Both the position numbers and the translations under genes were made by a program. 42,785 nucleotides of DNA from a virus: IMG/VR virus record IMGVR_UViG_3300044522_000440, positions 1-42,785 of that record; one strand, given 5' to 3'. This document shows, one piece after another, positions 1 to 42,785 of the stretch (positions are counted from its first letter, which is position 1; the number at the start of each line of letters is the position of its first letter). Below the pieces are notes generated by a model. It made no database searches. It saw nothing but the letters and a program-made list of their open reading frames with translations, and was not told the DNA's origin.

Positions 1-14
1 TGAAAGTCTCAACG

Positions 15-251
15 ATGGTCATAGCACGTTCGTTCAAGCTGCCCCCCGATGCGCCGCATGACGAGGTGGTGAAGTTCAAGATAGCTTGCGAGACATACTT
101 CGAGGCGGACCTGAAGCGCTACGTGGTACTGGGTTGGCACATTGCCCCGGACTGGAAGTTGCAGCTTGAGGATGGTATGCACCTCCACAAGTACAGAGGG
201 CGACCGATAGTGCAAATAGACGACGACGGTAATCCCGTCGTCTTACGCTAA
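15..251 (+). CDS. Small phage protein of unknown function
   Basis: A 78-residue protein, first of a tightly packed run of small plus-strand genes. I do not recognise the family. It has a mixed alpha/beta composition, many aromatic and charged residues, no membrane segment and no cysteine pairs beyond a single Cys. The C-terminal part (RPIVQIDDDGNP) looks like a beta hairpin. The start ATG has no clear Shine-Dalgarno sequence, and only 14 bases lie upstream in the window, so a different start outside the window cannot be excluded. It is followed 16 bases later by the SutA-like gene, which suggests co-transcription. The coding call rests on length, spacing and plausible composition. Confidence 0.6.
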   Translation: MVIARSFKLPPDAPHDEVVKFKIACETYFEADLKRYVVLGWHIAPDWKLQLEDGMHLHKYRGRPIVQIDDDGNPVVLR

Positions 252-267
252 TGGAGGCGATTCACTG

Positions 268-498
268 ATGGGCTTCATGAACGAGAAAGAGCGCGACGCG
301 CTACGGCAGGATATCGCCCGCCACACCAAGGAATTTCTGCGCAAGGGCGGCAAAGTCATGGAGGTCCACCCCGGTGTCTCCGGTGTCAACGATCATATAG
401 CGATGCCTTTCAAGATAAACAACGTGGAGTCCCGAACGAACAACGCGCTGTTCGGCAGCGCCAGCACAAAGACAAAGACAAAGAAGGGGCGCACATGA
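268..498 (+). CDS. SutA-like RNA-polymerase-binding small protein (candidate)
   Basis: A 76-residue protein. Residues near the N terminus read KERDAL, followed about 12 residues later by FLRKGGKVMEVHPGV. From memory this resembles the RNA-polymerase-binding part of the Pseudomonas transcription factor SutA, which has a KERDAL segment and then an FLxxGGKVxEI motif before a flexible acidic or basic end. If so, the protein would bind host RNA polymerase and alter initiation. The C-terminal tail is Lys/Thr-rich (KTKTKTKKGRT) and probably disordered. A GGAGGCGA ribosome site lies upstream of the ATG, and the stop overlaps the next start (ATGA). The resemblance is seen by eye, not by search; it could be an unrelated small phage protein. 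Confidence 0.6.
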   Translation: MGFMNEKERDALRQDIARHTKEFLRKGGKVMEVHPGVSGVNDHIAMPFKINNVESRTNNALFGSASTKTKTKKGRT

Positions 499-674
499 CA
501 GAGATGCCACTGCCCCACGAGTGTCTGCTGTGCGGACAGCCCGCCGACGAGGTGCTTGCATACGATGAGGACGGTCGCTGCGTCAGGGCAGGCTGGCTCT
601 GCACGACGTGCTGGCCACAAGAGGGCGCATGGAACCGCGCGATCTTACGTGAACGCACAGTACAGAACAGCTAA
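495..674 (+). CDS. Small zinc-ribbon-like protein
   Basis: A 59-residue protein. Its ATG overlaps the stop of the preceding gene (ATGA) and its TAA overlaps the next ATG (TAATG), so it is translationally coupled on both sides. It has cysteine pairs C10-x2-C13 and C36-x2-C39, with one more Cys at 29, the arrangement of a small zinc ribbon. The segment WLCTTCWPQEGAWNRA carries the second pair. No enzyme residues are recognised. Its place between a putative RNA-polymerase-binding protein and a cell-wall hydrolase does not define a function. It could bind nucleic acid or a protein partner. Confidence 0.6.
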   Translation: MTEMPLPHECLLCGQPADEVLAYDEDGRCVRAGWLCTTCWPQEGAWNRAILRERTVQNS

Positions 675-1069
675 TGCTCACCTCCGCCCTGCTGTGTCTC
701 GCCACCGCCGTCTACTTCGAGGCCCGCGATCAGAGTCTGCGCGGGCAGCTCGCGGTGGCGCAAGTGGTACTGGAGAGGGTCCGAGATCCACGGTACCCGG
801 ACGACATCTGCGCAGTAGTCACAGCGGGCGGTGAAGAGCGCCACCAGTGCGCGTTCTCTTTCTACTGTGACGGCAAGAGCGATCGGCCCACGGACCAACG
901 CGCCTACATGCTCGCCCAGTGGGTCGCGCTCGCCGCCGGATCCGGCCTGCTGCCTCCCATGGCAGAAGGTGCCACGCACTATCACGCCAGTCACGTCCAG
1001 CCGCACTGGGTCAGCACGATGGAGCCAGCGGCGAGGATCGAGGACCACGCTTTCTACCGGGAAAAATAA
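674..1069 (+). CDS. SleB/CwlJ-type cell-wall hydrolase
   Basis: A 131-residue protein matching the Hydrolase_2 (SleB/CwlJ) lytic transglycosylase fold. The AVYFEARDQ motif carries the expected catalytic Glu (E16). It is followed by GQLAVAQVVLERVRDPRYP, then CAFSFYCDGK near the middle, and HYHA and HW near the end, in the order usual for the family. The family cleaves glycan strands of peptidoglycan. The length is about that of a single domain, and the hydrophobic start is part of the domain's first helix rather than a certain signal peptide. It lies far from the main lysis cassette (28706-30756), so it may act in release, in entry, or as a second endolysin. The start overlaps the previous stop (TAATG). 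Confidence 0.85.
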   Translation: MLTSALLCLATAVYFEARDQSLRGQLAVAQVVLERVRDPRYPDDICAVVTAGGEERHQCAFSFYCDGKSDRPTDQRAYMLAQWVALAAGSGLLPPMAEGATHYHASHVQPHWVSTMEPAARIEDHAFYREK

Positions 1070-1093
1070 ATGTGAAAATAGTAGAAAAAAGTG

Positions 1094-1122
1094 TTGACGG
1101 GTAGTTTTAGGCATGACATGAT
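1094..1122 (+). promoter_or_regulatory. Sigma70-like promoter, copy 1 of a duplicated control cassette
   Basis: TTGACG (1094-1099), a 17-base spacer and CATGAT (1117-1122), with TGA just before the -10 as in an extended -10. It sits between the hydrolase stop and the gene at 1170. The promoter and its downstream leader (about 1085-1172) closely match a minus-strand copy at 42630-42715, including a shared leader containing gcccgtacttgagtgaaacc and a Shine-Dalgarno AGGAGACA just before the ATG. Confidence 0.75.
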
Positions 1123-1169
1123 TCGCCCGTACTTGAGTGAAACCCAACCCCACATACAGGAGACAGAAC

Positions 1170-1478
1170 ATGAAGTACGCAAATTACATTGGATACAGCG
1201 ACGTCCTTCCCTTTGAGGTCGTCAAGGTGGTCTCTGACAAAACGCTCGAGATCCGGGAGATGGATGCCAAGCTGGCCGAAGGCGAGAAGCCTGAGTTTGT
1301 TGTGGGCGGCTTCGCGGCACATTGCACGAACCAGCGGTCACTGAAGTACGACATCGTGTCCAATGCCAATAACCCCGTCATTCGGGTGCGGAAACGGAAG
1401 GACGGCTGCTTCTACAAGAAGGGCAGCAAGTTCAAGCTGTCGGATGTGCCGGTGAAGTTCTACGACTACAATTTCTAA
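1170..1478 (+). CDS. Conserved phage protein of unknown function
   Basis: A 102-residue protein (MKYANYIGYSDVLPFEVV...). I recognise it as a type of small conserved protein found in many phages, without known function. It is predicted soluble and beta-rich, with a basic C-terminal half containing RVRKRKDG and the ending VKFYDYNF. The start at 1170 is preferred because AGGAGACAGAAC precedes it. An in-frame ATG at 1137 falls inside the leader that is duplicated at the other end of the window, so it is unlikely to be used. It is the first gene read from the promoter at 1094 and is followed by one more small gene before the terminator at 1781. Confidence 0.8.
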   Translation: MKYANYIGYSDVLPFEVVKVVSDKTLEIREMDAKLAEGEKPEFVVGGFAAHCTNQRSLKYDIVSNANNPVIRVRKRKDGCFYKKGSKFKLSDVPVKFYDYNF

Positions 1479-1524
1479 GCCACGGGCCACGGACGGCCAT
1501 CAACCAACAACAGAGGGCAAGAAC

Positions 1525-1731
1525 ATGAGAGCACCTGCCCCCACAGCAGCAGGCATCGCAGCACAAGAGCACTACGCGGCAGTGGTTGCCATTATAGGCA
1601 GCGACCCGCAGGACACGGTACGGATCATGCCCATGTCAAAAGCAGATCATGCGGTCTACAGCCAGTACACGGGGACGCCAGAGGCAGTGGCGGCTCGCAT
1701 CTTGGACGCCCGTAAACAACGGCAGGCCTGA
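1525..1731 (+). CDS. Small phage protein of unknown function
   Basis: A 68-residue protein preceded by AGAGGGCAAGAAC, a good ribosome site. The sequence is Ala-rich and mostly helical, with a short motif DTVRIMPMSKADHAVYSQYTG in the middle and an RKQRQA tail. No known domain is recognised. It is the last gene of the operon that starts at 1094; the terminator at 1781 follows 50 bases after its stop. It is probably an early or accessory protein, by position only. Confidence 0.6.
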   Translation: MRAPAPTAAGIAAQEHYAAVVAIIGSDPQDTVRIMPMSKADHAVYSQYTGTPEAVAARILDARKQRQA

Positions 1732-1758
1732 GCAGGTGGCAAGGGCCGCGTCACGGGC

Positions 1759-1778
1759 TTATACAAGAACTTGTATAA
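1759..1778. repeat. 20-base inverted repeat upstream of terminator
   Basis: Perfect arms TTATACAAG and CTTGTATAA flank an AA centre. The dyad lies directly before the GC-rich terminator hairpin, three bases away. It could be a protein-binding operator, or a second stem that strengthens the terminator for a transcript arriving from either side. No gene starts close by on the left, so the operator reading is weak. Confidence 0.6.
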
Positions 1779-1780
1779 CC

Positions 1781-1804
1781 AAGGGCCCTGCGGGGCCCTT
1801 TTCT
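1781..1804 (+). terminator. Rho-independent terminator
   Basis: The stem AAGGGCCC - TGCG - GGGCCCTT is followed by TTT. It closes the small-gene operon ending at 1731 and separates it from the packaging genes. The GC-rich stem and T tract fit an intrinsic terminator. Confidence 0.8.
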
Positions 1805-1930
1805 GTGGCTACGTTGTGGCTACAGGGGCAGGGTCGGGGGATCACGGATCAAGGCCCGAGGGCCAAAAACGGGGTTTGTATAGGAGTTCTGGCTCGATTT
1901 TATTTTTATTTTTATTTTTTTCAAATATGG

Positions 1931-1957
1931 CGCAATTGACGCAATTGTCGCAATCTA
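1931..1957. repeat. Three tandem 9-base repeats
   Basis: CGCAATTGA, CGCAATTGT and CGCAATCTA follow each other without gaps; the first two differ only at the last base. Short phased repeats next to terminase genes may be binding sites for small terminase or for a regulator, or chance in an AT-rich stretch. Each repeat holds the palindrome CAATTG. Confidence 0.5.
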
Positions 1958-2060
1958 TATGATTTTATTGAAGTTATAGAGAGACACTACCTAGTACACC
2001 AAAAACATGTAGTGCAATAAAAACCAAATCCTTACGAAATGTGCCCGCCTTCCCATCTTT

Positions 2061-2090
2061 TTGATTTCATTTCGTTTTTTTGGCTATAGC
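2061..2090 (+). promoter_or_regulatory. Possible late promoter before small terminase
   Basis: TTGATT (2061-2066), an 18-base T-rich spacer and TATAGC (2085-2090). A second TATACT box lies a few bases downstream (2094-2099). Either could drive the terminase genes, whose ribosome site begins at 2125. The -10 matches are imperfect. Confidence 0.35.
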
Positions 2091-2136
2091 TCCTATACTA
2101 GGCCCTGAAAGCCCACAGGACCACAGGAGCCTGCCC

Positions 2137-2880
2137 GTGACAGCATCGTCAAAACGCATGCGAGACCTCTTCAACACGTCCCCTGTCAAACCCGACAAAA
2201 AGAAGCGCGCGCTCGAAGAGCGCCTTAACACCGTAGTGGACCCACTGGAAAAGCACCGCCGCGCCCTGACGCCACAGGAGTGGAAGTTCGTTCTGGCCCT
2301 CGTGGACGGCGAGGGAAAGCAAACGCTGAAGCAAGCGGCCATCGAGGCAGGCTACCCGGCAGCCACTGCCAACAAGATCGCCCACGAGCTCACCGATCCC
2401 CGGACCAACCCACAGGTTGTCGCTGCCATCCAGCAGTACCGGCAGGACGTCGCAGAGCGGTATGGCACGAACGTCGAGAGACACCTGCGCGACCTGCAGA
2501 TCATCCGCGACAAAGCGCTGGAGGCTGGCAACTACGGCGCCGCCGTCGCTGCAGAGTACAGGCGCGGACAGGCACTGGGGACGATCTACGTCGATCGCAA
2601 GGAGATCCGGCACGGCACCATCGACTCGATGAGCGTGGATGAGGTGCGCAGGAAGCTGGAAGAGATCAAGGCGCTGTATGGGGGCCCGCCCCCTGTCTCG
2701 ATCATCGACGTGACACCCGATGCCCTGCTAAACGCGCTGGAGGCCCCTCAGAGCTCGCAGGAGCTCGATGCCGAGCAGGGCCAGCCCGAGCTACCCCTTG
2801 AAGAAGAAAACCTGCTGGAGGAGATCAAACGTGCCGAAAGAGAGCGCGCTGTACAGCTCGCTGCGGGCCAAGCTGACTGA
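2137..2880 (+). CDS. Terminase small subunit
   Basis: A 247-residue DNA-recognition subunit of the packaging motor. Residues about 44-100 match the Terminase_2 (helix-turn-helix) family: LTPQEWKFVLAL, then QAAIEAGYPAATANKIAHEL and NPQVVAAI. A central part (ERYGTNVERHLRDLQIIRDKA) would form the oligomerisation helices. The region with IRHGTIDSMSVDEVRRKLEEI is typical of longer members, and the acidic C terminus probably contacts the large subunit. The GTG start at 2137 is preferred because AGGAG lies 7 bases upstream; an upstream in-frame TTG at 2080 lacks this. The end overlaps the nuclease gene by 50 bases. Confidence 0.88.
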   Translation: MTASSKRMRDLFNTSPVKPDKKKRALEERLNTVVDPLEKHRRALTPQEWKFVLALVDGEGKQTLKQAAIEAGYPAATANKIAHELTDPRTNPQVVAAIQQYRQDVAERYGTNVERHLRDLQIIRDKALEAGNYGAAVAAEYRRGQALGTIYVDRKEIRHGTIDSMSVDEVRRKLEEIKALYGGPPPVSIIDVTPDALLNALEAPQSSQELDAEQGQPELPLEEENLLEEIKRAERERAVQLAAGQAD

Positions 2881-3238
2881 CGTCAGCCTGAGCCGGCTGG
2901 AGACGCGCGTCGCGCTGGGCATGCCTGACTGCCTCGCTGCGCTGCCCTGTGGCCAGTGGGTGACGCTGGAGCTCAAGGTGGTGGCCACAGGGCGCAAGAT
3001 CCGCCTGAGCCCGCATCAGGTCGCCTTCCACACCCGTCACGCTCACATGCCCAGCTGGATCGTCGTGCAGTACTGGCCCCCCGGCACTGCACGCTCCCCT
3101 GACAGCATCCTGCTGCTCTATCACGGCAGGCAGGCACAGGCCCTGCTCGACACCGGCATCGACACGCCTGCTGCCCTGCGCGAGCGCTGGCGGGACGTGG
3201 ACTGGCAGGCCATGGTGACGCTTTTTGTCAGAAAGTGA
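2831..3238 (+). CDS. PD-(D/E)XK-family nuclease (VRR-NUC-like)
   Basis: A 135-residue protein with the nuclease signature in order: E24 (SRLETRVALG), the PD pair at 32-33 (GMPDCLAAL), ELK at 47-49 (WVTLELKVV) and Q63 in LSPHQVAFHTRH. This resembles VRR-NUC or Holliday-resolvase-like phage nucleases. The active site would cut DNA, possibly to resolve branches before packaging or to make the packaging end. The start is GTG at 2831 with GGAGGAG a few bases upstream, inside the end of the small terminase gene. An earlier in-frame ATG at 2768 would run further through that gene and has no ribosome site. Its last codons overlap the first operator-like dyad. Confidence 0.75.
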   Translation: MPKESALYSSLRAKLTDVSLSRLETRVALGMPDCLAALPCGQWVTLELKVVATGRKIRLSPHQVAFHTRHAHMPSWIVVQYWPPGTARSPDSILLLYHGRQAQALLDTGIDTPAALRERWRDVDWQAMVTLFVRK

Positions 3239-3389
3239 CAATTTTTGTCACCTTGGGCCAATGTTTGGTCAAAAAATGACCAACTGTTAACCAAACACAG
3301 GCCCGTGGGTTGACAGCTGATCAAAAAATGACCAACTGTTAACCAGACACAGGCCAGTTGGTTGACAGTTGATCAAAAAGTGACCAACA
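3225..3389. repeat. Operator-like dyads in a 52-base tandem repeat
   Basis: Four dyads share the form TTGRTCA-N5-TGACCAA. They start at 3225 (six-base perfect arms, TTGTCA/TGACAA), 3265 (seven-base perfect arms), 3317 and 3369 (one arm slightly altered). The last three are exactly 52 bases apart because the region is a tandem repeat: 3269-3320 and 3321-3372 match at 48 of 52 positions, and a third partial copy begins at 3373. Fixed spacer length and repeated phasing suggest sites for a dimeric DNA-binding protein. The fourth dyad covers the -35 and spacer of a promoter. Confidence 0.75.
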
Positions 3390-3398
3390 CGATATAAA
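3369..3398 (+). promoter_or_regulatory. Promoter overlapped by an operator-like dyad
   Basis: TTGATC (3369-3374), an 18-base spacer and TATAAA (3393-3398). TTGACA just upstream (3362-3367) fits a 17-base spacing less well. The dyad at 3369-3387 overlaps the -35 and spacer, so a protein bound there could block or recruit polymerase. The next gene starts almost 600 bases downstream, so the transcript would have a long leader or be a noncoding RNA. Confidence 0.5.
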
Positions 3399-3994
3399 GC
3401 GCTGTCCTTTCCCGCCCTGCGCGGCAGCCTACGTGCCCATGCAGTCTGCGCGGCCCTCCCGGACCGCCGGAAACGCTCTCTGAGGAAAACCGGGAAGGGG
3501 GCCTTGGGCAGGGCCCTCCCCCACGCTTCCGGGGCGCCTGCGCCCTCCTGCGCGGTCTGGTGGCCTTGGGCCGGCGAGCCGCTATTTCCGGTAATGTCAA
3601 TTACCGGAAATAGTGAATCCAATGAAATCAATGACTTAGCAAAATCAGGGGGGTCGGCGCGGCCTTTGTAACATCGCCGTGATCCGTGGGCCGAGGCCCG
3701 TGGCGCACCGTTAACGTTGCGTTAACGTGACCTCGGTCTGAGAAACCCCAGCAAGATCAATGACTTACGGTTGACCTCGCCGCGCGAGCGGGTCCCTTGG
3801 CCCCGATTCGATTGGCTGCCGCGATCGATCGATCGCGCGCACCCCCCGCGCCCCGCCCCGCGACGCGGCGGGCGCAGCTTTAGCCCAGTTTTACATGATT
3901 CATTGGGCCTGAAACACTTTTCGCCTTCTTGACCCTCGGGCCTTGGTCCACTATCCTGCCCCCCTGTATCACGTAAACAACAGCCCCCCCCCCT
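3399..3994. other. Noncoding region between nuclease and HNH genes
   Basis: About 600 bases with no credible gene on either strand. The GC-rich part 3405-3580 has several complementary blocks (for example GGAAGGGGG near 3491 with CCCCCACGCTTCC near 3520) and could fold as RNA. A perfect 32-base palindrome follows (3582-3613). GTTAACG occurs twice near 3710 and 3721, and ATCAATGACTTA occurs near 3628 and 3757. A run of G/C bases around 3840-3880 precedes a C tract just before the next start codon. It is a candidate packaging site or structured RNA. Confidence 0.45.
3582..3613. repeat. Perfect 32-base palindrome (14-base arms)
   Basis: CTATTTCCGGTAAT and ATTACCGGAAATAG flank a 4-base GTCA loop. 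No T tract follows on the plus strand, so a simple terminator is unlikely. It may be a protein-binding site, a packaging cleavage site, or the terminal stem of an RNA from the promoter at 3369. Confidence 0.75.
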
Positions 3995-4393
3995 ATGAAA
4001 ATTTGCTCCAACTGTAATCGCCGTGAGCGGCGGCCCAAGGGCCGTTACTGCGTGTCCTGCCATGCTGAATACATGCGCGGCTGGCGCCGTACGCACACGA
4101 TGTCGGAGGAGCAGCGTCGCAAGGACAACTGTCGTAGCTACGCTCACGTGTACCTGCGGCGCGGGAAGTTGGTGCGGGAGGGCTGTGTGTCCTGTGGCTC
4201 GGTAGAGAGCCAGATGCACCACCCTGACTATTCCAAGCCCTTGCAGGTAGTGTGGTTGTGTCGTCCCTGTCATAGGGCGTTGCACGCGCAGGAACGGAAG
4301 CCGAATGTGGCACGTGAAACATTTCCGGCTGGATTTACTCAGCGGGAGACGTTCTTTTCTCCGGCGGCCCAGAAAGGCCCCCCCTTGTTTTAA
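3995..4393 (+). CDS. HNH-type zinc protein next to large terminase
   Basis: A 132-residue protein with an N-terminal zinc ribbon (C4-x2-C7, C19-x2-C22), a basic linker, then C64-x2-C67, the pair H75-H76 (QMHHPDYSKPLQVVWLC) and C89-x2-C92 with H97. This is the pattern of phage HNH-like proteins. In many phages an HNH nuclease works with large terminase in genome cutting and packaging, and here it lies just upstream of terminase. No Asn is evident in the usual middle position, so activity is uncertain. The ATG follows a C tract without a Shine-Dalgarno sequence, so translation may be weak or start elsewhere. The last 25 residues look disordered. Confidence 0.7.
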   Translation: MKICSNCNRRERRPKGRYCVSCHAEYMRGWRRTHTMSEEQRRKDNCRSYAHVYLRRGKLVREGCVSCGSVESQMHHPDYSKPLQVVWLCRPCHRALHAQERKPNVARETFPAGFTQRETFFSPAAQKGPPLF

Positions 4394-4444
4394 AAAGCCT
4401 TTGGCCCCAAAATTTTTTGCAAATTTTTTTTCAAAGGACCCTTG

Positions 4445-5923
4445 ATGCTTGGTTCATCCCCCCACGACATTGAAACCGAACGCCTGCGCCTTGAGCTCCG
4501 TCTGGCGCTGCTTGAAGCGCAGGAGAAGGCGTGCAGTAACTTCCTGCAGTTTTCGCAGTACGTCTGGCCGGAGGCGATCCTGTCTGGGCACCACAGGAAG
4601 ATGGCGGCGGCCTTTGATCGGATTGCGGATGGGAGCCTGAAGCGGCTGATCATCAACATGCCGCCCCGGCATACCAAGTCGGAGTTTGCGTCCTACCTGT
4701 TGCCGGCGTTCATCATGGGCAAGCGGCCCACGACCAAGATCATTCAGGCGACGCACACTGGCGAGCTGGCGGTTCGGTTTGGCAGGAAGGTGAGGAACCT
4801 GATGGAGATGGACCGGTATCAGGAGTTGTTCCCTGACTCGGTGCTGCAGGCGGACAGCAAGGCGGCTGGTCGGTGGGACACGAACCACGGCGGGGAGTAC
4901 TTTGCTGTTGGCGTGGGGGGTGCGATGACGGGCCGTGGCGCGGATCTCTTGATCATTGACGACCCGCACTCGGAGCAGGACGCCCTGTCGCGGTTGGCCT
5001 TGGAGAATGCGTGGGAGTGGTACACCTCTGGCCCCCGGTCGCGACTGCAGCCGGGCGGGGCCGTAGTGATTGTGATGACCCGCTGGAACACCTCGGACCT
5101 GACGGCGCGGCTGTTGAAGGCGCAGACCAGTCACAACGCGGACAAGTGGGAGGTGATTGAGTTCCCTGCCATTTTTGACGAGGGGACGGAGAACGAGCGT
5201 CCGCTGTGGCCGTCGTTCTGGAAGTTGGAGGAGTTGAAGGCGGTGAAGGCATCGCTGTCGGTTCAGAAGTGGAACGCGATGTATCAGCAGCGTCCGACGG
5301 CGGACGAGGGGGCGATTCTGAAGCGGGAGTGGTGGAACGTCTGGGAGAAGGACTACATGCCTGAGTTGGAGTACATCATCCAGTCGTATGACACGGCGTA
5401 CTCCAAGAAGGAGACGGCGGACTATTCTGTTATCACGACGTGGGGCGTGTTTTACCCTGATATCGACTCGGGGCCCGCGATCCTGTTGGTGGATTGCCGG
5501 CGAGGGCGGTGGGACTTTCCGGAGTTGAAGCGCATTGCGAAGGACCAGTACGCGTACTGGCGCCCTGATAACGTATTGATTGAGGCGAAGGCGACGGGGG
5601 TGACCTTGCAGCAGGAGCTGCGGCGCGTGGGCATTCCTGTGACCATGTATTCGCCCGGGGGCCGTGGTGCGGGGCAGGACAAGCTCTCGCGCGTGAACGC
5701 GGTGGCGCCCATGCTGGAGTCGGGGATGGTGTGGTGTCCTGACACTGACTGGGCGGAGGAGCTGGTGGAGGAGTGCGCGTCGTTCCCGAAGGGGGACCAT
5801 GACGACATGGTGGACTCGACGACGCAGGCTTTGATGCGGTTCCGTGCTGGCAACTTTGTGTCGTTGCGGACGGATGAGTTGGACGAGCCGTCAGAGCCTG
5901 CTGTTGTTCCGGAGTATTATTGA
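4445..5923 (+). CDS. Terminase large subunit
   Basis: The 492-residue packaging motor: an ATPase that pumps DNA into the procapsid through the portal, and a nuclease that cuts the concatemer. Residues 73-80 (PPRHTKSE) form the Walker A-like loop, 166-173 (ADLLIIDD) the Walker B motif, and 211-215 (MTRWN) the coupling motif. The C-terminal RNase H-like nuclease shows D316 (SYDTAYS), E380 (VLIEAKATG) and DHDDMVD at 451-457. All key residues appear present. The start is ATG 4445 with AAAGGA six bases upstream; the TTG codon directly before it is not favoured. The length is usual for the family. Confidence 0.95.
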   Translation: MLGSSPHDIETERLRLELRLALLEAQEKACSNFLQFSQYVWPEAILSGHHRKMAAAFDRIADGSLKRLIINMPPRHTKSEFASYLLPAFIMGKRPTTKIIQATHTGELAVRFGRKVRNLMEMDRYQELFPDSVLQADSKAAGRWDTNHGGEYFAVGVGGAMTGRGADLLIIDDPHSEQDALSRLALENAWEWYTSGPRSRLQPGGAVVIVMTRWNTSDLTARLLKAQTSHNADKWEVIEFPAIFDEGTENERPLWPSFWKLEELKAVKASLSVQKWNAMYQQRPTADEGAILKREWWNVWEKDYMPELEYIIQSYDTAYSKKETADYSVITTWGVFYPDIDSGPAILLVDCRRGRWDFPELKRIAKDQYAYWRPDNVLIEAKATGVTLQQELRRVGIPVTMYSPGGRGAGQDKLSRVNAVAPMLESGMVWCPDTDWAEELVEECASFPKGDHDDMVDSTTQALMRFRAGNFVSLRTDELDEPSEPAVVPEYY

Positions 5924-5966
5924 GGGATAGAATGCGGGAAGTAATTTTTTTGCAGAGGCGGGGGCT

Positions 5967-8900
5967 GTGGCGATGAATGCACGAGAAATGCTGGCAGGGC
6001 TGCCTATGAGAGGGTATGCGGAGGGCGGTACGGTTGAGGACCCGTTGTCTGCTGGTCGTCGCCGTGCGATCGCCAACGGCAACGAGGCTGGTTGGCTGCA
6101 GAACGTAGCGGGTGTGGCCAACAAATGGCTCTCGAGCCCCGGTACTGCGGCTGAAGCGTATGACGGCATGGTGAAGTCGGGCATCAGCGTGAAGGACTTG
6201 GTGGATGCGGGGATTTCGCAGGATGCCATTGACAAGGCCTTGTCCATCCCGACTTCGGAGGCGCAGAAGCAGGTCAATGCGTTGACCGCCAAGGCCCTGA
6301 CCACCACCCTGTCGCAGAATCCGACCTTGGCCTCTGAGATAGGTGCCCGTGGAACCTCGGCCATTTACAAACAGGCCCAACAGTTTGTGGAGAACCTGCA
6401 GAAGGACGGTCTGACGGACGCCGAGCGCCAGCAGTTGCAGCAGGTGGCGACGCAGCAGGGCTGGGGTTTTGCGGACATCCGAGCGGCAGGCATTGACCCG
6501 GACATCCTGTTTAAAGCGCCTGCCGCCGCTGCTCCGGTTGTACCGCCCCCGGTTGTACCGCCCCCGGTTGTACCGCCCCCTGTCTTCCGCGACCCCGTGC
6601 CGTACACTCCTGTCACTGTGTACGACCCGGAGAAGTTCGCCCGGGAGAACGCAGGCGAGGATTTGTACAAGAAGGGGGAGGTGGCGCTGGACACGGCGTT
6701 CCGTGAGAGCGCGCCACGAACCGCGGTCCCCGGCATGCCGGGCGCGTACGAGTACACCCCTGCCGCCTCTCTTCGCCCTGCCACTGGTGCGGGCATGAGC
6801 TGGACCCCGCCTGTGGTGACCAGCCGTCCTCGGTCCTTGCTCAGTCCGACACTGCTCTCGTACACCTCGCCGTCGCAGCAGTTTGCGCAGGCACGTGCCA
6901 CGCAGGATCAGGCGCTGTTGGGCGCGTTCCGTGAATCGGGGCTCCCGCAGAACGCGAGCAACTTCAACACGTGGCGCAATCGCCTTCGCTCGGGAGAGTT
7001 TGGCAGCGGCGCCGCGTTTGACCCGGCCACGTTCCAGTCGGCGTTTGGCTCGTGGGCCTCGACGCAGCCGCCTGCGGGAGGAGCCACGGCTCAAGGATCT
7101 GGTCTGGGTTCTGTGGGAACAGGCGTCACGGGGTACTCGGAGATTGCTGGGGGTCTGCAGCCGGTTGACTTGCGCACACTGCCTCCTACTACGCTTGCAC
7201 AGGGCGGTGAGGTAAGTTCTGCACGGAGGATGCTTGAACAGGTAAAAAAGCCTGAAGGGTTTGCGGAGGGCGGGATGCCCACTGCAGACCCTCGCCCTCT
7301 CGACCCCCGTGATCCGCTGTACCGTACAGAGGAGAGGGACCGTGCAGCAGCGGCAGAGATGTTGGCCCAGCAGATGCTGGCCATCGGCAATCAGCCCGCA
7401 ACGGCGCAACTGGCTGCGCAGCGTGAAGCCGTTCCTAAGACAGAAAGTGCGTCAATGCTGCAGAACATCGTTTCTGGCGCTTCGCAGATTCCCGCAAGCA
7501 TGTACGAGTACGGCAAGGGCATTGCCCAGAGTGAGCGTCCGCTAGCTGCTTTTGGCGAGGACGTGAGCACGCTGGCCGGCGGCATGTATGAAGGCCTCAA
7601 GCAGGATCCGATAGGTTTTGGTTTGGACATGGCGCCAATAGTAGGCGAGATACGCTCTGCCTTGGAGGCCCGTGAGCTTTCCAATCTGGCCAATGAGGCA
7701 GATGCCGCTGGGGACACAGCCCTTGCAAATAACTATCGGCAGCTTGCCACCATGGCAGCCGCAGGGGCATTTCCTTTCGGAGGGATCGGGGCCCGAGGTG
7801 CCAAGCGCGCGGCTATGAGCAACATTGTTGACGTTCCTCCGGACAGTGCGCGAGCCATGTTGGACGAGCTGACGCCTGAGACAGGTGCCGTTCCTGAAGA
7901 GGGCGCCTTAACTGCCGCAGTGACACGGCCCGTGGAGCCGATGCCTGTGTCAGAGTCTGAAGAGATGTTGACGCAGCTGGATGAGATCCAAGCAGCGCCG
8001 GCAACTCCGGAAGCCCGCCTGACCACGCAGGAGAGCCGAGCCATCAATGCGAGCGTGGGAAGAAATCCAACCAAGCGGCAAGAGGCGGCTGAGAAGGCAC
8101 GTCAGTTCAAGCAGGACTACGCCACTGAGAAGGGATGGACCCCGATTGAAATCACCGGGATTAAGTACAACAAGGCGAAACGTCCTGAGATTCTTGCCAA
8201 GAAGATTTCATACAACTTCGAGAAGCCGCCAGCGGGCCTTGATCAGGACCAGTGGGCAACACAGCTTTCGGACAGGCTCTCCTCAGAGGTGAGCAACGTT
8301 GTCGATAGAGCCCAGAATGGGGATGCGGCAGCCCTTGGTATTTTGCGTCAAGCAAATTGGTATCGCAGCATGCGGGACAGACTGCGTTCTGAGTTTGGAG
8401 GTATCGGCGATGTCTTCGCGGATGTTCTAGGCACCACCAGTGCGCAGACGGGCGTAGAGCAGAACTTCAAGAACGCATCGGAGATTCTACGCAGGTTCAG
8501 TCGCGGAGAGTTCGATAACGAGCTGACTGCGTATCAGAGGCGCTTGGATCAGGGGCTATCCGTGGATGGCCAAGAGCTCACCGCCTTGCACAAGGCGGGC
8601 GAGTTCCCCTTGATCACAAACGCAGCAGGTTCGCTGTTCAATAGCAACAGCCCCGCTTCGATGGGCGCACTGCTGGATATGTTCCGCTCGGTTAAACAAG
8701 GCAGCTCTCCAAAAACGCCGAACTTCACAGGCAATCTGATAGGCCTGACAAACGAGGCCACAATTGACGTGTGGGCAGCGCGGATACTCCGTCGCCTGTC
8801 AGGGCAAGATCGCATTCCGCCTCTGGCAGAAAAGGGAGTGACTGGAAAGCATCGGGCAGGATCGACGCTCACGCAGCCTGTTGTGGGTCAGGAATTTGGG

Positions 8901-10100
8901 TTTGGCCAAGATGTTTTCCGCAGGGCCGCAGATACTATCAACCAGAGTGGCACCATCAAAAACGTGGTCCCTGAAATGGGTAATCTGGGTCCGGATGACT
9001 TACAGGCTGTTGCATGGTTCATGGAGAAAGAACGGTGGACAGAAAACGGATGGACCACCAAAGCAGGAGAAGGGGGGTCGCTTGATTTTGAAATGTCACT
9101 GGCCGGTGCCCCGAGTCAAGAGCGTGTCTACGAACTTCGTCGTGCAATCAATGCTGGATTCAAGCCGCCTGCCAAGCGCAAGACGGAAACAGACTTGCAG
9201 TATGAAGGGCGTGTTGAAGTTGCACGTAGACAATACGATGAAGCCAAGGCACGCAATCAGGCCGAGTTGACCATCATGGAAGCTCCGCTCCAGCGTTATC
9301 AGCTGGGCGTCTCTGGCGAACGCCCAGCCCGTACCATGAGCAACTATGCGCAGGCAGAACTTGCCGCACCGTTGGATGATGCGGTGAGAGACGATCCCAC
9401 GGTACTGACCTACAACCTTGCGAACACGTATGGCTCGTTTATGGGGCAGACTGAGCGTGCTTTGAACGCCGAGTTTGTGACGCGCGCCAACTTCGACCCA
9501 CAGGCTCTTGTTCGCCGATTGGTAGAGCAGGGCAAGGACTATGATCAGGATGCAGTGTTCTTCTCCAAGGTTGTTCCAAGTACCACCCCCAACGCTCGCC
9601 CCGGCGTGGAGATCTACTTCAAGGAAAGCGTCACTCCCGAACAGATGGCGAGGGCCACCGAACGGCTAAGACAGTACGGAGTTGACGGGTTTACCTACGT
9701 GACGGATATGCGCTTCGACGATCGAATCGATCGCCAGACGAGAACGGGATCTCCGGAAACAGCAGCGCTTACCGGGCTCCGGTTCCAGTACATCCCGGAG
9801 TTTGACGACTCTTTCGACCCGGCAAGGGCAGCGGAGATATATGAGCAGAAGGCTTCGTTGTTCCAAGATATCGTTTCGGATACAATGGCGGAGGGAAACG
9901 TGTCCGACGCCCGGTTAAACTTCTATGACACGCAGGTCTTTTTTAGAGACAACTACGATGAATTTCTTGGAAAAACAGCTTCAGATCGAAATCTCGAAAC
10001 GCGGGGAGAACTCCCCCGTGGCGCAAATGCTCCGCAACCAAATAATGGCCGAAAAGTCGGGGCAGACCTTGCAAAACCTTTACGTGACGGGGGCAGTTAA
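5967..10100 (+). CDS. Large multidomain phage protein, probably virion-associated
   Basis: A 1377-residue protein between large terminase and portal. The first 500 residues resemble internal or ejection proteins: Ala/Gln-rich helices, GYAEGG and GFAEGG motifs, and a proline-rich linker around residue 190-205. Residues about 540-640 contain a Gly/Ala-rich segment with MAPIVGEI. From about residue 690 a conserved block starts (NPTKRQEAAEKARQFKQDY), including VLGTTSAQTGVEQNFKNA and NLIGLTNEATIDVWAARIL; I recall similar blocks in marine phage proteins of unknown function. A later block near 1200 reads GVEIYFKESVTPEQMARA. No catalytic motif is recognised. GTG 5967 has AGAGG at a suitable distance; ATG 5973 is an alternative. 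The 3' end overlaps a small gene in another frame. Confidence 0.8.
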   Translation: MAMNAREMLAGLPMRGYAEGGTVEDPLSAGRRRAIANGNEAGWLQNVAGVANKWLSSPGTAAEAYDGMVKSGISVKDLVDAGISQDAIDKALSIPTSEAQKQVNALTAKALTTTLSQNPTLASEIGARGTSAIYKQAQQFVENLQKDGLTDAERQQLQQVATQQGWGFADIRAAGIDPDILFKAPAAAAPVVPPPVVPPPVVPPPVFRDPVPYTPVTVYDPEKFARENAGEDLYKKGEVALDTAFRESAPRTAVPGMPGAYEYTPAASLRPATGAGMSWTPPVVTSRPRSLLSPTLLSYTSPSQQFAQARATQDQALLGAFRESGLPQNASNFNTWRNRLRSGEFGSGAAFDPATFQSAFGSWASTQPPAGGATAQGSGLGSVGTGVTGYSEIAGGLQPVDLRTLPPTTLAQGGEVSSARRMLEQVKKPEGFAEGGMPTADPRPLDPRDPLYRTEERDRAAAAEMLAQQMLAIGNQPATAQLAAQREAVPKTESASMLQNIVSGASQIPASMYEYGKGIAQSERPLAAFGEDVSTLAGGMYEGLKQDPIGFGLDMAPIVGEIRSALEARELSNLANEADAAGDTALANNYRQLATMAAAGAFPFGGIGARGAKRAAMSNIVDVPPDSARAMLDELTPETGAVPEEGALTAAVTRPVEPMPVSESEEMLTQLDEIQAAPATPEARLTTQESRAINASVGRNPTKRQEAAEKARQFKQDYATEKGWTPIEITGIKYNKAKRPEILAKKISYNFEKPPAGLDQDQWATQLSDRLSSEVSNVVDRAQNGDAAALGILRQANWYRSMRDRLRSEFGGIGDVFADVLGTTSAQTGVEQNFKNASEILRRFSRGEFDNELTAYQRRLDQGLSVDGQELTALHKAGEFPLITNAAGSLFNSNSPASMGALLDMFRSVKQGSSPKTPNFTGNLIGLTNEATIDVWAARILRRLSGQDRIPPLAEKGVTGKHRAGSTLTQPVVGQEFGFGQDVFRRAADTINQSGTIKNVVPEMGNLGPDDLQAVAWFMEKERWTENGWTTKAGEGGSLDFEMSLAGAPSQERVYELRRAINAGFKPPAKRKTETDLQYEGRVEVARRQYDEAKARNQAELTIMEAPLQRYQLGVSGERPARTMSNYAQAELAAPLDDAVRDDPTVLTYNLANTYGSFMGQTERALNAEFVTRANFDPQALVRRLVEQGKDYDQDAVFFSKVVPSTTPNARPGVEIYFKESVTPEQMARATERLRQYGVDGFTYVTDMRFDDRIDRQTRTGSPETAALTGLRFQYIPEFDDSFDPARAAEIYEQKASLFQDIVSDTMAEGNVSDARLNFYDTQVFFRDNYDEFLGKTASDRNLETRGELPRGANAPQPNNGRKVGADLAKPLRDGGS
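6534..6578 (+). repeat. Three perfect 15-base repeats coding a Pro/Val linker
   Basis: The unit CCGGTTGTACCGCCC occurs three times in a row in frame and codes repeated PVVPP. It forms a stiff hinge between the helical N-terminal part of the 1377-residue protein and the next domain. Perfect copies suggest recent slippage, so copy number may vary between relatives. Confidence 0.85.
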
Positions 10101-10125
10101 GCGTCCCGTACAAAAAAATCCGTAA
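9958..10125 (+). CDS. Small overlapping gene upstream of portal
   Basis: A 55-residue protein starting MNFLEKQLQIEISKRG and containing SPVAQMLRNQIMAEKSG and LYVTGAVKR. It reads in the +1 frame relative to the end of the 1377-residue gene and overlaps it by 143 bases. The sequence is amphipathic, well balanced and ends in a basic tail, and it looks more like a folded helical protein than the overlapping frame does (PRGANAPQPNNGRK). TTAGAGAC upstream is a modest ribosome site. I believe small proteins of this type occur just before portal genes in related phages, but this is memory, not search. Function unknown; perhaps portal- or head-associated. Confidence 0.6.
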   Translation: MNFLEKQLQIEISKRGENSPVAQMLRNQIMAEKSGQTLQNLYVTGAVKRPVQKNP

Positions 10126-10160
10126 TCAATGACAACCGGAAATACCTATAAGGTGACGCG

Positions 10161-12515
10161 ATGCCGATTGATAAAGTCGTCAATCTAGCCCCAGACTCTG
10201 AGGGATTCCTCATCATGCAAGGCATGGACGAGGGCCCTGAAATCGAGATCGTCATCGACGAGGATGGTGTTGAGGTTGAGATTGATGTGGCTGAAGAAGA
10301 GAAAGACTTCTACGCGAACATCGCCGGGGACATTGACCCGCAGGATCTGGGCAGAATAGCCAACGATCTTCTTGAGTTCTTTGAGGCAGACAAGTCTTCC
10401 CGTAGTGAGTGGGAAGACATGTACGCCAAGGGCCTTGATCTGTTGGGGTTCCGCATGCAGGAGCGCACTCAGCCCTTTCGTGGGGCCTCTGGGGCGGTTC
10501 ATCCGATGCTGACTGAGGCGATTGTCCAGTTCCAAGCGCAGGCCTTCAAGGAGCTGATGCCTTCCGGGGGCCCTGTCCGCACGCAGACCATGGGCAAGGA
10601 GACCTTGGACAAGGTCCAGCAGGCCTCCCGCGTGCAGGATTTCATGAATTATCAGATCACAACGGTGATGAAGGAGTACACGCCGGAGTTTGATCAGCTG
10701 CTTTTCTACACGGGCTACGGCGGATCGACCTTCAAGAAGGTCTATTACGACACTCAGCGCGGTCGGATGGTCAGCAGGCTGGTTCTTCCAGACGATTTGT
10801 ACATCCCCTACCACGGTTCCAGTGTTATTTCTGAGTGTCGCAGACTGACGCACCGCATTGCCATGGACTCGAACGAGTTCAAGAAGCGTGTTTTTGCTGG
10901 CGAATACCTTGATGTTGACCTCAATCCGGATGGATCGGGTCAAACCAGCGACCAGATTGGGGCCATGATTGATCGCATTACTGGGATTCAGTCAACGGAC
11001 GCCCCAGAAGAGCTGTCCTTGCTTGAATTTCAAGTGGATTTGGACATTCCGGGCTTTGAGGACCTTGACGAAAAGGGCGAGCCGACCGGAATCAGGCTCC
11101 CTTACGTGGTGACGCTGGACGAAACCAGCGGCAGGACCATTGGAGTGCGTCGAAATTGGCTTGAAACCGATCCGTTGAAGGTCCGTCGCGAGTTTTTTGT
11201 GCATTATGTGCTTGTTGAAGGCCTCGGCGCGTATGGCTTGGGCTTTGTTCACCTGATTGGTGGCCTTGCTAAGTCAGCCACGAGTGCTTTGCGTCAACTT
11301 TTGGACGCGGGCACGTTAGCAAACCTGCCGGCGGGCTTCAAAGCGAAGGGTGCGCGCATCGCGGACGACAACACCCCCATCCAGCCCGGTGAGTGGCGGG
11401 ACATGGACGCCGGCGGCGCCGAGCTGAGTGCTTCGCTGATGCCGTTGCCGTACAAGGAGCCGAGCCAGACGCTGTTCGCCCTGCTGGGTTTCACGGTTGA
11501 CGCCGGAAAACGACTGGCCAGCACTGCCGACATGCAGGTTGGGGATGGAAATCAGCAGGCAGCGGTGGGGACGACGGTTGCGTTGCTGGAACGCGGCTCG
11601 ATGGTCATGTCCGCCATTCACAAGCGCCTGTACTACTCGCAAACGCAAGAGTTTGAGATGCTGTTTGCCGGCTTTGCGGAGTTTCTTCCGGACAAGTACC
11701 CGTATGACGTCCCCGGCGCCTCGCGCTCGGTGAAAAAGAGCGACTTCGACAGCATGGTATCCGTGTTGCCGGTTGCAGACCCCAACATTTTCTCGGCTGC
11801 CCAGCGTATTGCACTAGCCCAGACCCAGCTTCAGCTGGCGCAGAGCGCTCCGAACATGCACAACATGTACGAGGCGTACTACCGGGTGTATGCGGCGCTG
11901 AATGTCAGGGATATTGACGGCATCCTGAAGGTTCAGACCAACCAGATGCCGAAAGACCCTGCCAGCGAGAACATTGACGCGGTGGACAACAAGCAGCTGA
12001 AGGTATTTGCAGGGCAGCAGCACGACGCCCACATTGCTGCGCACCTGCTCATGGGAATGTCGCCCCTTATCCAAGCCAATCCGCTTGCCGCGAGTGAACT
12101 GCAGAAGCATGTCCTTGACCACGTCAAGACCAAGGCCGAAGAGGACGCAGCAGCGGAGTTGTTTGAGAAGTACGGCGTGGATCCTGACCGCATGATCTCT
12201 GACATGCAGCGCGAGGCGCTGGTTGCGCTGAAGGTGGCCCAGTACATGATGGAGGCCAAGCAGTTGCAGGGACAGTTGGCCGGTGAGGGCCAGTCGCAGC
12301 CAGATCCTGTGGTCCAATTGAAAGAGCAGGAGCTCCAGCAGAGGGCAGCGAAGGATCAGGCGGACGCCCAGCTCAAGCAGCAGGCCTTGGCCAACGAGCA
12401 GATGCGAATACAAGAGAACGCCGAGGCCAGTGACGCCCGAATTGAGTCGCAAGAGAAGATTGCGGCACAGCGAAGCGCGATTGCCCGAGAGCGTATCTAC
12501 GCCCCCAGAGGATAA
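10161..12515 (+). CDS. Portal protein
   Basis: A 784-residue dodecameric ring protein at the capsid vertex, through which DNA enters and leaves. It has an acidic N terminus (EIEIVIDEDGVEVEID), then the conserved core with LEFFEADKSSRSEWEDMYAK, FRGASGAVHPMLTEAIVQFQ and AFKELMPSGGPVRTQTMG, and further on LPDDLYIPYHGSSV. The C-terminal 200 residues are Gln/Ala/Glu-rich and coiled, as in the barrel of P22-like portals. The large size agrees with short-tailed phages. AAGGTG precedes the ATG at 10161. It lies after terminase and before scaffold and capsid, the usual order. Confidence 0.9.
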   Translation: MPIDKVVNLAPDSEGFLIMQGMDEGPEIEIVIDEDGVEVEIDVAEEEKDFYANIAGDIDPQDLGRIANDLLEFFEADKSSRSEWEDMYAKGLDLLGFRMQERTQPFRGASGAVHPMLTEAIVQFQAQAFKELMPSGGPVRTQTMGKETLDKVQQASRVQDFMNYQITTVMKEYTPEFDQLLFYTGYGGSTFKKVYYDTQRGRMVSRLVLPDDLYIPYHGSSVISECRRLTHRIAMDSNEFKKRVFAGEYLDVDLNPDGSGQTSDQIGAMIDRITGIQSTDAPEELSLLEFQVDLDIPGFEDLDEKGEPTGIRLPYVVTLDETSGRTIGVRRNWLETDPLKVRREFFVHYVLVEGLGAYGLGFVHLIGGLAKSATSALRQLLDAGTLANLPAGFKAKGARIADDNTPIQPGEWRDMDAGGAELSASLMPLPYKEPSQTLFALLGFTVDAGKRLASTADMQVGDGNQQAAVGTTVALLERGSMVMSAIHKRLYYSQTQEFEMLFAGFAEFLPDKYPYDVPGASRSVKKSDFDSMVSVLPVADPNIFSAAQRIALAQTQLQLAQSAPNMHNMYEAYYRVYAALNVRDIDGILKVQTNQMPKDPASENIDAVDNKQLKVFAGQQHDAHIAAHLLMGMSPLIQANPLAASELQKHVLDHVKTKAEEDAAAELFEKYGVDPDRMISDMQREALVALKVAQYMMEAKQLQGQLAGEGQSQPDPVVQLKEQELQQRAAKDQADAQLKQQALANEQMRIQENAEASDARIESQEKIAAQRSAIARERIYAPRG

Positions 12516-12519
12516 CGAC

Positions 12520-12759
12520 ATGCCACTTAAAAAAGGCCGTAGTCAGAAAAGTATCAGTAAAAACGTTTCTGAAGTCATGGATTCTTACAGCAAAAAAGGT
12601 AAGATCGGCACCAGTCGTCCTGCTAGTAAAAAAGCAGCGCAAAAACAAGCAGTTGCTATTGCACTGCAAACTGCGGGAAAATCTCGGGCCATGAAGACGG
12701 GCGGCCCGGTGAGGGTCGTTAAGAAGCGGGACGGTAACTACCCGGTTAAAATTTATTAA
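12520..12759 (+). CDS. Small basic phage protein (DUF6496-like)
   Basis: A 79-residue Lys-rich protein (MPLKKGRSQKSISKNVSEVM...). The segment KKAAQKQAVAIALQTAGKSR recalls a widespread family of small proteins, DUF6496 as I remember it, of unknown function. AGAGGATAACGAC precedes the ATG at 12520, four bases after the portal stop. The coding region is richer in A than the portal gene. The high positive charge suggests contact with DNA or with the acidic portal or scaffold. Confidence 0.75.
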   Translation: MPLKKGRSQKSISKNVSEVMDSYSKKGKIGTSRPASKKAAQKQAVAIALQTAGKSRAMKTGGPVRVVKKRDGNYPVKIY

Positions 12760-12768
12760 AAAGCCTTC

Positions 12769-12792
12769 CAGACAGTGGCTTCAAACTGTCTG
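12769..12792 (+). other. Intergenic hairpin
   Basis: CAGACAGT (12769-12776) pairs perfectly with ACTGTCTG (12785-12792) around an 8-base loop. No T run follows, so it is probably not a terminator. It lies just before the start of the gene at 12810, which lacks a clear Shine-Dalgarno sequence. It may affect processing or translation. Confidence 0.5.
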
Positions 12793-12809
12793 CTCCATGG
12801 GTAACAACC

Positions 12810-12995
12810 ATGCTTGAATTTGCAGAGCGCGTGCTCCGCGATATCAAAACTCTTGAGAAGGACACCGAGTCTCTCGTGTTGAGTGGCGCCTTGTCTGACA
12901 TGGAGCGATATCGCTTCCTCATGGGGCGACTGGAAGGTATTCGATTGTCGGAAGACATTATCCGACAACGGCTGAAGAAGCATGCCGAAGAGTAA
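12810..12995 (+). CDS. Small helical phage protein
   Basis: A 61-residue protein predicted almost wholly helical (MLEFAERVLRDIKTLEKD...), ending RQRLKKHAEE. I recall proteins of this kind, often with a SLxxGxxxDMExYRxLxGxxEGI pattern, next to portal genes in related phages, with no known role. No clear ribosome site precedes the ATG; two hairpins lie directly upstream. The stop is followed after 18 bases by the GroES-like gene. A portal- or scaffold-associated role is a guess from position. Confidence 0.75.
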   Translation: MLEFAERVLRDIKTLEKDTESLVLSGALSDMERYRFLMGRLEGIRLSEDIIRQRLKKHAEE

Positions 12996-13013
12996 CCACC
13001 AAGAGGAGTTCCC

Positions 13014-13487
13014 ATGGAACCAGAAAGAAAGCTAACAGCACTCGAACAGAAATGGCAGGCACAGCAGGCAGAAGCTGCTGTCGCACGGCCCTCTCTCGAT
13101 CAAGCCATCACAGAAGACGGAAAGATCGATGAAGCAGTCCTTCATGGATCTATTTTCGACCTGATCCCCGTGCCCACCGGATGGCGGTTGGCCATTCTTC
13201 CCTATCGAGGCAGCAAAACCTCGAAGGGAGGCATCCTGTTCTCCGATGATACCCAAAAGCGCACCCAGCTTGCGACCAACGTCGGCTATGTATTGCGGAT
13301 GGGCGATTTGGCCTATGCCGACCCAACCAAGTATCCCAACGGCCCATGGTGCAAGCAGGGGGACTGGGTGGTCTTTGGCCGGTATGCGGGGTCCCGTATT
13401 CAAATTGATGGCGGTGAGATACGCCTTCTTAACGACGACGAAATTCTTGGGGTTGTGAACGATCCTGAAGATATTTTGCACATGTGA
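13014..13487 (+). CDS. GroES-like co-chaperonin
   Basis: A 157-residue protein whose central and C-terminal parts match Cpn10. IPVPTGWRLAILPYRG starts the domain at about residue 51. SKGGILFSDDTQKRTQ occupies the place of the mobile loop and following strand, then NVGYVLRMG, and WVVFGRYAGSRIQIDG with RLLNDDEILGVVND closes the fold. The 45-residue N-terminal extension is helical and not typical of host GroES. The likely role is to cap host GroEL during folding of the capsid protein, as with T4 gp31. AAGAGGAG precedes the ATG. It lies just before scaffold and capsid genes, which supports that role. Confidence 0.85.
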   Translation: MEPERKLTALEQKWQAQQAEAAVARPSLDQAITEDGKIDEAVLHGSIFDLIPVPTGWRLAILPYRGSKTSKGGILFSDDTQKRTQLATNVGYVLRMGDLAYADPTKYPNGPWCKQGDWVVFGRYAGSRIQIDGGEIRLLNDDEILGVVNDPEDILHM

Positions 13488-13498
13488 GGGAACAGGCA

Positions 13499-14425
13499 AT
13501 GGGTATCGATCAAGAAGAGTTGCAGTTTAATGTTGGGGAAGGCGAAGAAGAAACCACCGTCACGATGAATCAGGATGGTGGGGATGCTTCTGTTGTCAAA
13601 CAAGAACAGCTTGTTGTCCAACAGGAGGGGCCAGATTCAGAGGATTTGGACAACTACTCCGAGAAGGTCAAGAAGCGTATCGACAAGCTAACGGCGCGCT
13701 TGCGGGAGCACCAGCGCCGCGAAGAAGCGGCCATTGAATATGCGCGGAGCGTCCAGAAAAGCAACGAGGAGCTGCAGCATCAGTACAATCGGTCCAATGT
13801 TGCTCGAATGGGTGAGGCCAGAGGCCGGCTGGATACCCAGATCATGGCGCTCAAGAACGTCATCAAGCGGGCCCGCGAAGAGAACGATATTGACACAGAG
13901 ACCGAAGCGCAGCAGCGGCTCACTACTGCCGTGTGGGAACAGCAGCGGGTGCTTGAGCACGAGAAACAGGCTAAAGAGCAGCCTGTGGCCCAGCCGCAGG
14001 TAGCTGCCCCGCAGCCGGCTGCGCGCCAGCCTGTGCGGGTAGACGTGAAAGCGGAGGAATGGGCCGACGAGAACCCGTGGTTTGGGACAGACATTGTCAT
14101 GACCAACACCGTCAGGGGCATTCACGTTGAACTTGTTAAAAATGAAGGATTTGACCCGGCTTCAGATGAGTACTATGATGAGATCAATCGTAGGATACGT
14201 AATTTATTTCCGCAGCGGTTTCAAGGGGCACAAAACTCCCGAGAAGAAGCTGCGCCACAAACCAACAGAAGCACCCGAACCGCGTCAACGGTTGCTCCTG
14301 CTACCCGCTCTTCTGGGCTTAACTCTACCGCGCGCCGCATGATCAAGTTGAAACCTAGTGAGGTTGCAATTGCGAAAAAACTAGGGGTCCCGCTTGAAGA
14401 ATATGCTAAATACGTAAAAAGGTGA
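13499..14425 (+). CDS. Head scaffolding protein
   Basis: A 308-residue protein upstream of the capsid gene. It is acidic at the N terminus (NVGEGEEETTVTMNQDGG), then a long coiled coil from about residue 45 to 160 (SEKVKKRIDKLTARLREHQR...), a Gln/Ala/Pro-rich linker, and a basic C-terminal helical piece (RRMIKLKPSEVAIAKKLG) suited to binding capsid protein. This is the normal plan of a scaffold that guides procapsid assembly and then leaves. ATG 13499 is preferred over GTG 13484 because GAGGG lies eight bases upstream. It starts 11 bases after the GroES-like stop. Confidence 0.85.
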   Translation: MGIDQEELQFNVGEGEEETTVTMNQDGGDASVVKQEQLVVQQEGPDSEDLDNYSEKVKKRIDKLTARLREHQRREEAAIEYARSVQKSNEELQHQYNRSNVARMGEARGRLDTQIMALKNVIKRAREENDIDTETEAQQRLTTAVWEQQRVLEHEKQAKEQPVAQPQVAAPQPAARQPVRVDVKAEEWADENPWFGTDIVMTNTVRGIHVELVKNEGFDPASDEYYDEINRRIRNLFPQRFQGAQNSREEAAPQTNRSTRTASTVAPATRSSGLNSTARRMIKLKPSEVAIAKKLGVPLEEYAKYVKR

Positions 14426-14429
14426 TTAC

Positions 14430-14924
14430 ATGAGCGAACAAGACAATATAGTACCGAAACTTTCTCGTACTCCTCGCAGTAACGCTACTCGCGAAAAAAC
14501 TGCGCGTCGTAAGCCATGGGCCCCACCTTCCCGTTTGGACGCACCTGCTCCCCCAGATGGGTACAAGCATCGCTGGCTTCGACGAGAAGTCGCAGGGCAT
14601 GATGACAGAATGAATGTTTCCGGAAAATTGCGTGAAGGCTACGAGCTCGTCAGAGCAGATGAGTACCCTGAGTTTCAGGGTGGATCTGTCGAAGACGGCA
14701 AGCATGCTGGCGTGATTGGCGTAGGAGACATGGTTCTGGCCAGAATCCCCGAAGAAACAGCGAACGAACGTAAAGCGTATTATCACAAGCGTACCCATGA
14801 TCAGATACGAGCTGCGGACAGCGATCTATTGAAGAACAATGTGCATTCTTCTATGCGGATCGTTAATCCGGAAAGGCAATCAAAAACTACTATCGGCGGC
14901 CCCCGAGACGGGACCAACGATTAA
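14430..14924 (+). CDS. Conserved head-region protein of unknown function
   Basis: A 164-residue protein with a basic disordered N terminus (RSNATREKTARRK), then a conserved block containing GYKHRWLRREVAGHDDRMN, LREGYELVRADEYPEFQGG and GVIGVGDMVLARIPEETANER. I know this block from many aquatic phages, where it lies between scaffold and capsid genes without an assigned role. It is likely a minor head component or an assembly factor. AAAAGGTG precedes the ATG, which lies 5 bases after the scaffold stop. Confidence 0.8.
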   Translation: MSEQDNIVPKLSRTPRSNATREKTARRKPWAPPSRLDAPAPPDGYKHRWLRREVAGHDDRMNVSGKLREGYELVRADEYPEFQGGSVEDGKHAGVIGVGDMVLARIPEETANERKAYYHKRTHDQIRAADSDLLKNNVHSSMRIVNPERQSKTTIGGPRDGTND

Positions 14925-14943
14925 CTTTCTATAGGAAACGACA

Positions 14944-15528
14944 ATGGCAAACGTAGACAAAGCATTTGGCTTGCGTCCGCTTGGTAACCTGTCGGCCACT
15001 GGTGCTCAGAAGCAATACGGCTATGAGATCGAAGACACCCAGTCTGGCGCGATTTACCAAGGTGACCTCGTCACTCTCTCTGGCGGCTACATCGTGAAAT
15101 ACGATTCCACCCTGCACACTGCAGCTTTGGGCGTATTGAACGGGTGTAACTATATCGATCCCACTACCGGAAAGCCTACTTTTAAGAACTTCTATCCGGG
15201 TTCCGTCAACATTACAGCGGGCGTTATTACTGCTGAAGTGCTGGATGACCCGAATCAGTTGTACTTGATTCAGGCGGATGAAGACGTGGTACAGGCAGAC
15301 ATTGGCTTAAACGCCAACATTGCCTACACCGCCGGCAGCAACACTACAGGCGTGTCTGCGACCGAGCTTGACTCTTCCACGATCGCTAACACGGCAACGC
15401 TGGCACTGAAAATTGTGGGCTTCTATAACGCACCCAACAACATACGTGCTGAAAATCACGTTGACGTTGTGGTTAAAATCAACACTCACCTGTATGGCAG
15501 CACTGGTGTTGCCAATACAGCGCCGTAA
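14944..15528 (+). CDS. Decoration-like capsid-associated protein
   Basis: A 194-residue, beta-rich, Thr/Ser/Gly-rich protein starting MANVDKAFGLRPLGNLS. The KAFGLRPLG type start and the run of short strands (GDLVTLSGGYIVKYD, TAALGVLNGCNYID) are typical of conserved structural proteins placed directly before the major capsid gene in marine and freshwater phages. A role in decorating or stabilising the head is inferred from position and composition. TAGGAAACGACA precedes the ATG, a good ribosome site. The capsid gene follows after 12 bases. Confidence 0.75.
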   Translation: MANVDKAFGLRPLGNLSATGAQKQYGYEIEDTQSGAIYQGDLVTLSGGYIVKYDSTLHTAALGVLNGCNYIDPTTGKPTFKNFYPGSVNITAGVITAEVLDDPNQLYLIQADEDVVQADIGLNANIAYTAGSNTTGVSATELDSSTIANTATLALKIVGFYNAPNNIRAENHVDVVVKINTHLYGSTGVANTAP

Positions 15529-15540
15529 TAGGAGCTAACC

Positions 15541-16449
15541 ATGGCTATTTCACGCGCTCAACTTGTTAAAGAACTGGAGCCCGGCCTGAACGCTCTTTTC
15601 GGTCTCGAATATAAAAACTACGAGAACGAACACGAGGAGGTCTACGACATCGAATCTTCAGACCGTGCGTTTGAAGAAGAAGTGATGTTGTCGGGTTTTG
15701 CTGAAGCTCCGGTAAAAACTGAAGGTGCAGGTGTCGCATACGACCAAGCACAGGAAGTCTATACCGCTCGCTACACTCACGAGACCATTGCTCTGGCATT
15801 CAGCCTGACGGAAGAGGCCGTAGAGGACAACCTTTACGACCGTCTTGCTGCTCGCTACACCAAGGCACTGGCTCGCTCAATGGCAACGACCAAGCAGATC
15901 AAGGGTGCCGCTATCCTGAACGGCGCTTTCACTACCTCAATTGGTGGTGACAGCAAGCCGCTTTGCGCAGATGACCACCCCACTCTGAGCGGTCCCGACC
16001 TTCGCAATGAGCTGTCTGTTTCTGCTGACCTGTCCGAGACCTCTCTTGAGCAGGCGTTGATCGACATCGCTGGGTTCACTGATGAACGTGGCCTGAAGAT
16101 CGCCGTGCAGGGCCTGAAGCTGATTATTCCGAAGGAGCTTCAGTTCACCGCAGATCGTATTCTGAAGTCCACGCTCCGCGTGGGTACTGCAGACAACGAC
16201 ATCAACGCCATCCGCAACATGGGGATGATTCCGCAAGGCTACTCGGTCAACCATTACCTGACTGACCCGGATGCCTTCTTCATCATCACCGATGCTCCGA
16301 ATGGCATGAAGATGTTCCAGCGTGTATCGATCAAAACTGGTTTTGAAGGCGACTTTGACACTGGCAACGTCCGATACAAGGCTCGCGAGCGCTACAGCTT
16401 TGGCTTTAGCGATCCGCGCGGGATCTTCGGCTCCCCCGGCACGCCGTAA
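15541..16449 (+). CDS. Major capsid protein (Mu gpT-like)
   Basis: A 302-residue shell protein with the HK97 fold as in the Mu gpT family. Diagnostic pieces are HETIALAFSLTEEAVEDNLYD, RYTKALARSMATTKQIKGA (P-domain helix region), AILNGAF, PLCADDHPTLSG, ALIDIAGFTDERGLKI and the end YSFGFSDPRGIFGSPG. The length is right for this family without a cleaved delta domain, in keeping with a separate scaffold gene. AGGAGCTAACC precedes the ATG. It is followed by a strong terminator at 16468, as expected where capsid expression is set apart from downstream genes. Confidence 0.93.
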   Translation: MAISRAQLVKELEPGLNALFGLEYKNYENEHEEVYDIESSDRAFEEEVMLSGFAEAPVKTEGAGVAYDQAQEVYTARYTHETIALAFSLTEEAVEDNLYDRLAARYTKALARSMATTKQIKGAAILNGAFTTSIGGDSKPLCADDHPTLSGPDLRNELSVSADLSETSLEQALIDIAGFTDERGLKIAVQGLKLIIPKELQFTADRILKSTLRVGTADNDINAIRNMGMIPQGYSVNHYLTDPDAFFIITDAPNGMKMFQRVSIKTGFEGDFDTGNVRYKARERYSFGFSDPRGIFGSPGTP

Positions 16450-16467
16450 TCGTTATTGCGGCATACG

Positions 16468-16502
16468 AAAGGGGGAGCTATTGTAGCTCCCCCTTTTTTT
16501 TT
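16468..16502 (+). terminator. Rho-independent terminator after the capsid gene
   Basis: AAAGGGGGAGCTA pairs with TAGCTCCCCCTTT around a TTG loop, followed by at least nine T residues in total. A textbook intrinsic terminator 19 bases after the capsid stop. Downstream genes therefore need read-through or their own promoter; none is clear in 16503-16601. Confidence 0.93.
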
Positions 16503-16601
16503 ATATAGTGGCTGCGACCCCGGAACAATTTATGCGCTGCAGACCGACCGGGCGGACGACATGCAGACTGAAGCGCAACACTCGCATGTGAGGATTCATA
16601 G

Positions 16602-17195
16602 ATGGCAACTACTACCTTTTCTGGGCCAGTTAACTCGTTAAATGGCTTTGTTGTCGGCACCTCAGCTGACCCAGTTAGCGTAACCACCGCAACAAACATC
16701 AACAGCAACTTTGCCACAAGCTCCGCTACTACTGGCGACACCCGTCTGAGCTTCAATCGTCTGACCATAACCTCAACGGGTTCTGGCGAGACTATTCGTG
16801 CCTTGACTCGCGTTACGGGTGCAGGCGCTGCAACTGCCGGCACTGTTAACGGCGCGCACATCTCAACAGCCATCCTGACTGGCGGCACAATCTCCGGCGC
16901 TGCGAACGCGCTCCGGGCGACCATTGGCGCGTCTGTTGCGTCTCCGGGCGGCACTCTGGCTGCTCTGCAGCTTGATACCGACTTTGCCTCTGGCACTAGC
17001 CTTGGCGCTGACAGCGCATTTATCCGCGTGACTGACTCTGGCGCTGGCGCTGGCAAAATGACGCGCCTGATGAACATCGCTACTGGAACTGGCGTGTTTA
17101 CTGCTGCGACCAGCTCAAGCACGTTGGCGGGCGGTATCAAGGTACGTATTGCTGGCGTTGATTATTTCTTGGTTGTTGCCAGCGCGATTGCGTAA
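16602..17195 (+). CDS. Structural protein, beta-rich, unknown role
   Basis: A 197-residue Thr/Ser/Gly/Ala-rich protein (MATTTFSGPVNSLNGFVVG...). The middle has AHISTAILTGGTISGAANA and the end is IKVRIAGVDYFLVVASAIA. This start and end pattern is common in phage virion proteins near the capsid gene. It looks like a beta-sandwich or fibre-type protein; head fibre and decoration roles are both possible. GTGAGGATTCATAG precedes the ATG. It is the first gene after the capsid terminator and couples to the next gene by TAATG. Confidence 0.7.
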   Translation: MATTTFSGPVNSLNGFVVGTSADPVSVTTATNINSNFATSSATTGDTRLSFNRLTITSTGSGETIRALTRVTGAGAATAGTVNGAHISTAILTGGTISGAANALRATIGASVASPGGTLAALQLDTDFASGTSLGADSAFIRVTDSGAGAGKMTRLMNIATGTGVFTAATSSSTLAGGIKVRIAGVDYFLVVASAIA

Positions 17196-17377
17196 TGCAG
17201 ATCACTAAGGAATTTCTGGCGGCAGAGATTGCCGAATTGCAGGCTGAATTGAAGAAGGCTGAAACCTTTTTAATTCAAGCGCAGGCGACTATTTCTGCTT
17301 ATCAGATGTTGGTAAGTCGTTTGGACGCGCCAGAACCAGTTGAGACGTGCCAAGGGGTAAATTTAGATGAGCTTTAG
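17195..17377 (+). CDS. Small coiled-coil protein
   Basis: A 60-residue protein with a heptad pattern over residues 5-45 (LAAEIAELQAELKKAETFL...), then an acidic tail. The start overlaps the previous stop (TAATG) and its own end overlaps the next start by 11 bases, so translation is coupled. It resembles short coiled-coil accessory proteins found near capsid genes. Function unknown; perhaps a trimerising or scaffolding helper. Confidence 0.7.
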   Translation: MQITKEFLAAEIAELQAELKKAETFLIQAQATISAYQMLVSRLDAPEPVETCQGVNLDEL

Positions 17378-17669
17378 TAATATTCAGTCGGTTTCAAAGT
17401 CAGCGGATGCGTCGGCCATTGTTGGTCGCACCCGAGTGGTGGGCGTGTACTACACATGCACCAACACGGGCGCGTCCTTTAGTCTCAAGGACGGCACCTC
17501 AACGGCGGGCACGGCAAAAATGAGCATTACCACACCAGCAGCTGCGGGTGGTTATGACATTATCATCCCTGACATGGGCATCCTGTTTGAGACGGGGGTG
17601 TTTATCGATGTTGCCAGCTCTGAAGTCACCAGTGTGACGCTGCTGTTTGAAGGCGGAGCGGCTGCGTAA
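17367..17669 (+). CDS. Small beta-rich structural protein
   Basis: A 100-residue protein with alternating strands (VVGVYYTCTN, ASFSLKDGTS, YDIIIPDMGILFETGVFID, VTSVTLLFEGG). This fits a small beta-sandwich of the kind found as decoration or fibre-tip proteins. I recall relatives in aquatic phages without known function. AAGGGG precedes the ATG. It shares pattern (IPDMGILF, SVTLLFEGG) with the protein at 34331, which has a similar strand order, but identity is too low to call a duplicate. Confidence 0.7.
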   Translation: MSFSNIQSVSKSADASAIVGRTRVVGVYYTCTNTGASFSLKDGTSTAGTAKMSITTPAAAGGYDIIIPDMGILFETGVFIDVASSEVTSVTLLFEGGAAA

Positions 17670-17953
17670 TGGCGACCAAGGGCATGGGGATAAAGACTTC
17701 GGTGAAGTCTGGTAATTTCCGCCCTACGAAGTCTGGCGCAGGCATGACGAAGAAGGGGGTCAAGGCGTATCGTAAGGCCAACCCCGGCAGTAAGCTGAAA
17801 ACGGCGGTAACGGAAGACAAGCCCACCGGTAAGCGCGCAGAAAGGCGAAAGTCTTATTGTGCAAGGTCTGCGGGGCAGATGCGTGACTTCCCAGAGGCCG
17901 CAAAAGATCCCAACAGTCGGCTGAGACAGGCCAGAAAACGGTGGAAGTGCTGA
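17669..17953 (+). CDS. Small basic protein (DUF6321-like)
   Basis: A 94-residue, very basic protein. The segments KKGVKAYRKANPGSKLKTAV, KRAERRKSYCARSAGQM and AKDPNSRLRQARKRWKC form a conserved set that I associate with DUF6321-type phage proteins. Two Cys lie in conserved places. It is the first of four neighbouring genes for small basic proteins. Binding to DNA or RNA is likely from charge, but no function is known. Start and stop overlap the neighbours (TAATG before, TGATG after). Confidence 0.8.
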   Translation: MATKGMGIKTSVKSGNFRPTKSGAGMTKKGVKAYRKANPGSKLKTAVTEDKPTGKRAERRKSYCARSAGQMRDFPEAAKDPNSRLRQARKRWKC

Positions 17954-18135
17954 TGAAAAAGGCAAAGTCCAAGGTCAACGAGGCAGGCAACTACACCAAA
18001 CCAACGCTGAGAAAGCGCCTGTTTGAAGAGATTAAGGCCAGCGGAAAAGGCGGCAGCCCGGGGCAGTGGTCCGCGCGCAAGGCACAAATGTTGGCGCTGA
18101 AGTACAAGGCTGCGGGTGGGAGTTATAAAGACTGA
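17953..18135 (+). CDS. Small basic protein, conserved phage family
   Basis: A 60-residue Lys-rich protein with the pattern NEAGNYTKPTLRKRLFEEIK, then GGSPGQWSARKAQMLALKYK and AAGGSYKD. I recall this pattern in aquatic phages beside the DUF6321-like protein. ATG 17953 overlaps the previous stop (TGATG); a GTG 12 bases upstream is less likely. The fold is probably one or two helices with a basic face. Function unknown; contact with nucleic acid is an inference from charge. Confidence 0.8.
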   Translation: MKKAKSKVNEAGNYTKPTLRKRLFEEIKASGKGGSPGQWSARKAQMLALKYKAAGGSYKD

Positions 18136-18398
18136 TGGCACTTAAGAAACCCCAAAAATCCTTAAAGGCGTGGGGGGATCAGAAGTGGCGCACCAAGTCT
18201 GGAAAGCCCTCGACGCAGGGTCCCAAGGCAACGGGTGAGCGTTACTTGCCGGAGAAGGCGATTGGCGCCTTGAGCAGTGCCGAGTACGCAGCAACGTCAA
18301 GAAAAAAACGTGCAGATACAGCAAAGGGTGCGCAGTTTAGCAAGCAACCCAAGAAGGTAGCTGCAAAAGTAAAATCGTATCGAAATCGAGGTAAGTAA
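18135..18398 (+). CDS. Small basic protein (DUF5872-like)
   Basis: An 87-residue basic protein with the conserved run DQKWRTKSGKPSTQ, TGERYLPEKAIGALSSAEYA, ATSRKKRADTAKGAQFSKQP. From memory this is the DUF5872 pattern, known from phages and from giant-virus and bacterial proteins, with no clear function. The gene is coupled to its neighbour by TGATG. The repeated presence of such proteins together suggests they act as a set, perhaps in DNA condensation in the head or as internal virion proteins. Confidence 0.78.
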   Translation: MALKKPQKSLKAWGDQKWRTKSGKPSTQGPKATGERYLPEKAIGALSSAEYAATSRKKRADTAKGAQFSKQPKKVAAKVKSYRNRGK

Positions 18399-18399
18399 C

Positions 18400-18618
18400 A
18401 TGGCTGGACGTGGAATGGGTGCTGCTACAAAAGGCGGCGGAGCAGTGGAAAGTGGTCCAAAAAACAAAATGATCTCTGCGACCAGCAAGAAAACGGGCCC
18501 GGTCATGATGGCAAAAGGTGGTCTGGCTGACAAAAAAGGCCGTGCCATGAAGAAAAAAGGCAAAGACGCTATGGGCCGCGCGATGAAAATGCGCAAAGGC
18601 GGGATGGCGTGTGACTAA
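18400..18618 (+). CDS. Lys/Gly/Met-rich small protein
   Basis: A 72-residue low-complexity protein rich in Lys, Gly, Met and Ala. Short units recur: GRGMGAATKGG, KKGRAMKKKGKDAMGRAMKM, RKGGMA. It resembles the protein at 31427 (AAGGMAKKG repeats). No fold is expected without a partner. The composition is like bacterial histone-H1-like tails, so DNA binding is possible. GAGGTAAGTAAC lies before the ATG, and the stop overlaps the connector start (TAATG). Confidence 0.75.
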   Translation: MAGRGMGAATKGGGAVESGPKNKMISATSKKTGPVMMAKGGLADKKGRAMKKKGKDAMGRAMKMRKGGMACD

Positions 18619-19283
18619 TGGCTACCTCCGGGACAACAGACTTTAACCTCAGCATAGATGATCTAGTTGAGGAGGCGTTTGAACGCTGTGGCATGCGGAT
18701 GACCTCGGGTTATCAGCTGTCCTCTGCGCGCAGATCGTTGAACCTGTTGTTCTTGGACTGGGCTAATCGTGGCCTGAACCTGTGGACGATCGAGGAATCG
18801 ACGATCGCACTCACGCAGGGTAGCCGGGTGTTGAACCTCCCGCTGGACACGGTTAACGTGCTGTCGGCGGTGATCCGGCAGAACATCACGGGTCAGCAGC
18901 AGGATGTCTCCATCGACCGGATCAGCCGCGAGGACTACTTGGATCTGCCGAACAAGACCACCCAAGCGCGCCCAGCACAGTTCTACGTAGAGCGCAGTAA
19001 CACGCCGCAAGTATATTTATACCCGGCAGCCGATCAGGTGTACACCTTCGTTTACTACCGGATACGACGCATTCAAGACGCCGGCAACTACGAAAACACC
19101 TCAGACGTGAACTTCCGCTTTTTGCCGTGTCTGGCCTCTGGCCTAGCGTATATGCTGTCGCTGAAGTATTCACCTGATCGCACGGGTGCGCTCAAGCAGA
19201 TCTACGAAGAGGACTTCTTGAGGGCGGCACTAGAGGACAGGGACACCGCAAGTCTACACATAGTGCCTGATTTCGGGGTGTGA
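18618..19283 (+). CDS. Head-to-tail connector, P22 gp4-like
   Basis: A 221-residue protein with the marks of the P22 gp4 tail accessory factor family: an N-terminal helical start (IDDLVEEAFERCGMR), ARRSLNLLFLDWANRGLNLW, then TIALTQGSRVLNLPLDTVNV, RISREDYLDLPNK, RPAQFYVERSNTPQVYLYP and a C-terminal helix bundle. It would bind below the portal and start tail assembly. It lies just upstream of the SU10-type adaptor gene, as expected in short-tailed phages. TAATG couples it to the previous gene. Confidence 0.85.
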   Translation: MATSGTTDFNLSIDDLVEEAFERCGMRMTSGYQLSSARRSLNLLFLDWANRGLNLWTIEESTIALTQGSRVLNLPLDTVNVLSAVIRQNITGQQQDVSIDRISREDYLDLPNKTTQARPAQFYVERSNTPQVYLYPAADQVYTFVYYRIRRIQDAGNYENTSDVNFRFLPCLASGLAYMLSLKYSPDRTGALKQIYEEDFLRAALEDRDTASLHIVPDFGV

Positions 19284-19284
19284 C

Positions 19285-19635
19285 ATGGCATTTGCGTCGG
19301 GTAAGTATTCGTATTCACTCTGCGACTTCTGTGGGCAGAGATACCCGTACAAAGTATTGCGTAAAAACTGGCGCGGCTTCATGGTTTGTCCTGACGACTA
19401 CGAGCCCAAAGAGCCCCAGTTATTTCCGCTGAACTATCGTGGGGACGCGATTGCGCTGCGTGACCCAAGACCTGACAGGGTAGAGCCTACGGTCGTTTTC
19501 CTTGGCTTGCCGGGGGACGCAGCCTTCCAGAGTATTGGTAGTGCCAATGGCGGCACAAACATGCAGCCGTTCCCGCAGCAGAATGCGGTTCAGGGCGTTG
19601 GATCCATTGGCAAAGTGACTATAGTGATAACCTGA
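19285..19635 (+). CDS. Cys-containing conserved structural protein
   Basis: A 116-residue protein beginning with FCGQRYPYKVLRKNWRGFM and a C-x2-C pair (SLCDFCGQ) followed by VCPDDYEPKEPQL. The conserved KNWRGFMVCPDDYEPK core is well known in aquatic phage gene sets between connector genes, though its role is not. The three Cys may bind one metal ion. The second half is Gly/Asn/Gln-rich and probably extended, ending in a strand (KVTIVIT). It probably belongs to the neck. It starts 2 bases after the gp4-like stop and ends TGATG with the adaptor. Confidence 0.8.
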   Translation: MAFASGKYSYSLCDFCGQRYPYKVLRKNWRGFMVCPDDYEPKEPQLFPLNYRGDAIALRDPRPDRVEPTVVFLGLPGDAAFQSIGSANGGTNMQPFPQQNAVQGVGSIGKVTIVIT

Positions 19636-20291
19636 TGAACTACAGCGAGCTGGTCACAAATATACGAAACTACACCAACGTTGACGCCAACGTCTTCAGC
19701 AATTCCGTGATTGATACGTTTATCACGATGGCTGAGAACCGGATCTTGCGCGACATTGATTTGGACGTATTCAAGAAAGAATCCACCAGCACGATGACCA
19801 CCGGCAACCGATTTCTGGCGTCCCCAAGCGACATTCTGACACACCGGTATATCTTCATCACCGTAGCGGGCAAGAAGGTGTATCTGGACTTCAGGGACAC
19901 GTCCTTTATGAAGGAGTATGCGCCTGACGCTGCGGTAGTGGGCGTACCCAAGTACTACTCGGTTTGGGACCAGAACACGTTCACCTTGGCGCCAACGCCC
20001 AACGCCGACTACGCAGTGGAGCTCGGGTACATCGTTCGTCCGGCGCAGCTCTCTGCGGCCAACCCAACGACGTGGATCAGCACGAACGCCCCCGAGGCGT
20101 TGCTCTATGCTTGCCTGATTCAAGCCTACAGCTACACCAAGGGTCCCACTGAAATGCTGGGCTTCTTTGACGGCAGCTACAAGCAAGCGATTCAGGGTCT
20201 GGGCATCGAGCAGCAGGGTAGACGTCGCCGTGATGAGTTCCGTGATGGTATGATTCGCATACCAATCAAATCTGAATCACCGGGACCATAA
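19635..20291 (+). CDS. Neck adaptor protein, SU10-type
   Basis: A 218-residue protein starting MNYSELVTNIRNYTN, then FITMAENRILRDIDLDVFKK, a central beta part (YIFITVAGKKVYLDFRD), PKYYSVWDQNTFTLAPTP and YAVELGYIVRP, and a C-terminal helical part with EALLYACLIQAYSYTKG. This is the plan of the phage SU10 adaptor family, which forms a ring between portal and nozzle. It is coupled to the previous gene by TGATG. The length is normal. A gp4-like alternative is possible, since both families share a helical-bundle and beta plan. Confidence 0.85.
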   Translation: MNYSELVTNIRNYTNVDANVFSNSVIDTFITMAENRILRDIDLDVFKKESTSTMTTGNRFLASPSDILTHRYIFITVAGKKVYLDFRDTSFMKEYAPDAAVVGVPKYYSVWDQNTFTLAPTPNADYAVELGYIVRPAQLSAANPTTWISTNAPEALLYACLIQAYSYTKGPTEMLGFFDGSYKQAIQGLGIEQQGRRRRDEFRDGMIRIPIKSESPGP

Positions 20292-20293
20292 CC

Positions 20294-20581
20294 ATGTTCA
20301 GCACGTCAGGCGGCGCAGCACTAGGCCTCATCAAAGCATCCTCCGTTTCGGGCCGAGGCTTTACGCCTGAAGAGCTGGCCGAGGGTGCACTGGACAAGAT
20401 TATCTACATCGGTAGAAGCTCAGACCCGGCTATCCGCGCTCAGGCTGAAGCCTACCGTGATCAGATCAAGGTTGTGCTGGTCGCTGCGATGCACCAAGCC
20501 ATACGCTCCAACCACACTACTTTGATGAACCGTTTCCGCGCCGCTGGGCACCCGGAACTTGTAAAATTACTGGAGAGTTAA
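20294..20581 (+). CDS. Small helical phage protein
   Basis: A 95-residue, mainly helical protein following the adaptor gene by 2 bases. The middle part (GRSSDPAIRAQAEAYRDQIKVVLVAAM) is an amphipathic helix; the end RAAGHPELVKLLES is another. I recognise it as a recurrent small protein in this position in related phages, with no known function. It could be a neck or internal component, or an assembly helper. Its codon use matches neighbours. Confidence 0.72.
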   Translation: MFSTSGGAALGLIKASSVSGRGFTPEELAEGALDKIIYIGRSSDPAIRAQAEAYRDQIKVVLVAAMHQAIRSNHTTLMNRFRAAGHPELVKLLES

Positions 20582-20582
20582 C

Positions 20583-21038
20583 ATGCCTATTTCCATTACA
20601 ACCGCAATGCCCACCAGCTTCAAAGTTGAGCTGTTCAAGGGCGTACACGACTTCACCGCCTCCACTGGCGATACTTTTAAGATCGCTCTGCTCAAGGCAG
20701 CGGCTGCCGGTTCTGGCACCTTTGGTGCTGCGACCACTAACTACAGTGATTTGAGCACTGACGAGCTTGGTAGCGGTAGCGGCTACACCACAGGTGGCAA
20801 CACGCTAGTGTCGATCACCCCGGTAGCGGACGGCACTACGGCAATCTGCGACTTTGACAACACGACGTGGAGTGCTGCGACCTTTACTACTTCCGGCGCG
20901 TTGATTTATAACGACACCTCGTCTGACGCTGCGGTTGCGGTGTTGAGCTTTGGTGGCGACCAGCAGGTAAGTTCCGGCGATTTTCAGATTCAAATGCCTA
21001 CTGCTGCGGCAGCTACCGCAATTATTCGCATCGCGTGA
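20583..21038 (+). CDS. Conserved tail-region beta protein
   Basis: A 151-residue protein beginning TAMPTSFKVELFKGVHDF, followed by TASTGDTFKIALLKAA, SGSGYTTGGNTLVSITPV, TTAICDFDNTTWSAATFTTS, GALIYNDTSSDAAVAVLSFG and a C-terminal IQMPTAAAATAIIRIA. This pattern is very common in aquatic phages and forms a beta-sandwich; the role is not established, but it lies among tail genes. A trimeric fibre or baseplate-type component is possible. Its stop overlaps the start of an HNH gene (TGATG). Confidence 0.8.
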   Translation: MPISITTAMPTSFKVELFKGVHDFTASTGDTFKIALLKAAAAGSGTFGAATTNYSDLSTDELGSGSGYTTGGNTLVSITPVADGTTAICDFDNTTWSAATFTTSGALIYNDTSSDAAVAVLSFGGDQQVSSGDFQIQMPTAAAATAIIRIA

Positions 21039-21622
21039 TGAAGAGTTGTGTTACATGCGGGGAGAGTAAGGAGCTTGAGTTTTTTTACAGGCGAAAAGAC
21101 TCTCCTGACGGGTACCGTAACGATTGCAAACATTGTCGTATTGCGGTGTCGCACAAAAATTACACGGACAAACTCGAAGACAAAAGAGCGTGGCATAGGG
21201 TTAATTACGCTGCCAAAATAGCAAATAATCCCAACTGGCACGCAGCGCACTATGCTGCTAATCGGGACAAGTTTCGTAAACAAAACGTAGACTACTACCA
21301 CACCCGGTACCGAGAAAGCCGACTAGCTGCGGCTAAAAAGTGGGTCGCTGAAAATCGCGGAAAGTCCAATGCGATTAAGAAAGCATATAAGTTGGCGAAG
21401 GCGAGAGCCTGCCCCGCTTGGCTTACTGAAGACGAGCACTGGATGATGTATGAGGCCTACGAGCTGGCGCACCTCCGGTCAGAATCGTTGGGGTATGTTT
21501 GGCACGTGGACCACATTGTCCCGTTACGGGGTAAAACTGTATCGGGCCTGCACGTACCATGGAATTTACAAGTAATACCGGGCGTAGATAACATGTCGAA
21601 AAGCAACAAGTTCCAAGGGTAA
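21038..21622 (+). CDS. HNH endonuclease, probably a free-standing homing type
   Basis: A 194-residue protein. C4-x2-C7 and C30-x2-C33 form an N-terminal zinc ribbon (SCVTCGES, CKHCRIA). A long basic helical middle follows. The HNH core is at 153-192: H156, D158-H159 (WHVDHIVPLRG), N176 (HVPWNLQVI) and KSNKF at the end. The active-site set looks complete. It interrupts a run of tail genes and is A-richer than them, as expected of a mobile gene. ATG 21038 overlaps the previous stop (TGATG); an in-frame GTG one codon earlier is not preferred. No intron or intein is visible next to it. Confidence 0.85.
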   Translation: MKSCVTCGESKELEFFYRRKDSPDGYRNDCKHCRIAVSHKNYTDKLEDKRAWHRVNYAAKIANNPNWHAAHYAANRDKFRKQNVDYYHTRYRESRLAAAKKWVAENRGKSNAIKKAYKLAKARACPAWLTEDEHWMMYEAYELAHLRSESLGYVWHVDHIVPLRGKTVSGLHVPWNLQVIPGVDNMSKSNKFQG

Positions 21623-21625
21623 CCC

Positions 21626-22381
21626 GTGGCAGCTACCACCTACGACAAGGGTTGGGGAGAGGGTGGCTGGGGCATAAATGGCTTTGGCGGGATAGCGCCT
21701 GCCTACGTAGTTGATGGGGTTGCCGGAACTGGGGCGGTTGGCACGGTTTTCTTGCAGATCAGCTCTAATGTTGTCCCCACGGGTGTTCAAGGCGTTGGTG
21801 AGATCGGTGGCTTCGTAGTACAGGTTGACGACATTGTCATCCCTATCGGTGTTGCAGGCGTTGGTGCAGTTGGCACAGTTGCCACAGTCGTTAACAATAC
21901 GATAGTTGCGACGGGGGTTGAAGGAACGGGCGCCGTTGGCACTGTCTCCATCGCAATAAACGCAACGGTCGTAGCCACAGGCGTAGAGGGCATCGGTGCT
22001 GTTGACGCCGTGACACTGCAGATAGACAGCAATGTCACTGTAACGGGCGTAACGGGTACTGGCGCGATTGGTACAGTAGTCCCCGCATATGATGCTACTG
22101 TTACGGCCACAGGCATTGAAGGCACGGGCGCGGTAGGCACAGTTACAATACAAGTCAACGATACAGTTGTCCTTGTAGGAGTCAGCGCAACCGGCGCGAT
22201 TGGGCAGGTGCAGATAGCGGTAAGCGAGCTTGTAGTCCCCCTCGGAGTAGCTGGTGTAGGCGCAGTAGGTACGGTTAAAATAGGGGGATGGTCACTGGTA
22301 AACGACGCTCAAAACGCCGTTTGGGTTGATGTAAATGACGCGCAAAATGCTACTTGGATACCCGTAGACACAGCGGCGTGA
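21626..22381 (+). CDS. 22-residue-repeat virion protein
   Basis: A 251-residue protein. After a Trp/Gly-rich start (KGWGEGGWGINGFGG), residues 31-206 hold eight repeats of exactly 22 residues, and a ninth is partial. The unit starts GV-x-G-x-G-A-V-G-T-V and ends in a strand such as TVVAT. The regular length without gaps suggests a beta-solenoid or repeating beta-hairpin stalk. The end contains two VNDAQNAxW units. It lies next to tail-fibre-like genes, so a fibre or spike stalk is likely. GTG 21626 follows AAGGG, four bases after the HNH stop. Confidence 0.8.
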   Translation: MAATTYDKGWGEGGWGINGFGGIAPAYVVDGVAGTGAVGTVFLQISSNVVPTGVQGVGEIGGFVVQVDDIVIPIGVAGVGAVGTVATVVNNTIVATGVEGTGAVGTVSIAINATVVATGVEGIGAVDAVTLQIDSNVTVTGVTGTGAIGTVVPAYDATVTATGIEGTGAVGTVTIQVNDTVVLVGVSATGAIGQVQIAVSELVVPLGVAGVGAVGTVKIGGWSLVNDAQNAVWVDVNDAQNATWIPVDTAA

Positions 22382-22390
22382 GGATGAGAC

Positions 22391-23206
22391 ATGGCTACTT
22401 TTAACAATGATTTACGATTAAAGGAGATTGTCACAGGTGCCGAGTCGGGTACATGGGGCACTTCGACCAACACCAATCTCGCGCTGATCGCTGACGCGTT
22501 CAGCCTTGGCACCAAGAACATGGCCGCTGACGCCGACGAAACCTTCACGATGCCGGATGCGTCGGCTGACGGTACGCGCTCGCTGTACCTGAAGATTACC
22601 TCTGCGGTGTCATTAACTGTGACGCGCACGGTGACGCTGGCGCCGAACACGGTATCCAAGGTCTGGATCATTGAGAACGCCACTACAGGCAGCCAGTCGA
22701 TAACGATTGCTCAGGGCTCAGGTGCTACGGTAACCATTGCGACCGGCACGAAGGCGATGATAGTAACTGACGGTGCGGGCGGTGGTGCGGCGGTGTTTAA
22801 CGCTAATCCAACCACTACAAGCGGCACGGTGACAAGCGTAGCGGCGACAGTCCCTAGTCTTCTAAGCATTGCTGGCAGTCCAATTACGTCCTCTGGCACA
22901 TTGGCGTTTACTTATTCTGGCACTGCGCTCCCAGTAGCAAATGGCGGTACGGCACTCACTGCAGGCACTTCTGGTGGCGTTCTTGCATACACAGCATCAG
23001 GAGTATTGGCCTCATCGGCTGCGCTTACGCAGTATGGCATTGTGTATGGCGGCGGTGCAGGGGCTGTTCCTGTAGCTACAGCAGCAGGCACTACTGGTCA
23101 GGTTCTGACAGCAACAACAGGTAGTGCTCCTACTTGGGCAACCCCAGCAGCGACAGGTGCGACTAAAGGTCAAGCAATCGCTTTCGCTCTCATCTTCGGT
23201 CTGTAA
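22391..23206 (+). CDS. Tail-fibre-like protein
   Basis: A 271-residue protein. The start MATFNNDLRLKEIVTG is a typical fibre-attachment opening in aquatic phages. Segments such as TTSGTVTSVAATVPSLLSIA and GSPITSSGTLAFTYSG, then LPVANGGTALTAGTSGG, are the recurring strands of trimeric fibre shafts. The C-terminal part (GQVLTATTGSAPTWATPA) resembles fibre ends found before receptor-binding domains, but is short, so this may be a base fibre to which others attach. GAGGATGAGAC precedes the ATG. Confidence 0.75.
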   Translation: MATFNNDLRLKEIVTGAESGTWGTSTNTNLALIADAFSLGTKNMAADADETFTMPDASADGTRSLYLKITSAVSLTVTRTVTLAPNTVSKVWIIENATTGSQSITIAQGSGATVTIATGTKAMIVTDGAGGGAAVFNANPTTTSGTVTSVAATVPSLLSIAGSPITSSGTLAFTYSGTALPVANGGTALTAGTSGGVLAYTASGVLASSAALTQYGIVYGGGAGAVPVATAAGTTGQVLTATTGSAPTWATPAATGATKGQAIAFALIFGL

Positions 23207-23218
23207 GGAGGAATTCCC

Positions 23219-23605
23219 GTGGCCAATCCCAACATCGTTAACGTCACTACAATACTGGGTAACACCAGCACCAACCTGATCTCGTCAACCGCTGATCCGT
23301 TTGCGACCGCTCTGGTCAACAACGCTGCATCCAGTGGCAAGGTCTACAAGATCAACTCCATCGTCGCTGCGAACGTAGACGGCACTAACGCAGCCGACAT
23401 CACGATCAAGATTTTCTCCCAAGACGATCTTGGTGGGACTGGTACTGCGATTGCCTCAACGATCTCTGTCCCTGCGGACGCAACGCTCATAATCACTGAC
23501 AAGACGACTAGCTTCTATCTTCTGGAAGACAAGTCTATCGGTGCAACAGCCGGTGTAGCGAATGACATCGTGGTCACGATATCGTGGGAAGAAATAAACT
23601 CGTAA
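23219..23605 (+). CDS. Small beta-rich tail-region protein
   Basis: A 128-residue protein (MANPNIVNVTTILGNTSTNL...). The sequence NAASSGKVYKINSIVAANVDG and TTSFYLLEDKSIGATAGVAN resemble small beta-sandwich proteins that occur next to fibre genes in related phages. The GTG start at 23219 follows a strong AAGGAGGAATTCCC site. Likely a decoration or fibre-tip protein; it may be related in plan to the proteins at 17367 and 34331. No catalytic residue is seen. Confidence 0.72.
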   Translation: MANPNIVNVTTILGNTSTNLISSTADPFATALVNNAASSGKVYKINSIVAANVDGTNAADITIKIFSQDDLGGTGTAIASTISVPADATLIITDKTTSFYLLEDKSIGATAGVANDIVVTISWEEINS

Positions 23606-23615
23606 GGGGTTCCCT

Positions 23616-24800
23616 ATGTCGATGCGCCGACCGGCTGGGTTTATCTCGGCTAATTATGATCCGCTAAAGAACCCGAACGCGCCTACGATTGGTACGGCGA
23701 CTGGCGGAGATGCTCAGGCGTCTGTAGCTTTTACTGCACCCGCTAACGTGGGCGGCTCTGCCATCTCGGCGTACTACGCGGTTTCAGACCCTGAACGGGT
23801 AACGGTCTCGGGCGCATCGTCGCCAATTACTGTAACTGGGTTAACGAACGGTACGCCGTACACCTTCTCAGTGTGGGCGCTGAACACTTATGGACCGGGT
23901 CCGTTCAGTGCTGCGAGTGGAAGTGTGACTCCTGCGGCTCCAAGGGGTGTTTTTGGGTACGGCGAGCCGGCTGGATTAAGCTACATAACTATATCATCCA
24001 CAGGCAATGCGACAAGTTTTGGAAATCAGTTGTCAGGTTCTATTTTTGCCGGGGCTTGCGCTTCATCCACTAGAGGTGTTTGGGGCGGGGGCTCTACAAG
24101 CAACACAATTGATTATGTAACTATTTTAACAACAGGCAATGCCACCGATTTTGGTGATTTAACTGTATCTAGATCATTTGTGTCAGGGTTATCAAACTCA
24201 ACAAGAGGGATTTTTGCTGGTGGTTTTTCTGGAAGCTACTTAAATGTTATTGATTACATAACCATTGCAACCACTGGAAACGCTATTGATTTTGGGGATA
24301 GGACAATTACGGCTGGGGCGTGCGCTTCTTGTGCCTCGCCCACTCGCGGCGTGATGGCCGGAGGCCAAACAGCTAATAATGTAGAAGACGCGGCAATTGA
24401 TTACATAACTATTGCCACAACAGGAAATGCAACAAGTTTTGGATCACTGTCAACGGCTCGTGGGTTCACTGCGGGATGTAGTTCTGATGTGCGTGGGGTA
24501 TTTGGCGCAGGCAGGACAGGCTCTGGTACGACTACTATAACTATGGAGTACGTGACAATTGCATCTACAGGCAGTGCAACAAGTTTTGGTAATCTATCTG
24601 CGTCAATAGAAAGTCTGGCTGCTTGCTCCTCAAGTGTGAGGGGGGTATTTGCTGGGGGCGAATCCGGCGGCGGGACAAAAACTAATGTTATTAACTATAT
24701 AACTATTGCAACTACTGGAAATTCTACCGATTTTGGCGACCTCACGGCAGCGACAGGCAGGCTGTCCGGCTGCTCAAACGCGCATGGAGGGCTAGCATAA
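23616..24800 (+). CDS. FN3 plus six kelch-like repeats, candidate receptor-binding protein
   Basis: A 394-residue protein. It starts MRRPAGFISANYDPLKNPN, an attachment-type sequence. Residues about 22-108 form a fibronectin type III domain (APTIGTATGG...TNGTPYTFSVWALN). Residues 110-394 hold six repeats of 44-53 residues: RGVFxGG, a variable loop, IDYITIATTGNATDFG, a variable loop, then a CSS motif. Six such units fit a six-bladed beta-propeller, as in kelch proteins. Propellers on phage fibres can bind surface sugars. The stop overlaps the next paralogue's start (TAATG). The coding sequence is A/T-richer than earlier genes, suggesting exchange. Confidence 0.8.
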   Translation: MSMRRPAGFISANYDPLKNPNAPTIGTATGGDAQASVAFTAPANVGGSAISAYYAVSDPERVTVSGASSPITVTGLTNGTPYTFSVWALNTYGPGPFSAASGSVTPAAPRGVFGYGEPAGLSYITISSTGNATSFGNQLSGSIFAGACASSTRGVWGGGSTSNTIDYVTILTTGNATDFGDLTVSRSFVSGLSNSTRGIFAGGFSGSYLNVIDYITIATTGNAIDFGDRTITAGACASCASPTRGVMAGGQTANNVEDAAIDYITIATTGNATSFGSLSTARGFTAGCSSDVRGVFGAGRTGSGTTTITMEYVTIASTGSATSFGNLSASIESLAACSSSVRGVFAGGESGGGTKTNVINYITIATTGNSTDFGDLTAATGRLSGCSNAHGGLA

Positions 24801-26757
24801 TGCCTAGTTACAGTGGTGTATGGACAATGCCTGCCGTGTATCAGGCCGTGGCGCAGGGGAATTGGACAAATCCGGCCACACCAACGGGAGTATTTGGTGG
24901 TGGAATCACTACTACTAATGTAAACATATTGGACTATATTTTAATCCCAACTACAGGTAATGCCACGGATTTTGGTGATTTGATTGCGGCCACTCGGGAC
25001 TTGGCCGCCTGTTCTTCCTCTACCAGAGGAGTGTGGGGCGGCGGTTTCGGTGCAGATTCCACCAATGTAATTCAGTACGTGACTATCTCCACGGCAGGTA
25101 ATGCTCTCGATTTCGGAGACTTATTGTCTGCAACTAGAAGGATTGTTGGATGCAGTAGTTCTACAAGGGGCTTGTTTGCAGGAGGCGACACTTCCGGGGG
25201 TACCATAAATGTAGTGCAGTACATCACTATTGCGTCTGTTGGTAACGCTACGGATTTTGGAGACTTGTTATCGACAGCTGAGTACATGGGAGCGTGTTCT
25301 TCCACTACTAGGGGTGTCTTTGCCAGTGACAGCAACGATTCCAATGTGATTCAGTATGTCACCATTGCTTCAACAGGCAATGCAACTGATTTTGGTGATC
25401 TTACTGTAGGAAGACGCGGGCTTGCCGGGTGTTCGTCGTCCACTAGGGGTTTGTTTGGTGGGGGTCAAAGCAATAGTAATGTGATTGACTACATAACAAT
25501 CGCGTCTGCTGGAAACGCTATTGATTTTGGCGATTTAACAGTGGGGCGAGACTATACATCCGCTTGTTCTTCTACTGTTCGCGGAGTATGGGGAGGGGGG
25601 AACACTTCAACAAAGTCTAATGTGATTGATTACGTTACGATTGCCTCTGTTGGCAACGCAACAGATTTTGGTGATTTAACAACAGGTAGATACGGTTTAG
25701 CAGCCTGCTCCAACTCCCACGGAGGCTTATAAATGGCTATTAAAAACTGGCCTGGTGGCTTCATCAAGCCTATTCCTCCAACGCCTGCCGGCCCCTACCA
25801 AGACGGTGCGGCTTCTGGTGTGTGGACGCTTGAACAAGCGGCGTACTGGCTCAAGCAAGGGCTGTGGCCTATTGCTGGGAATGCTGCGCCTGTGGGGTTA
25901 ATTGGGGGCAGCACAACAATTGCAAATTCAATTCAATATCTTAGCCTTGCCTCAACTGGTAATTCATCGTATTTTGGCGACTTGTCTGTAGCCAGACGAG
26001 CACTTGGTGCTTGTTCAAGCTCAACAAGAGCCGTTTATGGCGGGGGAGAAGGCGGTGCAACTAACCATAATGTTATCGACTACACAACATTTGCGGTAAC
26101 TGGAAGTTTTACCGATTTTGGTGATTTAACAGTTGCTCGTTCCCAACTTGCCGCATGTTCTTCGCCTACCAGAGGTTTATTTGGTGGGGGTACTACAGGC
26201 TCTAACTCAAACGTAATTGACTACATCACCATTGCTTCAGTTGGTAATGCAATTGATTTTGGCGATCTAACGGCGGCTAAAACTCAAATTTCTTCTTGTT
26301 CTTCTACTACCCGTGGAATTTGGGGTGGTGGATATGATGGTAGTTCTGCTTTAGCAAATATTGACTACGTAACAATTGCGTCTACTGGAAATGCAACAAA
26401 TTTTGGGAATTTAACGGTAGGAAGAAGAAATTTAGCAGCATGTTCATCATCCACTCGGGGTGTTTTTGCAGGCCAAAATGATGGCGCAAGTAATGTTATT
26501 GATTACATTACGATTGCTTCAACAGGCAATGCCACTGATTTTGGCGACATGTTGGCCGCAGTGGGTGAAGTAGCGGCGTGTTCGTCATCAACACATGGGG
26601 TGTGGTCAGGTGGTTTTGGGTCTGCGGCCTTATCCCCAAGAACGACAAATATAATTCAATATTTAACTATTGCTTCCACGGGCAACATGGTTGATTGGGG
26701 GGATTTGGTGGTGGCAAAATCTAACATTTCCGCCTGTTCCAACGCCCACGGCGGTCT
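23937..26757 (+). repeat. Eighteen-unit kelch-like coding repeat over three genes
   Basis: Units of about 130-160 bases recur 18 times, six in each gene. The best conserved DNA is around GATTACATAACTATTGC and GGAAATGCAAC, followed by GATTTTGGTGATTTAAC. These shared stretches could support recombination that shuffles blades within and between the three genes. Confidence 0.8.
24800..25732 (+). CDS. Six kelch-like repeats, second paralogue
   Basis: A 310-residue protein. The first 30 residues (GVWTMPAVYQAVAQGNWTNP) are an anchor motif often seen before fibre repeats, with no FN3 domain. Six repeats follow from residue 31, with the same signature as the upstream gene: RGVWGGG, then VIQYVTISTAGN, DFGDL, and CSSST. 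The final unit ends CSNSHGGL, matching the ends of its two neighbours. It is probably a six-bladed propeller for binding host surface material. It overlaps the previous stop by TAATG and adjoins the next start directly. Confidence 0.8.
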   Translation: MPSYSGVWTMPAVYQAVAQGNWTNPATPTGVFGGGITTTNVNILDYILIPTTGNATDFGDLIAATRDLAACSSSTRGVWGGGFGADSTNVIQYVTISTAGNALDFGDLLSATRRIVGCSSSTRGLFAGGDTSGGTINVVQYITIASVGNATDFGDLLSTAEYMGACSSTTRGVFASDSNDSNVIQYVTIASTGNATDFGDLTVGRRGLAGCSSSTRGLFGGGQSNSNVIDYITIASAGNAIDFGDLTVGRDYTSACSSTVRGVWGGGNTSTKSNVIDYVTIASVGNATDFGDLTTGRYGLAACSNSHGGL

Positions 26758-26761
26758 ATAA
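25733..26761 (+). CDS. Six kelch-like repeats, third paralogue
   Basis: A 342-residue protein. The N terminus (MAIKNWPGGFIKPIPPTPAG, then SGVWTLEQAAYWLKQGLWP) carries the same GVWTL type anchor motif in a longer form. From residue 55, six repeats follow with RGLFGGG, NVIDYITIASVGN, DFGDLT and ACSSPT, and the last ends CSNAHGGL. The ATG lies immediately after the previous stop (TAAATG). Variable loops between strands differ from the two upstream copies, as expected if they contact different ligands. The function as a receptor-binding propeller is inferred. Confidence 0.8.
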   Translation: MAIKNWPGGFIKPIPPTPAGPYQDGAASGVWTLEQAAYWLKQGLWPIAGNAAPVGLIGGSTTIANSIQYLSLASTGNSSYFGDLSVARRALGACSSSTRAVYGGGEGGATNHNVIDYTTFAVTGSFTDFGDLTVARSQLAACSSPTRGLFGGGTTGSNSNVIDYITIASVGNAIDFGDLTAAKTQISSCSSTTRGIWGGGYDGSSALANIDYVTIASTGNATNFGNLTVGRRNLAACSSSTRGVFAGQNDGASNVIDYITIASTGNATDFGDMLAAVGEVAACSSSTHGVWSGGFGSAALSPRTTNIIQYLTIASTGNMVDWGDLVVAKSNISACSNAHGGL

Positions 26762-26787
26762 ATTTACCCACAACAAGAGAGAGATTC

Positions 26788-27633
26788 ATGTCACAAGACC
26801 TGATAATCAAGGACATTCAGAACACGCTTCCTGCTGTAAAGCCGGAATACAACGTGATGCTGAAGAACATTCAGGATCGGATGCCTGCCGTTCACAGGGA
26901 CACCAGCAACTTCCACAAGTCCCACTCGCAGTTCATGTCTGTTACGTTAGACGTTACGGCAATCACGCCGATCCGTTCAATCAAGCACACTTTGGCTGAG
27001 ATCGACCGTACACGCTCTGCGTTGCAAGAAGCCTACATCAACGTGCGCAAGAAACAGGTAGAGCTGAAGAAGAAAGAACGTGACCTCCTGAACGCCACCG
27101 ACCCGCTGGATTGTGAGCTGCTAGAAGTAGAGATCATGGAAATAACTACCCACCTTGAAGGCACGCAGAACCACGTCAACGGCGCATTGCGCAAGATGAA
27201 CTTCATGGTCAACCAGCACAAGCAGCTTCTGGAAGCGGTCGGCAAGGACGAGATCACCGAGGAGGACTATGAGCGCGAAGAGTCCCGGTATCACATTATG
27301 ACCTGTATGAAGCAGGCGCTAAATGCTGCCCGTAGCCGTAACGGCATGATTGACGAGGGCAACCTGATCTACTTGTTCGATCTTGGTATCAACGCTGCGC
27401 AGGCTCAGGCAGAAGTGATTGCGTACTTGAACATGGAAAACCAACTGATCTCCAACGGCCAAGCCCCGACCCACGAGATGACTATGAGGTGGCTTGAGGC
27501 CTGTGCGGACAAGTGGGCATCTGACCCGGCGAAGTTTGCTGCACGTCGCGGATTCTCTGTGTTTGACCGCTCAAGCCTGACCAACTCACCCATGCTTGAA
27601 ATGGCACCAGATCCTGACGAGGAGGCCGCGTAA
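26788..27633 (+). CDS. Conserved coiled-coil phage protein
   Basis: A 281-residue protein, mostly helical, with a long charged coiled coil around residues 70-160 (RKKQVELKKKERDLLNATDP). The C-terminal third has MRWLEACADKWASDPAKFAA and ends in an acidic tail. I recognise this as a recurring protein in aquatic phages next to fibre or glycosyltransferase genes, with no known role. AAGAGAGAGATTC precedes the ATG. It could be a chaperone for fibres or a virion part. The stop overlaps the next start (TAATG). Confidence 0.75.
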   Translation: MSQDLIIKDIQNTLPAVKPEYNVMLKNIQDRMPAVHRDTSNFHKSHSQFMSVTLDVTAITPIRSIKHTLAEIDRTRSALQEAYINVRKKQVELKKKERDLLNATDPLDCELLEVEIMEITTHLEGTQNHVNGALRKMNFMVNQHKQLLEAVGKDEITEEDYEREESRYHIMTCMKQALNAARSRNGMIDEGNLIYLFDLGINAAQAQAEVIAYLNMENQLISNGQAPTHEMTMRWLEACADKWASDPAKFAARRGFSVFDRSSLTNSPMLEMAPDPDEEAA

Positions 27634-28400
27634 TGCACCTCGTTATCGGGACTCCCTGCTATGGTGGCATGATGTGTACCGAGTACACACAGTCCCTGCT
27701 TGCCCTGAAGGAAGCCTGCCTGCAGTACGGCATCAAAATGACCTGCATCTTTTTGGGCAACGAGTCTCTGATCCAGCGGGGCCGAAATACCATCGCGCAC
27801 CACTTCATGTCGATACCGGATGCGACCCATTTGATGTTTATTGACGCAGACCAGAAGTTCGTGCCGAACGACATAGCCAAGATGCTGAAAGCAGACAAAG
27901 GCATTATTGGTGGCCCGGTGCCTATGAAGGGGATTAACTGGGAGCGGGTGAGAAAAGGCGCCAACGAGAACTACATCAATCTGTCCAAGCTGACCGGTAT
28001 ATTCAATGTCAACGAGCTCTCCGGCCACAAGATGACCGACCCGAACAAGCCGTTTCAGGTGAAGCATATCGGGACTGGATTCATGCTGATCCGCCGGGAT
28101 GTGTTCGATATACTGATGCCCCATGTGGGCTGGTACGAAAACGGCGGCAACACAACGACGCCGGGCGAGAGGGTGTACGACTATTTCAAGGTGCAGAACG
28201 TAGACCACGAGCTGTTGTCGGAGGACTACAATTTCTGCCACCTATATCGGAAACATGGCGGTACTGTATGGGCAGCGCCGTGGTGTGAACTAGGGCACTT
28301 CGGTGCGTATCTATTTTCTGGGCAATATGCCGCCCAAGGAGCTGAACATGGCACATCAAGCGATCAAGTACAGACTGAACCAAGACGGCACAGTGCCTGA
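27633..28400 (+). CDS. Glycosyltransferase-like protein (GT-A fold)
   Basis: A 255-residue protein. LVIGTPCYGG is the first strand of a GT-A fold. D71-A72-D73 (MFIDADQKF) is the DxD metal-binding motif. RGRNTIAHHFM precedes it and IGTGFMLIRRDVFD follows, with EDYNFC at 197-202 and LGHFGAYLF at the end; this set is known from phage glycosyltransferase-like proteins. It may modify virion proteins, DNA or host surface sugars. The last 17 codons overlap the next gene and look like run-on sequence (SSDQVQTEPRR), so the true core ends near residue 232. TAATG couples it to the previous gene. Confidence 0.8.
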   Translation: MHLVIGTPCYGGMMCTEYTQSLLALKEACLQYGIKMTCIFLGNESLIQRGRNTIAHHFMSIPDATHLMFIDADQKFVPNDIAKMLKADKGIIGGPVPMKGINWERVRKGANENYINLSKLTGIFNVNELSGHKMTDPNKPFQVKHIGTGFMLIRRDVFDILMPHVGWYENGGNTTTPGERVYDYFKVQNVDHELLSEDYNFCHLYRKHGGTVWAAPWCELGHFGAYLFSGQYAAQGAEHGTSSDQVQTEPRRHSA

Positions 28401-28695
28401 GTTTCTCTGCCTTCACCCCGAGGGTGTTGGTGGTGTTTTTGTGGTTGGTGACCCGAGCACTCCGTCTCCGCGTGACATGGTGATGATTGGCCTGACTGAA
28501 AACGGCTACGACACCGGCGACTTTGAAGTCATCCCGACCCAAGCTGACCTACAGACGTACCTCTCAGCGGTGGGGACAAACTGGACGCAACCTGATCCAG
28601 CGCAACCCAACAATCCCGAAGCCACAGTGCCTTTTGATCCTGCCGCCGCTGCAAACTGGGTGTGGGGCCGTCTCGAAGCCTTGAACGCAGCGTAA
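28348..28695 (+). CDS. Small conserved phage protein, unknown role
   Basis: A 115-residue protein beginning MAHQAIKYRLNQDGTVPEFL. The early part is beta-rich (GVGGVFVVGDPSTPSPRDMV), the end has FDPAAAANWVWGRLEALNAA. Relatives lie just before lysis genes in aquatic phages. ATG 28348 is chosen because AAGGAGCTGAAC precedes it; it overlaps the end of the glycosyltransferase gene by 53 bases in another frame. An earlier in-frame ATG at 28303 has a weaker ribosome site. Function unknown. Confidence 0.78.
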   Translation: MAHQAIKYRLNQDGTVPEFLCLHPEGVGGVFVVGDPSTPSPRDMVMIGLTENGYDTGDFEVIPTQADLQTYLSAVGTNWTQPDPAQPNNPEATVPFDPAAAANWVWGRLEALNAA

Positions 28696-28705
28696 GGAGT
28701 AGATC

Positions 28706-28951
28706 ATGGAAATCGAAGAAGGCACGTTGCGTCAAATCATCCGCGAGGAGATGAAGTCTGTCCTGCGCGAGATCGGCTTGCATGATGACGATGCTGGAAC
28801 CGATGTCCGTGATCTACGCTCCCTGATTACCGACTGGCGCGGAATGAAGAAAACGATCTGGCAGACGATTGCTCGTGCTGGAACCATGTTTGTCCTTGGC
28901 CTTCTGATGCTTGGCGCGTGGACTAAGATTAACGGAGGAAGTGAGGAATGA
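28706..28951 (+). CDS. Single-pass membrane protein, lysis region
   Basis: An 81-residue protein: a charged N-terminal helical half (EEGTLRQIIREEMKSVLREI), a conserved RDLRSLITDWRGMKKTIWQ segment, and one membrane helix at residues about 55-73 (IARAGTMFVLGLLMLGAW). The family occurs next to holins (DUF6127-like as I remember it). It may be a holin partner or antiholin. AAGGAGTAGATC lies before the ATG, and its end overlaps the next gene by ATGA. Confidence 0.75.
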   Translation: MEIEEGTLRQIIREEMKSVLREIGLHDDDAGTDVRDLRSLITDWRGMKKTIWQTIARAGTMFVLGLLMLGAWTKINGGSEE

Positions 28952-29313
28952 GTGACGAGAATCCGCAGCGCTTCGAGAGCGCAAAAGAGGTAGCAGGCAA
29001 AGCCATCGGCCAGTATGGTCTGATGTACATCACGGCTATCGTGTTGATCGGTGTCGGCTCAAGCTATTTCCTCACTGAGTCTGCGATCACTGCTGTAATG
29101 ACTATGGTTGGTGGCGCGCTGGTTGCCCTGATTAACATGATGAATGGCATCGCCGGCACTCAAGAAAAACCTGACCGCCCCGAGTTTGAAGTGATCCAGC
29201 ACCTAATCTCCAAGCTGGCTGAGAAAGAACCGCCGATGCGCGTGGATGTCGAAGATGGCAAGGTTACTGTGCGCAAGGGCGATGATGTAACTACGATGAA
29301 GTCGGACGGATGA
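28948..29313 (+). CDS. Two-pass membrane protein, candidate holin
   Basis: A 121-residue protein with membrane helices at about 25-42 (LMYITAIVLIGVGSSYFL) and 46-67 (AITAVMTMVGGALVALINMM), then a soluble charged C-terminal half (MRVDVEDGKVTVRKGDD). Two helices with a charged tail fit a class II-type holin, which would open the inner membrane for the lysozyme. ACGGAGGAAGTGAGGA precedes the ATG, which overlaps the previous stop (ATGA). Since two other membrane proteins follow, which one is the holin is not certain. Confidence 0.72.
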   Translation: MSDENPQRFESAKEVAGKAIGQYGLMYITAIVLIGVGSSYFLTESAITAVMTMVGGALVALINMMNGIAGTQEKPDRPEFEVIQHLISKLAEKEPPMRVDVEDGKVTVRKGDDVTTMKSDG

Positions 29314-29314
29314 G

Positions 29315-29788
29315 ATGCTCGACCCAATCACAGCGTTCGCTACCGCCTCTGCTGCTTTCAATTTCGTAAAGAAGGCAGTCGAAGCTGGGCGTGAGATTGA
29401 GGATGTAGGCTCGCAGCTGGGGACGTGGTTTAGTGCCTGCGCTGATCTGAAGCAGCACGAAGAAGAGTCACGCGATCCGCCCATCTTCAGGAAACTGCTA
29501 CACAAGGGAAGTGTAGAACAGCAGGCGATGGAAAATTTGATGCGCCGCAAGAAGATAGAACAGCAAGAAAAGGAACTCCGCGAGCTTATTGTTTACCGCT
29601 TCGGTGTCGATGCTTACCGCGAGATGATGGAAGAGCGCCGGCAGCTGAAGGAAGGCCGTGAGCGCACAGTCATGCTGCAGCGCAGGCGCAGGGCTAAGAC
29701 CATCCAGAACGCTATCGCTGTCGTCCTGATCGTAATTATTTTTGCAGTACCTGTTGCTGTGTCCATGTGGCTTTTTAAGAAGGTGTAA
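29315..29788 (+). CDS. Coiled-coil protein with C-terminal membrane anchor
   Basis: A 157-residue protein. The first part (DPITAFATASAAFNFVKKAV) is a conserved helix. A long charged coiled coil follows to about residue 125, and a single membrane helix at 132-153 (NAIAVVLIVIIFAVPVAV) ends in WLFKKV. The family is common next to holins in aquatic phages and has no assigned role. It could be a spanin-like or antiholin protein, though it lacks a lipobox and a signal sequence. The ATG starts 1 base after the previous stop. Confidence 0.75.
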   Translation: MLDPITAFATASAAFNFVKKAVEAGREIEDVGSQLGTWFSACADLKQHEEESRDPPIFRKLLHKGSVEQQAMENLMRRKKIEQQEKELRELIVYRFGVDAYREMMEERRQLKEGRERTVMLQRRRRAKTIQNAIAVVLIVIIFAVPVAVSMWLFKKV

Positions 29789-29789
29789 T

Positions 29790-30284
29790 ATGCTGACTCT
29801 ACTCTCTACCCTTGCAAGTTTCCTGACCGGCGGTTTGCCGAAGCTGCTGGAGATTTTCAAATCAAAAGGCGACCAGCGTCACGAGATTGAAATGATGCGC
29901 ATCTCCGTCGAGCGCGAGATGCAGATGGCCGAACGGGGTCTGGTTGCCCAGCAGCGCATTGAAGAGATCAGGGCCGATGCGTCCATGGCTCAGGCTGCGG
30001 CATCTGAACGACTGGCGTTGTATCAGCACGATACTGACATCGGCAAAGGCGCTCCGAAGTGGGTCATTGGCCTACGCGCGTCGGTCCGTCCAGTTATCAC
30101 ATACTGCATGTTCTTCATGCTCTGTGCGATTAATATGTTTGGCTGCTGGTACGCTGTGAAGCAGGGAGTACCGTTCAGCGAAACCTTGGCCCTGCTGTGG
30201 GACCAAGAAACGCAGGCGCTGTTTGCATCCATAATCGCGTTCTGGTTTGGTTCGCAGGCGTTTGAAACCCGTGCGCGTAAGTGA
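29790..30284 (+). CDS. Holin, 3TM type
   Basis: A 164-residue protein with the plan of the gene-transfer-agent type 3TM holin family: a hydrophobic N terminus (LLSTLASFLTGGLPKLLEIF), a charged helical middle (QRHEIEMMRISVEREMQ), then RASVRPVITY and membrane helices at about 100-122 and 142-156. The RxSxRPxxTY motif is typical. It would form pores that release lysozyme. ATG 29790 is 1 base after the previous stop (TAATATG), and AAGAAGG lies before it. The end overlaps the lysozyme gene by 14 bases. Confidence 0.85.
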   Translation: MLTLLSTLASFLTGGLPKLLEIFKSKGDQRHEIEMMRISVEREMQMAERGLVAQQRIEEIRADASMAQAAASERLALYQHDTDIGKGAPKWVIGLRASVRPVITYCMFFMLCAINMFGCWYAVKQGVPFSETLALLWDQETQALFASIIAFWFGSQAFETRARK

Positions 30285-30756
30285 TGCTGGCAAGTCCCTC
30301 ATCAAGCACTTTGAAGGGGTACACAGGCGGCCTTACCTGTGTCCGGCGATACTGTGGACTGTGGGTGTGGGCAGGGTGCTTTACCCTGAGCAGAACAAGC
30401 TCAAGATACCCGAGCGCAAAACCTACCCACTGAAGCCTGAGCATGATAAAGCGTGGTCTGATGAGTCCATTGATCTCCTGTTTGACGCAGATTTGCTTAG
30501 GTTTGAGAGCGGCGTTTTACGAAATTGTCCTGATAGCACTTTTAGCCAAAGCCAGTTTGATGCCTTGGTTGCCTTTGCCTTTAACTGCGGCCTTGGTGCC
30601 CTTCAGGCTTCTACACTACGCCGTCTTTACAACGCCGGGGATATAGATGGCGCTGCTAACGAGTTTCCCAAGTGGAATAAAGGCGGGGGCCGAGTACTAC
30701 CGGGATTGACCCGACGCAGGCTGGAAGAGCAAGCGCTGTTTTTGTCTGGAGGTTAA
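30271..30756 (+). CDS. Endolysin, GH24 lysozyme
   Basis: A 161-residue muramidase that cuts peptidoglycan. The start is VSDAGKSLIKHFEG. The catalytic set fits E-x8-(D/C)-x5-T, with E15, C24 and T30 (HFEGVHRRPYLCPAILWTVG). In this family the middle residue can be Cys instead of Asp, as in P21-type and related lysozymes. A later part (FDALVAFAFNCGLGALQAST, LTRRRLEEQALF) is typical of the fold. GTG 30271 is chosen because the conserved domain starts there and it overlaps the holin stop slightly; an in-frame TTG lies eight codons upstream. No signal sequence is seen, so it relies on the holin. Confidence 0.9.
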   Translation: MRVSDAGKSLIKHFEGVHRRPYLCPAILWTVGVGRVLYPEQNKLKIPERKTYPLKPEHDKAWSDESIDLLFDADLLRFESGVLRNCPDSTFSQSQFDALVAFAFNCGLGALQASTLRRLYNAGDIDGAANEFPKWNKGGGRVLPGLTRRRLEEQALFLSGG

Positions 30757-31440
30757 ATGTATCTTATAAGCAACATCCCGTACTTTAAGTGCTGGGTCCG
30801 AAAAGAGTTTACCAACGGCCACCAGAACTACCACGGCGAGTACATTCATGCGCTGGCTGTTGCAGTTACCACGATGCCGGACAGGTGCTTGTCGTTTCAG
30901 CTGATCTTTACCGGGTGTGAGGCAGACGACGGCAGTCAGCCCAACGTGCACGGCGGGGCGATGTGGGCACGCATGCCCATCACTGCGTTGGTTGGGGATA
31001 TACCGCTCGACGAATGGCCCGAGCGCATGGAAACGCACTTGGTGCAGCCGTGGGACTGCAGCTCCTACCACCACTCCATCATCTCCCTTAACAACGCCAA
31101 GCCCTCCCAGTGGCTGTGCAAGATCGACAATCAGTTCTTCAAAGGCCGCTACCTTTTCACGGTGGATTACGCTGAAAGCGAAGTCGCTGAAGACCCTGCC
31201 CAGCACAAGCAGGCACACGTCCTCATCCTGACCGATGCTGGCAAGTGGACCGGAAATATTGTAGCCTTGCCGAACAATCGGGTGCGTGTTACAAGCCCAG
31301 CATACTGGGTCACCGGAGAAGGAGCGCCTGATTTTAAACCGAGCCAGTGGATACACTGTGCAGAGCAAGACGATTCGTATCTGGACCCTAACGTAACCTT
31401 CAACAACTTGTACGCGGAGAACGAAAATGATGAAAGCTAA
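30757..31440 (+). CDS. Conserved phage protein, unknown function
   Basis: A 227-residue protein starting MYLISNIPYFKCWVRKEF, with YHGEYIHALAVAVTTMPDR, CLSFQLIFTG, VHGGAMWARMPITALVGD, VQPWDCSSYHHSIISL and FFKGRYLFTVDYAE. I recognise these blocks as a widespread aquatic-phage protein near nozzle genes, with no known role. It is rich in aromatic residues and His, and has many conserved polar residues, so an enzyme is possible. GGAGG just before the ATG is a strong ribosome site. The stop overlaps the next start region. Confidence 0.78.
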   Translation: MYLISNIPYFKCWVRKEFTNGHQNYHGEYIHALAVAVTTMPDRCLSFQLIFTGCEADDGSQPNVHGGAMWARMPITALVGDIPLDEWPERMETHLVQPWDCSSYHHSIISLNNAKPSQWLCKIDNQFFKGRYLFTVDYAESEVAEDPAQHKQAHVLILTDAGKWTGNIVALPNNRVRVTSPAYWVTGEGAPDFKPSQWIHCAEQDDSYLDPNVTFNNLYAENENDES

Positions 31441-31741
31441 GGGTATGGCAGCAGGCGGTGCGGCTAAGAAGGGCATGCACAAGATGTCCGACGGCACCAT
31501 GATGAAAGACTCCGATATGAAAGGCATGAAAGCCGGCGGCATGGCAATGGTGATGAAAGACGGTAAGAAGGTCCCGGCGTTCGCCGCAGATGGTAAAGGT
31601 AAAATGGCTGCAGGCGGCATGGCTAAGAAAGGCTACGCAGCGGGTGGCATGGCTACCAAAGGCGGCGCTGCAGGCGGCAAGTCGAAAGTGCGTGGCGCTG
31701 GCATAGCTATTAAGGGTGTGCGTCCTGCCAAAATGATGTAA
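31427..31741 (+). CDS. Lys/Met/Gly/Ala repeat protein
   Basis: A 104-residue low-complexity protein. AAGGMAKKG-like units recur (MKAGGMAMVMKDGKK, AAGGMAKKGYAAGGMATKGG). It is strongly basic with no expected fold. It resembles the small protein at 18400 and may share a function. DNA binding inside the head, or a structural peptide, are possible. It overlaps the previous gene by 14 bases and has GGAGAACGAAA before its ATG. A second ATG is one codon later. Confidence 0.72.
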   Translation: MMKAKGMAAGGAAKKGMHKMSDGTMMKDSDMKGMKAGGMAMVMKDGKKVPAFAADGKGKMAAGGMAKKGYAAGGMATKGGAAGGKSKVRGAGIAIKGVRPAKMM

Positions 31742-31750
31742 AGGGCTTAG

Positions 31751-33616
31751 ATGGCGTACTTTCGACTTAATCTAGCTCCCGGCATCGATAAGCAGAACAC
31801 CGAATACGGTGCCGAGGGCGGCTGGACGAACTGCGATAACGTGCGGTTCAGATACGGCTTGCCCGAAAAAATAGGCGGCTGGATTAATTTTGAAGGTAAC
31901 GAAGTCTATCTGGTGGGCATGGTCAGTGAGGTGTTCACGTGGACCAGCCTGTCCGGTATCCCTCACGTCATCGTGGGTACGAATCGAAAATTGTACGTGT
32001 CGGTCAACGGGGGCTGGAGCGACATTACCCCGATCCGTGAGACCACGGTCGCTGGCGCAGTGACGTTTGCCGCCGTTACCGGCTCAGCCACGCTCACCGT
32101 CTCCGACAGCAGCCACGGCGCAATCGTGGGTGATTTCGTAACATTCTCAGGTGCTACCAGTCTTGGCGGCAATATCACTGCTGTCATCCTCAACGCTCAG
32201 TACGAAGTCACAACCGTTGTTAACGCAAACAGCTACACGGTCACTGCCCCTGTCGCGGCCAACTCCTCGGACGTGGCTAACGGCGGTGCGAGTGTCGTGG
32301 GTGCCTACCAGATCAACATCGGCACTGACGTGGACTTCTTCGACTTCGGTTGGGGCGTTGGCACGTGGGGCTTGAGCACATGGGGCACACCACGAACCTC
32401 TGGCACGGGCGTGGCACTGAACTCACGCGTGTGGCAGTTCGACAACTTCGGCGAAGATGCCATCTGTCAGCTGGTTAACGGCCAGACATTCCTGTGGGAC
32501 TTAAGTGCTGGTGCCGCGACCCGTGCAGCAGTGCTCTCCGGCGCCCCTACCAAAAGCACCTATGCTCTGGTCTCCACGCCGGATCGCCATCTGGTGTGCT
32601 TTGGTACAGAAACCTCGATAGGCTCGCCCTCAACGCAAGATCCGATGTTTGTGCGATTCTCCAATCAAGAGGAGATCACGCAGTTTGTCGAGAGCGCAAC
32701 GAACACGGCTGGCGGCCAACGGCTCACGGACGGTAACCGCATCGTCACGGCGATCAGATCGCGTGGTCAGATTCTGATCTTTACCGACACGGCGCTGCAC
32801 GGGCAGCAGTTCATTGGGCCACCCTTCACCTTCGGCTTCCAGCAGCTGGGCGCCAACTGCGGTTGCATCGGCCCTCACGCGGCGGTGGACGCGAACGGCG
32901 TTGCCTTCTGGATGGGCACCGAGGCCTTCTATGTGTTTGACGGTACGGTGAAAAAGCTCCCCTGCACCGTGCAGGATTACGTCTTTAAAGACCTCAATCA
33001 AGTGCAGAAGACCAAGGTCCACGTTGGCCTGAACAGTCAGTTCAACGAGGTAACATGGTGGTACTGCTCGATCACCAGCGACTTTATTGATCGCTGCGTT
33101 ACGTTCAATTACCTTGAGAACACATGGGCAATCGGCACGATGGCACGAACGGCGTGGGTAGATTTGAGCGCCTACCCCAAGCCGCTGGGCTCGAAATACG
33201 AGCCTGACGCAACCGACGCTACCATCAGCACGATCTACGGCCTGACTGCTGGCAGGGCGCTGATCTATCAGCATGAGACTGGCACAGACGACGTGGATCT
33301 GCCGCTGGCGTCCCTGCTGACGTCGGGCTACTTTGACATCGGCGACGGGGACAACATGCTGCTGATGTCGCGGTTCATACCCGACTTTCAGGATCAGGTG
33401 GGCAACCTGACAGTGCGGCTGCTGCTTCGCGCATTCCCGCAGGCACTGGCAAGCCCCAGCTCACTTGATCCGTACATCATTACGCCGACAACGCAGAAGG
33501 TAGACACCCGAGCGCGGGGTCGGCAGATCTCAATCACCATCGAGAACGACGAGCTGGGCGCTACATGGCGCTACGGTACGCTGCGTGTGGACATCCAGCC
33601 GGACGGCCTGCGATGA
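31751..33616 (+). CDS. Tail nozzle or DNA stabilisation protein, P22 gp10-like
   Basis: A 621-residue protein, beta-rich over its whole length. The start (LAPGIDKQNTEYGAEGGWTN) and CDNVRFRYGLPEKIGGW are the mark of the gp10-like hub or nozzle proteins of short-tailed phages. Later segments (VWQFDNFGEDAICQLVNG, HLVCFGTET, RSRGQILIFTDTALHG) are repeated propeller-type strands. Residues about 105-175 have an inserted Ig-like domain (VTFAAVTGSATLTVSDSS). It would close the tail below the adaptor and bind fibres. The ATG starts 9 bases after the previous stop. The end overlaps the next ATG (ATGA). Confidence 0.85.
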   Translation: MAYFRLNLAPGIDKQNTEYGAEGGWTNCDNVRFRYGLPEKIGGWINFEGNEVYLVGMVSEVFTWTSLSGIPHVIVGTNRKLYVSVNGGWSDITPIRETTVAGAVTFAAVTGSATLTVSDSSHGAIVGDFVTFSGATSLGGNITAVILNAQYEVTTVVNANSYTVTAPVAANSSDVANGGASVVGAYQINIGTDVDFFDFGWGVGTWGLSTWGTPRTSGTGVALNSRVWQFDNFGEDAICQLVNGQTFLWDLSAGAATRAAVLSGAPTKSTYALVSTPDRHLVCFGTETSIGSPSTQDPMFVRFSNQEEITQFVESATNTAGGQRLTDGNRIVTAIRSRGQILIFTDTALHGQQFIGPPFTFGFQQLGANCGCIGPHAAVDANGVAFWMGTEAFYVFDGTVKKLPCTVQDYVFKDLNQVQKTKVHVGLNSQFNEVTWWYCSITSDFIDRCVTFNYLENTWAIGTMARTAWVDLSAYPKPLGSKYEPDATDATISTIYGLTAGRALIYQHETGTDDVDLPLASLLTSGYFDIGDGDNMLLMSRFIPDFQDQVGNLTVRLLLRAFPQALASPSSLDPYIITPTTQKVDTRARGRQISITIENDELGATWRYGTLRVDIQPDGLR

Positions 33617-34323
33617 GTAAGATCACCAACGTCCGTCTGCCGAACGCTTCGACGCAGTACAGCCCGGAGCAGTTCAACCAGCTGGTGCGATCACTGGAGC
33701 AGGTGATTTTCCAGCTGAACAACAACTACACGCCGATCACCAGTGAGAACACTGCTGCTGCCGCAACGTGGATGAGCGCGGGCAGTGGAGCAGGCGGCGG
33801 GTTCGCTGGTGGAATACGTGGTTTTCAGATATCCAACGGTATGACGCAGCCCCACGCCATGCTGCTGTCAGACGCTGATCAGACAAGCGCCGGCATCACC
33901 AGCGAGAACTTGGTTACCTACAATACAGTCGCGTTGAGCAACGGTATCCGCGTGGTGGACAACACCAAGATCTTTGTGCCCTGCAGTGGGCAGTATCTGG
34001 TGACCTTCACACTGCAGATGACCAATCAAAGTAACACAGCAGCGGAGTTTGAGATCTGGGCGAAGGACACTGGGGTCAACTACCCCTTAAGTAATACCAG
34101 ATTTGATATACCCGCCCGTAAGACTGCGACCATCTGGGCGCATGTGGTGCCGGCAGTCACGGGCATTTTCACGGTCACCGACCCTGCAGTGAACTATCTG
34201 GAAATCGCGTGGTGGTCTGACAACGCAGACGTGTATATTGAGCATTACGCTGCCGGCACAAGCCCCACACGGCCTGAGATCCCGTCTGTGATCCTCACCA
34301 TCAACTTTGTTTCAGCCGGGTAA
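33613..34323 (+). CDS. Fibre protein with C1q/TNF-like head
   Basis: A 236-residue protein. The first 50 residues (STQYSPEQFNQLVRSLEQVI) are a helical attachment part. From about residue 65 the sequence has a jelly-roll pattern: MLLSDADQTSAGITSENLVT, NTKIFVPCSGQYLVTFTLQM, NTAAEFEIWAKDTG, TRFDIPARKTATIWAHVV and PSVILTINFVSAG. That fits the trimeric C1q-like tips of short-tailed phage fibres. It is placed directly after the nozzle gene (ATGA overlap), so it probably sits at the tail tip. ATG 33613 is chosen; upstream in-frame sequence lies inside the nozzle gene. Confidence 0.8.
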   Translation: MSKITNVRLPNASTQYSPEQFNQLVRSLEQVIFQLNNNYTPITSENTAAAATWMSAGSGAGGGFAGGIRGFQISNGMTQPHAMLLSDADQTSAGITSENLVTYNTVALSNGIRVVDNTKIFVPCSGQYLVTFTLQMTNQSNTAAEFEIWAKDTGVNYPLSNTRFDIPARKTATIWAHVVPAVTGIFTVTDPAVNYLEIAWWSDNADVYIEHYAAGTSPTRPEIPSVILTINFVSAG

Positions 34324-34330
34324 GTAGAGC

Positions 34331-34663
34331 ATGTCCAACAAGTATCTAAGAAAACCGCTTATACCCGATGCGACGACAGAAACGATCATTTACACGGTGC
34401 CAGCGGCCAACACAGCAGTGCTGTCGTCGCTACGAGTGACCAACGGCAACGCCGCAGTTGCGGCTATTTCAGTCAATCTGTACCCGGCTGGAGGCGCTAC
34501 GGCGCATCTGCTCTTGAAGACCTATCAGCTGCCCACGAATCAGACGATGGACGTCTTCAGCGGCGTCCCCTGTATCCTAGAAGCTACAGACGTGCTCAAG
34601 GTGATAGCAAGCGTGGCGACTGTAACGTTCGTGCTGTCATACCTAGAGGTGGACAGATCGTGA
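34331..34663 (+). CDS. Small beta-rich structural protein
   Basis: A 110-residue protein with short strands (TTETIIYTVPAANTAVLSSL, AAISVNLYPAGG, TNQTMDVFSGVPCILEA, TVTFVLSYLEVD). It looks like an Ig-like or jelly-roll subunit of the type found beside fibres in related phages. Its plan is close to that of the proteins at 17367 and 23219, with low identity. It follows the C1q-like fibre gene after 7 bases, with AAGTAGAGC before the ATG. Likely a tail or decoration part. Confidence 0.72.
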   Translation: MSNKYLRKPLIPDATTETIIYTVPAANTAVLSSLRVTNGNAAVAAISVNLYPAGGATAHLLLKTYQLPTNQTMDVFSGVPCILEATDVLKVIASVATVTFVLSYLEVDRS

Positions 34664-34664
34664 C

Positions 34665-34697
34665 AAAGGCTTGATAATTACCGTAATCCGTGCCTTT
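34665..34697 (+). terminator. Possible weak terminator
   Basis: AAAGGC (34665-34670) can pair with GCCTTT (34692-34697) with a small inner ATTAC/GTAAT stem. There is no good T tract, so termination would be weak. It lies directly after the stop at 34663, and the following ejection-protein genes start 80 bases on with no convincing promoter in between. Confidence 0.3.
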
Positions 34698-34742
34698 CGC
34701 ATGCGGCCCTGTGAGGCCCTAACCTACACTTAGGAATTCTTC

Positions 34743-36563
34743 ATGGCTGAAGCGATGATGCCGGGTATGGGCGCCCCCGAAATGGCCCCAACTGAGCCCT
34801 CTATTGACCAGATGGCTGCTTTCGAGCAGCTGCGTCAGCAGGTCTCCCCCACAGAAATCAATCGTGAGATTCTGGCGAGCGCAGAACAGGCAGATCCTGT
34901 CGCTGTGGCCGACTTCAAAAAAGAGTTGGCAGAGCTTGAGGTGGCCCCCGAGGTCATCGACATGCTCAACACGATGGTGGATGAGGTCCTTGCCAACCCG
35001 GGCGAGTACCCCGCGATTCGCCAGAAATATATGGCCATGGGCGTGGACGAAGAACTGCTGCCCGAGGCATTTGACGCAGGCCTGTTTGCCGCGCTCAATT
35101 TGGCACTCGACGAGCTCCGTGGACCGGGGACCATGATGCCTCCACAGGGCTTCGCCAATGGCGGCATTGCCAGCCTGAAGCCGATGGCCCGCGAGATGGC
35201 AGCGGCAGGCCGGTACGGCGACACTATGCTTGCCCACATCAGTCCCATGGAAGCCCAGATACTGCGCCGCTACGGCGGCAGCGGCACGATCAACCCCACA
35301 ACAGGGGCACCTGAGTTCTTCCTGAAAAAGATGTTCAAGAAGCTCGGCAAGACCGTTAAGAAATTCGCCAACACGACCATTGGCAAGATTGTGATCGGTA
35401 CCGCGCTCTTCATGGTTGCCGGGCCTGCCGCTGCCGGTCTGCTGGGCGCCTCTGCCGGCAGTGCGGTTGCAGCAGGTATCAGCGGCTTTGTCAGCGGTGC
35501 GGGAACGACCTTGATTGCGGGTGGCAACCTCAAGGAGTCTCTGAGGGCGGGAGCTATTGGTGGCATAACTGCGGGCGTGGCAAAGGGTGCCATGAATCGC
35601 TTTAGTGCGCCGCCCACGCCTGCTGGGGCGACAACTTCGCCTGCCACCGTGCGCACTGCAGAGGGCCTTACAAGTACCCCGCTTGAGGGGGGCTTAACGG
35701 CTCCCGCTGGGCCGAGTATGCCCAGTATGCCCAGTATCCCCACTGCAACAGCCCCTGCCAGCTCCGGATTTATGACCAGTGCGGAGGGCTTAGCCGCAGC
35801 CCAGCGACAAACAGCCGCGCTGGCCGCGCAAACTCCCGCCCCCACCTTCATGCAAAACCTCAAGGGGGCATTCACGCCCAATGACAACGTTGGTTTTGTA
35901 GAGGGGCTGAACAAGGCATTTAACCCCCTAGAAAGGGCTGCTGCAGGTAGTCAAAATGCGGCTATCGCGGGGGAGAAGGCCTTTACTGATGCTGTTACAA
36001 GGGGAAGAGCCTTAGGGGCCAGCACTGAGGAAATTCTCAGGCAGGCCACCGCTGCAAAAAACGCGGCAATAGTTGCCAACACAACGGGCGCTGTCTCCAA
36101 CTTCCTTCCAGCGGTCGGGGCAGGCCTTGGGATCATGTCGCTGGCAGGTGCTGGAGAAGAAGAGCCGCAGACGATCCCGCCGGGCTTTGAAGACTTTGCT
36201 CGGGGCATCAGCCCCGGAGCGCAGCTGCTGGCTAATGAGCCGCAGCGCTACGGCCTCAACTTCGGGGGCGTGCAGACCACCGCAACGCCGGAGACCTACA
36301 ACCCCTACACTTTCTATGCGCCCCAGCCCCAGCCCCGTCGTGCGGCCAAAGGTGGCACCATGGATAAGGCCTTCCCGCGCAAGAACGGCCCCATCAACGG
36401 CCCCGGCACGGGGACCTCGGACGATATTCCGGCGATGCTGTCCGACGGTGAATTTGTGTTTACTGCCAAGGCCGTGCGCGGCATGGGCAACGGGTCTCGG
36501 CGCGCTGGTGCCAAGAAAATGTACGCTCTCATGAAGAAACTGGAGGGTCGCCAGAATGGCTGA
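34743..36563 (+). CDS. Internal virion or ejection protein 1
   Basis: A 606-residue protein, helical and Met/Pro-rich at the start, with an acidic helical domain to about residue 125 and FANGGIASL after it. Residues about 213-281 form a Gly/Ala-rich membrane-type segment (IVIGTALFMVAGPAAAGLLG and following), suited to insertion in the host envelope during DNA entry. The C terminus carries the conserved DDIPAMLSDGEFVFTAKAVR block, common in ejection-related proteins of aquatic phages. CTTAGGAATTCTTC precedes the ATG. It is the first of four adjacent large genes for such proteins. Confidence 0.78.
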   Translation: MAEAMMPGMGAPEMAPTEPSIDQMAAFEQLRQQVSPTEINREILASAEQADPVAVADFKKELAELEVAPEVIDMLNTMVDEVLANPGEYPAIRQKYMAMGVDEELLPEAFDAGLFAALNLALDELRGPGTMMPPQGFANGGIASLKPMAREMAAAGRYGDTMLAHISPMEAQILRRYGGSGTINPTTGAPEFFLKKMFKKLGKTVKKFANTTIGKIVIGTALFMVAGPAAAGLLGASAGSAVAAGISGFVSGAGTTLIAGGNLKESLRAGAIGGITAGVAKGAMNRFSAPPTPAGATTSPATVRTAEGLTSTPLEGGLTAPAGPSMPSMPSIPTATAPASSGFMTSAEGLAAAQRQTAALAAQTPAPTFMQNLKGAFTPNDNVGFVEGLNKAFNPLERAAAGSQNAAIAGEKAFTDAVTRGRALGASTEEILRQATAAKNAAIVANTTGAVSNFLPAVGAGLGIMSLAGAGEEEPQTIPPGFEDFARGISPGAQLLANEPQRYGLNFGGVQTTATPETYNPYTFYAPQPQPRRAAKGGTMDKAFPRKNGPINGPGTGTSDDIPAMLSDGEFVFTAKAVRGMGNGSRRAGAKKMYALMKKLEGRQNG

Positions 36564-37680
36564 TATCTCAACTCAAACGCAAATAATGCGGGAAGCGCCT
36601 GAGATTGAGGCGTACAAGCTCGGCCTTTTACAGGAGGCGCGACGGCTCTACAACGACCCGATGATGCTCCCCGCTGTTGAGGCCGCAGGACTGTCCCCTG
36701 CCGAGCAGCAGGCGATGGATCTGGCCCGTCAAGGCATCGGCTCGTTCGAGCCCTATGTGCAGGCCGGCGCACAGGGACTGACGCAGGGCATGGATCTGAC
36801 GCAACGCGGTGCTCTGACCGCTGGTGCGGTTCAGACTGCCCCCATGTTCCAAGAAGCTCAGAACGTGATGGGCCGTGGCGTCCCTGTCCTTGGTCAGGGC
36901 ATCGGTGGTCTTCTGGGATCGGCGCAGGGCTACGATCCCAACATGGCAGCATCTTACATGAACCCCTACCAGCAGTCCGTGACCCAGAATGCGCTTAGGG
37001 AAATGGACAGGGAAGCAGGCATTGCCCGGCAGGGGCAGGCAGCGCAGGCCGTCGCCGCTGGAGCGTTCGGGGGCACCCGTGAGGGCGTGCAGCGCGCGGA
37101 GTTCGACTCACGGGTAGAGGACCTGAAAAACCAACGCATCATGCAAGACTATGCGCAGAACTATTTGCAGGCGCAGCAGGCCGCCATGCAGGGCTTTGAG
37201 TCGCAGCAGGGTCGTCAGCTGGCATCCAGTCAGGCCCTTGGTCAGGCGGCCTCGCAGTATGGTCAGCTCGGTCAGGGCATAGGCGCTCTCACCGCGCAGC
37301 AGGCGAGCACGGATCTGGCGAAGGCTGGCACTCTGGGTACTTTGGGCACCCAGATGGGCGCGCTCGGTTCGCAGTACGCCGGCCTTGGCGAGGCCACCCA
37401 GCGCCTTGGCGCTGGAGACGTGGGCCTGTTGGCAGGGCTTGGTGGTATCGAGCGTGGGGTCGCGCAGAATCAGCTGGATGCGATGCGTCAGACGCAGGTG
37501 CAGGAGGCCATGACTCCCTACCAGCAGCTTGGTTTCGTGTCCGACATCTATCGCGGCGCACCGACCACGTCGATGGCCCTCACTTCCCAGTCAGCACCGA
37601 GCGCGAGCCCGTTGCAAACGGCGGCGGGATTCGGCATCGCCGGCCTGTCCGCAGCGGCTGGCCTCAAAGGTCTCTTGTAG
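36556..37680 (+). CDS. Internal virion protein 2
   Basis: A 374-residue protein, strongly helical and rich in Gln, Ala and Gly. It contains EIEAYKLGLLQEARRL, YDPNMAASYMNPYQQSVTQN, then long Gln-rich helices (AQNYLQAQQAAMQGFESQQG), and a hydrophobic C terminus (AAGFGIAGLSAAAGLKGLL). The MNPYQQ motif is a landmark I associate with internal virion proteins of short-tailed aquatic phages. The start overlaps the previous gene's end by 8 bases, with GGAGGGTCG before the ATG. Likely ejected with the DNA; it has no recognised enzyme. Confidence 0.78.
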   Translation: MADISTQTQIMREAPEIEAYKLGLLQEARRLYNDPMMLPAVEAAGLSPAEQQAMDLARQGIGSFEPYVQAGAQGLTQGMDLTQRGALTAGAVQTAPMFQEAQNVMGRGVPVLGQGIGGLLGSAQGYDPNMAASYMNPYQQSVTQNALREMDREAGIARQGQAAQAVAAGAFGGTREGVQRAEFDSRVEDLKNQRIMQDYAQNYLQAQQAAMQGFESQQGRQLASSQALGQAASQYGQLGQGIGALTAQQASTDLAKAGTLGTLGTQMGALGSQYAGLGEATQRLGAGDVGLLAGLGGIERGVAQNQLDAMRQTQVQEAMTPYQQLGFVSDIYRGAPTTSMALTSQSAPSASPLQTAAGFGIAGLSAAAGLKGLL

Positions 37681-37689
37681 GAGTTGCCC

Positions 37690-39468
37690 ATGGCAAAGAA
37701 CAAAATGCAGATGGTCGAGGACGACCAGATTGAGAACGTGGGCATCATGTCGGGCTTCATGGACGATCTCGATGAGATGATGGGCGAGATCGATGACGAC
37801 ATGGACGATGGGGGCGATGACGACGAGAGCGACATGGCGAACATGCTGGGCCGTCGCCCAGACTCTCCTGAGATCCTCATGAACAACCTGCGTGGAGACT
37901 ACCGCTCGATCGACGCTCGTCGCGAAGAGCTCGCGGATCTTGTGGGCTACAACGCCGCTGCCGAGACGCCGGATGCGGTGCTGGCGATGCTGCAGCCTGT
38001 GCTCGCGAAGCAGGGCGTTGCTGCACTTCCGATGGGCGCTGCGGACGTAGGCCCGCTGCCCATGGATCCGCTGACAGGAATGCCCCCACAGGGCGGCCCG
38101 CCGCCCATGGACCCTGCGACGATGGGGATGCCTCCCGCGCCTGCGGCGCCGCCGATGATGGACCCTGCGATGATGGGGATGGCGCCGGAGGGCATTGCCT
38201 CGCTGCCGGCTGAGATGCCGATGCAAATGGCACGCGGGGGAATCGTCCAGCGTTTTCAAGAAGGTAACGGACCAGAAGCACCCGGCGGCGTTACCCAAGC
38301 ACCTTCTCCGCTAGACGCCTTTTTGGCAATGCGGGGGCAGACGCCGGGAGATACGATGGCACGTACACGTGAGCTGACTCCTGAGTATCAAGAGCTTCTC
38401 GGGGTGGCGGACAAGGACGCGATGCGCTCGCAGATGCTGTTCGACATTGCGAGGACGGCCTTGGGCTTTGCAGGCAACGTCGGCCCACAGGGCCAGAACT
38501 TGACGGGCTCGTTCGCCGCGCGTCTGGCAGGTGCTGCCAGTGAACTGCCGGCACAGATTGGCGCCCGCTCCGCCGCAGCACGCACCGCAGAGACGCAGGC
38601 ACGTCTGGCCGCCCTGCAGCAGGCTCAGTCCGAAAGAGAGGCTATTCTGGCCTCCAACACGGCGCTGTCGGCTGATCAGCGGGCAATCTTGCTGGAGCGT
38701 GAGAAGCGGATAAATGAGCTTGCGGATAGGGCTAGTTTTAGGCCAGCCACACCCGATGAGGCTGCACAGTTTAATGCTCTAGCCGGTCAAATTGATGAAA
38801 AAAGTGGTAGATTTTACCCAGCAAATCCCCCGTCTGGGATGTCTATCGTAAGCACCCCTGATGGCGGATTGCAACTAACGCAGGGGCCCGGCGCTGGCGC
38901 CAGCCGTGCAAGTGGTTTTGAGTACACCGTAGAGAACGGGGCCACTGTCGCCAGACCTATTCCGGGGACTCCGGCAGCAGCCGATGTTCAGGCACAGCGT
39001 GGCAAATTAGAGTCTGCCCTCTTAACTGGGCAAGACATGGTTGGGACAATTGAGAGTATTGTCGGTCGGCCTGCTGTAGAGGGTGGTGCTACGGCCATGG
39101 CTGCAGATCCAGACTTGGAATCTATCCTTGGCATGCTTCAGGGCCGAATGCCTCCGATGACGCAGGGTGGAGAGGATCTTAAAGTGAAAATTGAGCAGGT
39201 TGCTGGGGCTGCGTTTCTTCAGGCTTTTGAAACCCTCAAGGGTGCCGGAGCAATTACTCAAGAAGAAGGCAACAAAGCTACTGTAGCGATTGCCAGACTA
39301 AGCCGGACGCAAAGTCCAGAAGCATTTAAAGCCTCACTTTATGAGTTTGCTGATATTGTCAGGCGCGGTATGGACAAGGCTAGAGCCGATCTTGCGGCAC
39401 TTCCGCAGCCGGCAGCGCCAGCGACGACCGTCTTGCGCTTTGACGAGCAGGGGAACCCAATCCAATGA
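37690..39468 (+). CDS. Internal virion protein 3, Met/Pro/Gly-rich
   Basis: A 592-residue protein. The N terminus is acidic (DDLDEMMGEIDDDMDDGGDD), then DSPEILMNNLRGDYRSIDAR, then a Met/Pro-rich part (GMPPQGGPPPMDPATMGMP), an ARGGIVQRFQEG motif typical of this protein group, and a long helical C-terminal half containing DIARTALGFAGNVG. ATG 37690 follows AGGAGTTGCCC, which is a good ribosome site; a TTG 6 bases earlier is not preferred. The end overlaps the next start by ATGA. The role in the ejected complex is inferred from the gene order. Confidence 0.75.
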   Translation: MAKNKMQMVEDDQIENVGIMSGFMDDLDEMMGEIDDDMDDGGDDDESDMANMLGRRPDSPEILMNNLRGDYRSIDARREELADLVGYNAAAETPDAVLAMLQPVLAKQGVAALPMGAADVGPLPMDPLTGMPPQGGPPPMDPATMGMPPAPAAPPMMDPAMMGMAPEGIASLPAEMPMQMARGGIVQRFQEGNGPEAPGGVTQAPSPLDAFLAMRGQTPGDTMARTRELTPEYQELLGVADKDAMRSQMLFDIARTALGFAGNVGPQGQNLTGSFAARLAGAASELPAQIGARSAAARTAETQARLAALQQAQSEREAILASNTALSADQRAILLEREKRINELADRASFRPATPDEAAQFNALAGQIDEKSGRFYPANPPSGMSIVSTPDGGLQLTQGPGAGASRASGFEYTVENGATVARPIPGTPAAADVQAQRGKLESALLTGQDMVGTIESIVGRPAVEGGATAMAADPDLESILGMLQGRMPPMTQGGEDLKVKIEQVAGAAFLQAFETLKGAGAITQEEGNKATVAIARLSRTQSPEAFKASLYEFADIVRRGMDKARADLAALPQPAAPATTVLRFDEQGNPIQ

Positions 39469-41942
39469 CAGAAATTCAACTGCCGGACGGAACTGTTCTT
39501 CAATTTCCTACCGGTACACCTCAAGCGGTCATTGACGGCGTGGTTCGCAATATAACAACTTCGCGTCAGCAACCTTCTGAGCAGTCGGCAACCCAGCCCG
39601 TGACACCGCCGCAAGCGCAAGTCACGCACACCACCCCGGATGGCGGGCGTATTTATCGCATGCCAGATGGCTCGCGCGCCTTTGCGTCTGCCGGCTACTC
39701 CACAACAGACCCTGCGGAGATCGATCGGCTCATGGAAGGCGCTACGCCTGAACAGTTGATTCGCACCAGTACCAGTGAGCAAATACTCAGGGAGCGCCCT
39801 GTCGCCTCGCGGGTAGCTACAGCGATGCAAGGCATCCCTTTTGTTGGAACGTACACAGATGAACTAATGGCCAAGATAAACCCGGCTGCAGCAGAAAATG
39901 CTCGCAGAGCCGTTGAGGCTGTTCGAGAAGAGAGACCGGGTCAGGCATTGGGTCTTGAGATCGCAGGTGCTCTTGCTGCAACTCCGGCAATAATTGCCGC
40001 CACGCCAGCGACTGTTCCCGCTTACATTGCTGGTGCCACATCGCTAGCAGGAAAGGCGTTGCGTGCCGGAGCTGTAGCAACCCCGGCTGGAGTCATAGAA
40101 GGTGGAATTTCTGGCTTTGGTCGTGGCGAGGGTGAAGGACGGGTCGAAGAGGCTAAAACTGGGGCTCGGTTTGGCCTGCTGGCCGGCCCAGTCGCTGCAG
40201 CAATACCTGTCGCGGGGGCAGGTATCGAACAGGTCGTGCTTGCATTTCAGGCGCTCAGAGGGCGCGGAACCGCTGAGATCGCTCGCAGGCTCGGTATTTC
40301 AAATGATGCGGCAAAAGTTGTAAAAACAGCACTGCAAAATGATGATTTTGCTGCCGCGCAGCTGGCTTTGCAACGAGCCGGATCAACGTCAATGTTGGCG
40401 GATGCTGGTCCTGCGACACAGCAGCTTTTGGATGTAAGCATAGCATCTGGCGGTAGAGCTCCCCGAGTTGCGGGAGAGGCATTAGAGGGTCGGCTGATAG
40501 AGTCTGGCGAGCGCATGACTCAGGTGTTAGACAACGTACTTGGCTCGCCAGAAGGAACAAACGCATTGCGAACCGCAATTCGCGAGGAGACTGCACTGCC
40601 GCGACAGGCGACCTATCGGGCTGCGTATGCTCAATTCATCGACTACTCTGGGCGCAGGGGCAGGCACCTTGAAAACCTCATGAGGCGCGTTCCTCAGTCT
40701 GCTATAAGCCAAGCAAATAATTTAATGCGAATTGAGGGCGTTCAAAGCCAGCAAATCCTTGCGGACATCGCCGATGATGGATCTGTTACCTTTACTCGCC
40801 TGCCAGACGTTCGTCAGCTTGATTACATTACCCGGGCATTGGGTGATGTTGCCAGCGCGCAAAATGCACAAGGCGTTCTGGGTGGAACGACTCAGCTTGG
40901 GCGTGCAACTGAAAATTTGTCTCGAGACATAAGAAGAACATTACGCAATGAGGTTCCTGAGTACGGCGTCGCGCTTGATACTGCCGCTGACGCCATCAGT
41001 CGCTCTAAAGCTGTGGATCTTGGAGCATCTATATTTAACCCGTCAACTACTCGCGAAGTTGTCAGGGAGAGCCTTAGAGGTGCCAGCAAAGCAGAAAAAG
41101 AGGCTGCCAAAGCCGGCTTTAGATCCGCTTTCGATGAGAGATTGGCAAACGTCAGGGCGGTTGCCTCTGACGGCAATACTGATATCCGTGAATTTCAACA
41201 AATGGCCAACCAGCTGCGAAGCCGCGCCATGCGCGACAACATGGAAACCTTACTAGGTGCCGCTGACGCCAATCGTTTGTACCGAGAGCTAGACGAGCAG
41301 GTGGTTGCGCTTGAGCTGCGCGCTGCTGTTGCCAGAAACTCAGGAACTGCCCGAAGACAGGCAATTCAAGGGCAGGTTCAGGATTTGACTGAACCGGGCA
41401 TATTAGGAACTCTTTTCAGTGGAGAGCCCGTCAACGCCACCAAACGAGTTGTTGCTGCCCTCACCGGCACCACCACAGAAGCTCGCGCGCTGCGCCAAAT
41501 AGGAATCTACGATGAAATAGCTCAGGTTCTGGTAACTCAGCGCGGGCCACAAGCGCAAAGTGCGCTGCGCCTAGTTGAGCGGGCTATGGCTGGTGATGCT
41601 CTCAATCAAATGCAGGCTGCTATAATAGCTCGTGCGATAACGCGACCCGCTGCGATGGCGGCCTATGCCGCTACGCGCCCAGAGCCAGAAGCTGCACCGG
41701 TGTTGGCACCCCAAACGGATGTGCCCATAATCCCAACGGCACCCCCGCAGGCCCGCGCACTTCCACCCGCTCCGTCCACAAGGGGCCTCGGCACTATGCT
41801 CCAGCCCCCCGCCCCGGGCGGAGCCCCAGCACCTGCAGCGTCTCCCGCTCCGGGGGCCGTGGCCCAAGGGCCGGTAGGTCCCAGCAGCAGGGAGATGCTG
41901 CAGGACCTGTTCCCGTTCGACACTGCCCTGCGCGCCGGTTAA
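39465..41942 (+). CDS. Internal virion protein 4, large helical
   Basis: An 825-residue protein. It starts with a small domain (TEIQLPDGTVLQFPTGTPQA), then a basic linker and DGGRIYRMPDGSRAFAS. Residues about 165-265 are hydrophobic and Ala-rich (IAGALAATPAIIAATPAT, then LLAGPVAAAIPVAGAG), suited to crossing a membrane. The rest is long helices (ATENLSRDIRRTLRNEVPEY) with a Pro/Ala-rich C-terminal tail. The size and plan suit a large ejection protein. Overlap with the previous gene is ATGA. The gene ends close to a convergent minus-strand gene, with a hairpin between them. Confidence 0.78.
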   Translation: MTEIQLPDGTVLQFPTGTPQAVIDGVVRNITTSRQQPSEQSATQPVTPPQAQVTHTTPDGGRIYRMPDGSRAFASAGYSTTDPAEIDRLMEGATPEQLIRTSTSEQILRERPVASRVATAMQGIPFVGTYTDELMAKINPAAAENARRAVEAVREERPGQALGLEIAGALAATPAIIAATPATVPAYIAGATSLAGKALRAGAVATPAGVIEGGISGFGRGEGEGRVEEAKTGARFGLLAGPVAAAIPVAGAGIEQVVLAFQALRGRGTAEIARRLGISNDAAKVVKTALQNDDFAAAQLALQRAGSTSMLADAGPATQQLLDVSIASGGRAPRVAGEALEGRLIESGERMTQVLDNVLGSPEGTNALRTAIREETALPRQATYRAAYAQFIDYSGRRGRHLENLMRRVPQSAISQANNLMRIEGVQSQQILADIADDGSVTFTRLPDVRQLDYITRALGDVASAQNAQGVLGGTTQLGRATENLSRDIRRTLRNEVPEYGVALDTAADAISRSKAVDLGASIFNPSTTREVVRESLRGASKAEKEAAKAGFRSAFDERLANVRAVASDGNTDIREFQQMANQLRSRAMRDNMETLLGAADANRLYRELDEQVVALELRAAVARNSGTARRQAIQGQVQDLTEPGILGTLFSGEPVNATKRVVAALTGTTTEARALRQIGIYDEIAQVLVTQRGPQAQSALRLVERAMAGDALNQMQAAIIARAITRPAAMAAYAATRPEPEAAPVLAPQTDVPIIPTAPPQARALPPAPSTRGLGTMLQPPAPGGAPAPAASPAPGAVAQGPVGPSSREMLQDLFPFDTALRAG

Positions 41943-41948
41943 CGGCGC
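41932..41948. terminator. Hairpin at convergent gene ends
   Basis: GCGCCG (41932-41937) pairs with CGGCGC (41943-41948) around GTTAA, which holds the stop codon of the long plus-strand gene. The plus-strand sequence after it is T-rich (TGTTACTGTTCTATTT). It lies between two convergent genes and could stop the plus-strand transcript; no U tract serves the minus strand. Confidence 0.45.
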
Positions 41949-41950
41949 TG

Positions 41951-42142
41951 TTACTGTTCTATTTCCAAGTGTTTTTGGTTCTCCGTTGAGACCGTGATCC
42001 GGAACCGCCCCTCCTCCGTGTCAAGGATGAGGACGCGGTTGTAGGTCAGCGCGCCTTTTCTTTTTTTGATTTCTCCCAAAGAGATGTATTCCGTGACCCA
42101 CGGCCAGCGGATTGCTAGTTTTTTAAAGTAGATGTAGTTCAT
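41951..42142 (-). CDS. Small phage protein of unknown function
   Basis: A 63-residue protein. The start (MNYIYFKKLAIRWPWV) has ACAGGAGAAACCT before it on the minus strand, a good ribosome site. The second half reads RVLILDTEEGRFRITVSTEN, which has the same plan as part of the neighbouring gene at 42158-42322 (TIHIETEDGLQLEITVHSAD). The two may be diverged copies of one small beta-rich domain. It is the last gene of a minus-strand operon driven from 42677-42705. Function unknown. Confidence 0.7.
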   Translation of the reverse strand: MNYIYFKKLAIRWPWVTEYISLGEIKKRKGALTYNRVLILDTEEGRFRITVSTENQKHLEIEQ

Positions 42143-42157
42143 TAGGTTTCTCCTGTA

Positions 42158-42322
42158 TTAGAAAAAAACTCGCACGAGGTCCGGGTCTGCAGAGTGCACC
42201 GTGATCTCCAGCTGCAGCCCGTCCTCGGTCTCGATATGGATGGTGCGGTAGAAGCCGCTGGTGACTTCTTCCACCGCGCTCACGTTGATCACGCAGACAT
42301 TTTTAAGCGTCAGTTCGTTCAT
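42158..42322 (-). CDS. Small phage protein of unknown function
   Basis: A 54-residue protein (MNELTLKNVCVINVSAVEEV...) ending DPDLVRVFF. ATACAGGAGACAGGAC lies before its ATG, the same ribosome-site block that precedes the gene at 42366-42632 and, slightly changed, the gene at 1170. The TIHIETEDGLQLEITVHSAD part resembles the downstream neighbour. It is predicted to be a small beta-rich protein. It is too short for certain family assignment. Confidence 0.65.
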   Translation of the reverse strand: MNELTLKNVCVINVSAVEEVTSGFYRTIHIETEDGLQLEITVHSADPDLVRVFF

Positions 42323-42340
42323 GTCCTGTCTCCTGTATGG

Positions 42341-42358
42341 GGCCCCCTTGCGGGGGCC
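42341..42358 (-). other. GC-rich hairpin between two minus-strand genes
   Basis: Seven perfect pairs (GGCCCCC with GGGGGCC) around a 4-base loop that reads GCAA in the minus-strand RNA, a stable GNRA-type tetraloop. No T tract follows. It lies just upstream of the ribosome site for 42322. It may be a partial terminator, an RNA-processing site or a stabilising stem. Confidence 0.55.
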
Positions 42359-42365
42359 GGTGGTG

Positions 42366-42632
42366 TTAGATTACGTTGTGGGCTACCTGCAGGCAGGCAA
42401 CAACCGGGTTAGCGTCTTCACGCGAAACATCACCGTCTTCGCAGAACCAGACTGAACCAATCTTGTAGGCAGTGAATTCAAACTCGCCATCAAGGATGAC
42501 TTTTGCGATCTTGTCCGAAACCATTTTGATCTTGCCGTGGAAGTTTGAGGCTTTAAAAACGGTCTTGCCGGTCATCTTTATCGTTGCAATGTCGCCAGTC
42601 CAGTTGTCTTTGGTGTAAGTGATCATGTTCAT
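42366..42632 (-). CDS. Small phage protein of unknown function
   Basis: An 88-residue protein (MNMITYTKDNWTGDIATIK...). It is predicted beta-rich, with GKTVFKASNFHGKIKMVSDK and EFEFTAYKIGSVWFCEDGD. ATG 42632 is preferred because AGGAGACAGGAC lies just before it; ATG codons at 42626 and upstream at 42662 are less likely, the latter lying in the duplicated leader. It is the first gene read from the minus-strand promoter. I do not recognise its family. Its plan is not obviously that of the plus-strand gene with the same leader (1170). Confidence 0.7.
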   Translation of the reverse strand: MNMITYTKDNWTGDIATIKMTGKTVFKASNFHGKIKMVSDKIAKVILDGEFEFTAYKIGSVWFCEDGDVSREDANPVVACLQVAHNVI

Positions 42633-42676
42633 GTCCTGTCTCCTGTATGGGTTGGGTTTCACTCAAGTACGGGCGT

Positions 42677-42705
42677 AGTATCGCCTGTCTAAAACTACAG
42701 GTCAA
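42677..42705 (-). promoter_or_regulatory. Sigma70-like promoter, copy 2 of the duplicated control cassette
   Basis: On the minus strand: TTGACC (42705-42700), a 17-base spacer and GATACT (42682-42677). The flanking A run, TTGAC box, GTAGTTTTAG spacer part and the leader with gcccgtacttgagtgaaacc match the plus-strand copy at 1085-1172. It reads leftward into the small genes at 42632-41951. The -10 region differs most between the two copies. Confidence 0.75.
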
Positions 42706-42785
42706 CACTTTTTTATATTATTTATTTCAAATCGCTCAAGCCGCCGCATCCACGTGTCTTTCCAGCCCTCAAACTCCCGGCCCGC
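42702..42785 (-). CDS. Possible partial gene cut by the window end
   Basis: An open frame runs from the right edge for 27 residues on the minus strand (EFEGWKDTWMRRLERFEINN in its middle) to a stop that overlaps the -35 box. The composition is amphipathic and protein-like. If the two window ends are joined, an in-frame TGA lies a few codons upstream, so the frame is not extended by circularising. Its short length means chance cannot be excluded. Confidence 0.35.
   Translation of the reverse strand, partial: AGREFEGWKDTWMRRLERFEINNIKKC

Follow-up and report, generated by a model that had tools for sequence, protein, structure and literature searches.

Phased inverted-repeat dyads over a predicted promoter upstream of a large terminase gene: a candidate operator array in a phage related to pelagiphages

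The terminase locus and its dyads

The window, i.e., the whole stretch of DNA analysed here, is the 42,785-base virus record IMGVR_UViG_3300044522_000440, a fragment of a phage genome whose relatives are about 61 kb in size. Its nearest named relative is Phage DSL-LC04 (61.5 kb), with a TerL identity of 77%, followed by pelagiphages of the HTVC023P group at about 60% TerL identity. The genes are arranged in the order lysis-like genes, small terminase subunit (TerS), phrog_2165 ORF, noncoding region, HNH-like ORF, large terminase subunit (TerL), portal and other structural genes, while the early gene region, the expected place of a regulator, lies outside the window. A 1377-aa ORF at 5967-10100, in the interval between TerL and the portal gene, has almost no family match, and the DSL-LC04 protein at this position is annotated as PcfJ-like. 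The features of the locus are as follows:

2080-2880, + strand: TerS gene; phrog_51/641, with a PF03592 match below the curated cut-off; candidate rival binder of the dyads
2768-3238, + strand: phrog_2165 ORF preceding the array, with a stop codon at which the array starts; nuclease-like on inspection
3225-3241: dyad 1, variant TTGTCA-GAAAG-TGACAA with 6-base arms, overlapping the stop of the preceding ORF
3236-3250: second dyad overlapping dyad 1, TGACAA-TTT-TTGTCA
3265-3283: dyad 2, TTGGTCA-AAAAA-TGACCAA
3269-3388: 52-base tandem repeat with dyads 2-4 (TRF: 2.3 copies, 92% matches)
3308-3344: 37-bp imperfect palindrome GGTTGACAGCTGATCA-AAAAA-TGACCAACTGTTAACC with dyad 3 as its core (13/16 arm pairs)
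3317-3335: dyad 3, CTGATCA-AAAAA-TGACCAA, with one outer-base mismatch
3369-3387: dyad 4, TTGATCA-AAAAG-TGACCAA
3369-3374, + strand: putative -35, TTGATC
3393-3398, + strand: putative -10, TATAAA, 18 bases from the -35
3399-3994, + strand: leader/noncoding region with a GC-rich segment inside
3582-3613: perfect palindrome CTATTTCCGGTAAT-N4-ATTACCGGAAATAG (CCGG palindrome) in the leader, present before TerL across the phage group
3929-3957, + strand: putative promoter of the HNH ORF, TTGACC-N17-TATCCT
3995-4393, + strand: HNH endonuclease-like ORF, which L001 lacks, separating the leader from TerL
4442-5923, + strand: TerL gene; phrog_38, E 2e-113; presumably the leading core gene of the regulated operon

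The original prediction described four TTGRTCA-N5-TGACCAA dyads; four were found at 3225-3387, of which dyad 1 proved to be of the TTGTCA type with 6-base arms and dyad 3 carries one mismatch. The dyad centres lie at 3233, 3274, 3326 and 3378, giving steps of 41, 52 and 52 bases, or about 3.9, 4.95 and 4.95 helical turns. The exact 52-base period of the last three dyads, predicted to correspond to about five helical turns with 48 of 52 bases identical, was recovered both by TRF and by register comparison, where the identity of 48/52 is reached in registers 3269-3276 (best register). When the window was searched for TTGRTCA-N5-TGAYCAA with at most one mismatch, three matches were obtained, all at this locus, against an expectation of 0.0 from 10 first-order Markov resamplings of the window. 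The GC content of the dyad region is 43-45%, compared with roughly 60-70% in its neighbourhood.

Promoter, leader and neighbouring elements

Dyad 4 covers the -35 and 13 of the 18 spacer bases of the TTGATC-N18-TATAAA promoter, as had been proposed. Promoters were called by consensus and are predicted only; a strict promoter scan of the window did not list this site, whose match is modest, and the call is made because of the hexamers and the conservation of TATAWW in the window, L017, L001, L006 and L005. The stretch of almost 600 bases without a following gene also holds, since the first + strand ORF of 60 aa or longer after the promoter begins at 3995. An Rfam search of the array region gave nothing above the gathering score, and no consensus fold for a structured RNA 3' of the promoter emerged from a global alignment. 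The motif AAACYRGG, with a hairpin of variable sequence after it, occurs 5' of the CCGG palindrome in the window (about 3485-3530) and in many relatives, L137, L111, L166 and L235 among them; single hairpins after the motif gave a mixed result, and the element could be a terminator or a structured leader RNA.

Several other elements lie near TerL in this phage group. The sequence CTATTTCCGGTAAT-N4-ATTACCGGAAATAG was found in 94 IMG/VR stretches and precedes TerL in most relatives whose TerL is 64-97% identical; AAATCAATGACTTAG often stands on one side of it, or the reverse complement of AAATCAATGACTTAG on the other. It is perhaps a recombination, packaging or termination element; the idea of a cos end was set aside, as several contigs run straight through it. 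Of the 59 palindrome-positive relatives, 38 carry a parS-like sequence, GTTNCACGTGNAAC, 5' of TerL, where shuffles give an expectation of 0; examples are L097, L112, L123, L133 and L156, and the distance to TerL is often about 80-95 bases. The sequence suggests that a ParB-type protein may be drawn to the packaging region; in the window just a half-site, GGCACGTGAAACAT, is present at 4305-4322. A small 'YPFKxMxxGDYF' family is encoded directly 5' of TerS in many relatives (L231:6218-6475, L231:5964-6221 and L306:3001-3216) and was undetected in the window.

Dyads among relatives and in databases

In the closest clade, L001 and L006 carry four and five dyads, respectively, at the same locus with an exact 20-base period, and both have TTGATC-N18-TATAAT; TTGATC-N18-TATAAW is thus kept in the window, L001 and L006 despite array periods of 52 and 20 bases. 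L017 has one full dyad together with TTGGTCA/TTGTCA variants before TATAAA, and also contains the dyad 1 type TTGTCA-N5-TGACAA. In L002 a re-spaced, less regular set precedes the promoter of the HNH ORF, its dyads centred on TTTTT or other sequences; L005, with a TerL identity of 95%, keeps TATAAT and has no clear dyad at the locus. The expectation that close relatives share the dyads at this locus is therefore largely borne out, in L001, L006 and L017, but the dyads are displaced in L002 and absent or degenerate in L005; the proposed comparison of copy number gave a range from none clear (L005) through single to as many as five (L006). Among the closest relatives the -10 is conserved, but the number of dyads, their period and their location differ. 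DSL-LC04 has a single exact core dyad, TGGTCAAAAAATGACCA, which is intergenic and precedes the TerS operon. About 955 bases before TerL in L007, a 20-base-period array of a different dyad, TTGTATCA-TTTT-TGATACAA, occupies the equivalent position, as though the operator specificity had been exchanged. In L160 (same contig as L005) and L004, an insertion interrupts the TerL gene, and its ends look intein-like (RLLTSTAVPT...VVTHN) on reading of the sequence.

Among the 53 more distant relatives, defined as those with the group-wide CCGG palindrome, 10 have a single TTGNTCA-N5-TGANCAA 5' of TerL (0.2 expected from Markov shuffles), a fraction that overstates the number of events because the loci are related rather than independent (L234, L235 and L239, for example, are close). 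None of the 62 relatives lacking the palindrome has the site. When the spacer was varied from 0 to 15 bases, 10 sites were found at 5 bases and at most three at any other length; over all relatives scanned, 31 sites occur in 212 kb 5' of TerL, compared with 5 in 414 kb downstream. Several distant relatives have a single dyad with no obvious promoter adjoining it, and many have no site, so the group as a whole can do without it. Position 4 of the left arm varies with no matching change in the right arm (TTGCTCA + TGACCAA; TTGTTCA + TGACCAA); therefore, what is kept appears to be DNA half-sites for a protein and not an RNA stem.

The relatives are mostly metagenomic fragments, with L228, L316 and L317 among those found via the motif itself. 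In IMG/VR, ACAGTTGRTCA-N5-TGACCAA matches only three loci (L017, L002 and L228), all 5' of the TerL of this group, and the 20-base array pattern occurs on four contigs only (L001, L006, L316 and L317). L316 and L317 have the same sequence and represent one unrelated phage, in which the array starts directly after TATAAT, before an operon whose large terminase belongs to a different family (phrog_2), and the genes behind the array lie on the other strand; the contig of L316, G021, encodes proteins matching Cro/C1-type HTH families. Among the genomes of 84,980 bacterial and archaeal species the 20-base array was not found, and the extended site gave four matches in unrelated bacteria that look like chance, which together favours a phage protein.

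Probable operator function and alternative readings

On balance, the segment is likely to be an array of DNA operator sites at which a dimeric regulator, probably encoded by the phage, represses the leader promoter of the packaging operon. The original prediction of a cooperative operator array for a dimeric regulator from outside the window is well supported in its operator part, owing to the fixed 5-base spacing, the conserved arms, the promoter overlap, the recurrence of the sites and the L316 array abutting TATAAT, whereas the protein and its cooperativity are inferred. A dimeric sequence-specific regulator would bind the TTGRTCA-N5-TGAYCAA dyads, which are placed along one helical face; the dyad nearest the promoter lies over the -35 of a promoter that would read into the long leader of the TerL operon, and bound protein would most likely block RNA polymerase until the regulator is removed or diluted, i.e., repress rather than activate. 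The upstream dyads may raise occupancy, and intervals of about 2, 4 or 5 helical turns between dyads in the window, L001 and L006 would place dimers on one face and allow cooperative contacts. Both arrangements, dyads over the -35 in one family and an array abutting the -10 in the other, suit steric repression.

Several candidate binders were considered. No Cro/C1-type family is among the families listed for the early proteins of DSL-LC04 and G001. WJZ48083 of DSL-LC04, annotated as a helix-turn-helix regulator, was set aside, having no Pfam match, as was a winged-HTH pair of DSL-LC04 that occurs in no other locus compared. A small ribbon-helix-helix-like family (alignment A3) is conserved in the group with no convincing structural match and serves as a lead only; it was undetected in G021, G005, G006, G010 and the window, several of which are fragments.

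The reading that survives next best, though unlikely, is that the array is all or part of a packaging-initiation (pac) site, in which TerS would bind the phased A-tract dyads and might also autoregulate transcription. The TerS gene lies 350 bases 5' of the array, its product matches Terminase_2 weakly, and the sites cluster between the TerS and TerL genes in the group and stand before the terminase operon in L316. It has been reported that the pac region of SPP1 has direct repeats and spans promoters, and that the TerS of SF6, related to that of SPP1, recognises bent DNA with little sequence specificity (PMC4737164). The array resembles the SPP1/SF6 pac in its repeats near terminase genes, its overlap with a predicted promoter and its A-tract DNA, but the SPP1 repeats are direct and the related TerS is of low specificity, while the dyads here are strict in both arms and 5-base spacer (PMC4737164). 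Moreover, an SPP1-type pac site should occur wherever TerS does; TerS is near-universal in the group, yet most relatives have no site (10/53 distant relatives have one), L005 has lost it, and the L002 array stands before the HNH ORF. The narrower proposal, in which the dyads form a sequence-specific TerS array, a promoter-embedded pac site that would couple packaging initiation to terminase-operon transcription with copy number tuned among sister phages, deserves still less credence.

It is quite improbable that the dyads are bound by a host transcription factor through which expression of the packaging operon would follow host physiology. The same dyads at the equivalent promoter of an unrelated phage, and the failure to find a regulator gene in the early regions of the group, would fit such a factor, but the array is absent from the 84,980 species genomes, where the extended site has only the four unrelated bacterial matches, and the FNR type, TTGAT-N4-ATCAA, has a different spacing; a host factor whose sites have diverged could still fit. 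An FNR/CRP-type box (TTGAT-N4-ATCAA or TGTGA-N6-TCACA) was itself rejected, the sites showing TTGAT-N9-ATCAA by inspection.

Replication-origin iterons or a partition site, as opposed to transcription control, are very unlikely: low-GC A-tract repeats in a noncoding region, where many relatives also have a parS-like sequence, would suit them, but most relatives have no array, its copy number and position vary with gain and loss among close relatives, the dyads track the promoter in the window, L001, L006 and L316, and the window has only half a parS-like site. It is highly improbable that the dyads work at the RNA level, forming a row of hairpins at the 3' terminus of the transcript that precedes them. 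They do start at the upstream ORF stop, and folding into 7-base stems closed by 5-base loops is conceivable, but several relatives retain the arm sequence and yet carry position 4 mismatches that disrupt the stem, the L316 array lies at an operon start, and Rfam offered nothing convincing.

The operator-array reading also finds parallels in known systems. The OR and OL regions of lambda have several palindromic sites at short spacing that overlap the promoter. The present array is similar in its multiple fixed-spacing dyads over predicted core promoter elements, with Cro/C1-type proteins in the unrelated G021, but differs in that no repressor gene or lysogeny module was found in the group and that site number differs between close relatives. 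Stoperators of the mycobacteriophage L5 type are asymmetric, oriented and scattered. They too are repeated sites of a phage regulator (putative here), but the window dyads are symmetric and local. Such stoperators are contrasted in PMC4351075 as well. The nearest published parallel found is the 17-bp dyad TGTTCGG-NNN-CCGAACA of Cluster O mycobacteriophages, dispersed over the genome in more than 30 copies, mostly off promoters (PMC4351075). Both have 7-bp inverted arms, an A/T centre in either orientation and a predicted dimeric regulator, whereas a 5-bp rather than 3-bp spacer, other arms and one promoter-linked cluster are found here (PMC4351075).

TTGRTCA-N5-TGAYCAA offers a testable cis-regulatory code for packaging-gene control in a phage group that is mostly uncultured, aquatic and related to pelagiphages, and for which no described regulator was found. 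Relatives with no copy, one copy or as many as five form a natural series that reveals operator turnover and provides a bait with which the regulator could be found.
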